Assembly (NCBI RefSeq): GCF_019711565.1
Contig: NZ_JAIGNN010000002.1
Location: forward strand, 496,001 to 560,000
DNA: 64,000 bases
DNA from: Qipengyuania proteolytica
GTDB lineage: Bacteria; Pseudomonadota; Alphaproteobacteria; Sphingomonadales; Sphingomonadaceae
Direction: 5' to 3'
In this document: in pieces, positions 1 through 64,000 of the stretch
Layout of the letters: each line of letters opens with the position of its first letter
Position numbering within the stretch: position 1 is the first letter of the stretch
Made by a program: the position numbers and the translations under genes
Notes under the pieces: generated by a model
Told to the model about the DNA's origin: nothing
Database searches by the model: none
Seen by the model: only the letters and a program-made list of their open reading frames with translations

Positions 1-250
1 CGATCGCCGCGGCGGTGACCGACCAGTCGGGGAGACCCAAGTCCTGCTCGACAGCCCCGGTGCGCAGCCTTGCCGCCAGCAGCAGCATCAGCAGCACCGC
101 AACCAGCGCGCCGCCATACGCGATCGCCACGACTGTCGCCCCGGCCACCAGCCACACCAGCGCAACGGAAATCACGCAGGCAGCCACAACCCCGAGGATC
201 AGGGGAAGCGGGGGAAGACGACCGATGGTGTTGTCGTCCTGCACGCTCAT
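1..250 (-). CDS. Sensor histidine kinase, N-terminal part only (putative)
   Basis: Only the first 83 codons are in the window; the frame stays open to the edge. A cytoplasmic leader of about 15 residues is followed by two hydrophobic segments (about residues 17-35 and 43-66) and then a polar stretch containing LPDWSVTAAAI, which in my memory of sphingomonad PAS-domain sensor kinases (CckA-type) precedes the first PAS domain. The ATG overlaps the stop of the upstream DUF2062 gene by four bases, so the two are translationally coupled. No kinase domain is visible, so the function is inferred from this short stretch and from the usual neighbourhood; another two-TM protein is possible. Confidence 0.4.
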   Translation of the reverse strand, partial: MSVQDDNTIGRLPPLPLILGVVAACVISVALVWLVAGATVVAIAYGGALVAVLLMLLLAARLRTGAVEQDLGLPDWSVTAAAI

Positions 251-858
251 TCAGTCCCCTCCGCGAGGCGCTCGTCGAGGCGCCGCTCCATGGCGCGCAG
301 GCGACGACGGCGCTTCGATGCTACGATGAACCGCCAGACGAAGCCGGCCACGAGATAGCCGATCGCCGCGCCGACGACGGCGAGCACGATGAAGCCGAAG
401 ATCGTCACCAGCACGGTCACGCCGACCCCTTCGAACATTTCGATCAGCCAAGCCCAGCGACCGCTTGCCATCTCCTCCTGCGCGGCTCCGCCGGTTACGC
501 CGAGGTCCACCTTCAGGATGAAGGCACCCAGGCGGTTGGCGAACCAGGCCCAGAAGGGAAAGGTGAAGGGATTGGTGATGAAGGTGACCAGCGCCGACAG
601 CGGCACATTGGCACGGGCGGGCAATGCCATGAAGGCGGCAAGGAAGATCTGGCCGACCGGGATGATGAAGCCGGCAAAGATTCCCAGCGCCACGCCGCGC
701 GGCACGCTGCGGCGGGTGAAGCGCCACAATTCGGGCGTCAGGAAGCGATGGGCGATGGGCGCAAGATACTTGTTCTGCGCCATCTGCTCGCGCGTGGGCA
801 TATACTTGCGGATCAGGTCCGCCAGGAAGGTTTTCGACTTTGGGTTGCTCATGGCCAC
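247..858 (-). CDS. DUF2062 family inner-membrane protein
   Basis: A 203-residue protein with a basic N-terminus followed by the glycine/proline-rich DUF2062 core: GVALGIFAGFIIPVGQ (about residues 55-70) and FITNPFTFPFWAWFANRLG (about 93-111). Two or three further hydrophobic segments follow, the last near residues 150-175, and the C-terminus is Arg-rich. DUF2062 proteins are small membrane proteins of unknown function, common beside smpB or cell-envelope genes in alphaproteobacteria. It lies 100 bases downstream of smpB on the same strand and overlaps the kinase gene by ATGA, so it probably belongs to a dapA-smpB-DUF2062-kinase transcript. Confidence 0.85.
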   Translation of the reverse strand: MAMSNPKSKTFLADLIRKYMPTREQMAQNKYLAPIAHRFLTPELWRFTRRSVPRGVALGIFAGFIIPVGQIFLAAFMALPARANVPLSALVTFITNPFTFPFWAWFANRLGAFILKVDLGVTGGAAQEEMASGRWAWLIEMFEGVGVTVLVTIFGFIVLAVVGAAIGYLVAGFVWRFIVASKRRRRLRAMERRLDERLAEGTE

Positions 859-958
859 GATTCGGAAATGCGCCGCCCGACTAGCGAGTGCAAGGCCGGC
901 GCACTAGCGAAGTGCGATGAATGCACAATGGCCATCGCCGGAATTCGACGGCTGCGGA

Positions 959-1441
959 TCAGCCGCGCTCGCGCATCAGCCGCGCCTTGTCCCGCTGCCA
1001 GTCGCGATCCTTGATATATTCGCGCTTGTCCTGCGACTGCCTGCCCTTGGCGAGGCCGAGTTCGACCTTGGCCCGTCCCGTGCGATTGAAATAGATGCTG
1101 AGCGGGATCAGGGTCATGCCCTTGCGTTCGACCGCGCCCAGCAGCCGCTGGATTTCGCGCGCATGGAGCAGCAGCTTGCGCGGCCGCCGGGGCTCGTGGT
1201 TGAGCCGGTTGCCGTGGCTGTATTCGGGAATGTTGGCGTTGATCAACCAGGCCTGTCCGTCGCGGATTTCGGCATAGCTTTCGGCAATGCTCGCCTCGCC
1301 CGCCCGTAGCGCCTTGACCTCGGTCCCTTGCAGCGCGAGCCCGGCCTCGAACTTGTCCTCGACAGCATAATCGAACCGCGCACGCCGGTTTTCGGCGACG
1401 GTTTTCTGCTTGTCGAAGGTCTCGGGTTTGGGGCGTGCCAT
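959..1441 (-). CDS. smpB: SsrA-binding protein SmpB
   Basis: A 160-residue protein of the usual SmpB length. It binds tmRNA and delivers it to stalled ribosomes for trans-translation. Recognisable blocks are the N-terminal [29 protein letters not shown], the central NIPEYSHGN and the C-terminal [18 protein letters not shown] followed by the basic tail [20 protein letters not shown]. The gene starts 46 bases after dapA on the same strand. The ATG codes for MARPKPETF, a normal SmpB start. Nothing is unusual. Confidence 0.97.
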
Positions 1442-1487
1442 ATGGTGGGCGCATCTAGGCGCGGCGGAGCGAAAAGGAAAGAGCGGG

Positions 1488-2369
1488 CTAGATCAGCCCG
1501 GCGATCTCCAGCGCCTCGTCGACGGCCTTTCGGCTGGCTTCGCTCGCGTTCACGAGCGGCAGGCGCACGTCGCATTCGATCCAGTCGTGAACGCGGCTCA
1601 GCGCGTATTTAACCGGCGCCGGACTGGCGTCGGAGAACATTGCATAGTGCAGCGGGAACAGCCGGTCGTTGATTTCGCGCGCCTTGACCAGATCGTTGGC
1701 GTCGATCGCCGCATGGAATTCGGCGCACAGTGCGGGGGCGACATTGGCCGTAACCGAAATGCAGCCGGAACCACCGGCGGCAGAGTGCGGCAGCCACAGT
1801 TCGTCATTGCCCGACAGCTGGCAGAAATCGTGGCCGATACCCATGCGATGGTCGGCGACGCGCGAGAGGTCCCCGCTGGCATCCTTGATGGCGACGATCC
1901 GGTCGGGATACTTGGTCACCAGTTCGACCACCGTTTCGTCCTCGATATCGGTCACGGTGCGCGCGGGCACGTTGTAGAGCACGATCGGCAGGTCGCTGTT
2001 TTCGGCAAGATAACTGAAATGGGCGATCAGGCCCGCCTGGCTCGGCCGGTTGTAATAGGGGGCTACGCACAGGCCAGCGGCCGCTCCGGCCTTCTTGGAA
2101 AAGCGCATGTGCAGCAGGGCGTTGTTGGTGTCGTTGCTGCCGCATCCCGCGATCACCGGCACGCGCCCGGCCGCCTGTTCGACGCATACTTCGATCACGC
2201 GGTGGTGTTCGGCATTGGACAGGGTCGAGGCCTCGCCCGTCGTGCCGCAGGGCACCAGCGCACTCGAACCGTTGTCGATCTGCCAGTCCACCAGCCGGCG
2301 GAAAGCGGCCTCGTCGAACGATCCGTCGCGAAAAGGAGTCGCCAGAGCCGGAATCGAGCCTGAGAACAT
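1488..2369 (-). CDS. dapA: 4-hydroxy-tetrahydrodipicolinate synthase DapA
   Basis: A 293-residue TIM-barrel aldolase that condenses pyruvate with aspartate semialdehyde, the first step of the diaminopimelate/lysine branch, in the cytoplasm. Visible family marks are [14 protein letters not shown] (pyruvate-binding Thr-Thr), [13 protein letters not shown], the tyrosine in LYNVPART and the Schiff-base lysine in [10 protein letters not shown]. Length matches the family. It is the first gene of the minus-strand cluster with smpB and is divergent from the transglycosylase gene, with 92 bases between the two starts that must hold both promoters. Confidence 0.97.
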
Positions 2370-2461
2370 TTGCGTGGGTCCTGCGTTAGCTGCATGAGTG
2401 TCCGAGAGATTTCACGGACCGGAAATTTCATTCAGCACCTGATAAGGAGCCGGGGGCCATT

Positions 2462-4420
<1,959 letters not shown>

Positions 4421-4439
4421 TCCGCGCTAGGGGCGGGCC

Positions 4440-4931
4440 ATGTCCGCGACTAAATCCGCCCCCGGCAACCCGATCACGCCTGCCGGATATGCCGCGCTCA
4501 AAGCGCGCTACGACCACCTGTTGGGCACGGAACGCCCCGCGATCGTCGAGATCGTCAGCTGGGCGGCGGGCAATGGCGACCGCAGCGAGAACGGAGACTA
4601 CCTCTACGGCCGCAAGCGCATGCGCGAAATCGACCGCGAGCTCGCCCATATCGCCCGCCGCATGAAGGCCGCGCGGGTCATCGATCCCGCCGAGCAGCCC
4701 GATATGAACCGCGCCTTCTTCGGCGCGCGGGTCATGCTGGCAGACGAGGACGACAACGAAAAATCCGTAACCCTGGTCGGCGATGATGAGCAGGACGCGA
4801 GCCAGGGGCGCATCGGCTGGTCCTCCCCCCTCGCCCGCGCGCTGAAGGGTGCCGCGGTCGGGGATTTGCGCACCGTCAGGCTTCCCGGCGGCGAAAAGGA
4901 ATGGGAAGTGATCGCCATTGCCTATGCGTAA
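4440..4931 (+). CDS. greB: Transcription elongation factor GreB
   Basis: A 163-residue Gre factor that stimulates RNA cleavage in backtracked RNA polymerase. The N-terminal coiled coil carries the acidic tip region (GNGDRSENGDYLYGRKRMREID), and the C-terminal FKBP-like domain has VTLVGDDEQD and IGWSSPLARALKGAAVGD. The ENGDY/LYGRKRMREIDREL version is typical of GreB rather than GreA. It lies 19 bases after the transglycosylase stop and its last codons overlap the start of the next gene. Confidence 0.93.
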   Translation: MSATKSAPGNPITPAGYAALKARYDHLLGTERPAIVEIVSWAAGNGDRSENGDYLYGRKRMREIDRELAHIARRMKAARVIDPAEQPDMNRAFFGARVMLADEDDNEKSVTLVGDDEQDASQGRIGWSSPLARALKGAAVGDLRTVRLPGGEKEWEVIAIAYA

Positions 4932-5406
4932 GCTTGCCGTCCTCGCGCTACTCGCCCTGTCCGCGCCGCTCGCGGCCAAGGACAGCCTCGGCGTCTTTTC
5001 CGACTGGGGCGCCTTCCGCGACCGGTCCGTGCCCCGCTGCTACGCGATTGCCATCCCCCAGCCGAGCCGCCTCAAGCGGGATAACGAACCCTTTGCGACG
5101 ATCGGCACCTGGCCGCGCCGCAACCTGCGCGGGCAGGTCCATTTCCGCCTTTCGCGCATGCTGCGGACCAATGGCACGATTACCCTGCAGGTCGGACCGA
5201 AGCGCTTCCAGCTTATCGGCGGCGGGGGCGATGCCTGGTCGCAGGACCGCACCATGGACGCAGCGATCGTCGCCGCCATGCGCTCCGCATCCAGCATGAC
5301 GATCAGAGCCACCGACACGCGCGGACGGCGCTTCTCCGACACCTACTCGCTTTCCGGTGCCGCAACCGCGATGGACGCCGCCACTCTCGCCTGCGCGCGG
5401 CGCTGA
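4924..5406 (+). CDS. Small secreted protein, possibly IalB-like
   Basis: A 160-residue protein with a short signal peptide ([19 protein letters not shown]). The mature part has [19 protein letters not shown] and a beta-rich pattern reminiscent of the invasion-associated locus B (IalB) family, but I do not recognise it firmly. Two cysteines (CYAIA and LACARR near the C-terminus) could form a disulfide. ATG at 4924 overlaps the end of greB by eight bases; a TTG at 4918 would add two residues. The overlap suggests co-expression with greB. A strong bidirectional hairpin terminator follows. Function unknown. Confidence 0.7.
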
Positions 5407-5410
5407 CACG

Positions 5411-5450
5411 AAAAAGGCCGGCAACGCATCGCGCTGCCGGCCCCGTTTTT
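5411..5450. terminator. Bidirectional intrinsic terminator
   Basis: A perfect 8-bp stem GGCCGGCA/TGCCGGCC (5416-5423 with 5435-5442) is preceded by AAAAA and followed by GTTTTT, so it can stop transcription from both converging units: the greB side (plus) and the outer-membrane protein gene (minus). Confidence 0.85.
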
Positions 5451-5464
5451 CGCGTCGGTTACGC

Positions 5465-6136
5465 TTAGAAGCGGTAACCGAAGCCCAGCATCACCTGGTG
5501 ACGATCGAGGTCGATCTCGCCCAGGTCGACATCCGGCGCATTGCCTTCATAGTCGAGCTCGGCGCTGCTGTAGTTCGAATAGCGATATTCGATCTTGGCA
5601 TAGGTGTTGGTGTTGAGCGCGTATTCCGCACCCGCACCCAGACGGAAGCCGTCGGTGTCGATCTTGGCGCGGTATTCCTCGCCGTTGTACGAGCTGTTCA
5701 GGTTATAGCGAGCGTTGGAGTAACCGCCCTTCACGTAAAGCAACAGGTCCGGATTGGCGAGGACACCGGCGCGCGCGCCGACATAGATGTCACGCCCGGC
5801 GTGGACGTCGCCGAGGCCGAAGAATTCGCCATCGTTACCGTCGAATTCCACATTGGCCGAGGAATCGGTGATTTCGCCTTCGAGGCCGAGGACGACGCCG
5901 CCGGCGTTGAAGTCGTAGCCGACGCCGACGCCGTAGGTCACACCGTCGATCGACTGGTCGTTGTTGTCGTTCACATCGTCGTCGACATCGCTGCCGGCCT
6001 TGGTCACGTCATAACCCACCAGCGCTTCGACGCGCGGGCCGGTGAAGGTGCCGTCCGTGGCGTCCTGCGCCATGGCCGGGGCCGAAAGAGCTGCAACCGA
6101 AGTGGCTGCGAGGATTGCGACAGTCTTTTTCATCAA
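5465..6136 (-). CDS. Outer-membrane beta-barrel protein (OmpA/porin-like barrel)
   Basis: A 223-residue protein with a signal peptide ending AMAQDA. The mature part has alternating beta strands typical of an eight-stranded barrel: [50 protein letters not shown] and [13 protein letters not shown]. It ends GFGYRF, with the terminal Phe that acts as the BAM assembly signal. An acidic loop [12 protein letters not shown] lies near residue 50. It has no OmpA peptidoglycan-binding domain. Single gene, divergent from rlmN, closed by the terminator at 5411-5450. The exact role cannot be read from sequence. Confidence 0.85.
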
Positions 6137-6220
6137 TTTTCTCCGTTATTCAACGCAGCCATCAGGCGGCGTGTGACGAGGAAACGGAGCAGACCGCCGT
6201 GTGGTTTCATTAACCTCCCA

Positions 6221-6236
6221 CAACATAAAAATGTTG
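6221..6236. promoter_or_regulatory. Inverted repeat in divergent promoter region
   Basis: Arms CAACAT and ATGTTG are separated by AAAA, in the AT-rich part of the 273-base gap between the barrel-protein gene (minus) and rlmN (plus). It sits about 85 bases upstream of the barrel-protein ATG. It could be an operator; no regulator can be named. The rest of this gap (6137-6409) shows no gene. Confidence 0.3.
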
Positions 6237-6409
6237 CCCGAAAGACACATTGTTACGCCAAGCCGTGCACATTCATCGACGGGTCGTGGACGGTCTGCAG
6301 GGCATCCAGAAATGCGACGAACCGCAGGAACCGGGCGCGATTGCGCCGCTTGTTGTCGCCCCGCAGCGTCTGGCCAAATGCATCGGGCACGCCTATATGC
6401 GCCGCTCCC

Positions 6410-7651
6410 ATGACCGATACGACTCTCATGAGCATTCCCGGGCAGGTGGACCCGATTCCTGTGGCGCGTGACATCACGCCGCGCGTCGATGGGCGCGTCG
6501 ACCTGATCGGCCTGCCCAAGGACCGCATCCGCGAATTGTTCGAAGACGCTGGGCTCGATGCGCGGCAGGCCAAGCTGCGCGCCAAGCAGGTTTTCCACTG
6601 GCTCTACCACCGCGGTGTCACCGACTTTGAGGCGATGACCGATATCGCCAAGACCATGCGCCCGTGGCTTGCCGAACGGTTCGTCATCGGGCGGCCCGAA
6701 GTGGTCGAGGCTCAGCATTCGACCGACGGCACCCGCAAGTGGCTGCTCAAGACCGCCGACGGGCACGAGTTCGAGATGGTCTTCATCCCCGATGCCGACC
6801 GGGGAACACTCTGCGTCTCCAGCCAGGTTGGCTGCACGCTCAATTGCCGTTTTTGCCACACCGGCACCATGAAGCTGGTGCGCAATCTGACCCCCGGCGA
6901 GATCGTCGGCCAGGTCATGCTGGCGCGCGACGCGCTGGGCGAATGGCCCAAGGGCAGCATGGCGGGCCTCGACGATGCCGAGGATGCCGGGCACTACACC
7001 TCCGATGGTCGGCTGCTGACCAACATCGTGATGATGGGCATGGGCGAGCCGCTCTACAATTTCGACAACGTCAAGGGCGCGCTGAAGCTGGTGATGGACG
7101 GCGACGGGCTCGCCCTGTCGAAGCGCCGCATCACGCTGTCGACCAGCGGCGTGGTGCCGATGATGGACAAGTGCGGCGAGGAAATCGGCGTGAACCTCGC
7201 GGTCTCGCTCCACGCGGTCACCAAGGAAATCCGCGACGAGATCGTGCCGATCAACAAGAAATACGGCATCGAGGAACTGCTGCAGGCCTGTGCCGACTAT
7301 CCCGGCGCCAGCAATGCCCGCCGCATCACCTTCGAATACGTGATGCTCAAGGACAAGAACGACAGCGACGAGGACGCGCTCGAACTGGTCCGGCTGATCA
7401 AGCAGTACAAGCTGCCCGCCAAGGTGAACCTGATTCCGTTCAACCCCTGGCCCGGCGCGCCCTACGAATGCTCGACGCCCGAGCGGGTGAAGCGCTTTTC
7501 CGAAATCGTTTTCGAACATGGCATCAGCGCGCCGGTCCGCACCCCGCGCGGCCGCGATATCGATGCTGCCTGCGGCCAGCTGAAGACCTCCGCCGAGAAA
7601 AAGAGCCGCGCCCAAAGAGACCGCGAGGCCGCCGAGGCCGCGCAAGCGTGA
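6410..7651 (+). CDS. rlmN: Dual-specificity rRNA/tRNA methyltransferase RlmN
   Basis: A 413-residue radical-SAM enzyme that methylates C2 of A2503 in 23S rRNA and A37 in some tRNAs. The CX3CX2C cluster motif is [12 protein letters not shown] (C142, C146, C149). The methyl-carrying cysteine is C388 in [29 protein letters not shown] and [11 protein letters not shown] are also diagnostic. Start chosen at ATG 6410 ([11 protein letters not shown]); an ATG at 6428 is also possible. The open frame reaches far upstream but that part is not protein-like. The stop overlaps the next gene by GTGA. Confidence 0.95.
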
Positions 7652-8247
7652 GCGCCGACCCGGCGACGATCGCTTTCTACGAGCGAAACGCGCCGCGCTA
7701 CACAGCGAGTTTCGGTCAGGCACCCAGTCGCCACCTCGACAGGTTTCTCGACCTATTGGCTCCCGGCGCAAGGATTCTGGAGCTTGGCTGCGGTGCCGGT
7801 CGGGATGCGGCGCGCATGATCGAGCGCGGGTTCGACGCCGATCCGACCGACGGGACCCCGGCAATGATCCGCAAGGCGCGCGAACGGCACGACCTCCCAG
7901 CACGGGAAATGCAATTTCATCAGCTCGATGCCGTCAGCACCTACGACGCGGTGTGGGCTCACGCCTGCCTCATTCACGTCGCGCGGGCGGAATTGCCCGC
8001 AGTCCTCGCGCGCATGCACCGCGCCTTGCGGCCGGGCGGTTGGCATTTCGCCAATTTCAAGCTGGGCGACGGCGAAGGCCGCGATCCGCTGGGACGGCTG
8101 CACAACTTCCCCGCCCCTGAATGGCTCGAAGAGGCCTACCGACAGGCCGGGTTTCTGGTCGAGGAGGCCGAAACCTATCGCGGCGAAGGGGCAGATGGCG
8201 TCCTGCGGGACTGGTATGCGCTGACGCTTCGCAAGCGAGCCGGATGA
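7648..8247 (+). CDS. Class I SAM-dependent methyltransferase
   Basis: A 199-residue protein with GTG start overlapping the rlmN stop (GTGA), so translation is likely coupled to rlmN. The Rossmann SAM-binding motif I is [15 protein letters not shown] (about residues 44-58). It is followed by an acidic motif [10 protein letters not shown], then HLDA-like [21 protein letters not shown] and [16 protein letters not shown], typical of the Methyltransf_25/11 family. The substrate is unknown. Pairing with rlmN suggests co-expression but does not define the target. Confidence 0.88.
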
Positions 8248-8300
8248 GCCCGCACTTCGAAACGCTTTCCTACATTCGCGCCATGTGCTGAAACGCGAAC

Positions 8301-8420
8301 ATGACCGACGAAAACTCCCTCGAAACCGCGTATTTCGGCGGCTTTGACCATCCCGGTGTTTTTCCGCCCAGGACAGTGGTCCATGCGGTCCATGTCGTTG
8401 GAAACGGGTCGGCAAAATGA
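8301..8420 (+). CDS. Possible 39-residue leader ORF upstream of MOSC gene
   Basis: An ATG-initiated frame of 39 codons ends with a TGA that overlaps the ATG of the MOSC gene (ATGA), the arrangement seen in translationally coupled pairs. It has no strong ribosome binding site and no family that I recognise. Its 3' half contains a copy of the palindromic element described at 8361-8400, so the frame may be an accidental by-product of that repeat. Confidence 0.25.
   Translation: MTDENSLETAYFGGFDHPGVFPPRTVVHAVHVVGNGSAK
8361..8400 (+). repeat. Dispersed palindromic element, copy 1 (diverged)
   Basis: The stretch TTTTCCGCCC, then GGAC-AGTG-GTCC, then GCGGTCCATGTCGTTGG matches the reverse complement of the element at 13681-13725 over about 35 bases with a few changes. 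Read in one frame it spells FRPGQWSMRSMS, close to FRPGPCNMRSMS of copy 2. It lies directly upstream of and into the MOSC start region. Confidence 0.55.
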
Positions 8421-9061
8421 CCGTCGTGGTCGAGGCCATCTGCGTCGGCCTGCCCAGGCCGTTCAACGGCGCCGAACTGAGCGCGATCGCCAAGACGCCG
8501 GTCGAAGGGCGCGTTGCAATTCGCAGCTTCGGGATCGAAGGCGACATGGTCGCCGATACGAGACACCACGGCGGTCCGGACATGGCGGTGCATCACTACC
8601 CGCACGAGCATTATGTGGGCTGGCAGGACTGGCTGGGCGGGCATGACCTGCTCGGTGGACCCGCTGCCTTCGGCGAAAACCTGATGAGCAGCGGATTGAC
8701 CGAAAATGAGGTTCTGATCGGCGACCGCTACCGGCTCGGCACGGCGGTGCTCGAGGTGAGCCAGGGCCGCCAGCCGTGCTGGAAGATCGAGCATCACTTC
8801 GGCCGCAAGGGCATTGTCGCGCGTATCCTGTCCACCCACCAGAGCGGCTGGTACTACCGCGTAGTCGAGGAAGGCGAGGCGCAGGCCGGCGATGTGCTGG
8901 AGCGCGTCGAGGCAGGCCACGAGGGCTGGAGCGTGGCGCGGGTGTTCGCCGCGCTCTACCACCCGCGCAGCGCATGCGGGAAGGCCGAATTCGAAGCGAT
9001 CGCCGACCTTGCGCGGCTCAGCACCGTATGGCGCGACAAGGCCCGAGCGCGGATCGACTGA
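8417..9061 (+). CDS. MOSC domain-containing protein (YiiM-like)
   Basis: A 214-residue MOSC (molybdenum cofactor sulfurase C-terminal) protein. Family features are FGIEGDMVADTRHHGGPDMAVHHYP, FGENLMSSGLTE, VLIGDRYRLG and the conserved cysteine block GRQPCWKIEHHFG. The C-terminal three-alpha region FEAIADLARLSTVWRDKA matches YiiM-type proteins, which handle reduction of N-hydroxylated compounds together with molybdenum cofactor. Start ATG at 8417 overlaps the stop of a short upstream frame. It is followed by 135 bases with no other gene. Confidence 0.88.
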   Translation: MTVVVEAICVGLPRPFNGAELSAIAKTPVEGRVAIRSFGIEGDMVADTRHHGGPDMAVHHYPHEHYVGWQDWLGGHDLLGGPAAFGENLMSSGLTENEVLIGDRYRLGTAVLEVSQGRQPCWKIEHHFGRKGIVARILSTHQSGWYYRVVEEGEAQAGDVLERVEAGHEGWSVARVFAALYHPRSACGKAEFEAIADLARLSTVWRDKARARID

Positions 9062-9196
9062 GGCACGGTTCATCGCGCCTTCCGGCTCGGTTTATCGCTA
9101 ATTTCGCCTTAACGCCGCTTGTTCATCCGAGGTTGTGGACCTCGCCAGCAGGGTCGCCGTTGACAAGCCGTACAACAGGCAAATGAGGCAGAACCA

Positions 9197-9583
9197 ATGA
9201 AGAAAGTCGCTCTCGCATTCGCCGCCGGGACCATGGCCCTGACCGGTCTCGGCACCGCAACTCCCGCTGCCGCGGACCCGCCACACTGGGCCCCCGCCCA
9301 TGGCAAGCGGGCCAAGGACCGCGCTATCTACGACAGCCGCGGCTACTATGTCGAACCGCGCCGTATCTCGCGCGACAGCTACATGTGGCGGGGCCGTGAC
9401 GGTCGCTACTACTGCAAGCGCGACAACGGCACGACCGGTCTGGTGATCGGTGCCGGCGTCGGCGCACTGGCCGGCCACGAGCTCGCCGGTCGCGGCGACC
9501 GCACGCTCGGCGCGATTCTCGGCGGTGCCGTGGGCGCGATCGTCGGTCGGGAGATCGATCGTGGCAGCCTGCGCTGCCGGTGA
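9197..9583 (+). CDS. Glycine-zipper 2TM domain protein, exported
   Basis: A 128-residue protein with a signal peptide (KKVALAFAAGTMALTGLG, cleavage after the ATPAAA region). A basic tyrosine-rich segment (YMWRGRDGRYYCKRDNG) precedes the glycine zipper GLVIGAGVGALAGHELAG...LGAILGGAVGAIVGREID (about residues 81-120). Such Rick_17kDa/2TM proteins sit in or near the outer membrane; no activity is known. Two cysteines (YYC and LRC) flank the zipper. ATG preceded by AGGCAGAACCA. Single gene. Confidence 0.85.
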   Translation: MKKVALAFAAGTMALTGLGTATPAAADPPHWAPAHGKRAKDRAIYDSRGYYVEPRRISRDSYMWRGRDGRYYCKRDNGTTGLVIGAGVGALAGHELAGRGDRTLGAILGGAVGAIVGREIDRGSLRCR

Positions 9584-9602
9584 TCCCCATATGACCTAGC
9601 TC

Positions 9603-9618
9603 GAAGGGTTGACCCTTC
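9603..9618. terminator. Short hairpin after glycine-zipper gene
   Basis: Perfect 7-base arms GAAGGGT/ACCCTTC with a TG centre, 20 bases after the stop at 9583. There is no T-run, so it may be a weak terminator or a protein-binding site. Confidence 0.3.
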
Positions 9619-9701
9619 AGGTCGCAGAGGGCGCGTCGTAATCGGTTAAGGCCGGTTGCGGCGCGCCTTTCCATTGCCGCCCAGCGCGCTACAAGGGCGC
9701 G

Positions 9702-10475
9702 ATGTCCGCCTCAGACAGACCAGCCGTGCTCGTGACCGGAGGCGCGAAACGCCTGGGCGCTGCAATCTCACGGGCCTTCGGCGAAGCCGGTTGGCACGTC
9801 GTGATCCACTACCGCCGGTCCGCGGAAGCCGCTGCAAGTCTGGCAGAAAGCCTGCCGAGCGCCGAGACCATCGCCTGCGACCTTGCCGACGGCGACTCTC
9901 CCGTCGCAATGATCGAAGATCTGGCGGGTCGCCTCTCCGACTGGCGGTGCTTCGTCAATTGCGCTTCGCTGTTCGAAGAGGACGATGTAACCGCGCTCGA
10001 CCCGGTAACGAACACCCGGGCGATGCAGGTCAACGCCACCTCCCCCGCCCGCATGGCGCAAGCCTATCTCGCCAAGGCGACCGCCGCCGACGGACGGCGG
10101 GTGATCCAGGTGACCGACCAGAAGCTCGCCAATCCCAATCCCGACTTCTTCAGCTACACAATGAGTAAGCACGCCCTCGGCGCGACGGTGCCGATGCTGG
10201 CGATGGGCGCTGCGGTCGGGCAGGACCGCGTCTATGGCTTGGCTCCCGGGGCGATCCTCGCCAGCCACGACCAGACCGAAGCCGAGACCGAAGTGTCCCA
10301 CCGGCTAAACCTGCTCGGTCGCAAGACGACGCCCGGGGAAATCGCCGAAGCTGCGGTCTTTCTCGCGAGCGGGACATTGGCCAGCGGCCAGACGCTGTTC
10401 GTCGACAGCGGACAGCACCTCCTCTCCCAACCCAGGGATGTTATCTATCTTGCAAGGGAGGGGACCTTTTCATGA
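9702..10475 (+). CDS. SDR family oxidoreductase, pteridine-reductase-like
   Basis: A 257-residue short-chain dehydrogenase. The cofactor motif is VTGGAKRLGAAIS (about residues 11-23) and the Arg after GWHVVIHYRRS suggests NADP(H). The catalytic YTMSKHAL (YxxxK) is present; the usual Ser is replaced by the context VIQVTDQKL. The GGAKRLG form and QVTDQKLANPNPDFFSYTMSK resemble FolM/dihydromonapterin or pteridine reductases. The stop overlaps the next ATG by ATGA, tying it to the cytochrome b/molybdopterin pair. A role in pterin metabolism would fit that neighbour but is inference. Confidence 0.85.
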   Translation: MSASDRPAVLVTGGAKRLGAAISRAFGEAGWHVVIHYRRSAEAAASLAESLPSAETIACDLADGDSPVAMIEDLAGRLSDWRCFVNCASLFEEDDVTALDPVTNTRAMQVNATSPARMAQAYLAKATAADGRRVIQVTDQKLANPNPDFFSYTMSKHALGATVPMLAMGAAVGQDRVYGLAPGAILASHDQTEAETEVSHRLNLLGRKTTPGEIAEAAVFLASGTLASGQTLFVDSGQHLLSQPRDVIYLAREGTFS

Positions 10476-11143
10476 AGAAACACGCGCTATCCACCCGCCT
10501 GTGGCACTGGCTCAATCTGCTCTGCGTGGTCACGCTGTTCATGTCGGGCCTCACGATCAGCAATGCCCATCGCCTGCTCTATTGGGGCGACTGGGGTTTC
10601 TCGCGCCAGCACGCCTGGCTCGAGGTGCCGCGCTTTCCCGACTGGATGACGATCCCCGGCTCCTACAGCCTTGCTGTCGCGCGCGACTGGCATATCCTCA
10701 TGGCCTGGCCTTTCGCACTGGGCCTGTTGTTCATGTGGGTGGCGATGCTCCTCAACCGCCATTTCCAGCGCGACATCACGACGACCCGCGCGGAATGGCG
10801 ACCGACGGCGATCTGGCATGTCATCGTCGAGCACCTGAAGCTCAATTTCGAGCACGCCGGCGGCAAGTACAATTTCCTGCAGAAGCTGGCCTACGGCCTC
10901 GTGCTCGGCGTCTTCCTGCCGACGATGGTCTTCACCGGCATCTCGATAAGCCCTGGCATGGAGCCGACCTTCGGGTGGCTCGTGGACCTGCTTGGCGGGC
11001 GGCAATCCGCGCGCAGCCTGCATTTCATCTTCGCTTTCGCGATCTTCGGATTCTTTGTCGTCCACTTGGCGCTGGTCTTCCTGGCCGGCCCGATCGGACA
11101 GATCCGCGGCATGATCACGGGAGGGACGCATCATCAAGCGTAG
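10472..11143 (+). CDS. Cytochrome b/b6 domain protein, membrane partner of oxidoreductase
   Basis: A 223-residue integral membrane protein with four main hydrophobic helices (about residues 13-33, 72-95, 140-162 and 178-205). Candidate haem ligands are histidines in LWHWLN, DWHILMAW, LHFIFAF and VVHLAL, as in b561/NiFe-hydrogenase cytochrome b subunits. It overlaps the SDR gene by four bases and is followed at once by the molybdopterin protein, so it is the likely membrane electron carrier for that enzyme. Confidence 0.87.
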   Translation: MKKHALSTRLWHWLNLLCVVTLFMSGLTISNAHRLLYWGDWGFSRQHAWLEVPRFPDWMTIPGSYSLAVARDWHILMAWPFALGLLFMWVAMLLNRHFQRDITTTRAEWRPTAIWHVIVEHLKLNFEHAGGKYNFLQKLAYGLVLGVFLPTMVFTGISISPGMEPTFGWLVDLLGGRQSARSLHFIFAFAIFGFFVVHLALVFLAGPIGQIRGMITGGTHHQA

Positions 11144-11873
11144 GGGGTTCATCGCCGGCCTGGGTGCCTTGTGGGTCGCGGGCTGCAACAAGGTTGCGGA
11201 CAGCGATACTGGCGCCAGGCTGCTGAGCGCAGCGGAGAAGTGGCACATGGGCGCGCACCGGTTCCTTTCGAACCGCGAAGCGCTCGCACCCGAGTATCCG
11301 CGCAGCGCCGTCTCGCCCTTCTTCCGCGGCAACGGCTCGACCGACCCGCAGAACGGCGACTATCCGCGCCATGTCGAGGAGGGCTTTGCCAACTGGCGGC
11401 TCGAGGTGCGCGGTCTGGTCGACACCCCGCTCAGCTTCAGCATCGAGAACATCCGCAAGCTGCCGGCGCGCAGCCAGGTGACGCGCCACGATTGCGTCGA
11501 AGGCTGGAGCGCGATCGGCGAATGGACCGGTCCGCAGCTGTCGCTCCTGCTGGACGAGGCAGGGTTGAAGCCCGAAGCGCGGTTCATCGTCTTCCGCTGC
11601 GCCGACAACCTCAACGGGCAGGACTATTACGAGACCGTCGACCTCGTTGATGCCTACCACCCGCAGACCATCATCGCCCACAGCCTGAACGGCGAGCCCC
11701 TGCCGGTCCGCAATGGCGCGCCGCTGCGCATGCGGATCGAACGGCAGCTGGGTTACAAGCACGCCAAGTACCTTACCGCGATCGAAGCCGTCGCGAGCCT
11801 CGACGGCATCGGCGGCGGCCAGGGCGGCTATTGGGAGGACCGGGCCGGGTACCAATGGTACGCCGGGATCTGA
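11130..11873 (+). CDS. Molybdopterin-dependent oxidoreductase (sulfite-oxidase fold), probable ATC start
   Basis: A 247-residue protein if read from ATC at 11130. The sulfite-oxidase-type molybdopterin domain shows RHDCVEGWSAIGEWTG with the molybdenum-ligand cysteine C122, RFIVFRCADN and IIAHSLNGEPLPVRNGAPLRM. The N-terminus reads IIKRRGFIAGLGALWVAGCNK, a twin-arginine export signal ending in a lipobox-like cysteine. The only conventional start, TTG at 11169, would delete the twin arginines. A Shine-Dalgarno GGAGG at 11120-11124 lies five bases before the ATC, and an in-frame stop at 11112 rules out a longer form. It overlaps the end of the cytochrome b gene, its probable redox partner (MsrP/MsrQ-like pair). 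Substrate unknown. Confidence 0.85.
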   Translation: MIKRRGFIAGLGALWVAGCNKVADSDTGARLLSAAEKWHMGAHRFLSNREALAPEYPRSAVSPFFRGNGSTDPQNGDYPRHVEEGFANWRLEVRGLVDTPLSFSIENIRKLPARSQVTRHDCVEGWSAIGEWTGPQLSLLLDEAGLKPEARFIVFRCADNLNGQDYYETVDLVDAYHPQTIIAHSLNGEPLPVRNGAPLRMRIERQLGYKHAKYLTAIEAVASLDGIGGGQGGYWEDRAGYQWYAGI

Positions 11874-11875
11874 CC

Positions 11876-12310
11876 TCAGTCGGGGTATTTCTCGAACGAA
11901 CGACTCCAGCCCAGGTCGATCATCTCTTCCAACACGCCCAGATCGATATCGCCGAGCTTGTTGACGTACAGGCAGGCGGCTCCGCGCGAATACTTGCCCA
12001 GCCGCGCAAGCAAGGGTGCGAAGGCTGCTTCCTCGCTCTCCTCGCCGCATCGAAGGATGTACAGCGAGTGCTTGGCCTTTCGCGGGCTGAAGCCTTGACG
12101 GCACATATCGCCTTCGCGCCCGCTATCGTAGCGGTAGTGGTACTGGCCGTAGCCTATGATGCTCGGCCCCCACATGCGCGGCTTCTCCCCGGTCACCTTG
12201 CGGAACAGCGCGTCGAGCACCTTCGCTTCCTCCCGCTTGCGCTCCGGTTCGACACCGGCAATGAAGTCCGCCGGATCGACCATCGTTATCTGGGTCTTTG
12301 CTTCAGTCAT
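11876..12310 (-). CDS. DUF1801 domain protein
   Basis: A 144-residue cytoplasmic protein of the DUF1801 (YdhG-like) family. Typical blocks are ALFRKVTGEKPRMWGPSIIGYG, YHYRYDSGREGD and FSPRKAKHSLYI. The C-terminal half carries LGKYSRGAACLYVNKLGDID. It is convergent with the molybdopterin gene (two bases apart) and divergent from cfa. The family has a small alpha/beta fold of unknown function. Start ATG at 12310 is preceded by an AGGCAAGGAT region. Confidence 0.88.
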   Translation of the reverse strand: MTEAKTQITMVDPADFIAGVEPERKREEAKVLDALFRKVTGEKPRMWGPSIIGYGQYHYRYDSGREGDMCRQGFSPRKAKHSLYILRCGEESEEAAFAPLLARLGKYSRGAACLYVNKLGDIDLGVLEEMIDLGWSRSFEKYPD

Positions 12311-12366
12311 CCTTGCCTCCTATGCGTTGCAACCATCATTCCAGTGGCCACGAAGAGCAAGGCAGT

Positions 12367-13617
12367 ATGAGCAAACGCCTCCTTTCCAGGTTCCTCGGTT
12401 CCACCATCAAGTTGGGCACCCTCACCGCCCGCTTCGCCGACGGGTCGAGCGAGACTTACGGATCGCCCGCCGAGGCTTATCCCGACATTCGGCTCGCCTT
12501 CACCGACGGCAAGGTCCCGCGCGACATCCTGCTCGACCCGCGCATCGGTGCGGCGGAGGCCTTCATGGACGGACGCCTGGTGATCGAGCAGGGCGACGTC
12601 ATGGGCCTCGTCCAGCTGCTCCGCTCGAACGCGGCGTGGGAACGCGGGGGTGCACTCAAGCCCCCCTCCCTCACCCGCCGCCTGCGCAACCGCGCCAAGT
12701 TCGTCGTCCAGGCGTTCAACGACCGCACCGGGTCGCGCCGCAACGTCGCGCACCATTACGACATCGGCAACGAGCTCTACCGGCTCATGCTCGACCCCGA
12801 GCACATGCAGTATTCCTGCGCCTACTGGCCCGAAGGCGTCGAGACGCTGGCCGAAGCGCAGCACGCCAAGCTCGCCCATATCGCCGCCAAGCTCGCGCTC
12901 GCCGACGGGCAGAGCGTGCTCGACATCGGCTGCGGCTGGGGCGGCATGGCGATCTTCCTCGCCCGGCACTTCGACGTGCGGGTGACCGGCATCACCCTCT
13001 CGCAGGAACAGCTCGCCCTCGCCCGCACCCGCGCCGAGGAGGCCGGCGTGGCCGATCGCGTCAGCTTCGAGCTGGTCGACTACCGCGACCTTGCCGCGCG
13101 CGGTGCCCGCTTCGACCGGATCGTCTCGGTCGGCATGTTCGAGCATGTCGGCCGCCCGCAGTTCGAGACCTTCTTCCGCGCCTGTGCGAACCTGCTGGCC
13201 GACGACGGCGTCATGCTGCTCCACACCATCGGCCGCTTCGGCGGGCCGGGCGTGACCGACGCCTTCACCAACAAGTACATCTTCCCCGGCGGCTACATCC
13301 CCGCCCTGTCGGAGACGCTGGCGGCGAGCGAGAAGGTCCGCCTGATCCACTCCGACATCGAGACGCTGCGCCTGCACTACGCGGAGACCCTGCGCGAATG
13401 GTACGCCCGCTGCGAGGCCAACCGCGAGGCGATCGTCGCGATGTACGACGAGCGCTTCTACCGCATGTGGACCTTCTACCTCTCCGGCGCGACCGCGGCC
13501 TTCGAATGGGGCAGCATGGGCAATTACCAGATCCAGTTCGTCCGCCACCGACGCGCGCTGCCGATCACGCGCGACTACATGGCGGCGGCGGAGCGGCGGT
13601 TGCTGGATGCGGGCTGA
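12367..13617 (+). CDS. cfa: Cyclopropane-fatty-acyl-phospholipid synthase family protein
   Basis: A 416-residue enzyme of the Cfa/mycolic acid methyltransferase family, which adds a methylene bridge from SAM to unsaturated acyl chains of membrane phospholipids. Visible motifs are HHYDIGNELYRLML, the SAM site VLDIGCGWGGMAIFLA (about residues 184-199), ITLSQEQLALA, VGMFEHVG and the C-terminal FVRHRRALPITRDYM. Length is close to proteobacterial Cfa2-type proteins. Start chosen at ATG 12367 (MSKRLLSRF); upstream in-frame codons are not protein-like. Transcribed alone. Confidence 0.93.
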   Translation: MSKRLLSRFLGSTIKLGTLTARFADGSSETYGSPAEAYPDIRLAFTDGKVPRDILLDPRIGAAEAFMDGRLVIEQGDVMGLVQLLRSNAAWERGGALKPPSLTRRLRNRAKFVVQAFNDRTGSRRNVAHHYDIGNELYRLMLDPEHMQYSCAYWPEGVETLAEAQHAKLAHIAAKLALADGQSVLDIGCGWGGMAIFLARHFDVRVTGITLSQEQLALARTRAEEAGVADRVSFELVDYRDLAARGARFDRIVSVGMFEHVGRPQFETFFRACANLLADDGVMLLHTIGRFGGPGVTDAFTNKYIFPGGYIPALSETLAASEKVRLIHSDIETLRLHYAETLREWYARCEANREAIVAMYDERFYRMWTFYLSGATAAFEWGSMGNYQIQFVRHRRALPITRDYMAAAERRLLDAG

Positions 13618-13680
13618 GAGCGCGGACTTGCGCCCGATTGCCGTGTAGGACGAAACGAGGGTTCGCCCCGTCGCAGTCCT

Positions 13681-13725
13681 ACGACATGGACCGCATGTTA
13701 CACGGTCCAGGGCGGAAAAAGCTGC
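13681..13725 (-). repeat. Dispersed palindromic element, copy 2
   Basis: A hairpin with arms TGGACCG (13687-13693) and CGGTCCA (13703-13709) and a nine-base spacer, followed by the GGGCGGAAAAAG flank. The minus-strand reading gives FRPGPCNMRSMS and then a stop. The element resembles copies at 8361-8400 and 18646-18685. It lies in the spacer between cfa and the RTX gene; the remaining spacer (13726-13962) holds only a 10-codon frame at 13784 with a good ribosome site and a hairpin at 13886-13909. Confidence 0.65.
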
Positions 13726-13885
13726 GGGGCCATGAGGGGCCTCTCCTGACCCGGCGGAATTCAGAGCGGTAGAGGAGAAGACCATGCATCCCGCTATCAC
13801 CGCGACGACTGAGTAGGAAAGCGTCAATCGCAAGCCGACCTTGGTCTAAAGCCGCGCTATGCGGACTTCCCGCAACCTTGCTGCA

Positions 13886-13909
13886 TGGCCAGCCTGAGAT
13901 AGCTGGCCA
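13886..13909 (-). terminator. Hairpin after RTX gene, possible terminator
   Basis: Perfect 8-base arms TGGCCAGC/GCTGGCCA around an 8-base loop, 54 bases beyond the stop of the RTX gene on the minus strand. No T-tract follows, so termination is uncertain. Confidence 0.35.
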
Positions 13910-13962
13910 CATCGCATTCGCTACCGGATGATCGCCTCCTCGAAAGTCCGCAGGAGACGAAT

Positions 13963-15312
13963 TCAGACCATGTGCAGAGCGTCGCTGGCGCCGAGAATGT
14001 CCGTAGGCATCAACGTGCCGGCGAAGATCATATCCCCGCCGCCGAACGCTTTCGAGCCACCCGGTCCACCGTCCGCGGCAGCTACAAAAGTGTCGGCAGT
14101 GAAGTCGCTCTGGGTCAGGTTCAAGATGCCGTCGAGCCAAATGAACGCATCGGCCGAGCCATCGCCATCGGTATCCATCTCGACGATCGTCCGGGATGTC
14201 CCCTGAGAATAGCGCAGTTCGCCGGCGGCACCGCTGAATGCTGCCTGTCCGATGAAAGTGAAGTGCTGCGTCCCCGCGGTCGAACTGTCTGCGTCGATGC
14301 CGGACAGGTCGATCAGGTCGCCTTCCGCCTGATCGAAGTCGGCGATGATATCGCTGCTGCCTTGCGTCAGCCCGGCGTCGTCAGTGCTGGCATAGGCGAA
14401 CGTATCCGCGCCGAGCGCGCCGACCAGCTTGTCGAGCCCCCCGCCACCGTAAATGATGTCGTCGTCCTTGCCGCCGACGATGAAGTCTGCGCCGCCATCG
14501 CCGTAGAGCACGTCGGTTCCGCGTCCGCCGTAAACCTGGTCGGCACCGGACCCGGCGTAGAGCGTGTCGTCGACATTGCGTCCCACCAGGACGTTTGCGA
14601 CGTCATTGCCGTAGATCGTGTTGTCGTCAGGATTGCCGGTTCCGTCGATCCGGCCACCGGAAAGATGGAGAACCTCGACATTGGTGGGCATTTCATACGA
14701 GATCGACGCATAAACCGTGTCGGTGCCCGCCCCGGCTAGTTCGGTGACGACGTCCCCGGCATTGTCGACATAGTAGGTGTCGTTGCCACCTCCGCCGAAC
14801 ATGGAGTCTGCTCCAGCACCGCCATCGAGGATATCGTTGCCACCACCGCCACGCAGCAAATCGGCGCCGTTTCCGCCTTCGAGCACGTCGTCTCCGCCAA
14901 GGCCTTCGATCGTGTCGTTCCCTTCGAGCCCCTGCAGACGGTCTGCGAAAGCACTGCCATTGATCGTGTCAGCGCCAGCCAGCAGAGCGGCGAACAGGCC
15001 AGCGGTATCATCGGTGCCGACGAAGTTGGTGAATTGTTCGACGCTCATGGACAGACCTTGGAAGGTGAAGGCTGCGCCGCCGGTGATGCTGTAATCGAGA
15101 CCTGTGATCGTGCCGGTGGTCGGCACCCCGTCGACGAAATTCGCGAAGCTGCCGTCGATGATCAGGCGTTCGGTGATGCCGTCGAAAACATCGGTAAAGG
15201 TCACGCGGCTCGAATTGCCGGAAGGGGTCGCGAAATCGAAAAATTCCGCGATGTTCGCATTCGCGATAAAAGATCCTGCGTCGAACGCGCGAACAGCCGT
15301 AAAAATCGCCAT
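13963..15312 (-). CDS. Hemolysin-type (RTX) calcium-binding repeat protein
   Basis: A 449-residue acidic protein without an N-terminal signal peptide, as expected for type I secretion. An N-terminal beta-rich domain (to about residue 110) is followed by two blocks of glycine/aspartate nonapeptides such as GLEGNDTIE, GGNGADLLR, GGGGNDILD and GDGGADFIV, separated by a segment like TDTVYASISYEMPTNVEVLHLSG. The C-terminal region DIIADFDQAEGDLIDLSGID and MDTDGDGSADAFIWLDG is the usual peptidase-M10 serralysin-C/secretion domain, and the end is hydrophobic. No protease or lipase domain is seen. Start ATG 15312 (MAIFTAVRAFD) is preferred over a longer reading. No secretion genes are adjacent. Its C-terminus resembles the fragment at 25.8 kb. 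Confidence 0.88.
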   Translation of the reverse strand: MAIFTAVRAFDAGSFIANANIAEFFDFATPSGNSSRVTFTDVFDGITERLIIDGSFANFVDGVPTTGTITGLDYSITGGAAFTFQGLSMSVEQFTNFVGTDDTAGLFAALLAGADTINGSAFADRLQGLEGNDTIEGLGGDDVLEGGNGADLLRGGGGNDILDGGAGADSMFGGGGNDTYYVDNAGDVVTELAGAGTDTVYASISYEMPTNVEVLHLSGGRIDGTGNPDDNTIYGNDVANVLVGRNVDDTLYAGSGADQVYGGRGTDVLYGDGGADFIVGGKDDDIIYGGGGLDKLVGALGADTFAYASTDDAGLTQGSSDIIADFDQAEGDLIDLSGIDADSSTAGTQHFTFIGQAAFSGAAGELRYSQGTSRTIVEMDTDGDGSADAFIWLDGILNLTQSDFTADTFVAAADGGPGGSKAFGGGDMIFAGTLMPTDILGASDALHMV

Positions 15313-15543
15313 TTTACATCTTCCCCCCAAAACTCTTCAATCGCGAGCCTATCGCCGCCGGTCGGCGATCGTGCGCTTGCCATTGCTTAGTCCGGCAAAT
15401 TGGAAGGTCAACTGCACGGGCCGCCCTGTCCCTACCCCTGACAATCAGTGTCAGCGCCCACTTTCCCGCAGTCTAGCGCTTCTTGTTTGCCTACAGCGTC
15501 ACGCTCCTGCTAGCGGCGCGGCCAAGCAAGCGAAGGTGCATCC

Positions 15544-16758
<1,215 letters not shown>

Positions 16759-16919
16759 TTGCGCTGCAGCACGTTTATGCGTTGCGATATTGCGCTTGCG
16801 AGACCGTCCGTGGCATAAATTTGCGATGAAGCGTTGACTTATCCACCTCCCTCCACAGCGAAAAGCGGGGAAAGTGGAAAAGTCGGGGCTTGCCAGCTTG
16901 CAGAATCGCCCGGCGAGGC

Positions 16920-17460
16920 GCAGCTTCAAGTCCTCGGAAGGACGCGGAAACGCACTGAACTGGACGGTCGAAAGACTTGAAAGAACAGGGAATTTCCAAG
17001 ACCGGATGACGTGACGGAACCTGTCCGCGCGGATCACGAGACCCTCGTGCAGAAGACTTCGGTCGGACGCAAGGCGGGTCGATGACGGAACCGCGAAGTC
17101 GTTCCAGAACGAGCTTGGCCAACCCGGCCGGATGCCGAAGGAGGCGTCGAAGGAAGGTCTTCGGACCGGAAAGCGATGCAACCGCTTGAGGCGGAAGGCC
17201 ATAAACGGAAAGCCAAGCTGCGGAGCCGCCTGGTGAAGGCTGGCCTGCAACGGAAGCGAGGGCCTTCGGGCCTGGCGCACCCAAGCGGGTCGACTGGAGG
17301 GTGGAGCCGGATGCCGGTGCGAGCGCCGGTGACAGAACCGGAAGGAATGTCTTCGGACAAACCGGAAGGGAAAACATCGGATGCCAAGTTCCTATCTTCG
17401 GATACGACCACGCATCGGTGAGAGTGGGGTCGGCAGCAATGCCGGCCCCATTTGCTTTGT
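16920..17460 (+). ncRNA. Putative large structured non-coding RNA downstream of argG
   Basis: About 540 bases without a believable gene but with dense perfect hairpins. Five have the very stable cUUCGg loop: GAC/GTC at 17055-17064, GGTC/GACC at 17156-17167, GGCC/GGCC at 17261-17272, TGTC/GACA at 17348-17359 and TATC/GATA at 17393-17404. Two have GAAA loops (16944-16953 and 16967-16976). Others are CACGAG/CTCGTG (17035-17049), TCGTT/AACGA (17099-17112) and CCGGTG/CGCCGG (17314-17329). An 8-bp helix TTCAAGTC/GACTTGAA (16925-16932 with 16974-16981) could enclose the first ones. The region ends in a terminator with a GCAA loop. UUCG and GNRA loops are canonical only in plus-strand RNA. RNase P, tmRNA, SRP and group II domain V signatures are absent. 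Boundaries are approximate; the 5' end could lie nearer 16860. Identity is inference. Confidence 0.55.
17426..17460 (+). terminator. Intrinsic terminator of the putative RNA
   Basis: A 10-bp stem GGGGTCGGCA/TGCCGGCCCC (one G-U pair in RNA) closed by a GCAA tetraloop (17436-17439), followed by ATTTGCTTTGT. The polarity fits plus-strand transcription of the hairpin-rich region. The remaining gap to rlpA (17461-17708) shows no gene. Confidence 0.75.
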
Positions 17461-17708
17461 GCGGCCCTCGCCCGCGTGGCGCGCGCACCGTCTGCCTAAG
17501 GTGTCAAAGAGCTGTGCGGTCGCGAATCCTTTCGCGATCCAGCGCTGGTAGGCGGCCGGGCAATCACCCCCGAGATGTTGTAGGAAAGCGCCATCGGTGC
17601 CCGGTGAAGCGACGAATCGTGGCCGGAATGGGGCAGTCGCCCGCCGGGTTAACGACTCTCCCGCCGCGCTCCGCTATTGCCGCCGGAACTTGACGGGAGG
17701 TCCACACG

Positions 17709-18221
17709 ATGGCCAATCGCGCGTTTCGCAGCTTGCTTTTCACCGCCCTCGTGGCGCTTCCCGCCACGGCGGGCCACACCGAGGAGCGCACCGCTTCCGC
17801 GCTCGAAGTCGCGTCCTTCGACCGCAGCTTCGTAGCTTACGAGAGCCTGCCGCCGCAGCCCGAGCCGGCTGCCCACGTCGTCGACCTCGACACCATCGAA
17901 CCGCCGGTCGAGGCGCAGCCCGCCACCACCGCGATCGAGGGCGGCAACGCGTCCTATTACGGTCGCAAGTTCCACGGCCGCCGCACCGCGAGCGGCGAGG
18001 CGTTCGACATGCACGCCATGACCGCCGCCCATCGCACCCTGCCCTTCGGAACGCTCGTGCAGGTGACAAACCCGCGCAACGGCAAGACAGTGACCGTGCG
18101 CATCAACGATCGCGGACCCTTCCACGGCAACCGCGTTATCGACGTGAGCCGCGCCGCGGCGACCGAGCTCGGCCTGATCGGCCCGGGCAAGGCCCATGTG
18201 GAGCTGGCCGTCGTCGGTTAA
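17709..18221 (+). CDS. rlpA: Septal ring lytic transglycosylase RlpA family protein
   Basis: A 170-residue exported protein: signal peptide MANRAFRSLLFTALVALPATAG, a proline-rich linker (to about residue 75) and the double-psi beta-barrel of RlpA. Diagnostic blocks are NASYYGRKFHGRRTASGEAFD, AAHRTLPFGTLVQVTN and VRINDRGPFHGNRVIDVS, including the catalytic Asp in INDRGPF. It lacks a C-terminal SPOR domain and a lipobox cysteine, so it is a short, freely periplasmic version that cuts denuded glycan strands. Preceded by GGGAGG eight bases before ATG. Its TAA is shared in TTAA with the converging neighbour. Confidence 0.93.
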   Translation: MANRAFRSLLFTALVALPATAGHTEERTASALEVASFDRSFVAYESLPPQPEPAAHVVDLDTIEPPVEAQPATTAIEGGNASYYGRKFHGRRTASGEAFDMHAMTAAHRTLPFGTLVQVTNPRNGKTVTVRINDRGPFHGNRVIDVSRAAATELGLIGPGKAHVELAVVG

Positions 18222-19186
18222 GTGCCGGCGTCCGCCTGCGACTCCTCCTCCGCCACCCACATGCCGTGTTCGTCGCGCGTGTGGAGTGCCCAGCCTTCGC
18301 CATAGCGCCACCAGTCCTCGTCGCCCGCCTCGAAGGCCGCCATCTGGCACGCTTCGATCGCCAACGCCGCGCCCGTCAGTTCCGCCACCGTTGGCGCATC
18401 GGCGGGGCGCGCCTCCTCCATTTCCTCGATCAGGCGGCTGACGCGCGGATAGTGCGGACAGTCGCGGCACCCGGGCCAGTCGGGCTCCTCGCAGCACGGC
18501 CCCGTGGCCTTGCCCACATTCGGCACCGGCTCCCAGCCATCGGCCCCGATCCGGTAATGCCGCTTCCCGCGATCCGTCCCGAGCCGCGCGCCGACGCAGT
18601 CGCAAGCCGGTTCCTCGACCGCATCGGGCTCCCCCTGCGCGGGAGACATGGACCGGGTGTTACACGGTCCATGCGAAGAAGTTTCGGGGGTTGCAGCCGG
18701 CAGGTCCGCATCGATCGCCTCGCCAGCGCGCAGGCGGCGCAGCATGGCATCGAAGCCCTCCGCCAGCGCCTCGATCCGCGCATCGGTGCGCATCCGGTCG
18801 AGCCGCGCGAGGTGGGCGAGCAGCAGTCGGTCCGAAAAGCGCCGCCGCGTGCCGACGAGCTCGCCGTGATACCACACCTCCTCGTCGACGCCGTGCATGG
18901 CGAAATCCGCCAGCTTAGCCTCCGCCGCCCCGCGGGCGATCACCAGCGCGGCATCCCAAGCGCGCCCGAAGGCGGCGGAATTGCGCCGCGCGCGATAGCA
19001 GGTCTGGTGCGAGACCCGCGCACGCCGCGCCGCCCCGCGCACCGACCCGCTGACCGCCAGCGCCTCGAGGAAGGCCACTTGGCGCTCGGGCACGAACTGC
19101 GTCTGCGGCGCGCGCTCGTCCTCGGCGAAAAGGTCGCCGTGGAGCACGATGGGATGGGTTGCGGGAGTATCGGCGGTGCTGTGCAT
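18218..19186 (-). CDS. Helix-turn-helix protein, terminase-small-subunit-like, with palindromic insert
   Basis: A 322-residue cytoplasmic protein not firmly recognised. Residues about 35-70 (RQVAFLEALAVSGSVRGAARRARVSHQTCYRARR) look like the helix-turn-helix of terminase small subunits and related sphingomonad proteins. Residues about 70-150 are alpha-helical. Near residues 167-182 the protein reads SSHGPCNTRSMSPAQ, encoded by a copy of the dispersed palindromic element. The C-terminal half has CDCVGARLG and a cysteine cluster GPCCEEPDWPGCRDCPHYP, possibly metal-binding. Start chosen at ATG 19186; a longer form to 19225 is possible. No other phage genes are nearby, and the stop overlaps rlpA in TTAA. 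Confidence 0.6.
   Translation of the reverse strand: MHSTADTPATHPIVLHGDLFAEDERAPQTQFVPERQVAFLEALAVSGSVRGAARRARVSHQTCYRARRNSAAFGRAWDAALVIARGAAEAKLADFAMHGVDEEVWYHGELVGTRRRFSDRLLLAHLARLDRMRTDARIEALAEGFDAMLRRLRAGEAIDADLPAATPETSSHGPCNTRSMSPAQGEPDAVEEPACDCVGARLGTDRGKRHYRIGADGWEPVPNVGKATGPCCEEPDWPGCRDCPHYPRVSRLIEEMEEARPADAPTVAELTGAALAIEACQMAAFEAGDEDWWRYGEGWALHTRDEHGMWVAEEESQADAGT
18646..18685 (-). repeat. Dispersed palindromic element, copy 3, inside a coding sequence
   Basis: Arms CATGGACCG (18647-18655) and CGGTCCATG (18665-18673) flank GGTGTTACA. The core differs from copy 2 only in the start of the spacer. It is in frame in the minus-strand gene and encodes HGPCNTRSMS without a stop. Confidence 0.7.
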
Positions 19187-19273
19187 CGGTTCACCTGTGG
19201 CTTGTAAGCAGGGGAACCGGGTCATTTATACAGCGCGAGGCATGTAGGACAGCCCTCGCAGCGCAGGACGCCC

Positions 19274-19369
19274 TCAGCGGCCTCGTCGCCGCGCGGCCCA
19301 TTCACTGAGCATCAGCGCCAGGACGAACACGACAAATACGAGGATAATCACGGTGAGTGAGGCAGGCAT
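19274..19369 (-). CDS. Small membrane protein, 31 residues
   Basis: A 31-codon frame encoding a single hydrophobic helix (LTVIILVFVVFVLALML) followed by the basic tail SEWAARRRGR, so it is probably a one-pass inner-membrane peptide with its C-terminus in the cytoplasm. The ATG is preceded by a strong GGAGGAGGG ribosome site. There is no known homologue that I can name and no clear operon partner; the following bases to 19591 contain no gene. Confidence 0.5.
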   Translation of the reverse strand: MPASLTVIILVFVVFVLALMLSEWAARRRGR

Positions 19370-19591
19370 GCGACCCTCCTCCTCTCTGGATAAGGCGGGA
19401 GCGGGGCCGGAGCCTGTCCCAATCGCCGATTTGCCCGGAAAAGGACCGGCGATGGCGGCCCTGTAGCAGCATTGCGCGAGGCATGCATTATCATTTGATG
19501 GGTCGCGCGCCGGCAGGCCGGGGCGCCCTATCCATCGCGCCCGCCCGGTGTACGACAGGTACCGGGTCGCCTCCGTCGGGAGGGACGGCGC

Positions 19592-20293
19592 ATGTCGGGT
19601 TTCGAATTCGCCTTCAGCCTGTTCGGGCTGGTGCTGGGGCTGGCGATGGCGGAGGTGCTGGCGGGCTTCGTCCGCGTGCTGAAGGCGCGGACGGTTCCTG
19701 CAAAGACCCAAGGGAACCCAGCCAAGAAGGCGAAACCGGCCTCGAGCAGCAAAGCGGCAGGCCAGAAAAAATCGGCCTCAAGTAGCAAAGCGGTAGGCCA
19801 ACACATACGCATCGGCTGGATGACGCCGACGCTGGGCGGGATCGTGGTGGTCGACCTCGTCACCGCGTGGAACCTCGCCTGGCGCACGCTGCAGGATGTG
19901 GTGGTCAGCGTCCCCGTGCTGTTCGCGGGGATGGTGGAGACGGGCCTCTACTTCATCGCCGCGAGCCTGGTGTGACCGGACGAGGCGAAGGACTGGGCCG
20001 ATCTCGACAACTGGTTCGACCGGCACAAGGCGCAGATCGGCACCTGCCTCGCGCTCGCCAATGTGGGCTTCTGGCTGCTCTACAATGCGAGCGGCATCTA
20101 CAGCGGCTTCCCGCCCGCGCTCGCCCCCTACGTGATCGCCACCGCCGCCCTCCCCTTCACCCGCACCCGCCGCCAGAGCGCCGCCGCGCTGGCCGTGCTG
20201 GTGGCCTGCCTGGTGTGGGTCGTCGCGGTCAGCACGATCCGGATGCTGGGCTGGTGGCCATGGGTGACCAGGATGGTGCCGCTGGCGGGGTGA
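19592..20293 (+). pseudogene. Membrane protein gene split by an in-frame TGA
   Basis: One reading frame runs from ATG 19592 to TGA 20291-20293 but is broken by TGA at 19973-19975. Before the break: a TM segment (FEFAFSLFGLVLGLAMAEVL), a linker with two copies of a 33-base repeat, and two more TM segments. After it: DEAKDWADLDNWFDRHKAQ and three hydrophobic segments ending MLGWWPWVTRMVPLAG. The two parts form one plausible multi-pass protein of about 233 residues, so this looks like a recent nonsense mutation. The family is not recognised; UGA recoding seems unlikely but is not excluded. Confidence 0.65.
19733..19801 (+). repeat. Tandem repeat in membrane protein linker
   Basis: Two 33-base units (19733-19765 and 19769-19801, spaced by three bases) encode KPASSSKAAGQ and KSASSSKAVGQ. 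They lie in the cytoplasmic linker of the split membrane gene and keep the reading frame. Confidence 0.75.
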
Positions 20294-20346
20294 GAACGAC
20301 AGGGAAAGTGAGATGTCGCTATACATTCACTGCAGCTTTCACATGA

Positions 20347-21729
20347 TTATTCTTTGACCGTTTCTCCGTGGATCAACTCATCCACTCTCGCCGCAGAGCG
20401 TCGCATATTTGAGCCAATCACCGGGTCTTGCCCGTGCGCTTCGAAATCATGCAACGATTGGTTCAAAACTGCCTTCAAGAATGGCCCATCAAAGTTCTCT
20501 TTGGATTCAAGGCACATCAAGCAACCTGAAAGGTGACGCGCCTTTTTTAGATCACTTTCCTTTGGAATTTTTCCGCTTCTAAGCTCTTTTAGGCACTCTC
20601 GCTCACCTCTGCCGACATATTGCTTGTAAGCGCTTGCTTTGCCGGACACCCGATCAAGAATGTGTTTTGAGCCCCCGGGTTTCGCAATCTTTGATACTTT
20701 AAGCAACTCTTCGACATCTCGTTTTGCCAGTCCGCCCTCGTTCATATAGTAGTAAATGGGGAGCCAACGAACAATCTCGTGTGCCGACTGCTCAATATAG
20801 TCGCTTGGTGAGGCGTTCAGGTTCGCGTTGATAAAGTCCGCGAGAATGTCGCGATCGGATATCGTTGACTTACGGACAACTTCACGTTCGACAATTACAG
20901 CATCTGGATTCTCAGAAGGGACCGACACTTCAGCGGCCCTAATACCAAGGCCCGCAATTTGCTGTAGTTTTGAAATTGCATGCTGGACAGCATCGTTTTC
21001 ACGACGCCTAATAATTGCCGATAGTTCGCCCGCCCGGATGACTGCCGTTTCACCTTCGTAACGGTAATAAGTCTGATTGGCCTTCATCGACCCTGCGTTT
21101 TTCAAGGTCATGTGAGGCTTTTCTTCGCTCTCGTGGGCGAAGAGGCAGGCAAGTTCAAAGCCCCGGAAGGTAAACTGAAAACTGCCCCAAGGAATTGACG
21201 GATTGACGGTATCCTTCAGGAATTCCGAAAATTTCTTACTGTCGAGTTTTCTGAAATGATCATTTTGGAGACCCAAAATACGCTGGTCGTCTGCGATACC
21301 AAAAACGATGAAGCCACCGCTATTATTGGCATATCCCACCAGACTTCGAGAATAATCCGCCAAGCTTTTCAGGTGGAATGTTTCTTTAAATTCGAGTCGA
21401 GCGGACTCTTTCGGGTCTGCTACCCAATTGTCTCCATCCTTCCGAAAATTGAGAATTCCGCGCAACTCTTTGCGCAACTCGGCAATCCGATCTGCGACCG
21501 CCATCTCTCCGAAATATGGATGGTTCTCCAAATAGTGCTGCGTGTCAGCTGCTGAAGCAGCAGGGATTTGTCCGCCAATTTGACCAGATCGAATCTCATA
21601 GACGCCCGCAGGGTTAAGACTACGATTGGGTCGGAAGAGAAACCCGCAGATCTCTTGTGCAGGCATCCCGCGTGCAAGCATCCCCTTTACGAGCGCAATT
21701 TCACTGTCAGTTAAGCCACGGTTCGCCAT
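20347..21729 (-). CDS. AlbA_2 (Schlafen-type) putative DNA-binding/ATP-binding protein
   Basis: A 460-residue cytoplasmic protein. Residues 1-60 (LTDSEIALVKGMLARGMPAQEICGFL...VYEIRSGQIG) form a helical N-terminal domain seen in several putative DNA-binding and defence proteins. Residues about 105-230 are the AlbA_2 domain: ARLEFKETFHLKSLADYSR and LVGYANNSGGFIVFGIADD. The C-terminal half is alpha-helical and unrecognised, with an HLSGCLMCLES cysteine pair. Codon use is visibly AT-richer than its neighbours, which points to recent transfer. AlbA_2 proteins are often regulators or parts of defence islands. Last gene of a minus-strand run below uvrA. Confidence 0.8.
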   Translation of the reverse strand: MANRGLTDSEIALVKGMLARGMPAQEICGFLFRPNRSLNPAGVYEIRSGQIGGQIPAASAADTQHYLENHPYFGEMAVADRIAELRKELRGILNFRKDGDNWVADPKESARLEFKETFHLKSLADYSRSLVGYANNSGGFIVFGIADDQRILGLQNDHFRKLDSKKFSEFLKDTVNPSIPWGSFQFTFRGFELACLFAHESEEKPHMTLKNAGSMKANQTYYRYEGETAVIRAGELSAIIRRRENDAVQHAISKLQQIAGLGIRAAEVSVPSENPDAVIVEREVVRKSTISDRDILADFINANLNASPSDYIEQSAHEIVRWLPIYYYMNEGGLAKRDVEELLKVSKIAKPGGSKHILDRVSGKASAYKQYVGRGERECLKELRSGKIPKESDLKKARHLSGCLMCLESKENFDGPFLKAVLNQSLHDFEAHGQDPVIGSNMRRSAARVDELIHGETVKE

Positions 21730-21915
21730 CGATGCTTACTGATGGAGGCGTGAACAAAAAGTCAAACTATTTGGAATTACAATTCTCCATGTGCGCGAAT
21801 TATTCGGGCAATAGAGCCTAGCAATCGACGCCTCCAATCGGGCGAAATTCCAACACGATCTGCGAAGGTGCGCGACTAGCAAGTAGGAGCTAAATCGCGC
21901 TGGATCGTTATCCCG

Positions 21916-22278
21916 TCAGGCGCGAATTGTAATTTCTACTTGGCTCTGATCAATGCCTAAGGCTGCAGCCAATCCATCCTTGGCAGCTTGAATTGTCATC
22001 GGACTAGCCGTCATTTTCTGCCGCTTCGGATCATCACCGGCTACATTGACCAGCGTCACCTTCTCATTCTCAAGGTCGAGCGCAGTTGTTTTCCAACCTG
22101 CTAGCTGCCAGCCCAGACTCTGAGACCGCATCTGGTTTGACCACCACGCCTGATGCTGTCTGGCGCTTTCTGGAAGCCGGAAACCAAGCACCCTCTCAAT
22201 CTGCTCGAAAGAGGCCTCCCATACGGTCTCGTCTACCGAAGAGAGGTACTCAGTCAGTTTCTGATATTTGCTAGACAA
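21916..22278 (-). CDS. DUF7662-like small protein
   Basis: A 120-residue protein starting at TTG 22278, preceded by GGAGAAC. The pattern YQKLTEYLSSVDETVWEASF, IERVLGFRLPESARQHQAWWSN and LGWQLAGWKTTALDLENEKVTLVN matches my memory of the DUF7662 domain (Y-L-x-L, IExILGxxLPxSA, WWxN, AW), found alone or fused to nucleases and restriction-type genes. Function unknown. AT-rich like the AlbA_2 gene 186 bases downstream; the gap between them (21730-21915) has no gene. The two may form one acquired unit. No nuclease domain is present here. Confidence 0.65.
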   Translation of the reverse strand: MSSKYQKLTEYLSSVDETVWEASFEQIERVLGFRLPESARQHQAWWSNQMRSQSLGWQLAGWKTTALDLENEKVTLVNVAGDDPKRQKMTASPMTIQAAKDGLAAALGIDQSQVEITIRA

Positions 22279-22345
22279 AACAGTTCTCCAGTCGGGTAAA
22301 CCTCTAGATGATGTATTATAAATTATATGTCAATAGCAAATATAC

Positions 22346-25261
22346 CTACTCCGCCGCCTCGCTGACCCGCTCCAGCATCGGCTTGAGGTACTGCCCCGTA
22401 TAGCTCTCCGGCACCGCGGCCACCGCTTCCGGCGTGCCCTGCGCGACGATCTCGCCGCCGCGCACGCCGCCGCCGGGGCCGAGGTCGAGGATGTGGTCGG
22501 CGGTCTTGATGACGTCGAGATTGTGCTCGATCACCACCACGCTGTTGCCCTGGTCCACCAGCCGGTGGAGCACTTCGAGGAGCTTGCGGACATCCTCGAA
22601 ATGGAGGCCCGTGGTGGGCTCGTCGAGGATGTAGAGCGTCTGGCCGGTGCTGCGCTTGCTCAGTTCCTTGGCGAGCTTCACCCGCTGCGCCTCCCCGCCC
22701 GATAGCGTGGTCGCCTGCTGGCCGACCTTGACGTAGCCCAGACCCACCTCGTTCAGCATGTGCATCTTGTCGCGGATCGGGGGGACGGCCTTGAAGAACT
22801 CCTCCGCATCCTCGATCGTCATGTCGAGCACGTCGGCGATGGAGTGGCCCTTGAACTTCACCTCCAGCGTTTCGCGGTTGTAGCGCTTCCCGTGGCATTC
22901 CTCGCAGGTGACGTAGACGTCGGGCAGGAAGTGCATCTCGATCTTGATCAGCCCGTCGCCCTGGCACGCCTCGCACCGGCCGCCCTTGACGTTGAAGCTG
23001 AAGCGGCCGGGCTTGTAGCCGCGCGCCTGCGCTTCGGGGAGGCCGGCGAACCAGTCGCGGATCTGGGTGAAGGCACCGGTGTAGGTCGCCGGGTTGGAGC
23101 GCGGGGTGCGGCCGATGGGCGACTGGTCGATCTCGATCACCTTGTCGCAATATTCGAGGCCGGTGACCTTGTCGTGCGCGCCCGCGACCACCCGCGCCCC
23201 GTTCAGCTGCCGCGCGGCGGAGGCGTAGAGCGTGTCGATGGTGAAGGACGACTTGCCGCTACCCGAAACGCCGGTGATGCAGGTGAAGGTGCCGAGCGGC
23301 AGGCTGGCGGTGACGTCCTGCAAATTGTTCGCCCGCGCGCCGTGGACGGTGAGCTGGTGCCCGTTGCCCTTGCGGCGGTTGGTCGGGACCTCGATCGCGC
23401 GCGTTCCGTTGAGATAGGCGGCGGTGAGCGACTTCTTCGACTTGAGCACCTGCTTGAGCGTGCCTTCGGCGACCACCTCGCCCCCGTGGACGCCCGCACC
23501 CGGGCCGAGATCGACCACATGGTCGGCGGCACGGATCGCGTCCTCGTCATGCTCGACCACGATCACCGTATTGCCGAGATCGCGCAGCCGCTTCAGCGTC
23601 TCGAGCAGCCGGTCGTTGTCGCGCTGGTGGAGGCCGATGCTGGGCTCGTCGAGCACGTAGAGCACGCCGCTGAGGCCCGAGCCGATCTGCGACGCGAGCC
23701 GGATGCGCTGGCTCTCCCCGCCCGACAGCGTGCCGCTGGTGCGGTCGAGGTTGAGATAGTCGAGGCCCACGTTGTCGAGGAAGCCCAGCCGCTCGTTGAT
23801 CTCCTTGAGGATGGCCTTGGCGATCTGCTGCTGCGTATCGTTCAGCGCCTCGGGCAGCCCGAGGAAATAGGCCTTGGCGTCGGCCACGCTCATCCTGGTG
23901 GGCGTCGCGATATCGGTGCCCGCGATCTTCACGCTCAGCGCCTTCTCGTTGAGGCGCTTGCCGTGGCAGGTCTCGCACGGCTGGCTGGTCTGGAACTTCG
24001 CCAGCTCCTCGCGCATCCACGCGCTTTCGGTCTGCAGCAGGCGGCGGTTGAGATTGCCGATCACGCCCTCGAACGGCTTCTTGACGGTATATTCCTTGCG
24101 CCCGTCCTTGAAGGTGAGCGGGATCGCGCGGCCCTTGGTGCCGTAGAGGATGATGTCGCGGATCTCGCGGTCGAAAGCCTCCCACGGGGTCTCGAGGCTG
24201 AACTCGTATTCCTTCGCGAGGCTGGCGAGCACCTGCATGTAATAGGGGCTCGGCGGGTTGCTCTTCGCCCAGGGCACCACGGCGCCCTTCTTGAGGCTGA
24301 GCGCCTCGTTCGGCACGACCAGCTGCGGGTCGAACAGCTGCTTTTCACCAATGCCGTCGCAGGTCGGGCAAGCCCCCTGCGGCGCGTTGAACGAGAACAA
24401 CCGCGGCTCCACCTCCTCGATGGTGAAGCCGGAGACCGGGCAGGAGAACTTCTCGGAGAAGACGATGCGGTTGGCGGGCATGCCCGCGCCCTTCATCGCG
24501 CCGCCGGCCTCGCCCTCGCCCTCGCGCCCCGGCACCACGCCATCGGCCAGGTCGACATAGGCCAGCCCCTCGGCGAGCTTCAGCGCCTGTTCGAAACTGT
24601 CGGCCAGCCGGGTCTGGATGCCGTCCCTCACCGCGATCCGATCGACCACCACCTCGATGTCGTGCTTGAACTTCTTGTCGAGCGCGGGCGCTTCCTCGAT
24701 TGCGTACATCTCGCCATCGATGCGCACGCGGGTGAAGCCGGCCTTCTGCCACTCGGCCAGTTCCTTGCGGTATTCGCCCTTGCGCCCGCGCACCACCGGC
24801 GCAAGCAGGTAGAGCCGCGTGCCTTCGGGCAGCGCCATCACCCGGTCGACCATGTTGGAGACCGTCTGCGCCTCGATCGGCAGGCCGGTTGCGGGCGAAT
24901 ACGGCACCCCCACCCTCGCCCACAGCAGGCGCATGTAGTCGTAGATTTCGGTTACCGTCGCCACGGTCGAGCGCGGGTTGCGACTGGTGGTCTTCTGCTC
25001 GATCGAGATGGCGGGAGACAGCCCGTCGATATGCTCGAGATCGGGCTTCTGCATCATCTCGAGGAACTGGCGCGCATAGGCGCTGAGGCTCTCGACATAG
25101 CGCCGCTGCCCCTCGGCATAGATCGTATCGAACGCCAGGCTCGACTTGCCCGAGCCCGAAAGCCCCGTGATCACGATCAGCGCATCGCGCGGCAGGTCGA
25201 TATCGACGCCCTTGAGATTATGCTCCCGCGCGCCGCGGACGGAAATTTTCGTGAGTGCCAT
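22346..25261 (-). CDS. uvrA: Excinuclease ABC subunit A
   Basis: A 971-residue damage-recognition ATPase of nucleotide excision repair. Two ABC modules are visible: Walker [17 protein letters not shown] and [18 protein letters not shown], signatures [13 protein letters not shown] and [13 protein letters not shown], and Walker [15 protein letters not shown] and [12 protein letters not shown]. Zinc-finger regions are [10 protein letters not shown] and RCEACQGDG...[11 protein letters not shown]; the first finger begins CPVSG, with Ser where E. coli has Cys, a form I recall as common in alphaproteobacteria. Start chosen at ATG 25261 ([10 protein letters not shown]); GTG 25279 would add six residues. 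Confidence 0.97.
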
Positions 25262-25579
25262 GAAGGAAGCGTGTTCCACATATGTTCGAGGTTTGCAAGA
25301 TTCCGGAGCGCGGTCCGTTTTCGCGCTTCATGTGGGAGCGAGATCCGTGAATGCAAACCCTGCGGCAATTGCAGGATTGGCCGTAAGCTATCGCGGATGA
25401 CGCGGCTCGACGAAATCCGGCATCTCTCCATTTCCGGTCTTTACCTCATTTTTTCATAGGGTTGGTGAATGGGCCCATTTGATCGAGGACCACCAGGCGA
25501 TGCTGAGATCAAGGGTGCTCACGGAAACATACTGTTCCTTTGCGCGGGCCAGGATGCCCTTGTTTGGAGCAGTAAGGTC

Positions 25580-26066
25580 ACGATGTCGCTCAGCGTCGGC
25601 AACCACACCTTCTCTGTCTCAGATCCCAGCGATGACCTGATCGAGCACCTCGGCAATGACGCGGACACAGCCAAGCAGAAGGGATCCTCTGCTTTATTCG
25701 ACAACGTCGAAATTCTTGGCCTCGCCGGTCGTCGGCTCGGCCGGAACGCGAACACCGGCGCGGGGGCAACTTGGCCTCACCGTCATCGGCTCCGCCGCCT
25801 TCAGCGGCAGCGCCAACGAGCTGCGCTATTTCCAGAGCGCGACCCGCACGATCGTGAAGATGGACACCAATCGCGATGGCAACGCCGATGCCTACCTGCG
25901 CCTCGACGGGCTGTTAAACCCGACGGCCGGAGACTGCGTCCTCGTCAACGCCCCCATCCTTGTGGACGCCTGCGCCAGCGACGCCGCGGTGGCGAGCGAC
26001 GTTTTGTCCGCATCGCTGCATACCGCTGCCGAGCCATTGTTCGGTGCGGAGATGAGCTTCTGCTGA
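25580..26066 (+). pseudogene. Degenerate RTX protein fragment, frameshifted
   Basis: The frame near 25770-25940 encodes LTVIGSAAFSGSANELRYFQ and MDTNRDGNADAYLRLDG, clearly related to FTFIGQAAFSGAAGELRYSQ and MDTDGDGSADAFIWLDG at the C-terminus of the RTX protein at 13963-15312. Upstream, another frame gives DNVEILGLAGR, like the NVE-L-L-G segment between RTX repeats. The calcium repeats themselves are missing and the parts lie in different frames, so this is a decayed remnant. The surrounding 25262-25579 and 26067-26267 show nothing else recognisable. Confidence 0.6.
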
Positions 26067-26267
26067 AGATTGAGAATCTGACAAACGACCACGGACAAGC
26101 CCCGCAAGCAGCCGCTTGCAGGGCCGGCACCGCCCTGGGGAATGCCGGGCGAGCCTCTGTTTGGAGCCAGAGTGCCCACAAGCCTCGGCTGCCGGCCAGA
26201 AAACTGTATTTTACAATATCCTTCTCCCTCACTGAAAACCACGCGAAAATTCATTTTTATTAAGTAA

Positions 26268-27497
26268 TTGAGCTTACCGATCGAGGGAGAAAGGCCGAAT
26301 GGGCCCGGAGCCGATCGAGTGAACGTGGAAGCGACAGATTTGCCGCATGACGCTCGTGCTACGCGCGAGAAGCTCGACTACGCTATCGAGGTACGCCGCG
26401 AAGCGGTTCTCTCGATGCTTTCGCGCGAGCGATATGCGCTGGCCGCGAGCCTGCTCGGGCTCGCGGTGATGGCCGTCAGCGTCGCCGCCCTTCCCGTGCG
26501 CGGCCTGCTCGGCTGGTTCCTGGCCTTGCGGCTTCTGGCCTTCGTCATGACGCGCTGGGCCGCTTCGCGGCTGGAAAAGCGCATCAGGGCGCGGGCCGAG
26601 ATCGGTTCGGCCCAACTGACGCTGTTCCTAGCCATGTGTGCTACCGGGGCGAGCGTCGCATTGATGCTGTGGCCGGCCCCGCCCGGCTCGCCGACTGCCG
26701 CCACCGCGACCATTCAAGTGGTCATCCTGGTGGTCGTAACGCTGATTGCCGTCACCATGGCCGCCTTCCCCGGCCCGCGGGACGGCATGCTCGTAAGCTT
26801 CTGGCTGGTGTCCAGCGCCGTTGTAGCGCTTCACCCCGGGCGCATCGACCAGGTCTTCCTGCTGGTGAGCCTGCTGTTCACGATCGGCGTGCGCGTCTAC
26901 GCTTCGAATACCGGTCAGCAGATCATCCGCGCGGCGCAGACCACGGTGGAGAACAAGCAACTGACCGAAGAGCTGGCGGAATCGCTCGCCCGCTCCGAGT
27001 TCCTCAGCACGCGGGATCCGCTGACCGGCCTCTACAACCGGCGACGGCTGTTCGACGAGGGCCACGCGCGCCACCTGTCCTCCCAGGTCCACCTGCTGAT
27101 GATCGACCTCGACCATTTCAAGTCCATCAATGACGGCTTCGGCCATGCGGCGGGCGACCAGGTGCTGGTCGCAGCCGCACAGGCGGTGCGCCGGGTACTC
27201 GAACCGCTCGCGATCCGGCGCGAGCAGCCGGTCTTCCGGCTGGGCGGAGAAGAATTCCTCGTCCTGCTCGAAGGCCTCGACCTGGCGGAGGCCGAACGCG
27301 TGGCCGAGGATGTCAGGCTCGCCATCGCCGCGGTCGGTCCGTCGCTGGGGCGCTATGCGGGCATCCCCGTCACGGCCTCCATCGGCCTCGCCTGCTGGCG
27401 ACCGGGCGAGAACCTTGGCGATGCGCTGCAACGCGCCGACCTCGCTTGCTACGAAGCGAAGGATCGCGGTCGGAATCGGGTGCGCTGCGCCGCGTGA
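26268..27497 (+). CDS. Membrane diguanylate cyclase (GGDEF)
   Basis: A 409-residue protein with five or six hydrophobic segments (about residues 58-200), a short coiled coil (ENKQLTEELAESLARSEFL) and a C-terminal GGDEF domain: TRDPLTGLYNRRRLFDEG, MIDLDHFKSINDGFGHAAGDQVL and the active-site RLGGEEF. It should make cyclic di-GMP. The position of the inhibitory RxxD motif reads RREQ, so the product-inhibition site appears absent. Start uncertain: TTG 26268 has no ribosome site, whereas GTG 26319 follows a GGAG. It precedes a lysozyme gene and a second cyclase of the same architecture. Confidence 0.9.
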   Translation: MSLPIEGERPNGPGADRVNVEATDLPHDARATREKLDYAIEVRREAVLSMLSRERYALAASLLGLAVMAVSVAALPVRGLLGWFLALRLLAFVMTRWAASRLEKRIRARAEIGSAQLTLFLAMCATGASVALMLWPAPPGSPTAATATIQVVILVVVTLIAVTMAAFPGPRDGMLVSFWLVSSAVVALHPGRIDQVFLLVSLLFTIGVRVYASNTGQQIIRAAQTTVENKQLTEELAESLARSEFLSTRDPLTGLYNRRRLFDEGHARHLSSQVHLLMIDLDHFKSINDGFGHAAGDQVLVAAAQAVRRVLEPLAIRREQPVFRLGGEEFLVLLEGLDLAEAERVAEDVRLAIAAVGPSLGRYAGIPVTASIGLACWRPGENLGDALQRADLACYEAKDRGRNRVRCAA

Positions 27498-27638
27498 CCG
27501 GCACGCCGACGGTCCGGTCCGTGCCTGCCGAGCGACGAGATGCGGACCGGATCGTGCCGTTCACGCATTGATAAAGCAAAGACATAGCAGGCCAAAGCAC
27601 CTGCGATAGGCAGATAGATAGAAAGCAGGCCACACAAG

Positions 27639-28529
27639 ATGGCCAACGACCCAGCAACTTCACCTGCGGGGCCGGGCGACAGCGTCCGCCTCCGCGAACT
27701 CCTGCGCGAGCTCGACCGCCCGCTGGATCCCGGACCGTGGGAGGCGGAACGCACCATTCCGACACAGGGCGCAGCCGCCGGACCCGCCGGTGACCGCACC
27801 CGCCTTCGGCAGTCGCACGAACACCGTCGCGCGTTGAAGCGCGCCCGCAAGGCCGCGCGAGACACTTTCGGCGTGAAGACCCGGCATTCGGCGCGGCGCA
27901 GGGCAGCGATGATGCTGACCGCGGGCGCGGCCAGCCTTACCGCCTTTACCGGCCCCCAGTTCGATCCGGCAGGGGCCGCCAGCGGCGATGCGAACGTGCT
28001 CTCGGACTCGACCCAGACGCGAAAACCGGCCGCCCTGCTCAGCGCAAGCGAGCGGCTGAAGCGGGCGCTGACCGAGGAAGAGGGCATTCGTTACACGGTC
28101 TATCGCGACGTAGCCGGCTATCCCACCGTTGGCGTGGGACATCTGGTGCGACCCGAAGACGGGTTGTCGCTCGGCGATAGGATCGACCGTGACAGGGCGC
28201 TTGATTTCCTCTCGCAGGATCTGGCGAACGCCGAACGCGGCGTGCGCAGACTCGTAGGCGCCCTGCCGTTGTTCCAGCATGAGTTCGATGCTCTGGTCGA
28301 TCTCGTTTATAACGTCGGGCTGGGCAACGTGTCGCCTTCGGAAAGCCCGGACCTGAACGCGGCCATCGCAGCCGGAGACTACGATGCCGTGGCCTCCCAG
28401 CTGGACTACACGCATGCAGGCGGTCGCGTCGCGCGCGGTCTGGAGCACAGGTCGGAGCGCCGGGCGGCCATATTCGCCGAAGCGCGTTACGACGATCCGC
28501 GCGAGCTGCCGCACAGCCAGCGGGCATAA
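27639..28529 (+). CDS. Phage-type lysozyme (GH24 family) with basic N-terminal extension
   Basis: A 296-residue protein. Residues 1-85 are charged and Arg-rich; about residues 88-105 (AAMMLTAGAASLTAFTG) form a hydrophobic segment that could be a membrane anchor. The GH24 lysozyme domain follows from about residue 135: catalytic Glu in LTEEEGIRYTVYRD, the Asp in YRDVAG, Thr in YPTVGVGH, then FDALVDLVYNVG. It would hydrolyse peptidoglycan. No holin, spanin or other phage gene is nearby, so it looks like a domesticated cell-wall enzyme, sitting between two diguanylate cyclase genes. Confidence 0.85.
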   Translation: MANDPATSPAGPGDSVRLRELLRELDRPLDPGPWEAERTIPTQGAAAGPAGDRTRLRQSHEHRRALKRARKAARDTFGVKTRHSARRRAAMMLTAGAASLTAFTGPQFDPAGAASGDANVLSDSTQTRKPAALLSASERLKRALTEEEGIRYTVYRDVAGYPTVGVGHLVRPEDGLSLGDRIDRDRALDFLSQDLANAERGVRRLVGALPLFQHEFDALVDLVYNVGLGNVSPSESPDLNAAIAAGDYDAVASQLDYTHAGGRVARGLEHRSERRAAIFAEARYDDPRELPHSQRA

Positions 28530-28605
28530 CATTTTACATTATCGCGTTTGCTTATTCTCATATTTCCCATATCCTTGCCCGCAAGAACAAAAAGGGGCGC
28601 CGCAC

Positions 28606-29772
28606 ATGACGGCTCAGGGGTTTCGGGTCGCACCGGAACGGGACGAAGACTGGCGGCGTGAGGCATGGCGCGAGACGGTAAGATCCGTCCTTGTCACCGA
28701 ACAGCGAGCCTTCGTCGCCAATGTGCTCTCGGTCGCGGGCATCGCTATCGCGGCCAGCTTTCTCCCCAATGCGTCGGCGTTCGTCATGCCGATCCTGATG
28801 CGCCTGCTCGCCATGACCGGCGCGCACATGTCTTACGAGCACCTGCGCAAGAGGATCGACCAGGGGGCGGACCTCGATCCACCGCTCCGCCTGCTCGCGG
28901 TCATGCTGTTCTTCGGCGGCATGAGCTGGGCTTATCTGCTCCTGCCGCTGATCATGGTGCCGTTCGAGCATCCGGTCCGGCTTCTGATCGGCAGTGCCAC
29001 CATGGTCGGTATGGCTCTCATCGTGACCATGACCGCGCCGCTGCGGAAGCAGACGCTGGCCTATATCTCGGGCTTCCTGATCACGCTGTTCCTAGGTCTG
29101 ATGCTGGCGCCGCAGGACATGGCCCTGCCCCTCGGCATCGGCGTGACCGCCCTCGTCGCCGGTATCGCGATCTTCGCCTTCGCATCCTCCCGGCAGCGCG
29201 AATTTTCCGCCGACATGCTGGTCGAGAACCGGCGGCTGAACGAGGAACTCGCGGAGACCCTCGCACAGGCGGAATTCCTCGCCGCGCACGATCCGCTGAC
29301 CGGCCTTTTCAACCGCCGCGCCCTGTTCGAGAGCGACCTTGCGGCCCGCGCGCAATGCGACCGGATGCATATGCTGCTGGTCGATCTCGACCATTTCAAG
29401 ACGCTCAACGACAGTCACGGGCACGAGAGCGGGGATCGCGCACTGGTCGCTGTCAGCGGTCTCATGCGCGACTCGATGCGCGGATATGGTGCAGGCGAGC
29501 ATTTTGCGGTGCGGCTGGGTGGGGAGGAGTTCGCGCTCTTCCTCGACGAAGGCGACGAAGGCCGCTCGCTGGTGTTTGCCGAGGACCTGCGCGAGGCGAT
29601 CGCCGGCCTGCATGCGGAGCTGGGTTTGCCCGCGGGCGCGACCAGCGCGTCGATCGGCCTTACCCATCACGATCGCGGGACGTCGATGGACGAAACCCTG
29701 CGCCGCGCGGACGAGGCCATGTACGACGCGAAGATCGGCGGCCGCAACCGGGTGCGTCGCCACGACCGCTGA
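28606..29772 (+). CDS. Membrane diguanylate cyclase (GGDEF), second copy
   Basis: A 388-residue protein: a basic N-terminus, six hydrophobic segments (about residues 35-205), a short coiled coil (ENRRLNEELAETLAQAEFL) and a GGDEF domain with AHDPLTGLFNRRALFES, VDLDHFKTLNDSHGHESGD and RLGGEEFALFLDEG. Architecture and linker match the cyclase at 26268-27497, so the two are paralogues. No RxxD inhibitory site precedes the active site (AGEH in that position). ATG 28606 follows AAAGGGGCG. The next gene starts 21 bases later. Confidence 0.92.
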   Translation: MTAQGFRVAPERDEDWRREAWRETVRSVLVTEQRAFVANVLSVAGIAIAASFLPNASAFVMPILMRLLAMTGAHMSYEHLRKRIDQGADLDPPLRLLAVMLFFGGMSWAYLLLPLIMVPFEHPVRLLIGSATMVGMALIVTMTAPLRKQTLAYISGFLITLFLGLMLAPQDMALPLGIGVTALVAGIAIFAFASSRQREFSADMLVENRRLNEELAETLAQAEFLAAHDPLTGLFNRRALFESDLAARAQCDRMHMLLVDLDHFKTLNDSHGHESGDRALVAVSGLMRDSMRGYGAGEHFAVRLGGEEFALFLDEGDEGRSLVFAEDLREAIAGLHAELGLPAGATSASIGLTHHDRGTSMDETLRRADEAMYDAKIGGRNRVRRHDR

Positions 29773-29793
29773 TCGGGTATAGGGAGGCGCACC

Positions 29794-30339
29794 ATGGTCC
29801 ATCGCCTCTTCGTCGCCCTGCGCCCTCCCCGCCCCATCCGCGACAGCCTGATCGCCTGCATGCACGGCGTGGAGCGTGCGCGCTGGCAGGATGACGGCCA
29901 GCTTCACCTGACCCTGCGCTATGTCGGCGAAGTCGACCGCAACACCGCCAACGATCTCGCGGAAGCGCTGGGGTCGATCACGGTCCCGGCGTTCACGGTC
30001 ACCCTCGCCGATACCGGGCTGTTCGAGCGCAAGGGCGTGCCGCACACGTTATGGGCTGGCGTGAAACGCAGCGACGCCCTCCTCCGCCTCCAGCGCAAGG
30101 TGGAGCGCGTGTGCCAGTCGGTCGGCTTGCCCGCCGAAGGCCGCAAGTTCACGGCCCATGTCACGCTGGCCCGGCTCAACGGCGCCAGCGGCCCAGTCCA
30201 GAGCTTCCTCGCGCGGACAGCGGGGCAACGCTTCGGCAGCTGGCTGGCGGACGGCTTCGCTCTGTATGAGAGCCACCTGCGGCCCGAAGGCTCGCTCTAT
30301 GAGGAAATGGTCGGATATCCGCTGGGCCCGCAGGATTGA
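29794..30339 (+). CDS. thpR: RNA 2',3'-cyclic phosphodiesterase ThpR
   Basis: A 181-residue 2H phosphoesterase with the two catalytic HxT motifs, QLHLTLRYVGE (H38) and FTAHVTLARL (about residue 127). It opens with MVHRLFVALRPP, typical of this family (formerly 2'-5' RNA ligase LigT). Acts in the cytoplasm on 2',3'-cyclic phosphate RNA ends; its physiological role is not settled. It follows the cyclase gene closely and may be co-transcribed. The 166 bases after it have no gene. Confidence 0.93.
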   Translation: MVHRLFVALRPPRPIRDSLIACMHGVERARWQDDGQLHLTLRYVGEVDRNTANDLAEALGSITVPAFTVTLADTGLFERKGVPHTLWAGVKRSDALLRLQRKVERVCQSVGLPAEGRKFTAHVTLARLNGASGPVQSFLARTAGQRFGSWLADGFALYESHLRPEGSLYEEMVGYPLGPQD

Positions 30340-30505
30340 GCTATTCAGGAACGGGCAAGCGCGCCTGCCGTTCGATAAACCGTAGAGTTGCGCCGACCGG
30401 CGACGTGCGCCCGCTTGCGCGGGCCAGCGCGATGCGGTCCAAGCGCCTCCACGTTTTCATTGCAGGGGAGCGGCGTCCTGCCGTTTCCAACCCAAGGGAG
30501 AAACC

Positions 30506-32761
30506 ATGAAGGCCCAGATCCTGGCCACCGCCGCCCTCGCCGCCATCGTTGCCGGCTGCACCACCGCCCCCGGAGGAGAAATCGAGACTATGGCCGCAGC
30601 GCCCGCCATTCCCGAAGCCACCGGCTATTTCGCCAGCGACAGCACGCTGCCGTTCAAGGCCCCCGACTTCACCAAGATTTCGGAAGACGATTACCTCCCC
30701 GCCTTCGAGCAGGGCATGGCGATCCACAAGGCCGAGATTCAGGCGATCATCGACAATCCGGAAGCCCCCACGTTCGACAACACCATCGTCGCGCTCGAAA
30801 AATCCGGACAGATGCTGGGCCGCGTGGCGACCGTATTCTACGCGCTGACCGGCTCCAACACGACCGACCGGCTGGACGAGATCAGCACCGCAATCAGCCC
30901 CAAGCTGACCGCGCATGGCGACTCGATTACCCTCAACCCGGCGCTCTTCGCCCGCGTGAAGGCGGTTTACGACAACCGCGCCGCGATGACGATGACGCCG
31001 GAAGACGCCAAGCTGCTCGAAGATACCTACGAGGGCATGGTCCACGCCGGCGCCCTGCTGACCGACGCCCAGCGCGAGCGCGTCAAGGCGATCAATACCG
31101 AACTGTCGGAAATCACCACCGAGTTCGGCCAGGAAGCCCGTTCGGCCATGGCCGACCAGCCGCTGATCGTCGACACGCGGGAAGAACTCGCCGGCCTCTC
31201 GGATGCCGACATCAAGGCGGCCGCCGACCTCGCTGCCGAAAAGGGACAGCCGGGCAAGTTCGCCATTGCGCTGCAAAACACCACGCAGCAGCCGCTCCTG
31301 CCCACCCTGGAAAACCGGGCCACGCGCGAGAAGCTGTTCCAGCTCTCCTACCACCGCGCCGACGGCCAGCGTGCGGTCGACACGCGCGACCTCGTCCGCA
31401 AGATCGCGGCCCTTCGCGCGGAAAAGGCCGCGCTGTTCGGCGAACCCGACTGGGCGACCTACGCCATGTGGGACCGGATGGCGGAGAAGCCCGAGACCGC
31501 GCTCAATTTCATGGAGCAGATGGTCCCCGCCCTCGCCGCCACGCAGCGCCGCGAAGCCGCGATGCTGAACGAAGCGATCAAGGCCGACGGCGGCACTTAC
31601 GAAGTAAAGCCGTGGGACTGGTATCGCTACGCCAACAAGGTCAAGGCCGAGCGTTACGATCTCGATGAAGACGCGGTGATGGAGTATTTCCAGCTCGACA
31701 AGGTGCTGGAGGACGGCGTGTTCTACGCCGCGAACAAGCTCTACGGCCTCGACTTCAAGCGCCGTACCGACCTGCCGGTCTACCACCCCGAGGTGTGGAC
31801 CTACACCGTCTACGATCGCGACGGGAGCGAACTGGGCATCTTCTATTTCGACCCGTTCCAGCGCCCGTCCAAGCGCGGCGGCGCATGGATGAGCAATTTC
31901 GTCGACCAGAGCTTCCTCTGGGGCAACAAGCCAGTGATCTACAACGTGCTCAACATCCCCAAGGCACCGGCGGGCGAAGTCCAGCTGGTGAGCTTCGACA
32001 ACGTCAACACCATCTTCCACGAGTTCGGCCACGCGCTGCACGGCTTCTTTGCGGACCAGATGTATCCGAGCCTGTCCGGCACCGCCACGGCGCGCGACTT
32101 CGTCGAATACCCGAGCCAGGTGAACGAGCTGTGGGCGACCTATCCGGAAGTGCTGGCCAACTATGCCAAGCACTACAAGACGGGGGAGACGATCCCGGCC
32201 GAGATGATCGCCAAGATCGAAGCGGCGTCGAAGTTCAACCAGGGCTACGACTTCGGTGAAGTGGTCGCGGCCGCGCTGCTGGACATGAAGTGGAGTGCGC
32301 TCTCCCCTGCCGAGGCTGCAGCGATCGACACGCCCGAAAAGGTCGATGCTTTCGAGCGCCGGTCGCTGGAAGAGCTGGGTCTCGAGATCGATCTCGTCCC
32401 GCCGCGCTATCGCAGCACCTACTTCAACCACATCTTCAGCTCGCCGACCGGCTACAGCTCGGGCTACTACAGCTACCTGTGGACCGAGATGCTCGACCGC
32501 GACAGCCGCAAGTGGTTCCTCGATAATGGCGGGCTGACGCGTGCCAATGGCGATCACTACCGCGCCACCGTGCTCAGCCGCGGCGGGACGATGGACTACT
32601 TCGAGATGTTCCGGAACTTCGCCGGCCGCGCGCCCGATGTCGCTCCGATGCTCGAAGCCCGCGGGCTGGTGGCCGGTGAGGCGGATGCCGTCGACTCCGA
32701 AGTGTCGGATGATGGGGCCAATGCGGCTGCCATCAGTGGAACATCCGCTAGTAAACAGTAA
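30506..32761 (+). CDS. dcp: M3 family peptidyl-dipeptidase, lipoprotein
   Basis: A 751-residue zinc metallopeptidase of the M3 (oligopeptidase A/Dcp) family. The zinc motif is TIFHEFGHALHGFF (HExxH near residue 505), followed by the third-ligand region FVEYPSQVNELW. FDPFQRPSKRGGAWM and SSGYYSYLWTEML are further family blocks. The N-terminus is a lipoprotein signal (TAALAAIVAGC, lipobox Cys near residue 17), which places the enzyme in the periplasm or on the inner face of the outer membrane, as in other sphingomonads. ATG follows GGGAG. A stem-loop follows the stop. Confidence 0.94.
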   Translation: MKAQILATAALAAIVAGCTTAPGGEIETMAAAPAIPEATGYFASDSTLPFKAPDFTKISEDDYLPAFEQGMAIHKAEIQAIIDNPEAPTFDNTIVALEKSGQMLGRVATVFYALTGSNTTDRLDEISTAISPKLTAHGDSITLNPALFARVKAVYDNRAAMTMTPEDAKLLEDTYEGMVHAGALLTDAQRERVKAINTELSEITTEFGQEARSAMADQPLIVDTREELAGLSDADIKAAADLAAEKGQPGKFAIALQNTTQQPLLPTLENRATREKLFQLSYHRADGQRAVDTRDLVRKIAALRAEKAALFGEPDWATYAMWDRMAEKPETALNFMEQMVPALAATQRREAAMLNEAIKADGGTYEVKPWDWYRYANKVKAERYDLDEDAVMEYFQLDKVLEDGVFYAANKLYGLDFKRRTDLPVYHPEVWTYTVYDRDGSELGIFYFDPFQRPSKRGGAWMSNFVDQSFLWGNKPVIYNVLNIPKAPAGEVQLVSFDNVNTIFHEFGHALHGFFADQMYPSLSGTATARDFVEYPSQVNELWATYPEVLANYAKHYKTGETIPAEMIAKIEAASKFNQGYDFGEVVAAALLDMKWSALSPAEAAAIDTPEKVDAFERRSLEELGLEIDLVPPRYRSTYFNHIFSSPTGYSSGYYSYLWTEMLDRDSRKWFLDNGGLTRANGDHYRATVLSRGGTMDYFEMFRNFAGRAPDVAPMLEARGLVAGEADAVDSEVSDDGANAAAISGTSASKQ

Positions 32762-32787
32762 TCGCGACCCTGTTGTTAAAACTTCGA

Positions 32788-32818
32788 AGGCCCGGCAAGT
32801 CTAGCACTTGTCGGGCCT
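32788..32818. terminator. Strong hairpin after dcp
   Basis: A 13-bp stem (one G-U pair) made by AGGCCCGGCAAGT and ACTTGTCGGGCCT with a CTAGC loop, 26 bases after the dcp stop. An outer TTCGAAG/CTTCGAA extends it. It lacks a long T-run but is the obvious transcript end. From 32825 to 33150 the DNA is AT-rich with repeated TTCGA and no gene. Confidence 0.65.
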
Positions 32819-33222
32819 CTTCGAATCGAACGCTATTCGAGTCGTTCTACCAGATATTTTCATGCCAGATTCGACCAAAGCGCGAATTGAATTGATCCAT
32901 TTCGACCGACCGATCGTTTTTCCGCGAGTTCACTTGTTCGATTGACGGATTTGGTGATATTTTCGACACATATATTCGATTGTTTCGACTTTTTGCGGAA
33001 TAATCCGAATCTTCTGACTTTATTATTGTATTTTACAAAATATAATTTCACCGAATTGTGATTATACGAAAGTTCGCAATCAAATACTGACTTGCCGATA
33101 AGCCCGATTTAATTCGGCTTGGATAGCATTGGTCATGTCGTATATTTACAACTTTGCTGCTCCCGATACGCATGGACTTGTCTCAAGGGTCCGAGACGAC
33201 ATTCCATTCGGGAGAACACCTC

Positions 33223-34383
33223 GTGAAGAAAATGCTCCTTTGCGCGGCGATGGCCGCGATCATGCCCGTACTCGCACTCAATGCCGCCCCTGCCGGCGAC
33301 AAGCTGGCCCCGGGCACCCAGAAGACGCCCGCAGGCACGGCGAAAGCCGGGAAGCCGATCGCTGGCGCATGGATCTGCGTGTTCAATGCCAGCGTGAATC
33401 ATGGTGCGCAGGTGGCCGCGGAGGCGCAGCGCGCGGTCGGCGCCAAGGGTAAGGTCACCCATACCTATGGTTATGCGGTCAAGGGTTTCGCCGCGCAGAT
33501 GACCGAGCAGGCTGCGGCATCGATCAAGCAGCGCAATCCGAACGTCGCCTATTGCGAGCAGGACCAGGTCATCTCGACCTCGCAGCACGGCGCGATCCTC
33601 GCCATTGCGCAGGCAAGCTCCAATTCGCAGTCCACGCCCTGGGGCATCACCCGCGTCAACGGCGGCGCGTCGGGCAGTTTCGCCCGGGCCTGGGTGATCG
33701 ACACCGGCATCCAGTCGAACCACCCCGACCTCAACGTCGACACCGCACGCTCTCGCAGCTTCCTGAGCACGACCACCTCCTATCAGGACGGCAACGGGCA
33801 CGGCACGCATGTCGCGGGCACGATCGCCGCGCGCAACAACACCTTCGGCGTCATCGGCGTGGCACCGGGCGCTCCGGTGGTGGCACTGCGCGTGCTCGGC
33901 TCCGACGGGACCGGCTCCAACTCTGGAGTGATCGCCGCGGTGGACTGGGTCGCGCGCTACGGCTCTCCGGGAGACGTGGCGAATATGAGCCTCGGCGGCG
34001 GAACCAGCACCACGCTCGACAATGCGGTCTACAATGCCTCGCAGCGCGGCATCTATTTCGCGCTCGCCGCCGGCAATGAAAGCACCAATGCGAACTACAG
34101 CTCGCCGGGCCGCGTCAACGGGACCTATATCTGGACCGTGTCCGCATTCGACAGTGCCGATCGCTTTGCGAGCTTCTCCAACTACGGCAATCCGCCGGTC
34201 GACGTGTCCGAACCGGGCGTCTCGATCACCTCGACCTGGATCAACAGCGGCTATGCCACGATCAGCGGCACGTCGATGGCGACGCCGCATCTGGCGGGGC
34301 TGATCCTGCAACGTTCGATCCGCCTCGGCGGCTATGTGAAAAACGATCCCGACGGCAGCGCTGACCCTATCGGCGTTCGCTGA
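33223..34383 (+). CDS. Secreted S8 (subtilisin/proteinase K-like) serine protease
   Basis: A 386-residue preproprotease. GTG 33223 is preceded by GGGAG at eight bases and starts the signal peptide KKMLLCAAMAAIMPVLALNA. An I9-type propeptide (about residues 45-115; WICVFNASVNHG, YAVKGFAAQM, VAYCEQDQ) precedes the catalytic domain. The triad is visible as Asp in VIDTGIQSNHPDL (about 160), His in GHGTHVAGT (about 192) and Ser in GTSMATPHLAG (about 350); the oxyanion region is AAGNE. Probably extracellular. Its long AT-rich upstream region is unusual here. A strong terminator follows. Confidence 0.93.
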   Translation: MKKMLLCAAMAAIMPVLALNAAPAGDKLAPGTQKTPAGTAKAGKPIAGAWICVFNASVNHGAQVAAEAQRAVGAKGKVTHTYGYAVKGFAAQMTEQAAASIKQRNPNVAYCEQDQVISTSQHGAILAIAQASSNSQSTPWGITRVNGGASGSFARAWVIDTGIQSNHPDLNVDTARSRSFLSTTTSYQDGNGHGTHVAGTIAARNNTFGVIGVAPGAPVVALRVLGSDGTGSNSGVIAAVDWVARYGSPGDVANMSLGGGTSTTLDNAVYNASQRGIYFALAAGNESTNANYSSPGRVNGTYIWTVSAFDSADRFASFSNYGNPPVDVSEPGVSITSTWINSGYATISGTSMATPHLAGLILQRSIRLGGYVKNDPDGSADPIGVR

Positions 34384-34410
34384 CTTTCCGGTTCCTTCGG
34401 GATCGTTTCG

Positions 34411-34439
34411 AAAGGCGGGCCAGCCCCCGGCCCGCCTTT
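34411..34439. terminator. Bidirectional terminator between protease and btu operon
   Basis: An 11-bp stem AAAGGCGGGCC/GGCCCGCCTTT with a seven-base loop, 28 bases beyond the protease stop and 28 bases beyond the btuD stop on the other strand, so it can serve both. Confidence 0.8.
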
Positions 34440-34466
34440 CACTCCTCTCCGATCAGTGACGAAAGG

Positions 34467-35195
34467 CTAGCGGGCGACGAGGGCCCGTGCGCCGGGATCG
34501 CCCAGCCAGTCGCACTCAACGCCCCAGACACGCCGGACGATCGCCGGCGCCAGTGCGGCGCTCGGTACGTCATCCGCCGCTACTGCACCGCGATCCAGCA
34601 CGACCACGCGGTCCGCATGGTTCATCGCATGAGCGAGGTCATGCAGCACGAGCACCACGCCCGCGCCCGCATCTGCCGCAGCGCGCAGGTGGCGCAGCAG
34701 GGCGAGCTGGTGGCCGATATCGAGCGCGGCGAGCGGCTCGTCGGCGAGGATCCAGCGCGGTTCGCCCGCCAGCACCCGGGCGAGCAGGACGCGGGCGGTT
34801 TCGCCGCCCGAGAGCGACTGTGCCCGGCGGTCGGCGAGATGCGCGATATCGAGCGCGGCGAGCGCCGCATCGACCGGCCCAACAAGGCTGTCGCCATGCG
34901 GCAGGCGGCCGAGTTCGACGAGGCTGCGCACCGGAACATCCCACGCGATCTCATGCGCTTGCGGAAGATAACCGAGAAGCTTTCCGCGCTCACGCGGCGG
35001 CAGGGCGGCGAGCGGGGAATCGTCCGTCAGCACCGCTCCTGAGTCGGGCGTCAGCAGGCCGGCGAGCGCTTCGAGCAGGGTCGACTTGCCCGCCCCGTTC
35101 GGCCCGCAGATCGCCGTGATCCTGCCCGGCGCGAGCGTCAGCGAGAGGTCCGCCAGGCGACCTGCCACGGTCAGATCTTGGGCAGACAGGTTCAT
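34467..35195 (-). CDS. btuD: Vitamin B12 ABC transporter ATP-binding protein BtuD
   Basis: A 242-residue ABC ATPase of the FecCD/BtuCD importer class. Walker A is GPNGAGKSTLLEALAG, the signature is SLSGGETARVLLARVL, Walker B is WILADEPLAALD and the switch His is LVLHDLAHAM. It energises BtuC on the cytoplasmic face. Start ATG 35195 overlaps the btuC stop (ATGA). Substrate assignment rests on the riboswitch and BtuB at the head of the operon; on sequence alone haem or siderophore transport would also be possible. Confidence 0.9.
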   Translation of the reverse strand: MNLSAQDLTVAGRLADLSLTLAPGRITAICGPNGAGKSTLLEALAGLLTPDSGAVLTDDSPLAALPPRERGKLLGYLPQAHEIAWDVPVRSLVELGRLPHGDSLVGPVDAALAALDIAHLADRRAQSLSGGETARVLLARVLAGEPRWILADEPLAALDIGHQLALLRHLRAAADAGAGVVLVLHDLAHAMNHADRVVVLDRGAVAADDVPSAALAPAIVRRVWGVECDWLGDPGARALVAR

Positions 35196-36145
35196 GCCAG
35201 TCCCCTGCGCATGCGCAGCAGCAGCCACAGGAAGAAGGGCGCCCCGAGGAGGCTCAGCGCGATCCCGAGGCGGAGCTCGGTCACCAGCGGCAGGATGCGA
35301 ACCACGCAGTCCGCCACCAGCACCAGCAGTGCTCCTGCCAGCGCACTCGGCAGGATGAGCTGCGAGGGACGCCGGTCGGTCAGAGGGCGGACGAGATGCG
35401 GGACGATCAGCCCGACGAACCCGATGATGCCCGCAACCGCTACCCCCGCACCGACCGTTAGCCCGACCCCGGCGATCAGCAGCCACAAAAGCGCGGCGGG
35501 ATTGACGCCAAGCGAGCGCGCGACCGGCTCGCCCAGCGTCAGCGCATCGAGCGATCTGCCGCTGCGCCACAGCAGCAGCACGCCGAGCGCCACCAGCGGC
35601 GCGGCGATCCACACCTCACGCCAGCTGCGGTCGGTCAGCGCGCCGTTGAGCCACATCACGATCTCGCTCATCGCAAAGGCATTCGGCGCCATGCTGATCG
35701 CCAGCGCGGTGAGCGCCCCGGCGAGGCTCGCGACCATCAGGCCGGCAAGCGTGAACAGCGCAATGCCACCTGTCCGTCCGGCAATCGCCGCCAGCAGCGC
35801 CATCGCTCCGCCCGCGCCGATCAGCGCGAACAGCGGCAAGAGCCAGGGCGACACGGTATAGCCGAACCACAGCGCCACCACCGCCCCCAGCGCCGCGCCG
35901 GGCGCGATGCCGAACAGGCCCGGATCGGCAAGCGGATTGCGCAGGTAACCCTGCATGGCGGCCCCGGAAGCCCCCAGCCCCGCCCCGACGATGATCGCCA
36001 GCACGGCGCGCGGCAGGCGCAGTTCGGCGAGGATCACCGCCGCATTGGGCGTGCCGGCCGGATCGAGCCAGACGCGCCCCGCCAGCAGCGAGAGCGGGAG
36101 GGCCAGCGCCAGCAGCGCGGCGAAGATGGCGACGGCCCGGTTCAC
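35192..36145 (-). CDS. btuC: Vitamin B12 ABC transporter permease BtuC
   Basis: A 317-residue FecCD-family permease with about nine to ten hydrophobic helices. Typical blocks are RLPRAVLAIIVGAGLGASGAAMQGYLRNPLADPGLFGIAPGA split over the first periplasmic and core helices, GIIGFVGLIVPHLVRPL and LRLGIALSLLGAPFFLWLL. GTG start at 36145 overlaps the btuF stop (GTGA). Inner membrane; imports corrinoids delivered by BtuF. Confidence 0.92.
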   Translation of the reverse strand: MNRAVAIFAALLALALPLSLLAGRVWLDPAGTPNAAVILAELRLPRAVLAIIVGAGLGASGAAMQGYLRNPLADPGLFGIAPGAALGAVVALWFGYTVSPWLLPLFALIGAGGAMALLAAIAGRTGGIALFTLAGLMVASLAGALTALAISMAPNAFAMSEIVMWLNGALTDRSWREVWIAAPLVALGVLLLWRSGRSLDALTLGEPVARSLGVNPAALLWLLIAGVGLTVGAGVAVAGIIGFVGLIVPHLVRPLTDRRPSQLILPSALAGALLVLVADCVVRILPLVTELRLGIALSLLGAPFFLWLLLRMRRGLA

Positions 36146-36954
36146 GATGCGCTTCGCCGGATCTCGGCCAGCCGCTGCGCCGCGCGGATGATCGTCGGCC
36201 CGCCGCAATAGAGCAGGCGCGTGTCGAAGCTTTCGCGGCGCATCTGCGGCAGCGTGCCGAGCACCGGATGGGCCTGCCCCGTCTCGCTGCCTGCCACCAG
36301 CAGCACCTCGGGCGGGTCGGCGACGACCTGTTCGAGCGAAAGGTAGTCTGCCTGCGCCATGCCGCGCACCGCGCTGTAGCTCGCAAATCCGGTCCGGCTC
36401 AGCAGGTCGCCGACCAGCGATTGCTCGCCCGGCACGATCCCGCCCGGCTGCCAGAGCGCCGCCTCCACCGCCGAGCCCTCGGCACGGGCAGCCGCCAGCG
36501 AGCGGTCGATCCGCGCGACCAGCGCCTCGCCCGGGTCGGGATCGCCCGCCAGCGCGGCAAGTTCGCGGACCTGCGCCTCGCTCTCCCCGACCGTGCTCGC
36601 CGCGCCGAAGGTGACGACCTCCAGCCCGAGATCTTCCAGCGCCGCCCGTGTCGCCGGGGCGATGAAGCTGCTCGCCACCACCACATCGGGGGCGAGCGCG
36701 AGCACTTCCTCGACCGTTCCGCCGGTTGCGCGATAGCGCGCGGCCACCTCGGCCTCCATCGAGGTCGCGCGCGGGTCCTTGCTGTAGTGCGAGATCGCGA
36801 GCAGCTGGCCCGGCGCGGTGACCTCGGCCAGGATCGCGTCGGTGCAGGGGTTGAGGCTGACGATAGTGGGGCGCCCGGCAGAGGTCTCCCGCACCGGCTC
36901 CTCGCCCGCACATCCGGCGAGCAGGAGGGCCAGTGCGGGCAGCAGCCGGATCAC
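36142..36954 (-). CDS. btuF: Cobalamin-binding periplasmic lipoprotein BtuF
   Basis: A 270-residue class III solute-binding protein with a lipoprotein signal (LLPALALLLAGC). It shows RPTIVSLNPCTDAILAEV, TVEEVLALAPDVVVASSF, the central helix region and LLSRTGFASYSAV, as in TroA/BtuF-type proteins. It captures B12 in the periplasm. Its start overlaps the end of btuB by four bases (36951-36954), which is unusual tight coupling of an outer-membrane receptor with a binding protein. Confidence 0.88.
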   Translation of the reverse strand: MIRLLPALALLLAGCAGEEPVRETSAGRPTIVSLNPCTDAILAEVTAPGQLLAISHYSKDPRATSMEAEVAARYRATGGTVEEVLALAPDVVVASSFIAPATRAALEDLGLEVVTFGAASTVGESEAQVRELAALAGDPDPGEALVARIDRSLAAARAEGSAVEAALWQPGGIVPGEQSLVGDLLSRTGFASYSAVRGMAQADYLSLEQVVADPPEVLLVAGSETGQAHPVLGTLPQMRRESFDTRLLYCGGPTIIRAAQRLAEIRRSAS

Positions 36955-38849
36955 ATGCTCGCCCTCACCCCGACGAATGCCCCCGTGCCCGGCGAAGCGT
37001 AGCCGAGTGCAGTACGGTAGTCGGCGTCGAACACGTTCTCTACGCGGCCATACACCTCGAAGCCCTCACCGAGAGGCAAGGCTGCCCGCAGGTCGAGCAC
37101 TTCGTAGCCGTCGAGCGCGACGGTGTTCGACGCATTCTCGAAGCTTTCGCCCGCAAAGCGCAGGTCGGCGCCCAGCTTCAGGCCGAAGGGCGCCACCCAG
37201 TCCGCGAACAGCGTGCCGAAATGGCGCGGCCTGCGAGCAAGGTCCAAGCCGGTCGTCCGGTCCTCCGCGTCGACATAGGAGAACACGCCCGAGACGCGCA
37301 GCGCGCCGGTGACGGCAAAGCCGGCTTCCGCTTCGAAGCCTTGCGCCCGCACGCGGGCGACATTGTCGTAGAAGCCGAACGGCCGTGCCGCGCTGAATGC
37401 GAAGTTGATGAGATCGCTGGTGTCGCGGCGGAAGGCGGTCAGCGCGACATGCGTGCCGCGCCCCCGCTCGCCCTTCTCGACGCCGAAATCGACGCTCGTG
37501 CTTTCCTCCGGACGCAGGTCGGTGTTGCCGTAGAAGCTGCGCAGCTGAAACAGCGTCGGCGCCTTGAAGCCTTCGCCCAGGCTCGCACGGATGCGCCAGC
37601 CGTTGCCGAGGCCATAGGAGAGGTCCGCGCCATAGCTGCCATTGGTGCCGAACAGCTCGTGATCGTCGACGCGCGATCCGATATGCGCGGCAAACCGGCC
37701 GAGCGCGAAGCCGAGCTGGACGTAGGCGCCGGAGATTTCGACTTCGGCAGGCGTGTCGAAAGTGGTCTCGTAATCGCTCCACTCGTGCTCGGCGCCGAAA
37801 GCGACGGTGACCGGGCCGATGGCGCGGTATTCGCCGCGCAGCTGGACGCGCTCGGAATGGCCGTCGCCCGCGAAGGTAACCGCGCCGGTCTCGTCGAGAT
37901 TGTCGCGTTCGGTGTCCGAAAGGCTGTACGCGGCGCGCAGGGTCAGGTCGTTGCCGTAATACGCAAAGCCGACGTCGCCCCAGTGGCGGCGGGTTTCCTG
38001 CGTCTCCAGCGTATCGGCCAGCGCGTAGGTCGGCGGCGGAAAGCCGTCGATATCGAGCGTGCCCTCGCTCCAGTTGGCATGGGCGAAGACTTCGAGATTG
38101 TCGGTGACATCGACGAATGCCGATCCGCCCAGCGCGACCTGCTCGAACCCGTCGAGCTCGGTCCCCGACGCCGCAGCCGAGAAGCCATCCGACGTGTAGA
38201 AGGAGCCGGTGAGACCGACGAAATAGCGATCGCCATCGATCCCGCCGACCGCGCTGGCATAGAGCGTATCGCGCGATCCATATTCGACATTGCCTGCCAG
38301 CCCGCTCTTGCCACGGGTGGACACGTCGACCACGCCGCCAATCGCGTCCGATCCCCAGATCGTGCTGTTCGAGCCGCGCAATATGTCGAACTTGCCCGCC
38401 GTGCCGAGCAGGAGGTTGCCGAAATCGAACCCGCCCGAGGGCGAGGAGGGATCGTTCACCTTCACCCCGTCGACCAGCACCAGCAGCTGTTCCGAATTCG
38501 CGCCGCGAATGCTGACGCCGGTGAAGCCGCCCACGCCGCCATTGCGCGTGAGCGAGAGGCCGGGTGTGCGCTGAAGGACGCGCGTGGCATCCGGCCCCTG
38601 CACGCTCTCGATCTCGTCACGGTCGATGATGGTGACCACCTGGCCGGTATTGCCGATGTCGGTGCCGAGGCCGTTGGCAGTGACCGTAATCTGTTCATCG
38701 GGTACCTTCTCGCGGTAGCCGATCGTCAGGCAGACATCGTCGACGCATTCGGGGCCGGTGACCGGCCCGTACACATCCCGGGTCTGCTGCGCAGATGCGG
38801 TGGCAGGAAAAGCCAGCGCAGCGCTGGCAAAAAAAAGACTTCTGAGCAC
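36951..38849 (-). CDS. btuB: TonB-dependent vitamin B12 receptor BtuB
   Basis: A 632-residue outer-membrane receptor. GTG 38849 starts the signal peptide (LRSLFFASAALAFPATASAQ). A TonB-box-like EQITVTANG lies near residue 52, then the plug domain (VTIIDRDEIESVQG, GVSIRGANSEQLLVLVDGVKVND) and the 22-stranded barrel ending YRTALGYASPGTGAFVGVRASM. First gene of btuBFCD, governed by the cobalamin riboswitch upstream, so expression should fall when B12 is plentiful. Confidence 0.94.
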   Translation of the reverse strand: MLRSLFFASAALAFPATASAQQTRDVYGPVTGPECVDDVCLTIGYREKVPDEQITVTANGLGTDIGNTGQVVTIIDRDEIESVQGPDATRVLQRTPGLSLTRNGGVGGFTGVSIRGANSEQLLVLVDGVKVNDPSSPSGGFDFGNLLLGTAGKFDILRGSNSTIWGSDAIGGVVDVSTRGKSGLAGNVEYGSRDTLYASAVGGIDGDRYFVGLTGSFYTSDGFSAAASGTELDGFEQVALGGSAFVDVTDNLEVFAHANWSEGTLDIDGFPPPTYALADTLETQETRRHWGDVGFAYYGNDLTLRAAYSLSDTERDNLDETGAVTFAGDGHSERVQLRGEYRAIGPVTVAFGAEHEWSDYETTFDTPAEVEISGAYVQLGFALGRFAAHIGSRVDDHELFGTNGSYGADLSYGLGNGWRIRASLGEGFKAPTLFQLRSFYGNTDLRPEESTSVDFGVEKGERGRGTHVALTAFRRDTSDLINFAFSAARPFGFYDNVARVRAQGFEAEAGFAVTGALRVSGVFSYVDAEDRTTGLDLARRPRHFGTLFADWVAPFGLKLGADLRFAGESFENASNTVALDGYEVLDLRAALPLGEGFEVYGRVENVFDADYRTALGYASPGTGAFVGVRASM

Positions 38850-38939
38850 GTATTCTCACTCCCATCAAAAGCGATGCGTCGCTCATGACGGGAAGGAGCG
38901 GAATTGCTCGCCTCCACGTTTGCCATCGGTACACCCCGC

Positions 38940-39118
38940 CCGCGGCCGAACGACACGCACAGGCAGGTCTCCTGGCTCCCGGATCGCCGGCCTCGCCCCG
39001 CCTTCCCGCCCTTGTCGGACAGTGGCATGATGGAACAGGCCTCCCCGGTCACAGTTGCGGGGGCAGCGGAGGGTTTGCACCTCCTTCCCTCTTCGGGCCT
39101 GCGCGAACAGGCCAACCC
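38940..39118 (-). ncRNA. Cobalamin riboswitch (adenosylcobalamin element)
   Basis: On the minus strand, upstream of btuB, the classic motifs occur in order: a hairpin GGCCTG...CAGGCC, GGTGCAAACCCTCC, GCTGCCCCCGCAACTGTGA, CATGCCACTG and the B12 box AGCCAGGAGACCTGCC (plus-strand 38962-38977). Spacing fits a full-length element of about 180 bases. It ends roughly 90 bases before the btuB GTG, consistent with control of translation start or of transcription. Confidence 0.95.
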
Positions 39119-39301
39119 ATGACGCGAGGTTTCCCCTACCGCGCGTTTTTGCAGCGCACAAGATGGGGTTTGCGTTAAGTATTGGCCTGTTAAGAGGCGC
39201 GGCGAGCAGCGTCCCTGCGCGGGACCGCGCGTCCCGGGCTCTCCCGCTCGGGTCGATCTTGCGATATATGGCGCGCGAAAGGACGGCACGGATTGGCCAG
39301 C

Positions 39302-40393
39302 ATGGCTGACAGCGACGGTAGGAGGCAGGCACGCAGCGCGCGCGCCGCCATGCCGCGCGCCGCGCGCCGGGCCGAGCTGAAGCGCAGCCGCCGCCAGCTC
39401 GCGGCCCGGCTTGGCGTGCTCGGCCTCGCCATCGCTGTGCCCACCTATGCCGCGCAGTCCGAGTTGGGCGAAGGCCTGCGCAGCGCCATGGGGCTTGAGG
39501 ACGAACGCGTCGCGCTCACGCCCATGCCGTTCGAGACCGCCGGCGAAAGCTTCCCCGGCTCGGCTTTCTATTTCCTCGAGGACGCACCGCGCCTCGCCAC
39601 CGATCTTTCCGAACTTCGCCAGGAAGAAGGCACGCTCGAAACGGTCGCATTCGCAGAGAGCCACGGGGCCGGCGCGGCCGCACAAGCGTTCCGCCAGTCG
39701 GGCGGCGGGCTAGACAAGGCGCGGGCGCTGCAATGCCTCTCCATGGCGGTCTATTACGAGGCGGCGAGCGAAAGCTACGAGGGCCAGCAAGCCGTCGCGC
39801 AGGTGGTGCTGAACCGCGTGGCGCATCCGGCCTATCCGGCCAGCGTGTGCGGCGTCGTGTTCCAGGGATCGGAGCGCAAGACCGGCTGCCAGTTCTCCTT
39901 CACCTGCGACGGGTCGATGCGGCGCACGCCCTCGCGCGCAAGCTGGGCACGGGCACAATCGGTCGCGCTGGGTGCGCTGGCGGGCAGCGTTTACAGGCCC
40001 ATCGGCCTCGCGACCCATTATCACACCAATTACGTGAATCCCTATTGGGCGGCCAGCCTCGACTATATCCGCACCATCGGCGCCCACCGGTTCTACCGCT
40101 GGAAAGGCCGCGCCGGGCAGGCGGGCGCCTTTACCGATGGCTATGCAGGCATCGAGCCTGGTGCTGCGGCGCGCGCGCAGAGCGTTGCCGACACGACCGG
40201 CAGCCCTGCACCGCTCGCCGTCCCGCCGCCGAATTCTGCCCTCGGCGTTGACAACAAGCCAGACACACCGGTGGGTGCGCCAGCAGCTGCCTCACCACCG
40301 GCGAAGACCGACAATCTTCCGCAATCCGGCCGCGTTCGCGATGAATATGCCAATAGCGGCCGCTGGATCCGCGATCCGGGCAAGAAGGACTGA
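39302..40393 (+). CDS. Cell-wall hydrolase, SleB/Hydrolase_2 domain
   Basis: A 363-residue protein. A basic N-terminus and one hydrophobic helix (about residues 38-54) suggest a signal anchor. The SleB-type domain spans about residues 145-260: ALQCLSMAVYYEAASESYEG with the catalytic Glu, AVAQVVLNRVAHPAYPASVC, TGCQFSFTCDGSM and LATHYHTNYVNPYW. The C-terminal 90 residues are Pro/Ala-rich and disordered. It probably trims peptidoglycan in the periplasm. ATG 39302 preferred; TTG 39293 would add three residues. Confidence 0.88.
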   Translation: MADSDGRRQARSARAAMPRAARRAELKRSRRQLAARLGVLGLAIAVPTYAAQSELGEGLRSAMGLEDERVALTPMPFETAGESFPGSAFYFLEDAPRLATDLSELRQEEGTLETVAFAESHGAGAAAQAFRQSGGGLDKARALQCLSMAVYYEAASESYEGQQAVAQVVLNRVAHPAYPASVCGVVFQGSERKTGCQFSFTCDGSMRRTPSRASWARAQSVALGALAGSVYRPIGLATHYHTNYVNPYWAASLDYIRTIGAHRFYRWKGRAGQAGAFTDGYAGIEPGAAARAQSVADTTGSPAPLAVPPPNSALGVDNKPDTPVGAPAAASPPAKTDNLPQSGRVRDEYANSGRWIRDPGKKD

Positions 40394-40517
40394 GGCGCGC
40401 CAAGTGCCCGCCGTTTACATCTTCACAACCATGATACGGAACAGATACTTAGCGTCGCCGCACTAGAAAGGTTTGGCGTTCACCGGACGCCCCCATAAAG
40501 CCTTCAGGAGCCACGGC

Positions 40518-40859
40518 ATGTCCGTTCATTTCGCCGCCGCACGATCGACCGCCCATTCGCCGATCGCCCGCGCGCTGGCCCGCAAGGCGCATGCCAATGC
40601 CGCGAACGACAATGGCGATGCCGCGGAATGCGCCGCGCAGGCAGGCTCGTTCGACACGATGATGCGCGCTGCGCTCAAGCACTTCGCCGAGCACGGCATG
40701 GGCGCCGCACAGGAAGCGCGCCGACAGGCGGAACAGGCGCATTTCGCCGGGGACAGCACGGGCTACGACTGGTGGCTCGGCGTCTGCCGTGCGCTCGACC
40801 GGCGCCTGGCTGAGACGATGGATCGCCGCCTCAACAGCGACTGCGCGCTGATCTACTGA
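40518..40859 (+). CDS. Hypothetical protein, conserved-looking
   Basis: A 113-residue soluble, alanine-rich helical protein (MSVHFAAARSTAHSPIARALARKA; later MMRAALKHFAEHGMGAAQEARRQAEQAHFAG and YDWWLGVCRALDRRLAE). ATG 40518 follows CAGGAG with seven bases between. No signal peptide, membrane segment or recognised domain. It lies between the SleB gene and mdh without an evident operon. The 266 bases after it have no further gene. Confidence 0.7.
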   Translation: MSVHFAAARSTAHSPIARALARKAHANAANDNGDAAECAAQAGSFDTMMRAALKHFAEHGMGAAQEARRQAEQAHFAGDSTGYDWWLGVCRALDRRLAETMDRRLNSDCALIY

Positions 40860-40957
40860 AACCAATGAAGCATTGAGGCGTTCGAACGGGGCGTGATCGC
40901 CTCCGCGATGCATGTCCGAACTCCCTTATTGCTATTGCGAACTACTTGCAAAGATAG

Positions 40958-42088
<1,131 letters not shown>

Positions 42089-42125
42089 TCTTCCAGATTT
42101 CACATTTGCATAAGGAGAGGCACGC

Positions 42126-43016
42126 GTGAGCATCCTCGTCGACAAGGACACCAAGGTCATCACCCAGGGCATGACCGGCGACACCGGCACGTTCCACACG
42201 CAGCAGGCGCTCGCATACGGCACGCAGATGGTCGCCGGCGTTACCCCCGGCAAGGGCGGCACCGAGCACATCGGCCTGCCGGTCTACAACACCGTCGCCG
42301 AAGCCAAGCACGCGACCGGTGCGACCGCATCGTGCATCTACGTTCCGCCGCCGTTTGCTGCGGATTCGATCCTCGAGGCGATCGATGCCGAGGTCGAACT
42401 GATTGTGGCAATCACGGAAGGCATTCCGGTGCTCGATATGGTCCGCGTGAAGCGCGCGCTGTCGGGCTCGAAGTCGCGCCTCATCGGCCCGAATTGTCCC
42501 GGCGTGCTGACGCCCGGCGAATGCAAGATCGGCATCATGCCGGGTTCGATCTTCAAGAAGGGCAGCGTCGGCGTCGTCTCCCGCTCGGGCACGCTGACCT
42601 ATGAAGCCGTCCACCAGACCACCATGGTCGGCCTGGGGCAGACCACCGCGGTCGGCATCGGCGGCGATCCGGTCAACGGCACTAACTTCATCGACGTGCT
42701 CGACCTCTTCCTCAAGGACGACGAAACCAAGTCGATCATCATGATCGGCGAAATCGGCGGCAGCGCCGAGGAAGAAGCCGCCGAATTCATCGCCCATCAG
42801 GCGAAGAAGGGCGTCCAGAAGCCGATGGTCGGTTTCATCGCCGGCCGCACGGCGCCTCCGGGCCGCCGCATGGGCCATGCCGGAGCGATCGTTTCGGGCG
42901 GCCAGGGCGGCGCGGAAGACAAGATCGCGGCGATGGAAAAGGCGGGCATCCGCGTGTCGCCGTCGCCCAGCGAGCTCGGCACCACGCTCGATGCGCTGCT
43001 GAAAGAACTCGCCTGA
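42126..43016 (+). CDS. sucD: Succinyl-CoA synthetase alpha subunit
   Basis: A 296-residue subunit of succinyl-CoA ligase. The CoA-binding region is [19 protein letters not shown] and the phosphohistidine is in [16 protein letters not shown] start at 42126 follows AAGGAGAGGC. The beta subunit gene sucC, normally directly upstream, is not here: mdh occupies that place, so sucC must lie elsewhere. Expression is probably linked to mdh. Confidence 0.96.
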
Positions 43017-43116
43017 CCGACACACGCGGACAGGCCGTCTCCTCCCCGGGAGCCTTCCGCGCTGTCGAAGCATTGGCAATATGAGCCGGCACAAGGGTCG
43101 GCGCGAAAGGGACCCG

Positions 43117-45951
43117 ATGGGTAACGAGAGCCACGATTTCCTGCCCGAACTGGGCGACCAGGAAGGCCCGCAGCAGGGCCCGAGCTGGGGCAATCCCCGC
43201 TGGCTGGCCGAGGTGGTCGACAGCGAGGCGGACCTGACCGCCGCGCTCGACCCCACGCAGATGCGGATGGTGGTTCAGCAGGCAGCTGCCAAGGCGGGCA
43301 AGCAGCTCGACCAGAAAGCGCTTGAGCAGGCTGCGGACGACAGCATCCGCGCCATGCTGCTGGTGCGGCTCTATCGCGTGCGCGGCCACCTTGCCGCCAA
43401 TCTCGACCCGCTCGGCCTGTCGCATCGCGACGTGCCCGAGGACCTGACGCTCGAATGGCACGGCTTTGCCGGCCAGCTCGACCGCGAGGTCTATGTCGGC
43501 GGCGTGTTCGGCTTCGAATGGGTCACCGTGCGCGAACTCTACGACGCCCTGCGCGCGACCTACTGCGGCGACGTCGGCCTCGAATACATGCACATCTCGG
43601 ACACGGAGGAGCGCCGCTTCCTCCAGGACAAGTTCGAAACTCCCGAAGACACGATCCAGTTCACCGAGGAAGGCAAGCGCGCCATCCTCGCCGCCGTGGT
43701 TCGCGGCGAGGAATACGAGAAGTTCCTCGGCAAGAAATACGTCGGCACCAAGCGCTTCGGCCTCGACGGCGGCGAATCCATGATCCCGGCGCTCGAAGCC
43801 GTGATCAAGTACGGCGGCCAGCTCGGCGTGCGCGAGATCATCTACGGCATGGCCCACCGCGGCCGCCTGAACGTGCTCGCGAACGTCATGGGCAAGCCCT
43901 ACAAGGTCATCTTCCACGAATTCTCGGGTGGCAGCGCCAACCCCGACGATGTGGGCGGCTCAGGCGACGTGAAGTACCACCTCGGTACCAGCACCGACCG
44001 CGAATTCGACGGCATCGACGTGCACATGAGCCTCGTGCCCAACCCCTCGCACCTCGAGGCGGTGAACCCGGTAGTGCTCGGCAAGACCCGCGCCCAGCAG
44101 GCGATCCGCGACGACCTCAAGAAGCATGAGCAGGTCCTGCCCGTGCTGCTTCACGGCGACGCGGCCTTTGCCGGCCAGGGCATCGTGTGGGAGTGCCTCG
44201 GCTTTTCCGGCGTGCGCGGTTACAACACCGGCGGTTGCCTGCACTTCGTCATCAATAACCAGATCGGCTTCACGACGAGCCCGCAGTTCGCGCGCTCTTC
44301 GCCCTATCCTTCGGACGTCGCCAAGGGCGTCCAGGCGCCGATCCTCCATGTCAACGGCGACGATCCGGAAGCCGTGACCTTCGCCTGCAAGCTCGCCGTC
44401 GAATACCGCCAGGTCTTCGGCCGCGACATCGTGATCGACATGTGGTGCTATCGCCGCTTCGGGCACAACGAGGGCGACGAGCCGAAATTCACGCAGCCGC
44501 TGATGTATGACGCGATCCGCCAGCATCCGCGCGTAAGCGAGATCTATGCCGCGCGCCTCGAGGAAGAGGGCGTGATCGACAAGGGCTATGTCGACCAGCT
44601 CCGCAAGGAGTTCGACACCCACCTCGAGGAGGAATTCGCGGCGGCGAAGGACTACAAGCCCAACGAGGCCGACTGGTTCGGCGGCCGCTGGGCGGGCATG
44701 AACAAGCCAGCCGATCCCGAAAACGCGCGCCGCAACGTCGAGACCGCGATCGAGAAGAAGCTCTTCGACAGCCTCGGCCGCACGCTCACCACCGTCCCCG
44801 AGGATGTGACCATCCACAAGACGCTGGAGCGCGTCCTCAAGGCCAAGAAGGACATGTTCGACAGCGGCACCGGCTTCGACTGGGCCACCGCCGAGGCATT
44901 GGCCTTCGGCAGCCTCGTCACCGAAGGTTTCGGCGTGCGCCTGTCCGGCCAGGATTCGGGCCGCGGCACCTTCAGCCAGCGCCACGCCGTCTGGGTCGAC
45001 CAAAAAACCGAGCGCAAGTACATTCCCCTCACCACCCTGCCCCACGGCAAGTTCGAGGTCTACGACAGCCCGCTGTCCGAATACGGCGTGCTCGGCTTCG
45101 AATACGGTTTCGCCATGGCGGACCCGAAGAGCCTGGTCATGTGGGAAGCGCAGTTCGGCGATTTCGCCAATGGCGCGCAGATCATGATCGACCAGTTCAT
45201 CGCCGCAGGCGAAGCCAAGTGGCTGCGTGCCAACGGCCTCGTGATGCTGCTGCCGCATGGCTACGAGGGCCAGGGGCCGGAGCATAGCTCCGCACGGCTC
45301 GAGCGCTTCCTGCAGCTGTGCGCGAACGACAACATCCAGGTGTGCAACATCACCACGCCGGCGAACTATTTCCACGTTCTTCGCCGCCAGATGCTGCGCA
45401 GCTTCCGCAAGCCGCTCGTCATCATGACCCCGAAGAGCCTGCTCCGCCATCCGCTGGCGAAGTCGGATGCGGAGGAGTTCATGGGCGATCACCACTTCAT
45501 GCGGATCAAGTCCGACATGACCGAAATCGCCGACGAGAAGGTGAAGCGCCTCGTGCTGTGCAGCGGCAAGGTCGCCTACGACCTGATGCAGCGCCGCGAC
45601 GAGGCGGGACTGGAGGACGTCTCGGTGGTCCGGATCGAACAGCTCTATCCCTTCCCGGGCGAGCCGCTGGCCGTGCGCCTGAAGCGCATGACCAATTTGG
45701 AAAAGATCGTCTGGTGCCAGGAAGAGCCCAAGAACAACGGCGCGTGGTTCTTCGTCGATCGCCTGATCGAGGAAGCCGCCGAGAAGGCCGGGCATGCGGG
45801 GATGCGCCCCTGCTACGCCGGCCGTGAAGTCTCCGCCTCGCCCGCCACCGGCTATGCCAGCCGCCACCAGGTCCAGCAGGAAGCGCTGGTGAATGTCGCG
45901 CTCGGTCTGAACGACGGCGACAATTCCGCCGCCAGCACGACCTGCAACTAA
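43117..45951 (+). CDS. sucA: 2-oxoglutarate dehydrogenase E1 component
   Basis: A 944-residue thiamine-diphosphate enzyme, E1 of the 2-oxoglutarate dehydrogenase complex. The N-terminal E2-binding segment FLPELGDQEGPQQGPSWGNPRW is followed by RVRGHLAANLDPLG, GMAHRGRLNVLANV, HGDAAFAGQGIVWE, VINNQIGFTTSP, FGHNEGDEPKFTQP and the C-terminal EGQGPEHSSARLERFLQL. Start ATG 43117 is preceded by GAAAGGGA; ATG 43081 would add 12 basic residues without a ribosome site. sucB follows 29 bases later. Confidence 0.96.
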   Translation: MGNESHDFLPELGDQEGPQQGPSWGNPRWLAEVVDSEADLTAALDPTQMRMVVQQAAAKAGKQLDQKALEQAADDSIRAMLLVRLYRVRGHLAANLDPLGLSHRDVPEDLTLEWHGFAGQLDREVYVGGVFGFEWVTVRELYDALRATYCGDVGLEYMHISDTEERRFLQDKFETPEDTIQFTEEGKRAILAAVVRGEEYEKFLGKKYVGTKRFGLDGGESMIPALEAVIKYGGQLGVREIIYGMAHRGRLNVLANVMGKPYKVIFHEFSGGSANPDDVGGSGDVKYHLGTSTDREFDGIDVHMSLVPNPSHLEAVNPVVLGKTRAQQAIRDDLKKHEQVLPVLLHGDAAFAGQGIVWECLGFSGVRGYNTGGCLHFVINNQIGFTTSPQFARSSPYPSDVAKGVQAPILHVNGDDPEAVTFACKLAVEYRQVFGRDIVIDMWCYRRFGHNEGDEPKFTQPLMYDAIRQHPRVSEIYAARLEEEGVIDKGYVDQLRKEFDTHLEEEFAAAKDYKPNEADWFGGRWAGMNKPADPENARRNVETAIEKKLFDSLGRTLTTVPEDVTIHKTLERVLKAKKDMFDSGTGFDWATAEALAFGSLVTEGFGVRLSGQDSGRGTFSQRHAVWVDQKTERKYIPLTTLPHGKFEVYDSPLSEYGVLGFEYGFAMADPKSLVMWEAQFGDFANGAQIMIDQFIAAGEAKWLRANGLVMLLPHGYEGQGPEHSSARLERFLQLCANDNIQVCNITTPANYFHVLRRQMLRSFRKPLVIMTPKSLLRHPLAKSDAEEFMGDHHFMRIKSDMTEIADEKVKRLVLCSGKVAYDLMQRRDEAGLEDVSVVRIEQLYPFPGEPLAVRLKRMTNLEKIVWCQEEPKNNGAWFFVDRLIEEAAEKAGHAGMRPCYAGREVSASPATGYASRHQVQQEALVNVALGLNDGDNSAASTTCN

Positions 45952-45980
45952 TTTAAGGCCAGAGAAGGAACCCGAACGAC

Positions 45981-47216
<1,236 letters not shown>

Positions 47217-47227
47217 GGAGCATGCCG

Positions 47228-47533
47228 ATGAACCGCCTGTTTCTTGCCGCTGCGGCCCTCGTGGTTCTTCCGGGATGCGATGTCGCGACCGATGTGGCCG
47301 GCGACGTAATCGCAGGTGAAGTTCGCGTGCAGTATCTAGAGCGGTGCCAGGGCATAGCCGCGAACGCAGGCGTTGCGGCAGATCGCATTGGGGCTGCCTG
47401 CGAATGCAGCGCCGATAGGTTTCAGGAAGACTTCGCCGCAGATGGCCAGATGGACATCAACCCGGATAGGGTCGAAGAAGTCGTGAGAATGTGCATGCAG
47501 GACGACACCGGCGTCGTTCCTGCGGAGGGATAA
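47228..47533 (+). CDS. Small cysteine-rich lipoprotein, hypothetical
   Basis: A 101-residue protein with a lipoprotein signal (MNRLFLAAAALVVLPGCD). ATG 47228 sits seven bases after GAGGAG, better than the ATG at 47222. The mature part has ERCQGIAANAGVAADRIGAACECSADRFQEDF and VVRMCMQDD, four cysteines that may form two disulfides; small sphingomonad secreted proteins share this pattern but I cannot name the family. It lies between sucB and lpd with 11-base and one-base gaps, so it is co-transcribed with a central metabolic complex although its product is exported. Confidence 0.75.
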   Translation: MNRLFLAAAALVVLPGCDVATDVAGDVIAGEVRVQYLERCQGIAANAGVAADRIGAACECSADRFQEDFAADGQMDINPDRVEEVVRMCMQDDTGVVPAEG

Positions 47534-47534
47534 A

Positions 47535-48944
47535 ATGGCTGAATACGATTATGACGTCCTTGTCATCGGCGCTGGCCCGGGTGGCTATGTCGCCGCGATC
47601 CGTGCGGCGCAGCTCGGGCTGAAGACGGCCTGTGCGGAAAGCCGCGCGACGCTGGGCGGCACCTGCCTCAACGTTGGCTGCATTCCCTCCAAGGCCATGC
47701 TGCACGCGTCCGAGTTTTTCGACGCCGCTGCAAACGGCACCATGGCCGACATGGGCATCGAGGTGCAGCCGACGCTCAACCTCGACAAGATGCACGCCCA
47801 GCGCCGCGACGCGGTGGAGGGTCTGACCAAGGGTGTCGCCTTCCTGTTCAAGAAGAACAAGGTCGACTGGAAGCAGGGCCATGCCACCTTCCAGGATGCG
47901 CACACGGTCAAGGTCGGCGACGAGATGGTCACCGCGAAGAACGTGATCATCGCCACCGGCTCCTCGGTCACGCCCCTGCCCGGCGTCGAGGTCGATAACG
48001 ACAAGAAGATCGTGGTCGATTCCACCGGCGCGCTCGAACTGCCCGCCGTGCCCAAGAAGATGGTCGTCATCGGCGGCGGCGTGATCGGGCTGGAGCTGGG
48101 TTCGGTCTGGAACCGCCTCGGCGCGGAAGTGATCGTGGTCGAGTATCTCGACAAGCTGTTGCCCGGCATGGACGACGATGTGCGCAAGGAAGCGGCCAAG
48201 ATCTTCAAGAAGCAGGGCCTGGAACTGCGCCTGTCGACGAAGGTCACCGGCTGCACGGTCAAGGGCAAGACTGCCACGCTGACGCTGGAACCCGCCGCTG
48301 GCGGCGAAGCCACGACGCTGGACGCAGACTGCGTGCTGGTCTCGATCGGTCGCCGTCCGAATACCGAAGGCCTCGGCCTCGAGAACATCGGTCTCGAAGT
48401 GAACAAACGCGGCCAGATCGAAACCGACCACGATTTCCGCACCGCGGTCGACGGCGTGTGGGCGATCGGCGACGTGGTGCCCGGCCCGATGCTCGCGCAC
48501 AAGGCCGAGGATGAAGGCATCGCCTGCGCCGAGAACATCGCCGGCCAGACCGGCATCGTGAACCACGATGTCATCCCGGGCGTGGTCTACACCCTTCCCG
48601 AATTCGCCGGGGTCGGCCTGACCGAGGAAGAAGCCATCGCCAAGATGGGCGACAAGGCGAAGATCAAGGTCGGCAAGTTCCCGATGATGGCCAACAGCCG
48701 CGCCAAGACCAATCACGAGCCCGAAGGCTTCGTGAAGATCATCGCCGAGGCGGAAAGCGATCGCGTGCTAGGCGTTTGGGCCATCGCCAGCGTTGCAGGC
48801 ACCATGATCGCCGAAGCGGCAGTGGCGATGGAGTTCGGCGCGACGAGCGAGGACATCGCCTACACCTGCCACGCCCACCCGACGCATGCCGAGGCGATCA
48901 AGGAAGCGGCGATGGCGGTCCAGGGCAAGCCGATCCACATCTGA
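47535..48944 (+). CDS. lpdA: Dihydrolipoyl dehydrogenase E3
   Basis: A 469-residue flavoprotein disulfide reductase that reoxidises the lipoyl group of E2 with NAD. FAD motif VIGAGPGGYVAAIRAAQLG, redox disulfide GGTCLNVGCIPSKAML, NAD motif VVIGGGVIGLELGSVW, and the C-terminal His-Glu pair HAHPTHAEAIKEA are all present. It follows the small lipoprotein gene after one base. It closes the 2-oxoglutarate dehydrogenase operon. Confidence 0.96.
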   Translation: MAEYDYDVLVIGAGPGGYVAAIRAAQLGLKTACAESRATLGGTCLNVGCIPSKAMLHASEFFDAAANGTMADMGIEVQPTLNLDKMHAQRRDAVEGLTKGVAFLFKKNKVDWKQGHATFQDAHTVKVGDEMVTAKNVIIATGSSVTPLPGVEVDNDKKIVVDSTGALELPAVPKKMVVIGGGVIGLELGSVWNRLGAEVIVVEYLDKLLPGMDDDVRKEAAKIFKKQGLELRLSTKVTGCTVKGKTATLTLEPAAGGEATTLDADCVLVSIGRRPNTEGLGLENIGLEVNKRGQIETDHDFRTAVDGVWAIGDVVPGPMLAHKAEDEGIACAENIAGQTGIVNHDVIPGVVYTLPEFAGVGLTEEEAIAKMGDKAKIKVGKFPMMANSRAKTNHEPEGFVKIIAEAESDRVLGVWAIASVAGTMIAEAAVAMEFGATSEDIAYTCHAHPTHAEAIKEAAMAVQGKPIHI

Positions 48945-49040
48945 TCCGCCGGAGATCACGATCATGGCCCGCAGCGTTGCAATCATCGGTGCGGGCCAGA
49001 TCCACAAGACCGTCACTTGTGTGCGGTTGATGGCACCCTG

Positions 49041-49874
49041 ATGGGTCCGAGGCTGCCCGCGCTGCTGGCATTGGCGATCCCGGTGCTAGCCGGCCTTGCC
49101 TACCTCTGGTTCTTCGACGCGCCGCGTTTCTATGTGACCATAAACGGGGCTGGCCTTGCGCTGGGGATGCTCGTCATCGCCCTCCTGCCGCAGATCAAGC
49201 ACCTCCGCCTTCGCCGCATCGTCACGCTGGTCCTGCTCGCGCTGCTGTTTCTGCCGCTCGCTACGGGTCCCTTCCTCAACGGCATAGCCCGCTGGCTCCC
49301 GCTCGGGCCGCTCAGCCTGCATGCGGGCATGTTCGCAGGCCCGCTCCTCGTCCTGCTGGCCGCGCGGGACGAGGACTACGCGCCGCCGATCCTGCTCGGT
49401 GCGATCCTTGCCGCTTCGTTCCAGCCTGACGCGGGCACCGGTTTCCTGCTCACATTCGCCACGATCGGCCTCTACAACGCCACCCGCGACTGGAAGATCG
49501 GCGTCGTCGCGGGGACGGCCTTCTTCGCCAGCCTCGTTATGGTGGTGCGCGGCGAATTGCCCGCCCAGCCCTTCGTCGAGCGCGTGCTGGTAGAAAGCGC
49601 GATGGTCCAGCCGCTTGCGGCGCTTGGCCTGCTGGCAGCGCTGCTGGCGAGCTTCTTCATCATGCTCCACGCCATCGCGGCGCGCACGCCGGTGCGTCAC
49701 GCGCTGGCCGGATCTCTGTTCGGGCTGACGGTCGCCTCGGTCCTGTCGAACTATCCCAGCGCACTGATCGGTTACGGCGCGGCACCGATCCTCGGCTATG
49801 CACTGGCCCTGTCCCAATGCCGCGTAATCGAAAGGGCGCAAAACGAGGCTTGCTCCGCACCGCAAGCGCCGTAA
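49041..49874 (+). CDS. Hypothetical multi-pass membrane protein
   Basis: A 277-residue hydrophobic protein with about eight or nine TM helices (LPALLALAIPVLAGLAYLWFF, YVTINGAGLALGMLVIALL, IVTLVLLALLFLPLA and others). No catalytic motif is visible and the family is not recognised. Its ATG at 49041 touches the stop of a 25-codon frame (TGATG) that begins at 48964. The long hydrophobic run and short loops suggest a transporter-like or cell-envelope role, but nothing more can be said. Confidence 0.75.
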   Translation: MGPRLPALLALAIPVLAGLAYLWFFDAPRFYVTINGAGLALGMLVIALLPQIKHLRLRRIVTLVLLALLFLPLATGPFLNGIARWLPLGPLSLHAGMFAGPLLVLLAARDEDYAPPILLGAILAASFQPDAGTGFLLTFATIGLYNATRDWKIGVVAGTAFFASLVMVVRGELPAQPFVERVLVESAMVQPLAALGLLAALLASFFIMLHAIAARTPVRHALAGSLFGLTVASVLSNYPSALIGYGAAPILGYALALSQCRVIERAQNEACSAPQAP

Positions 49875-49896
49875 GTTGCGCGCGGGAGGAACGCCC

Positions 49897-51231
49897 ATGC
49901 CTTATCCGAAGCTGACCAAGAAACCCGGCGCGCTCGAAACGGCGGCGGCCATTCGCCGGGGAGAGCTTTCGCCGCTCGAGGCAGTCGAGGCCGCAATCGC
50001 GCGGATCGAGAAGGACGACGCGCATATCAACGCCGTCGTCGTGCCCGATTTCGAGCGCGCGATCGCCACAGCGCGCGGCATGGACCGCACGCAGGCGCGC
50101 GGCAACCAGCCGCTCTACGGCGTGCCGATGACGATCAAGGAAAGTTTCGACATTGCCGGGTTGCCGACCTGCTGGGGGCACAAGGCCTATGCCGAAAACA
50201 TCGCCGCGCGCGATGCGCGCGTGGTCAGATTGCTCAAGGACGCGGGCGTCGTGTTCGTCGGCAAGACCAATGTTCCGCCCGACCTTGCCGACTGGCAATC
50301 GAACAATCCGGTCTATGGCCGCACCAACAACCCGCATGATCACGAACGCTCCCCCGGCGGGTCGAGCGGCGGTTCGGCGGCAGCCGTCGCGAGCGGCATG
50401 GTCCCGTGCGAGTTCGGAACCGACATCGGCGGATCGGTACGCGTGCCGGCGCATTTCTGCGGCGTCTGGGGCCACAAGTCGAGCTGGGCGCTGATCTCCA
50501 AGCACGGGCACGACCATCCCGCAGTGGGCGGCGAGGGTGCGCACGACGGCGCGCTCTCCATCGCCGGGCCGCTTGCCCGCAACGCGGCAGACCTGCGCAT
50601 CCTGATGGAACTGACCGCGAGTTTGCCGATCCGCGCGCGCGGCAAGCCGATCAGCGAATGCCGCTTCCTGCTGCTACTCGATCACCCCTCCTGCCCGACC
50701 GACGAGGCGGTGCGCGGACCGATCGAGGACGCTGTGGCTGCGCTCGAGGCCGCGGGACTTGCCATCGACCGGTCGAGCGACCTCCTGCCCGATCTCGCCC
50801 ACCAGCAGGCGAACTACATGCGGATGCTCAACGTCGCGATGGCGCGGGGCGGGCCCGCGCCCGGCGGCAAGCGCGCGAGCGCGACCGACTGGTTCGACAT
50901 GCTCGACCTCCAGACCCGCAACGAAAACTCCTGGGCCGAGCTTTTCGAAACCTATGATTTCGTGCTCGCCCCGCCCGCGCCCGTGCTCGCCGTACCGCAC
51001 AGCGACGCGCGTGTGTTCGATGGCCCGATCACGATCAACGGCAGCGCGCAGCCGGGCGCCTCCGCCCTGTGCTGGGCGGGCCTGGCGACCTATCCCAACC
51101 TGCCCTCCACCGTCCTGCCTGTGGGCGGGACGGACGATCTGCCTTGCGGGATGCAGGTCATATCGCGCAGATGGGCCGATCTGGATTGCATCGCCGCGGC
51201 GGAGGCCATCGGCCGCATCCTCCACGGCTAG
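49897..51231 (+). CDS. Amidase signature family protein
   Basis: A 444-residue amidase. The Ser-cisSer-Lys triad regions are present: PMTIKESFDIAG (Lys), SPGGSSGGSAAAVASGM (cis-Ser) and EFGTDIGGSVRVPAHFCGVWGHK (nucleophile Ser). It hydrolyses an unknown amide and is not a GatA, since gatB and gatC are absent. ATG 49897 follows GGGAGG. It is in line with the membrane protein upstream (22-base gap) and the PepSY gene downstream (18-base gap). Confidence 0.92.
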   Translation: MPYPKLTKKPGALETAAAIRRGELSPLEAVEAAIARIEKDDAHINAVVVPDFERAIATARGMDRTQARGNQPLYGVPMTIKESFDIAGLPTCWGHKAYAENIAARDARVVRLLKDAGVVFVGKTNVPPDLADWQSNNPVYGRTNNPHDHERSPGGSSGGSAAAVASGMVPCEFGTDIGGSVRVPAHFCGVWGHKSSWALISKHGHDHPAVGGEGAHDGALSIAGPLARNAADLRILMELTASLPIRARGKPISECRFLLLLDHPSCPTDEAVRGPIEDAVAALEAAGLAIDRSSDLLPDLAHQQANYMRMLNVAMARGGPAPGGKRASATDWFDMLDLQTRNENSWAELFETYDFVLAPPAPVLAVPHSDARVFDGPITINGSAQPGASALCWAGLATYPNLPSTVLPVGGTDDLPCGMQVISRRWADLDCIAAAEAIGRILHG

Positions 51232-51249
51232 GGTCGTCAAGGCAGGACT

Positions 51250-51948
51250 ATGGGACAACAGCGCGCCATGCGGCGCTTCGCGAAGTGGCACATTTGGCTC
51301 GGGTGGCTGGTCGGCTTCCCGATCCTGATGTGGACGGTGACCGGCCTCGTCATGGTCGCGAAGCCGATCGAGGAAGTGCGCGGCAACCATCTGCGCAAGG
51401 ACGTCGCCGAACAGGCATTGCCGCCCGATACCAATATTTCGGTCTCGCTGCCTTCTGGCAGCACCAAGCCGGTCCGCACGGTCACCACGCAGGTCGAGCG
51501 CGGCGAGACCGTCACCCGCATCACCTATATGGACGGCACCAGCGACCGCTTCCGCGCCGACGGCAGCAGGATGAGCCCGCTCTCGAACGTCGAAGCGCGG
51601 CTGATCGTGGCCGAATCCATCGAGGGCGGCGACCAGGTGGTGGACACGACGCTGTATGACGCCGACAGCGTGCCTTTCGATTTCCGCCGACCGATGCCGG
51701 TCTGGCAAGTCGCGCTGGCCGACGGCACGCATGTCTACGTCGGGACCGAAACCGGGCAGATAGAGGCCGTGCGCACCGAGTGGTGGCGCACCTTCGATTT
51801 CATGTGGGGCCTCCACATCATGGACCTGCAGACGCGCGAGGATACGCATCACCCGATCCTGGTGCTGTTCGCTTTCCTGTCGGTGATCGGCGCGCTGCTC
51901 GGCTGTGTGCTCATGTTCCGCCGCCGCAAGGCGAAGGTTCGCGCATGA
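51250..51948 (+). CDS. PepSY domain membrane protein
   Basis: A 232-residue protein with an N-terminal TM helix (HIWLGWLVGFPILMWTVTGLV), a periplasmic region containing PepSY-like segments (ARLIVAESIEGGDQ and VALADGTHVYVGTETGQIEAV) and a C-terminal TM helix (PILVLFAFLSVIGALLGCVLMF) followed by a basic tail. PepSY-TM proteins are linked to periplasmic proteases and iron or copper reduction, but the role here is unknown. ATG 51250 or 51268. The stop overlaps the next ATG. Confidence 0.85.
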   Translation: MGQQRAMRRFAKWHIWLGWLVGFPILMWTVTGLVMVAKPIEEVRGNHLRKDVAEQALPPDTNISVSLPSGSTKPVRTVTTQVERGETVTRITYMDGTSDRFRADGSRMSPLSNVEARLIVAESIEGGDQVVDTTLYDADSVPFDFRRPMPVWQVALADGTHVYVGTETGQIEAVRTEWWRTFDFMWGLHIMDLQTREDTHHPILVLFAFLSVIGALLGCVLMFRRRKAKVRA

Positions 51949-52565
51949 ACGCCGAAGTCCTCACCCCGGTCCTAGACTGGCTGGACCTCGCCGGCGTGGC
52001 GATCTTCGCGCTGACCGGTGCGCTGGTGGCTGCGCGCGAGAAGCAGACGCTGGTCACACTTTCGTTCTTCGCGCTCATCACCGGGGTCGGTGGGGGCACC
52101 GTTCGCGACCTGCTGATCGATGCGCCGGTGTTCTGGATCCACGATGCCTGGGTCGCGGCGATCTGCCTCGGCATGGCGCTGTTCGCCTGGTTCACGCCGA
52201 CGCGCTGGTGGGAAGGCCGGTTCCTGTCGATCGCCGACGGGCTCGGCCTTGCCGCCTACGCCGTTCTGGGGACGGCCAAGGCGCTCGAATACGGGGTGCC
52301 GCCGACACCCGCATTCCTGATGGGTGTCCTCACCGGCTGCGCCGGCGGCATCATCCGCGACGTCATCGCCGGGCGCCCATCGATCCTGATGCGGCCCGAA
52401 CTCTATGTCACCGCAGCCGCGCTTTCCGCCGTCATCACCGTGCTTGGCGACGTTGGAGGGCTGGTGCGCGAGTGGGTGTGGCTGGGGGCGACGGGCGCAG
52501 GGTTCGGCCTGCGCCTCGCCGCGATCAGGTGGAGCCTGTCGCTCCCGGCGTACCAGCGCGACTAG
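51945..52565 (+). CDS. TRIC-type cation channel / UPF0126 membrane protein
   Basis: A 206-residue protein with seven TM helices and the internal repeat of the TRIC (YadS/UPF0126) family: AIFALTGALVAAREKQ, GVGGGTVRDLLI and, in the second half, GVLTGCAGGIIRDVIAGRPSILM. The GGG and GG-xRD motifs line the pore in prokaryotic TRIC channels. ATG overlaps the PepSY stop (ATGA). Ends overlapping by four bases with the converging hypothetical gene. Confidence 0.9.
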   Translation: MNAEVLTPVLDWLDLAGVAIFALTGALVAAREKQTLVTLSFFALITGVGGGTVRDLLIDAPVFWIHDAWVAAICLGMALFAWFTPTRWWEGRFLSIADGLGLAAYAVLGTAKALEYGVPPTPAFLMGVLTGCAGGIIRDVIAGRPSILMRPELYVTAAALSAVITVLGDVGGLVREWVWLGATGAGFGLRLAAIRWSLSLPAYQRD

Positions 52566-53344
52566 GCGCCCTCGCCCGCACCCTTGTAGCCGGTGCCGAA
52601 CTCGAGGTCGGGCTGGTCGACGTCGCCCTCGACCGGACCGCCGGGATAAGCCGGCTGCGCGCCGTCCTGCCCGTCCGCACGGGCACGGGCTGCGGCGTAA
52701 TAATCCTCGTCGTACTGGCGATCGTCCTGCGGGGCCTGCGCCGAATAGTCGCGGTCGTCCCCGGCCTGGCTGTCTTCATAGCCGCCTTGGTAGGCAGCGC
52801 CGCCACGACCATAGTCGATCGCCTCGATCCGCCCGTCCTGCCCGATCGAGCAGGTGAAGCCTTCGCCATTGTAGAGCGATCCCGTGACCTGCCAGCCCTG
52901 CCCGGTGCGGTTCACCGTGTCGACGCTTTCGATCCGGACGCTGCGCTCGACTTCACTCGCGCACATCTCGACAGCGCGGTCGATGCCGCGGGCGTCATAA
53001 TCCTGACGGTAGTCGTCGCGACGTTCGGGATAGCGGTTGTCGGGATAGCGATAGTCGCGCTCGCGGTAACGGCGGTCTTCCGACCGTTTCGCGGAGTTCG
53101 CGATCGCTGCGATCCCGCCGATGATGAGAACCCCCGCCAGCACGTCGCCCGCACTCACTCCGCGGCGATACCGGTAGCGGCGGTGATAGTCGGAAGTGTC
53201 ATCGCGCGGTTCCCAAGCAGCTGCGACATCTGCGGCAGCCGTGGTGGCCGGAAGCGGCAGGTCGGCAGCGGCGGCAGGCGTCGCGGTGAGCGAGAGTGCG
53301 GCAAGGAGCGCCGGAAAGGCGGTGAGATTACGCTTGGACGTCAT
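52562..53344 (-). CDS. Exported Arg/Tyr/Asp-rich protein, paralogue A
   Basis: A 260-residue protein with signal peptide (NLTAFPALLAALSLTATPAAAA). A glycine-rich hydrophobic stretch GVSAGDVLAGVLIIGGIAAIAN (about residues 62-82) is followed by an Arg/Tyr/Asp low-complexity region (DRRYRERDYRYPDNRYPE), then a small conserved domain AVEMCASEVE, GWQVTGSLYN, GFTCSIGQDGRIEAIDYG, and an acidic C-terminal tail. It shares order and motifs with the gene at 53469-54071, so the two are tandem paralogues. Function unknown; two cysteines could pair. Confidence 0.8.
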   Translation of the reverse strand: MTSKRNLTAFPALLAALSLTATPAAAADLPLPATTAAADVAAAWEPRDDTSDYHRRYRYRRGVSAGDVLAGVLIIGGIAAIANSAKRSEDRRYRERDYRYPDNRYPERRDDYRQDYDARGIDRAVEMCASEVERSVRIESVDTVNRTGQGWQVTGSLYNGEGFTCSIGQDGRIEAIDYGRGGAAYQGGYEDSQAGDDRDYSAQAPQDDRQYDEDYYAAARARADGQDGAQPAYPGGPVEGDVDQPDLEFGTGYKGAGEGA

Positions 53345-53468
53345 GGCCCGTTACCCCGTTGGGCGCGCCCCCACCTCGGCGCGCAATGCGATACGATGGC
53401 GAAGAAATAGGCGGTCCAGGCTGCATGGAGCCTGAACCGCCCGTGGTGGTTCCTACACGTCCTGTCGC

Positions 53469-54071
53469 TCAGCGCAGGCCGCGGATGCCGCTGAAGTCGA
53501 CTTCGGCGACGCGGCCGCGATCGATGTAGCAGGTGAAGCTGCCGCTATCGCGGTCGTTCCAGCGCTGGTAGCGGTTGTAGCGGTCGCGGTAGCCGTAGCG
53601 ATCGTAGTGACCGCCGCGGTAGTTGCCGTCGACAACCATCCGGCCCTTGACCTTCCAGCCATAGCGGGTGTCGTCGACGTCGCGGATGTCGGTCACCTGG
53701 GCATAGTGATAGCCATAGCGACGGGCATCCTGACGGGCGGCATTGACGCACTTCTCGACCGCGTTGCGCGGGTTGCCGCGATGGCTCCAGCGATCGCCGC
53801 GGTAGCGGCTGTCGCGGTAATAACGGTCGTCATAGCGCCGTTCGTCATAGCGGCCATCGTAGCGATAGTCGTAGCCGCGGTTCTTGTTCGCAGCGCTGGC
53901 GACGGCGGCGATACCGCCGATGATCACTGCTCCGGCGATCACGTCGCCGACGGAAATGCCGTCGTCGTGGCGGTCGCGGGCCTGGGCAGGCGTGGCTCCG
54001 GCAAGCGCCATCGCGCCCACGGCAGCCGTTGCGATCCCACCTTTCGCAAAGCTCTTGAGGTTCTTGGTCAT
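53469..54071 (-). CDS. Exported Arg/Tyr/Asp-rich protein, paralogue B
   Basis: A 200-residue protein: signal peptide (GGIATAAVGAMALAGATPAQA), GISVGDVIAGAVIIGGIAAVAS (about residues 39-60), a low-complexity segment made almost entirely of Arg, Tyr, Asp and Gly (YDYRYDGRYDERRYDD), then AVEKCVNAAR, YGWKVKGRMVVDG, GSFTCYIDRGRVAEVDF. It ends at SGIRGLR, without the acidic tail of paralogue A. It lies 125 bases upstream of A on the same strand. Role unknown; the region is periplasmic or surface-exposed. Confidence 0.8.
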   Translation of the reverse strand: MTKNLKSFAKGGIATAAVGAMALAGATPAQARDRHDDGISVGDVIAGAVIIGGIAAVASAANKNRGYDYRYDGRYDERRYDDRYYRDSRYRGDRWSHRGNPRNAVEKCVNAARQDARRYGYHYAQVTDIRDVDDTRYGWKVKGRMVVDGNYRGGHYDRYGYRDRYNRYQRWNDRDSGSFTCYIDRGRVAEVDFSGIRGLR

Positions 54072-54200
54072 GTGAGGCTCTCCTCGTCTGTACCGTGGCG
54101 GGACTGCCTCGGTTGAGCCTCTTCTAGGTGATTCGCACTGAGGTGACGCTGAATTGCGGCGACAGGCAATGTTCAGGAAAATGCCTTTCTACCTGAACGT

Positions 54201-55565
54201 TTATTTCTCAAGCGATTCAAGCACATCGCGCGTGAAGCCAGCGATATCGAACCGTGATCCTGCCGGATCCTCACCCCTGCGGACGATCACGACGTTCAGA
54301 CTCGGGACGATTATTATGAACTGCCCGCGATTGCCCATCGCGGCGAACGTGTCGCTGGGCACGCCCTCGGACTTGTTGAGCAGCCAGAACCCCGCGCCGT
54401 AGCCGAAGGGGCCATCGGGTTGCGGACCGGAGGGGCTGGAGACGTACTCCACCCAGCCCTCCGGCAGGATGCGCTCACCACGCCAGATACCGTCATTCAG
54501 GTACAGCTGGCCGACGAGGGCCAAGTCTGCCGCACTGGTCCATACCTGGCTGGAGAGGATATAATCGCCCTGCCAATCCGTCTCGGCCGTGGTGTCGTGC
54601 ATGCCCAGGCGTTCGAACAACATGGCTGGAGGGTGCGCGCCCAGATAGCCATCGATGGCCTGTACGGCGGCCAGCGTGTCATTGTTCGCATAGCGATAGA
54701 CTGACCCGGGCGGGTGCAGCAGCGGCCAGTCGAGCGCGCTCTCCCCGATCGTGGTTCCACCCATGTAGAGTGGGTCGGTGCGGTTGCCCGCCGTGTCCGA
54801 ATACCGGCCCGAGGCCATGCGCAGGAGGTTGTCGATGGTGATGGCCCGGCGCGGGTCGCTCTCGTCGAGACCCAGCCCGGCCGATTGCATTACTTCGGCG
54901 GCGCCGCCCTGCACGGCGGCCCCCACTAAAGTGGTGGCGAGGCTCTTGGCGACAGACCATGTCCGCTGCCTGCTGTTGGCATCGAATCCGGGCGCGAAAG
55001 CCTTGCCTCTGGTTACATCGCCTTGCCGCACGAGGACCGCGGTCGTCCGTGTGTCCTCTCCATATTTGGCTGTCAGGGCGAGCCTTGCAGCCTGCGTGGT
55101 CGCCGGGCTCACAGCCTCGGTGAGAGGATAGACGGTCGGATCGCCGACCCGGTCGATGCGTGTTTCACGCAATTCCTCGCCTGTGGGAAGCGAAGCGCCG
55201 ATGGGAAGCAGCGCACATCCGGTCTCGCCGCGATATTCCGCAACGCGGGGCGGCATGTCCTCGGCCCAGTCGGTCCCGACGTAGTCGATCATGCCGTCTG
55301 CACCACGTTCGATCCGATGCGGCATTTCGCGCACCATCGGGTCCAGCGCGTCATAGATGCCGGTCAGCTCGTACTGCTCGACGGACAATTCGCTTCGGCG
55401 CAGACCGGAGGGATCGGATGCCATCGCGCCACACAGGAACAGCGACTTGTAGCCCGCAGCAAGCGCCCGGTCGTATCGCGCCTGCAATTCATCCTGCGTG
55501 GTCGATTGCGCGGCGAGCGGAGCGGCGGCGAGCAGCACCGTGGCTGCAAGGGCTTGTCTGATCAT
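54201..55565 (-). CDS. Serine hydrolase (class C beta-lactamase/penicillin-binding-protein-like)
   Basis: A 454-residue exported protein (signal MIRQALAATVLLAAAPLAAQ). The active-site SxxK is in TWSVAKSLATTLVG (about residue 210), the YxN-type motif in VYRYANNDTLAAVQ, and LLRMASGRYSDTAGNRTDPLYM is typical of this family. The third KTG-like box is not obvious. Such proteins are esterases or peptidases more often than true beta-lactamases, so no resistance role is implied. Start ATG 55565 is chosen; a longer reading lacks a signal peptide. Separated from rplQ by the terminator at 55598-55632. Confidence 0.88.
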   Translation of the reverse strand: MIRQALAATVLLAAAPLAAQSTTQDELQARYDRALAAGYKSLFLCGAMASDPSGLRRSELSVEQYELTGIYDALDPMVREMPHRIERGADGMIDYVGTDWAEDMPPRVAEYRGETGCALLPIGASLPTGEELRETRIDRVGDPTVYPLTEAVSPATTQAARLALTAKYGEDTRTTAVLVRQGDVTRGKAFAPGFDANSRQRTWSVAKSLATTLVGAAVQGGAAEVMQSAGLGLDESDPRRAITIDNLLRMASGRYSDTAGNRTDPLYMGGTTIGESALDWPLLHPPGSVYRYANNDTLAAVQAIDGYLGAHPPAMLFERLGMHDTTAETDWQGDYILSSQVWTSAADLALVGQLYLNDGIWRGERILPEGWVEYVSSPSGPQPDGPFGYGAGFWLLNKSEGVPSDTFAAMGNRGQFIIIVPSLNVVIVRRGEDPAGSRFDIAGFTRDVLESLEK

Positions 55566-55597
55566 ACGCGCCTTGTGGCACGGCTTTCGTTGCGTGC

Positions 55598-55632
55598 AAA
55601 ACAAAAGGGCCGGAAGGTTTCCCTCCCGGCCC
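55598..55632 (-). terminator. Terminator after rplQ
   Basis: On the minus strand a stem GGGCCGG/CCGGCCC (55626-55632 with 55607-55613), extended by weaker pairs, is followed by TTTTGTTTT. It lies 24 bases after the rplQ stop and ends the ribosomal run. Confidence 0.85.
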
Positions 55633-55655
55633 TGCTTGTTGCGATGCGAGAACGC

Positions 55656-56075
55656 TTACGCGTCTTCGAATTCTTCCTCGTTCATCACCGGGCCGCTGTC
55701 CTGGCCCTTGGCGTCGACGTCGCGATCGACCAGCTCGATGACGGCCATCTGCGCGGCGTCGCTGGCGCGGTAGCCGGCCTTGATGATGCGGGTGTAGCCG
55801 CCGTCACGGTCCGAGTAACGCTCGGCGAGGGTTTCGAAGAGCTTCTTCAGCTGCGCGTCGTCCTGCAGGCGGCTCTGGGCGAGGCGGCGGTTCGAAAGGC
55901 CGCCGCGCTTCGCCAGCGTGATCAGCTTTTCGACATAGGGACGCAGTTCCTTCGCCTTGGGGGCGGTGGTCATGATCTGCTCGTGCTTGATCAGCGCGGC
56001 AGCCATGTTGCGGAACATCGCGTTGCGGTGGCCGGTCTTGCGCTGCAGCTTGCGGCCGGAAATCTTGTGACGCAT
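55656..56075 (-). CDS. rplQ: 50S ribosomal protein L17
   Basis: A 139-residue L17 with the universal [34 protein letters not shown] start and [24 protein letters not shown]. The acidic tail NEEEFEDA is normal for alphaproteobacteria. In almost all bacteria it follows rpoA directly; here an RTX gene and two hairpins lie between, so it may need its own promoter within 56076-56262. Confidence 0.96.
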
Positions 56076-56262
56076 TTCAATCTATCCTTCGTTCGTCAGG
56101 GGCCCGTGCGAGGTAGCCCAAACCTGGAGGCGTTGAGGCCGCTTCCGATGCCTGCATCGTCGAATGGCGATGTCTGAAAATGCAGCGAGGCCGGACAACA
56201 GGGTTGTCACCAGCCTCGCGGGCGCGCCCTTCCCATTTCTCCTTCACCGAGTCAAGGCAATT

Positions 56263-56291
56263 CGGGGCCGGAGCACGCGCCGCTCCAGCCC
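56263..56291 (-). terminator. Hairpin after small RTX gene
   Basis: An 11-bp stem (one G-U) formed by GGGGCTGGAGC and GCTCCGGCCCC on the minus strand with a seven-base loop, 20 bases beyond the RTX stop. No T-run follows. The remaining spacer to rplQ (56076-56262) has no gene; a TTGACT at 56249-56254 (minus) might be a -35 box. Confidence 0.45.
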
Positions 56292-56311
56292 CTCTGATCA
56301 GGCCCTGACGC

Positions 56312-56809
56312 TCAGAAGGTGAAGTCGGCGGCGCTCAACATCGCGGGCGTCACGCCGACCAGCACCACCGAGCCGGTATCCCAGCTGATCAGCGTATTGC
56401 CGCTTGCGAGTTGCGTGATGTCGAGATCGGCGAACGAATTGACCGTTGCGAGGTCGAAGCCGATCCTGTCGATGCCGTCCTGGAAGTCGAGGATGCGGTC
56501 CCGGCCCGCATTGACGTCAGCAAACAGGAACACATCGCTCCCTGCTCCGCCGAGAAGCCGGTCGTTGCCCAGACCGCCCTCGAGGATGTCGCTACCATTG
56601 CCGCCATCGAGGTAATCGTTTCCGGCATCGCCCTGCAGATCGTCGCTGCCGCGGCCGCCGTAGATCCGGTCGTTGCCCTCGTCCCCCTTGAGGAGGTCGT
56701 CACCGGCCCATCCGGAGATGGAATCGTTGCCAGCCTTGCCTTCGACTATATCGTTGAAGCGCGTACCGAAGATTTCGTCGTCGCCGATCGTCCCCTGGAA
56801 CCTCGCCAT
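56312..56809 (-). CDS. Small RTX calcium-binding protein inside the alpha operon
   Basis: A 165-residue acidic protein made almost wholly of RTX nonapeptides ([45 protein letters not shown]), about eight in a row (residues about 24-95), followed by [18 protein letters not shown], a short type I secretion-like C-terminus ending DFTF. No enzyme domain and no signal peptide. ATG 56809 sits seven bases after GGAG. It stands between rpoA and rplQ, bounded by a terminator on the rpoA side and a hairpin on the rplQ side. It probably forms its own transcript and was inserted into the operon. Confidence 0.88.
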
Positions 56810-56902
56810 TCGCAATCTCCCTTGAAAGAGTTCGACTCAGGACCCCAGACAGAGAGGCATGCTCCGATTTGTCGGCAATGTCCAACCTGCGCGACCGAAA
56901 CG

Positions 56903-56937
56903 AAAAAGGGGGCGGAGCCGCTTGGCATCCACCCCCC
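56903..56937 (-). terminator. Terminator directly after rpoA
   Basis: On the minus strand GGGGGTGG (56929-56936) pairs with CCGCCCCC (56908-56915), with one G-U pair, and is followed by TTTTT. It lies 28 bases after the rpoA stop and separates rpoA from the RTX gene. Confidence 0.75.
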
Positions 56938-56964
56938 AATTCCAGAATGCCAATCGAAGTCGGC

Positions 56965-58020
56965 TTAGCCCAGCAGCTCCTGTTCGAGCTTCTTGGCCAT
57001 TTCCTCGATGTTCTCGGGCGGCCAGCCCGGGATGTCCATGCCGAGGCGCAGACCCATCGAGGAAAGGACTTCCTTGATCTCGTTGAGGCTCTTGCGGCCG
57101 AAGTTCGGCGTACGGAGCATCTCGGCCTCGGTCTTCTGGACCAGGTCGCCGATGTAGATGATGTTGTCGTTCTTGAGGCAGTTCGCCGAACGGACCGACA
57201 GTTCGAGCTCGTCGACCTTCTTGAGGAGGTAACGGTTGAGCTGGTTGGTGTCGCTTTCCTGCGGCTCAGCGGCCTGGCCGATCATGGCCGAGCTGGGCTG
57301 CGGGATGCCGTCTTCGAAGTGGACGAACAGCGTCAGCTGGTCCTGGAGGATGCGCGCAGCATAGGCCACGGCGTCTTCCGGGGTGACGGTGCCATCGGTT
57401 TCGACGGTCAGCGAAAGCTTGTCGTAGTCGAGCTCCTGGCCGACGCGGGCGTTCTCGACCTTGTAGCTCACCTGGCGAACCGGCGAGTAAAGCGAGTCGA
57501 CCGGGATCAGGCCGATCGGCGCATCGACCGGGCGGTTCATGACGGCCGGACGGTACCCCTTGCCGGTGTCGGCAGTGAGTTCCATGTTCAGCGTCGCGCC
57601 CTCGTCGAGGTGGCAGATCACGAGGTCCTTGTTCATCACCTCGATATCGCCCGAAACGGCGATGTCGCCGGCCTTCACTTCGGCAGGGCCGGTGGCGGAA
57701 AGCTGCAGGCGCTTCATGCCTTCGCCTTCCATCTTCAGCGCGATCTGCTTCACGTTGAGGACAATGTCGGTGACGTCTTCGCGGACACCGGCGAGCGACG
57801 AGAATTCGTGCAGCACGCCTTCGATCTTGATCGAGGTGATCGCGGCACCCTGGAGCGAGCTCAGGAGCACGCGGCGCAGGGCATTGCCGAGCGTCAGGCC
57901 GAAGCCACGCTCGAGCGGTTCGGCGACGAAGGTGGCCTTGCGGGCCTTGTCGCCGGAGTCCTTGATATCAAGGGTATTGGGTTTCTTGAGTTCCTGCCAG
58001 TTCTTGATGTTGACGGACAT
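56965..58020 (-). CDS. rpoA: RNA polymerase alpha subunit
   Basis: A 351-residue alpha subunit. N-terminal dimerisation domain: [31 protein letters not shown]-terminal domain that contacts UP elements and activators: [23 protein letters not shown] and [24 protein letters not shown]. Length is normal for the group. It follows rpsK by 107 bases on the minus strand and is closed by an intrinsic terminator instead of running into rplQ. Confidence 0.97.
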
Positions 58021-58127
58021 GAAAATCCCCTGGTTAGGATGCGGACGGGACCGGAGCTCTTTGGCAAGAGCGCCCGGTCCGTGAGGGTTGTCGGCGGCTC
58101 AGCTGCGAGCCGCCAGGCAGGTACGGA

Positions 58128-58517
58128 TCAGACGCGACGACGCTTCGAAGGACGGACCCCGTTGTGCGGGATCGGCGTCACGTCGCGGATCGACGTGATC
58201 GTGAAACCGACTGCGGCGAGACCGCGCAGTGCGCTTTCACGGCCCGAGCCCGGGCCCTTCACTTCGACCTCGAGGGTGCGCACGCCGTGCTCGGCAGCCT
58301 TGCGGCCCGCGTCGTCGGCCGCGACCTGCGCGGCATAGGGAGTCGACTTGCGGCTGCCCTTGAAGCCCATCATGCCGGCGCTGGACCAGCTGATCGCATT
58401 GCCCTGCGCGTCGGTGATGGTGATCATGGTGTTGTTGAAGCTGGCGTTGATATGCGCGACGCCCGAAGAGATGTTCTTCTTGTCGCGGCGCCGAATACGG
58501 CCGGGTTCGCGTGCCAT
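58128..58517 (-). CDS. rpsK: 30S ribosomal protein S11
   Basis: A 129-residue S11 with [43 protein letters not shown] and the C-terminal [20 protein letters not shown]. Part of the 30S platform. 57 bases after rpsM; normal in all respects. Confidence 0.97.
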
Positions 58518-58574
58518 TGTGGTGTTTCCTTACATATTCTCAAGAAGGGAAAAGCTGCGGTCGGGGACCGAAGC

Positions 58575-58943
58575 TTACTTCTTCTTGCCGGCGATCGGCT
58601 TGGCCTTGCCCTTGCGGGTGCGGGCGTTGGTGTGGGTGCGCTGGCCGCGAACGGGCAGGCCGGCACGGTGACGCAGGCCGCGGAAGGACTTGAGGTCCAT
58701 CAGGCGCTTGATGTTCATCGCGGTTTCGCGACGAAGGTCACCTTCGACGGTGTGATCGGCGTCGATCGTCTCGCGGATGCGCAGCACTTCCTCGTCCGAA
58801 AGATCCTGCACGCGGCGGGTGTGATCGATGCCGAGCTTGTCGGCGATCTCGACGGCCGTGGTGCGACCGATACCGTGAATATAGGTGAGCGCGATAATAA
58901 CGCGCTTGTTGGTGGGGATGTTCACCCCGGCAATACGAGCCAC
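58575..58943 (-). CDS. rpsM: 30S ribosomal protein S13
   Basis: A 122-residue S13: [40 protein letters not shown] and the basic tail [24 protein letters not shown]. It contacts the 30S head and P-site tRNA. It normally follows adk directly; here an SRPBCC-type gene intervenes, with a 288-base gene-free stretch (58944-59231) before rpsM that should contain its promoter. Confidence 0.97.
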
Positions 58944-59231
58944 TTACTTCTCCATGCTCCACAGGGAACTGCCGGAACGGGCCGACACCCCTATCTCATC
59001 GCTCAAATTCACCGACGCGCCCGCGGGTAGCTAACGCAAAAAGCCCGGATGGCGCGCAATAGGCTGCCGCCTGCCGGACTCACCGCAAGTGTCGAATGAA
59101 ACGCGCGCTTAGGAGGATTCGCCCGTGAGGTCAACCGCCTTGCGCGCACATGCGACGTGACCGCCGATATGGGCGGTCCGCCGTGATGTTCAAGCCTGTT
59201 ACACCAGCAAGTGCATGGCGTCAAAAGCCTG

Positions 59232-59804
59232 TCAGTCGCTTTCGTCCACTGGTGAGGCGTCCAAAGCACCCAGATGATCGCGCAGGCCGGCAAGCTGCTG
59301 GCTCATGACGGCATCGACCGCCTTTGAAATCTCGGCGATCACGTACCGCATCGCGCCGCCGACATTGTATTCCCACAAGATGCGGGTGCCGCCATCGACC
59401 TCCTTCAACGTGATCGTGAGGATTCCGGTCGCCGGTTCCCCCTGGAGCGGTCCCAGCCCGCCCCGCATGCGCAAGACCCGCAGCGGATAGGCCTGCACCA
59501 CGGTCATGTGCTGGACGCTACCGTCGAGCGAGAAGCCGTCCTCGCGATCCTCGCCGGGGACGCGCTCGCAGAAGCAGCCGCCGGCCTGCGGGGTCAGCGT
59601 CATATTGGCGGCGTCGCCCGACCAGGTGTGCGAATCATTCCACCACAGGCCAGGCCGAGTCAGTGCCAGCCACGCTTCCATCGGGCTGGCCGCGACATTC
59701 GCCGTGTCGCGCGTGACGAAGCCGTTTGCGCTGGTTTCAACGACTTCTGCGGATACCGGAGCGGCCAGCAGCATAGCCGAAGCGGCAGCGATCGTACGAA
59801 ACAT
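59232..59804 (-). CDS. Exported SRPBCC-like protein inserted between adk and rpsM
   Basis: A 190-residue protein with signal peptide (MFRTIAAASAMLLAAPVSAE). The mature part resembles SRPBCC/START-like domains: ANVAASPMEAWLALTRPGLWWND, GGCFCERVPG, MTVVQAYPLRVLRMRGGLGPLQ, GILTITLKEVDGGTRILWEYNVGG. Such domains bind hydrophobic ligands. A secreted form is less common than cytoplasmic ones. ATG 59804 is chosen; a longer reading hides the signal peptide. It lies 63 bases after adk on the same strand in the middle of a ribosomal operon. Confidence 0.8.
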   Translation of the reverse strand: MFRTIAAASAMLLAAPVSAEVVETSANGFVTRDTANVAASPMEAWLALTRPGLWWNDSHTWSGDAANMTLTPQAGGCFCERVPGEDREDGFSLDGSVQHMTVVQAYPLRVLRMRGGLGPLQGEPATGILTITLKEVDGGTRILWEYNVGGAMRYVIAEISKAVDAVMSQQLAGLRDHLGALDASPVDESD

Positions 59805-59867
59805 CCCTATCTCCCTCGTTTGCACGGGTCCTAGGGCAAGCTAATCGCTCTGCAAAGTAGTGTCGGA

Positions 59868-60515
59868 TCAGGCCGCCAGAATTGCGTCGAGCGCGTGGGT
59901 GACGTCTTCGATCGCGGCCATGCCGTCAACGCGGCTGACGATCCCCCTCGCCTCGTAGCCCGGCAGGATCGGCGCGGTTTCCTTGCGATAGATCGCCATG
60001 CGGTTCCGCACGGTTTCTTCATTGTCGTCGGGACGGCGCTTGAACTCGGTCGAGCCGCACTTGTCGCAGACACCTTCCACGGCGGGCTGCTTGAAAGTGT
60101 CGTGATAGCCCTCGCCGCATTCCGCGCAGGTGAAGCGGCCGGTGATGCGCTTGACCAGTTCGTCCTCGTTCACTTCGAGTTCGATAACGTGATCGAGCTT
60201 GCGGCCGTGCTTGGCCAGGATACCGTCGAGCATTTCCGCCTGCGCTTCGGTGCGCGGATAGCCGTCAAAGATAGCGCCGGTTTCAGGCCCCATCGCAGTC
60301 AGCTCGGCATCGATCAGCTCGCTCACGATATCGTCGGAGACGAGATCGCCGCGGTCCATGATCGCCTTGGCCTTGATGCCGACGGGCGTGCCCGCCTTCA
60401 CCGCCGCGCGCAGCATGTCGCCGGTCGAAAGCTGCCGCATACCGTGATGCTCTTCGAGCCGGTGCGCCTGCGTTCCCTTGCCTGCGCCCGGAGGGCCGAG
60501 AAGAATGATGTCCAT
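59868..60515 (-). CDS. adk: Adenylate kinase
   Basis: A 215-residue long-form adenylate kinase. P-loop LLGPPGAGKGTQAHRL, AMP site STGDMLRAAV and FDGYPRTEAQA. The LID has four cysteines, CAECGEGYH and CDKCGS, so it binds a structural zinc. It recycles AMP with ATP in the cytoplasm. Directly after secY (35 bases) as in the usual spc operon. Start ATG 60515. Confidence 0.97.
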   Translation of the reverse strand: MDIILLGPPGAGKGTQAHRLEEHHGMRQLSTGDMLRAAVKAGTPVGIKAKAIMDRGDLVSDDIVSELIDAELTAMGPETGAIFDGYPRTEAQAEMLDGILAKHGRKLDHVIELEVNEDELVKRITGRFTCAECGEGYHDTFKQPAVEGVCDKCGSTEFKRRPDDNEETVRNRMAIYRKETAPILPGYEARGIVSRVDGMAAIEDVTHALDAILAA

Positions 60516-60550
60516 CGTCCGAGAATCCCCTGTCGCCGCGCTGCTATGCC

Positions 60551-61915
60551 TTAGCGCTGGCGGCCCTTCAACTTGGCCTTCTTGATGAGGTCGCCGTACT
60601 GGTGTGCCAGAAGGTGCGACTGGATCTGGCTGATCGTGTCGACGGTCACGTTGACGACGATGAGCAGGCTGGTGCCGCCGAGGAACAGCGGAACACCGGT
60701 TTGCGCAATGCCCCACTCGGGCACGACGCAGACGACCGTGAGGTAAATCGCCCCGATCACCGTAATGCGGGTCAGCACGTAATCGAGATATTCCTCGGTG
60801 CGCTTGCCCGGACGGATGCCGGGGATGAACCCGCCGTTCTTCTTCAGGTTCTCCGAGGTCTCTTCGGGATTGAAGACGATCGCGGTGTAGAAGAAGCAGA
60901 AGAAGATGATGCCGACGGCGTAGAGCGCCATGTAAAGCGGCTGGCCGTGCTGGAGATACTGCAGCACGGTCTGCAGGGTTGCCCCGAACGTGCTGTCTGT
61001 ATCGACCGAATTGCCGGCGAACTGCGTGATCGTCAGCGGCAGCAGCAGCAGCGAGCTGGCGAAGATCGGCGGAATGACACCGGCGGTGTTGAGCTTCAGC
61101 GGCAGGTGCGAGCGGTCAGCCTGCATCATGCCGCGCTGGGTCGCCCGCTTTGGATACTGGATCAGAAGGCGCCTCTGGGCTCGCTCGAAGAAACAGATGC
61201 CGAGGATGAGGACGACAACCATCAGAATGAAGCCGACGATGACCGCAGTGCTGATCGAGCCTTCGGAATAGCCCGACCCCATGTTGGATACGAAGGTGGG
61301 GAACTGGGCGACGATACCGGCCATGATGATCAGCGACACGCCGTTTCCGATACCGCGACTGGTGATCTGCTCGCCCAGCCACAACAGGAACATGGTCCCA
61401 CCGACGAGGCTGATGACCGCGCCGATGCGGAACATGAGGCCCGGATCGACGACGGCCTGCAGGCCGCTCTGCGCGCCGTAGCTTTCAAGGCCCGAGGCGA
61501 GGAACCAGCCCTGGATCGCGCACAGGAAGACCGTGCCGTAACGGGTATACTGGTTCAGTTTCTGGCGCCCGACCGTACCCTCTTTCTTGAGCGCGGCGAG
61601 GCTCGGGTGGAGCGCCGCTGCCAGCTGCACCACGATCGAGGCGGTGATGTAGGGCATCACGCCGAGCGCGATGAGGCTCATGCGCTCCAGGCTGCCGCCC
61701 GAGAAGGTGTTGAACAGATCGAGGATTCCGCCGCGCGTCTGGTCGTAAAGGTCGCTCAGGATCAGCGGGTTCACACCCGGGAGCGGCACGAAGCTCAGGA
61801 AGCGGAAGACGATCAGCGCACCGACGGTGAACCAGATACGGTTCTTGAGCTCGGTGGCCTTGGAGAAATTGGCGAGGCTGAGATTGCTCGCGATATTATC
61901 GGCGCGTGATGCCAT
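60551..61915 (-). CDS. secY: Preprotein translocase subunit SecY
   Basis: A 454-residue channel protein with ten TM helices: RIWFTVGALIVFRFLSFVPLPG, LSLALGVMPYITASIVVQL-like block, AFYTAIVFNPEETSENLKKNGGFIPGIRPG cytoplasmic loop (C5) and a C-terminal GTSLLIVVNVTVDTISQI helix. It forms the Sec channel with SecE and SecG. It follows rplO by 103 bases and precedes adk, the standard order. Confidence 0.97.
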   Translation of the reverse strand: MASRADNIASNLSLANFSKATELKNRIWFTVGALIVFRFLSFVPLPGVNPLILSDLYDQTRGGILDLFNTFSGGSLERMSLIALGVMPYITASIVVQLAAALHPSLAALKKEGTVGRQKLNQYTRYGTVFLCAIQGWFLASGLESYGAQSGLQAVVDPGLMFRIGAVISLVGGTMFLLWLGEQITSRGIGNGVSLIIMAGIVAQFPTFVSNMGSGYSEGSISTAVIVGFILMVVVLILGICFFERAQRRLLIQYPKRATQRGMMQADRSHLPLKLNTAGVIPPIFASSLLLLPLTITQFAGNSVDTDSTFGATLQTVLQYLQHGQPLYMALYAVGIIFFCFFYTAIVFNPEETSENLKKNGGFIPGIRPGKRTEEYLDYVLTRITVIGAIYLTVVCVVPEWGIAQTGVPLFLGGTSLLIVVNVTVDTISQIQSHLLAHQYGDLIKKAKLKGRQR

Positions 61916-62018
61916 TGGTCGATTTCGATCCTAGCTTGCGGCCGGCCCGTCCCGGCGCTGACCGGACAGATAGGGAGCGGGGGGCGGATTGTCGAACCCC
62001 GCCCCCCGATTTTCCCGA

Positions 62019-62543
62019 TTACTTGGCCTTCTTGGCCTTGTTCGCTTCGGTCCGCGCAGCCTTCTTCTCGTGCTCCGGCTGGGCCTTGGCGATCACTTCG
62101 ACCGAACCACCGGCCTTCTCGACCGCTTCGATCGCACCCTTCGAGGCACCGGCCACAAGGAACTTGACCTTGGCGGTCAATTCACCCTTGCCGAGCAGGC
62201 GGACGCCGTCCTTGCCGCCGCGTGCGAGGCCGGCGGCCTGCAGCGCTTCGTGGTCGATGACCTTCTTGGCATCGAGCTTCTTGGCGTCGATGAACTTCTG
62301 GACCATGCCCAGGTTCACTTCGGCGAAGTCCTTGCCGAACGGGTTGTTGAAGCCGCGCTTGGGCAGGCGCATGTGTAGCGGCATCTGGCCGCCTTCGAAG
62401 CCCTTGATGGCGACGCCCGAACGGCTCTTCTGGCCCTTCTGGCCGCGGCCGCCGGTTTTGCCTTTGCCCGAACCGATGCCACGGCCCACGCGGATGCGGG
62501 ACTTACGGGCGCCGGGATTGTCGCGGATGTCGTTCAGTTTCAT
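62019..62543 (-). CDS. rplO: 50S ribosomal protein L15
   Basis: A 174-residue L15: [41 protein letters not shown] in segments at the N-terminus, then [18 protein letters not shown]. The C-terminus has a Lys/Ala-rich tail ([17 protein letters not shown]) longer than in E. coli. Start ATG 62543; a second upstream start would add MHI. Confidence 0.96.
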
Positions 62544-62637
62544 GATGTGCACTCGCTTTCGCTTTTGTTCGCGCTGAAAAATGGAAGCGGCCCGCTATCG
62601 CAGCAGGCCGCCCCCGTCAAACTATACCGTCGGCTGG

Positions 62638-62823
62638 TTAGTCGACGATCTGCACAAGATGCGGGATCTTGGCGATCGCGCCACGCACCTCGGGGGTGTC
62701 TTGGCGGGTGACCGTCTTGTGCATCTTGTTGAGCCCAAGACCGATCAGGATCTTGCGCTGGCTTTCCGGACGGCGGATCGGCGAACCGATCTGCTTGATG
62801 GTGATGGTGTCGTTCTTCGCCAT
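62638..62823 (-). CDS. rpmD: 50S ribosomal protein L30
   Basis: A 61-residue L30: [20 protein letters not shown] and [21 protein letters not shown]. Start ATG 62823 lies five bases after the rpsE stop. Normal length for proteobacteria. Confidence 0.96.
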
Positions 62824-62828
62824 CAATC

Positions 62829-63608
62829 TTACTCCGCAATAGCGGCGGCGTCGGCTTCAGCCTCGGCCTCCGATGCGCCACCACGGCCGAGCAGGTCGGC
62901 GACCTTCTTGCCGCGACGCTGGGCCACCGACTTCGGCGAAGTCTGGTTGGTCAGCGCGTCGAAGGTGGCGCGGATCATGTTGTAGGGGTTCGAGGTGCCG
63001 ACCGACTTGGTCACCACGTCGGCGACGCCGAGGCTCTCGAACACGGCGCGCATCGGACCACCGGCGATGATGCCGGTACCCGGAGGCGCGGTGCGAACGG
63101 TGACCTTGCCGGCACCGAAGCGGCCGTTGCCGTCGTGATGGAGGGTGCGGCCCTCCTTCAGCGGGACGCGGACCATCTTCTTGCGCGCAGCGGCAGTCGC
63201 CTTGCTGATCGCTTCCGGCACTTCGCGGGCCTTGCCCTTGCCGAAACCGACGCGGCCTGCACCGTCACCGACCACGACCAGCGCAGCGAAACCGAAGCGC
63301 TTGCCGCCCTTCACCGTCTTGCTGACGCGGTTGATGTGGACGAGCTTCTCGATGATGCCATCGTCTTCTTCCTCGCGGCGGTTGCCACGACGATCGTCGC
63401 GACCACGGCCACGACCGCGGCCTTCACCGCGCTCGCCACCGCGACCACGGCCACGGCCCTGGCGCGGCTGACCTTCGTCGCCCTGCGCGGGCGACTGGTT
63501 TTCAGCTGCTTCCGACGGCGTGTCGGCGATTGCCGGCTGCTCGTTGGTCACCGCGGTTTCCGTCTGTGCGGTCACGGTTTCTTCGGTCTTGTTTTCGTCA
63601 GCCATCAT
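62829..63608 (-). CDS. rpsE: 30S ribosomal protein S5 with long RG-rich N-terminal extension
   Basis: A 259-residue S5. The conserved core starts near residue 84 ([31 protein letters not shown]) and includes [14 protein letters not shown] and the C-terminal [16 protein letters not shown]. The first 83 residues are extra: an acidic/Thr-rich part and then an Arg/Gly repeat ([19 protein letters not shown]). Such tails occur in sphingomonads, while E. coli S5 has about 167 residues. ATG 63608 overlaps the rplR stop by one base (TGATG); ATG 63605 is also possible. Confidence 0.95.
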
Positions 63609-63952
63609 CAGAACTCCAGCCCGCCTTCGCGGGCGGCGTCGGCCAGCGCCTTGACGCGGCCATGAAACAGGAAGCCGCCGCGATCGAACACAACGGTGGT
63701 GACGCCGGCCTTCTTGGCAGCAGCAGCGATGTCGCTGCCGACCTGCTTGGCGGCGTCGACATTGGCACCCGAGCCCTTCGCGCCCAGCGTCGAGGCTGCG
63801 GCAAGGGTCTTGCCGGCCGCATCGTCGATGATCTGCGCGTAGATGTGCTTGCCGGTGCGGTGCACAGACAGGCGGGGCTTGCCACCCGACACGCTCTTGA
63901 GAGCGGTACGGACGCGGCGACGGCGGCGTTCAAAGAGAGAGAGCTTTGCCAT
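63608..63952 (-). CDS. rplR: 50S ribosomal protein L18
   Basis: A 114-residue L18: basic N-terminus [14 protein letters not shown], then [49 protein letters not shown]. It binds 5S rRNA. Starts one base after the rplF stop and is translationally coupled to rpsE. Confidence 0.96.
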
Positions 63953-63953
63953 C

Positions 63954-64000
63954 TTACTTCTTCTTCCCTTCCTTGCGGAAGATGTATTCGCCGCGGTACT
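63954..64000 (-). CDS. rplF: 50S ribosomal protein L6, C-terminal end only
   Basis: The last 14 codons are visible, reading [14 protein letters not shown] and TAA at 63954-63956. This is the standard L6 C-terminus and the position just before rplR is the normal one. The rest lies beyond the window. Confidence 0.9.

Follow-up and report, generated by a model that had tools for sequence, protein, structure and literature searches.

A large structured RNA conserved beside argG in the Erythrobacteraceae, with a predicted promoter of its own

Comparison across genomes shows, downstream of argG in Qipengyuania proteolytica, a predicted structured RNA (Table 1) that is conserved at one fixed locus in the Erythrobacteraceae and cleanly absent in several relatives. 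Throughout, "the window" means the whole stretch of 64,000 nucleotides that was analysed. The original prediction, that the region may hold a large, structured and hitherto undescribed RNA of this bacterial group, gains support from the Rfam negatives, from conservation within the family and from compensatory changes in the homologues. The class appears to be new, because nothing in Rfam scores above threshold at this site and no published description of the RNA or its group was found in the open-licence full-text literature; the broad kind, a large structured bacterial RNA of unknown role, is already known. Large structured bacterial RNAs are few, and several have proved unusual. On balance, this one is probably a free-standing noncoding RNA gene of about 525 nt that has its own promoter, is timed by the cell cycle and acts in trans. 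The RNA itself is well supported by covariation, lies at a fixed spot and has a readable promoter, and, if our reading of that promoter is true, it would be a large RNA tied to the replication and methylation clock of the alphaproteobacteria.

Table 1. Features of the argG-rlpA region, in window coordinates, and what each call is based on
Feature	Positions	Strand	Basis
argG	15544-16758	+	Upstream neighbour, outside the RNA gene; Pfam Arginosuc_synth and C-terminal domain
Upstream element, DnaA-box-like (TTATCCAC 16839-16846, TCCACA 16852-16857, inverted GTGGAAAA 16874-16881)	16839-16881		Inverted-pair pattern once in genome
Predicted core promoter (-35 TTGCAG 16898-16903, 17-nt spacer, -10 CAGCTT 16921-16926)	16898-16926	+	Near-invariant columns
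GANTC (GAATC), putative CcrM site in promoter spacer	16903-16907		GANTC in 103/113 spacers
Structured RNA, predicted transcript of about 525 nt	16930-17456	+	Covariation, strand-specific fold, tetraloops, homologues
Domain I, with GAAA hairpin 16966-16977	16934-17009	+	Covarying 16940/17003, 16941/17002, 16967/16976, 16968/16975; also 5'-part pair test
Domain II, with UUCG hairpin at 17057	17011-17110	+	Covarying 17012/17109, 17013/17108, 17015/17106, 17018/17103, 17033-17035/17088-17090, 17056/17063, 17057/17062; also 5'-part pair test
Domain III, holding UUCG hairpin 17159 outside the consensus fold	17112-17219	+	Covarying 17114/17217, 17135/17191, 17136/17190
Domain IV, with UUCG hairpin 17261-17272	17221-17309	+	Covarying 17227/17303, 17231/17299, 17262/17271, 17263/17270
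Domain V, most conserved (helices 17312-17321/17411-17420 and 17323-17331/17375-17384; hairpin 17390-17407)	17312-17420	+	Covarying 17330/17376, 17390/17407, 17392/17405, 17394/17403, 17395/17402
Terminator-like hairpin, 14 pairs, GCAA loop	17422-17453	+	At least 93% of 113 sequences keep each pair standard; two pairs near the loop covary
rlpA	17709-18221	+	Downstream neighbour, outside the RNA gene; TIGR00413 above cut-off

The evidence for an RNA is first of all structural. The consensus shows a predicted fold that is a row of five domains, each with its own closing helix, joined by linkers of one or two nucleotides and followed by a terminator-like hairpin. RNAalifold, run on 113 non-redundant homologues, gave 119 consensus pairs, of which 27 covary at E<0.05 in a self-written test that follows the R-scape idea and takes as its null the substitutions replayed on the tree; this count comes from testing the proposed structure alone, a structure derived from the same alignment, and a blind test over all column pairs, with no structure given, returned only 7 significant pairs. 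Thirteen of the 119 pairs fall in the promoter and were dropped, leaving 106 for a count on an alignment of 30 sequences (A2), where 94.2% of cells downstream of the promoter are paired and double changes occur in 43 of the 106 pairs, versus 27.5 (sd 2.4) after shuffling and 11-15 when the partners are slid. For the 5' part, taken from 59 matches of a second model (R2, described below), double changes were found in 48 of 49 pairs versus 35.6 shuffled and 23-31 slid, and 85% of cells are paired versus 28-43% slid, in an alignment fitted to the R2 structure and hence biased towards it. For the 5' and the middle part, wide MAFFT alignments came out poor (mean column identity 51% and 45%) and were excluded from the counts. 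Checked for covariation, then, the region carries compensatory changes in most helices, far above the controls.

The five CTTCGG hexamers that first drew attention to this region are there, at 17057, 17159, 17264, 17351 and 17396 within 16920-17460, and 2000 dinucleotide shuffles average 0.23 with none reaching five; the chance expectation quoted for them, 0.13, was slightly low, but the enrichment itself stands. The further assertion that all five are backed by at least three more base pairs is right for four of them (three or four pairs) but not for 17057, which has two beyond the closing C-G. Significantly covarying pairs are found in three of the five hairpins (17057, 17264 and 17396); the hairpin at 17351 has double changes in the 30-sequence alignment, yet, like that at 17159, it is absent from the 113-sequence consensus. 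Across the five hairpin tips a loop of cUNCGg type occurs in 52-70 of the 113 sequences and a GNRA-like loop in 5-28, by a coarse pattern. One of the two GAAA hairpins proposed, 16966-16977, is retained with two covarying pairs, but the other, at 16944-16953, can be read as GCGGAAACGC and lies outside the consensus fold. A long-range 8-bp helix, also foreseen, is recovered as 17314-17321 paired with 17411-17418. The GCAA-loop terminator exists as a hairpin (17422-17435/17440-17453), but its T tract is weak and a simple terminator scan is silent there. Polarity was called correctly: the plus-strand fold of 16850-17460 beats its shuffles (z -3.45) whereas the minus-strand fold is no better than them (z -0.13; 20 shuffles each), and CTTCGG averages 2.57 per RNA in the 113 homologues versus 0.42 for its reverse complement.

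The RNA is single-copy in its own genome, where the next best blastn match has an E of 0.48. In a set of 61 genomes, blastn found it in 33, namely its own and 32 of the 36 other members of the genus, and in none of the 24 from other families. A covariance model of the 3' part (R1, built on 17293-17453) was searched against 249 genomes from the family and 246 from the order, and matches of at least 42 bits were found in 79 and 60, respectively (own genome in both; counted by eye). At E<=0.01 the counts were 130/249 and 121/246, many of these matches being low-scoring and mostly the terminator hairpin, judging by the listed model positions, and only those of at least 42 bits were taken as real. 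In the order search, the listed matching genomes are all of the same family, as are the four of 385 class genomes, the own genome included, that match at E<=1e-8. An exact-pattern scan of named genomes gave at least 118 stretches. Among the matches listed are Erythrobacteraceae (Qipengyuania, Erythrobacter, Porphyrobacter, Altererythrobacter, Croceicoccus, Tsuneonella and others), along with bins labelled only loosely as Sphingomonadales or Alphaproteobacteria. The viral contigs held no exact pattern match and the plasmids and phages no blastn match, and a mobile origin was rejected on these collections.

Gene order tells the same story as the models. All 30 loci fetched from the blastn set have argG upstream and rlpA downstream. 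Sixty further R1 matches, a part of all, were fetched, and argG adjoins the RNA in 56 of the 57 that score at least 42 bits; the remaining locus (L105) stops at a contig end, with rlpA on the other side. The other three, weak matches of 37.9-39.3 bits (L144-L146), lack both argG and rlpA and were set aside as chance hits. Among 48 loci returned by the searches, several of them from genomes already in the blastn set, argG is in view in 47 and rlpA in 48; the sets of 30, 48 and 57 overlap in some genomes. Moreover, R2, a model of the 5' part built from 23 sequences of the genus only, finds the RNA of the window and 58 of 85 other RNA loci (83 of the 85 from other genera), each within the stretch that the alignment leads one to expect; it has no match in the other 27, which lie in distant members, and none in nine loci that lack an RNA match. 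R1, the independent R2 and synteny agree in placing the predicted RNA next to argG in many Erythrobacteraceae, as a rule with rlpA on its other side. Looking downstream of argG in relatives, as had been proposed, finds the RNA conserved within the family and no match in the genomes sampled from other families. As a side observation, a gene for an RTX calcium-binding repeat protein (13963-15330, minus strand) adjoins argG in the window.

Thirty genomes were chosen for lacking an R1 match, and argG was located in each. In nine of them (L147-L155) rlpA still follows argG without the RNA; within 1500 bases downstream of argG, R1 matches in these nine loci nowhere exceed 8.4 bits and TTATCCAC does not occur. 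One further weak R1 match among the 30 (L159, 23.7 bits) covers a terminator-like hairpin and skips most of the model. The argG tree comprised 116 sequences, namely the 30 loci of the blastn set, 56 further fetched loci and the 30 lacking a match. In it, the 86 holders and these nine non-holders form one group and the other 21 fall outside; support for this group is low (0.12), and that of its parent node is 1.0. Given a single gain, about seven losses are needed on this tree, several inside groups with support above 0.9. These comparisons show the predicted RNA to be present or absent as a unit with its own putative promoter. It would be a free-standing unit, because it is absent from the phage, plasmid and viral collections searched and because nine relatives keep the adjacency of argG and rlpA without it. 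Its absence from relatives shows that it is apparently dispensable. Since close relatives naturally lack it, both a deletion and a comparison with the natural losers can probe its role.

What precedes the RNA strongly suggests a sigma-70 type promoter of its own. Among the 113 sequences, the -35 columns are T in 113, T in 107 and G in 112, the C, the A and the last T of the -10 are each found in all 113, and the length of the promoter element is identical in 110; neither of the simple scans, for promoters and for terminators, picked up anything here. The predicted start should be near 16930-16935, because the conserved -10 box extends to 16926; the start first proposed, 16920, is about 10 nt too early, its first bases belonging to the predicted promoter. 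The element upstream of the promoter is conserved as well, with TTxTCCAC in 110, the second TCCAC in 105 and GTGGAWA in 108 of the 113 sequences. TTATCCAC and an inverted GTGGAWAA flank the second TCCACA, an arrangement unique in the genome. The usual DnaA box consensus is TTATNCACA; the boxes at the RNA do not have its final A, the ninth base being C in the window and, for the most part, C or T in the relatives compared. In the spacer, GANTC is directly behind the -35 in 94 of the 103 sequences that carry it and is missing from 10 of the 113 promoters, with about 0.03 expected per stretch against a background of all DNA in 898 kb from relatives. A GANTC site in the promoter and a genome encoding both GcrA and a CcrM-like methylase are, at the level of sequence, what a GcrA/CcrM-type promoter would have. 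According to published work, GANTC is generally over-represented between genes in alphaproteobacteria (PMC7987155), methylated GANTC is where GcrA binds in the promoters of cell-cycle genes, and mutation of GANTC cripples several, not all, such promoters (PMC3667746, PMC7987155). A promoter with DnaA-like and GANTC elements, like the clean losses described above, goes beyond what the original prediction had observed.

Elsewhere in the 3.1-Mb genome the same 8-mer keeps suggestive but mixed company. TTATCCAC has 14 matches, versus 51 for the pattern read backwards. One is 91 nt before ftsZ, with 2 GANTC within 150 nt; another, with 6 GANTC within 150 nt, lies 52 nt ahead of a gene of the PopZ family, which passes the DUF2497 cut-off but at 107 bits stays short of the 125 that NCBIfam PopZ requires; a third is at the start region of a gene for a CcrM-like methylase (domains N6_N4_Mtase and RAMA), inside the longest reading frame and before two later ATG codons, again with 6 GANTC within 150 nt. 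Ten of the 14 are not upstream of a nameable cell-cycle gene and have 0 or 1 GANTC nearby, and six of the 13 sites outside the RNA locus have none within 150 nt. Two of these ten belong to ligA, where the motif occurs as TTATCCACA at positions 1499 and 1814 of L307, 315 nt apart and within the reading frame. TTATCCACA together with several GANTC is common to the stretches before the popZ-like gene (L300 1380-1600), before ftsZ (L305 1380-1520) and at the start of the ccrM-like gene (L308 1450-1580). It is possible that this shared combination is a candidate cell-cycle regulon signature of the group. Near another TTATCCACA site there is a weak reverse-transcriptase domain (L309 1-659, minus strand; 27.9 bits, cut-off 29.6).

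From these elements we infer a promoter timed by replication and DNA methylation, at which DnaA would act through the inverted pair around TTATCCAC and GcrA/CcrM through the GANTC of the spacer, and through both the level of the RNA would rise at a set stage of the cell cycle. The RNA may then act in trans as a compact particle, perhaps with protein partners, and its task may lie in the cell cycle or the envelope, useful but not essential. A more ambitious version, an undescribed class of large five-domain RNA gated by DnaA and GcrA/CcrM that serves as an RNA-protein machine or a ribozyme in the alphaproteobacterial cell cycle, we entertain only tentatively. The chief rival keeps the same RNA and makes it a housekeeping or stress-linked one, the boxes binding another regulator and the GANTC being incidental. 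Conservation at the inverted boxes extends into flanks (GASTTATCCAC) beyond what a DnaA box requires, the RNA can be missing from relatives, as a dispensable one would be, and most genomic TTATCCAC sites have no link to the cell cycle. However, GANTC in so many spacers at the background given above, and the recurrence of 8-mer and GANTC at ftsZ, the popZ-like and the ccrM-like genes, argue against an incidental site, and we regard this rival as unlikely, if serious.

Considerably less probable is a cis-acting element, either the 3' untranslated region of argG or a leader of rlpA that controls the neighbouring gene. The fixed place beside argG, mostly before rlpA and on the same strand, is what such an element would have, but both a promoter and a terminator are predicted for the RNA itself, the nine loci keep argG next to rlpA although the RNA is missing, and the RNA persists where rlpA is reversed (L122) or where the 900 nt retrieved downstream give no rlpA match (L119, L121, L123 and L127). 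Even less credence goes to a locus that is first of all a DNA site, with three boxes binding DnaA for titration or reactivation and the RNA secondary. The uniqueness of the box arrangement speaks for it, as does the presence of 159 of the 163 TTATCCAC in 898 kb of relatives within the upstream region of the RNA, in a sample chosen around the RNA. Against it stand about 500 nt of RNA whose structure compensatory changes have maintained, with strand-specific tetraloops; nor does GC skew change clearly there across 304 kb, a weak test on which a replication origin or terminus was likewise rejected.

That the region lacks a credible gene, as first claimed, agrees with our finding no conserved reading frame. 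None of the three plus frames is free of stops in any of the 30 A2 sequences, and the minus frames average 1.6-2.8 stops per sequence, with zero in some. A small-protein gene starting at the ATG at 17311, behind an SD-like GGAGG, is the least plausible reading of all: all 30 sequences of the first set retain this start and 27 of them MPVRAPV, but the frames diverge and meet different stops after about 10 codons, 549 of 558 gaps (shared gaps counted per sequence) are not multiples of three, and the conserved codons sit in two helices.

As for RNAs already described, Rfam 15 at gathering threshold returned for the whole window only a cobalamin riboswitch (38945-39135, minus strand; 130 bits), away from the RNA locus. 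At the locus itself no family reaches threshold, in line with the original view that no described RNA fits; with E up to 5 the sole match was eL15, rejected as sub-threshold (23.4 versus 33.7 bits). The window contains no tRNA or tmRNA. RNAs of the CsrB/RsmZ type sequester proteins and have many GGA motifs. The abundance of GGA pointed out earlier is a likeness to them, but here the fold is multi-domain and covarying, and a CsrB-like sequestration was rejected on the absence of CsrA (PF02599) from the genome, a protein found in 3 of 14 control genomes. Like 6S RNA (RF00013), this is a candidate regulatory RNA gene; a replacement of 6S RNA was rejected, the sole genomic match of that family lying elsewhere (C1:1773250-1773419).

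A closer parallel in regulation is CcnA, the Caulobacter cell-cycle noncoding RNA, which has DnaA boxes at its gene, is 182 nt long, has a CtrA box and is reported to bind the ctrA and gcrA mRNAs, with the gene at the replication origin, as a figure legend implies (PMC8959179). The two are alike as noncoding RNA genes with DnaA boxes (here DnaA-like and predicted) and a site for a cell-cycle regulator, and they differ in size (182 versus about 525 nt), place (origin versus argG-rlpA) and site (CtrA box versus GANTC). The RNA described here gave a duplex z of -1.18 with the gcrA leader in a rough test; over the leaders of ftsZ, ccrM, gcrA, argG and rlpA, with 60 shuffles each, z was between -1.2 and 1.2, and simple antisense action on these five leaders is unsupported. 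OLE, GOLLD, ROOL and HEARO are large structured bacterial RNAs with many domains, patchy presence and roles that are unknown or scaffold-like. Unlike them, our RNA has no Rfam match at its locus and none in the phage, plasmid and viral collections searched, but it resembles these four in size, in its many domains and in its patchy presence.
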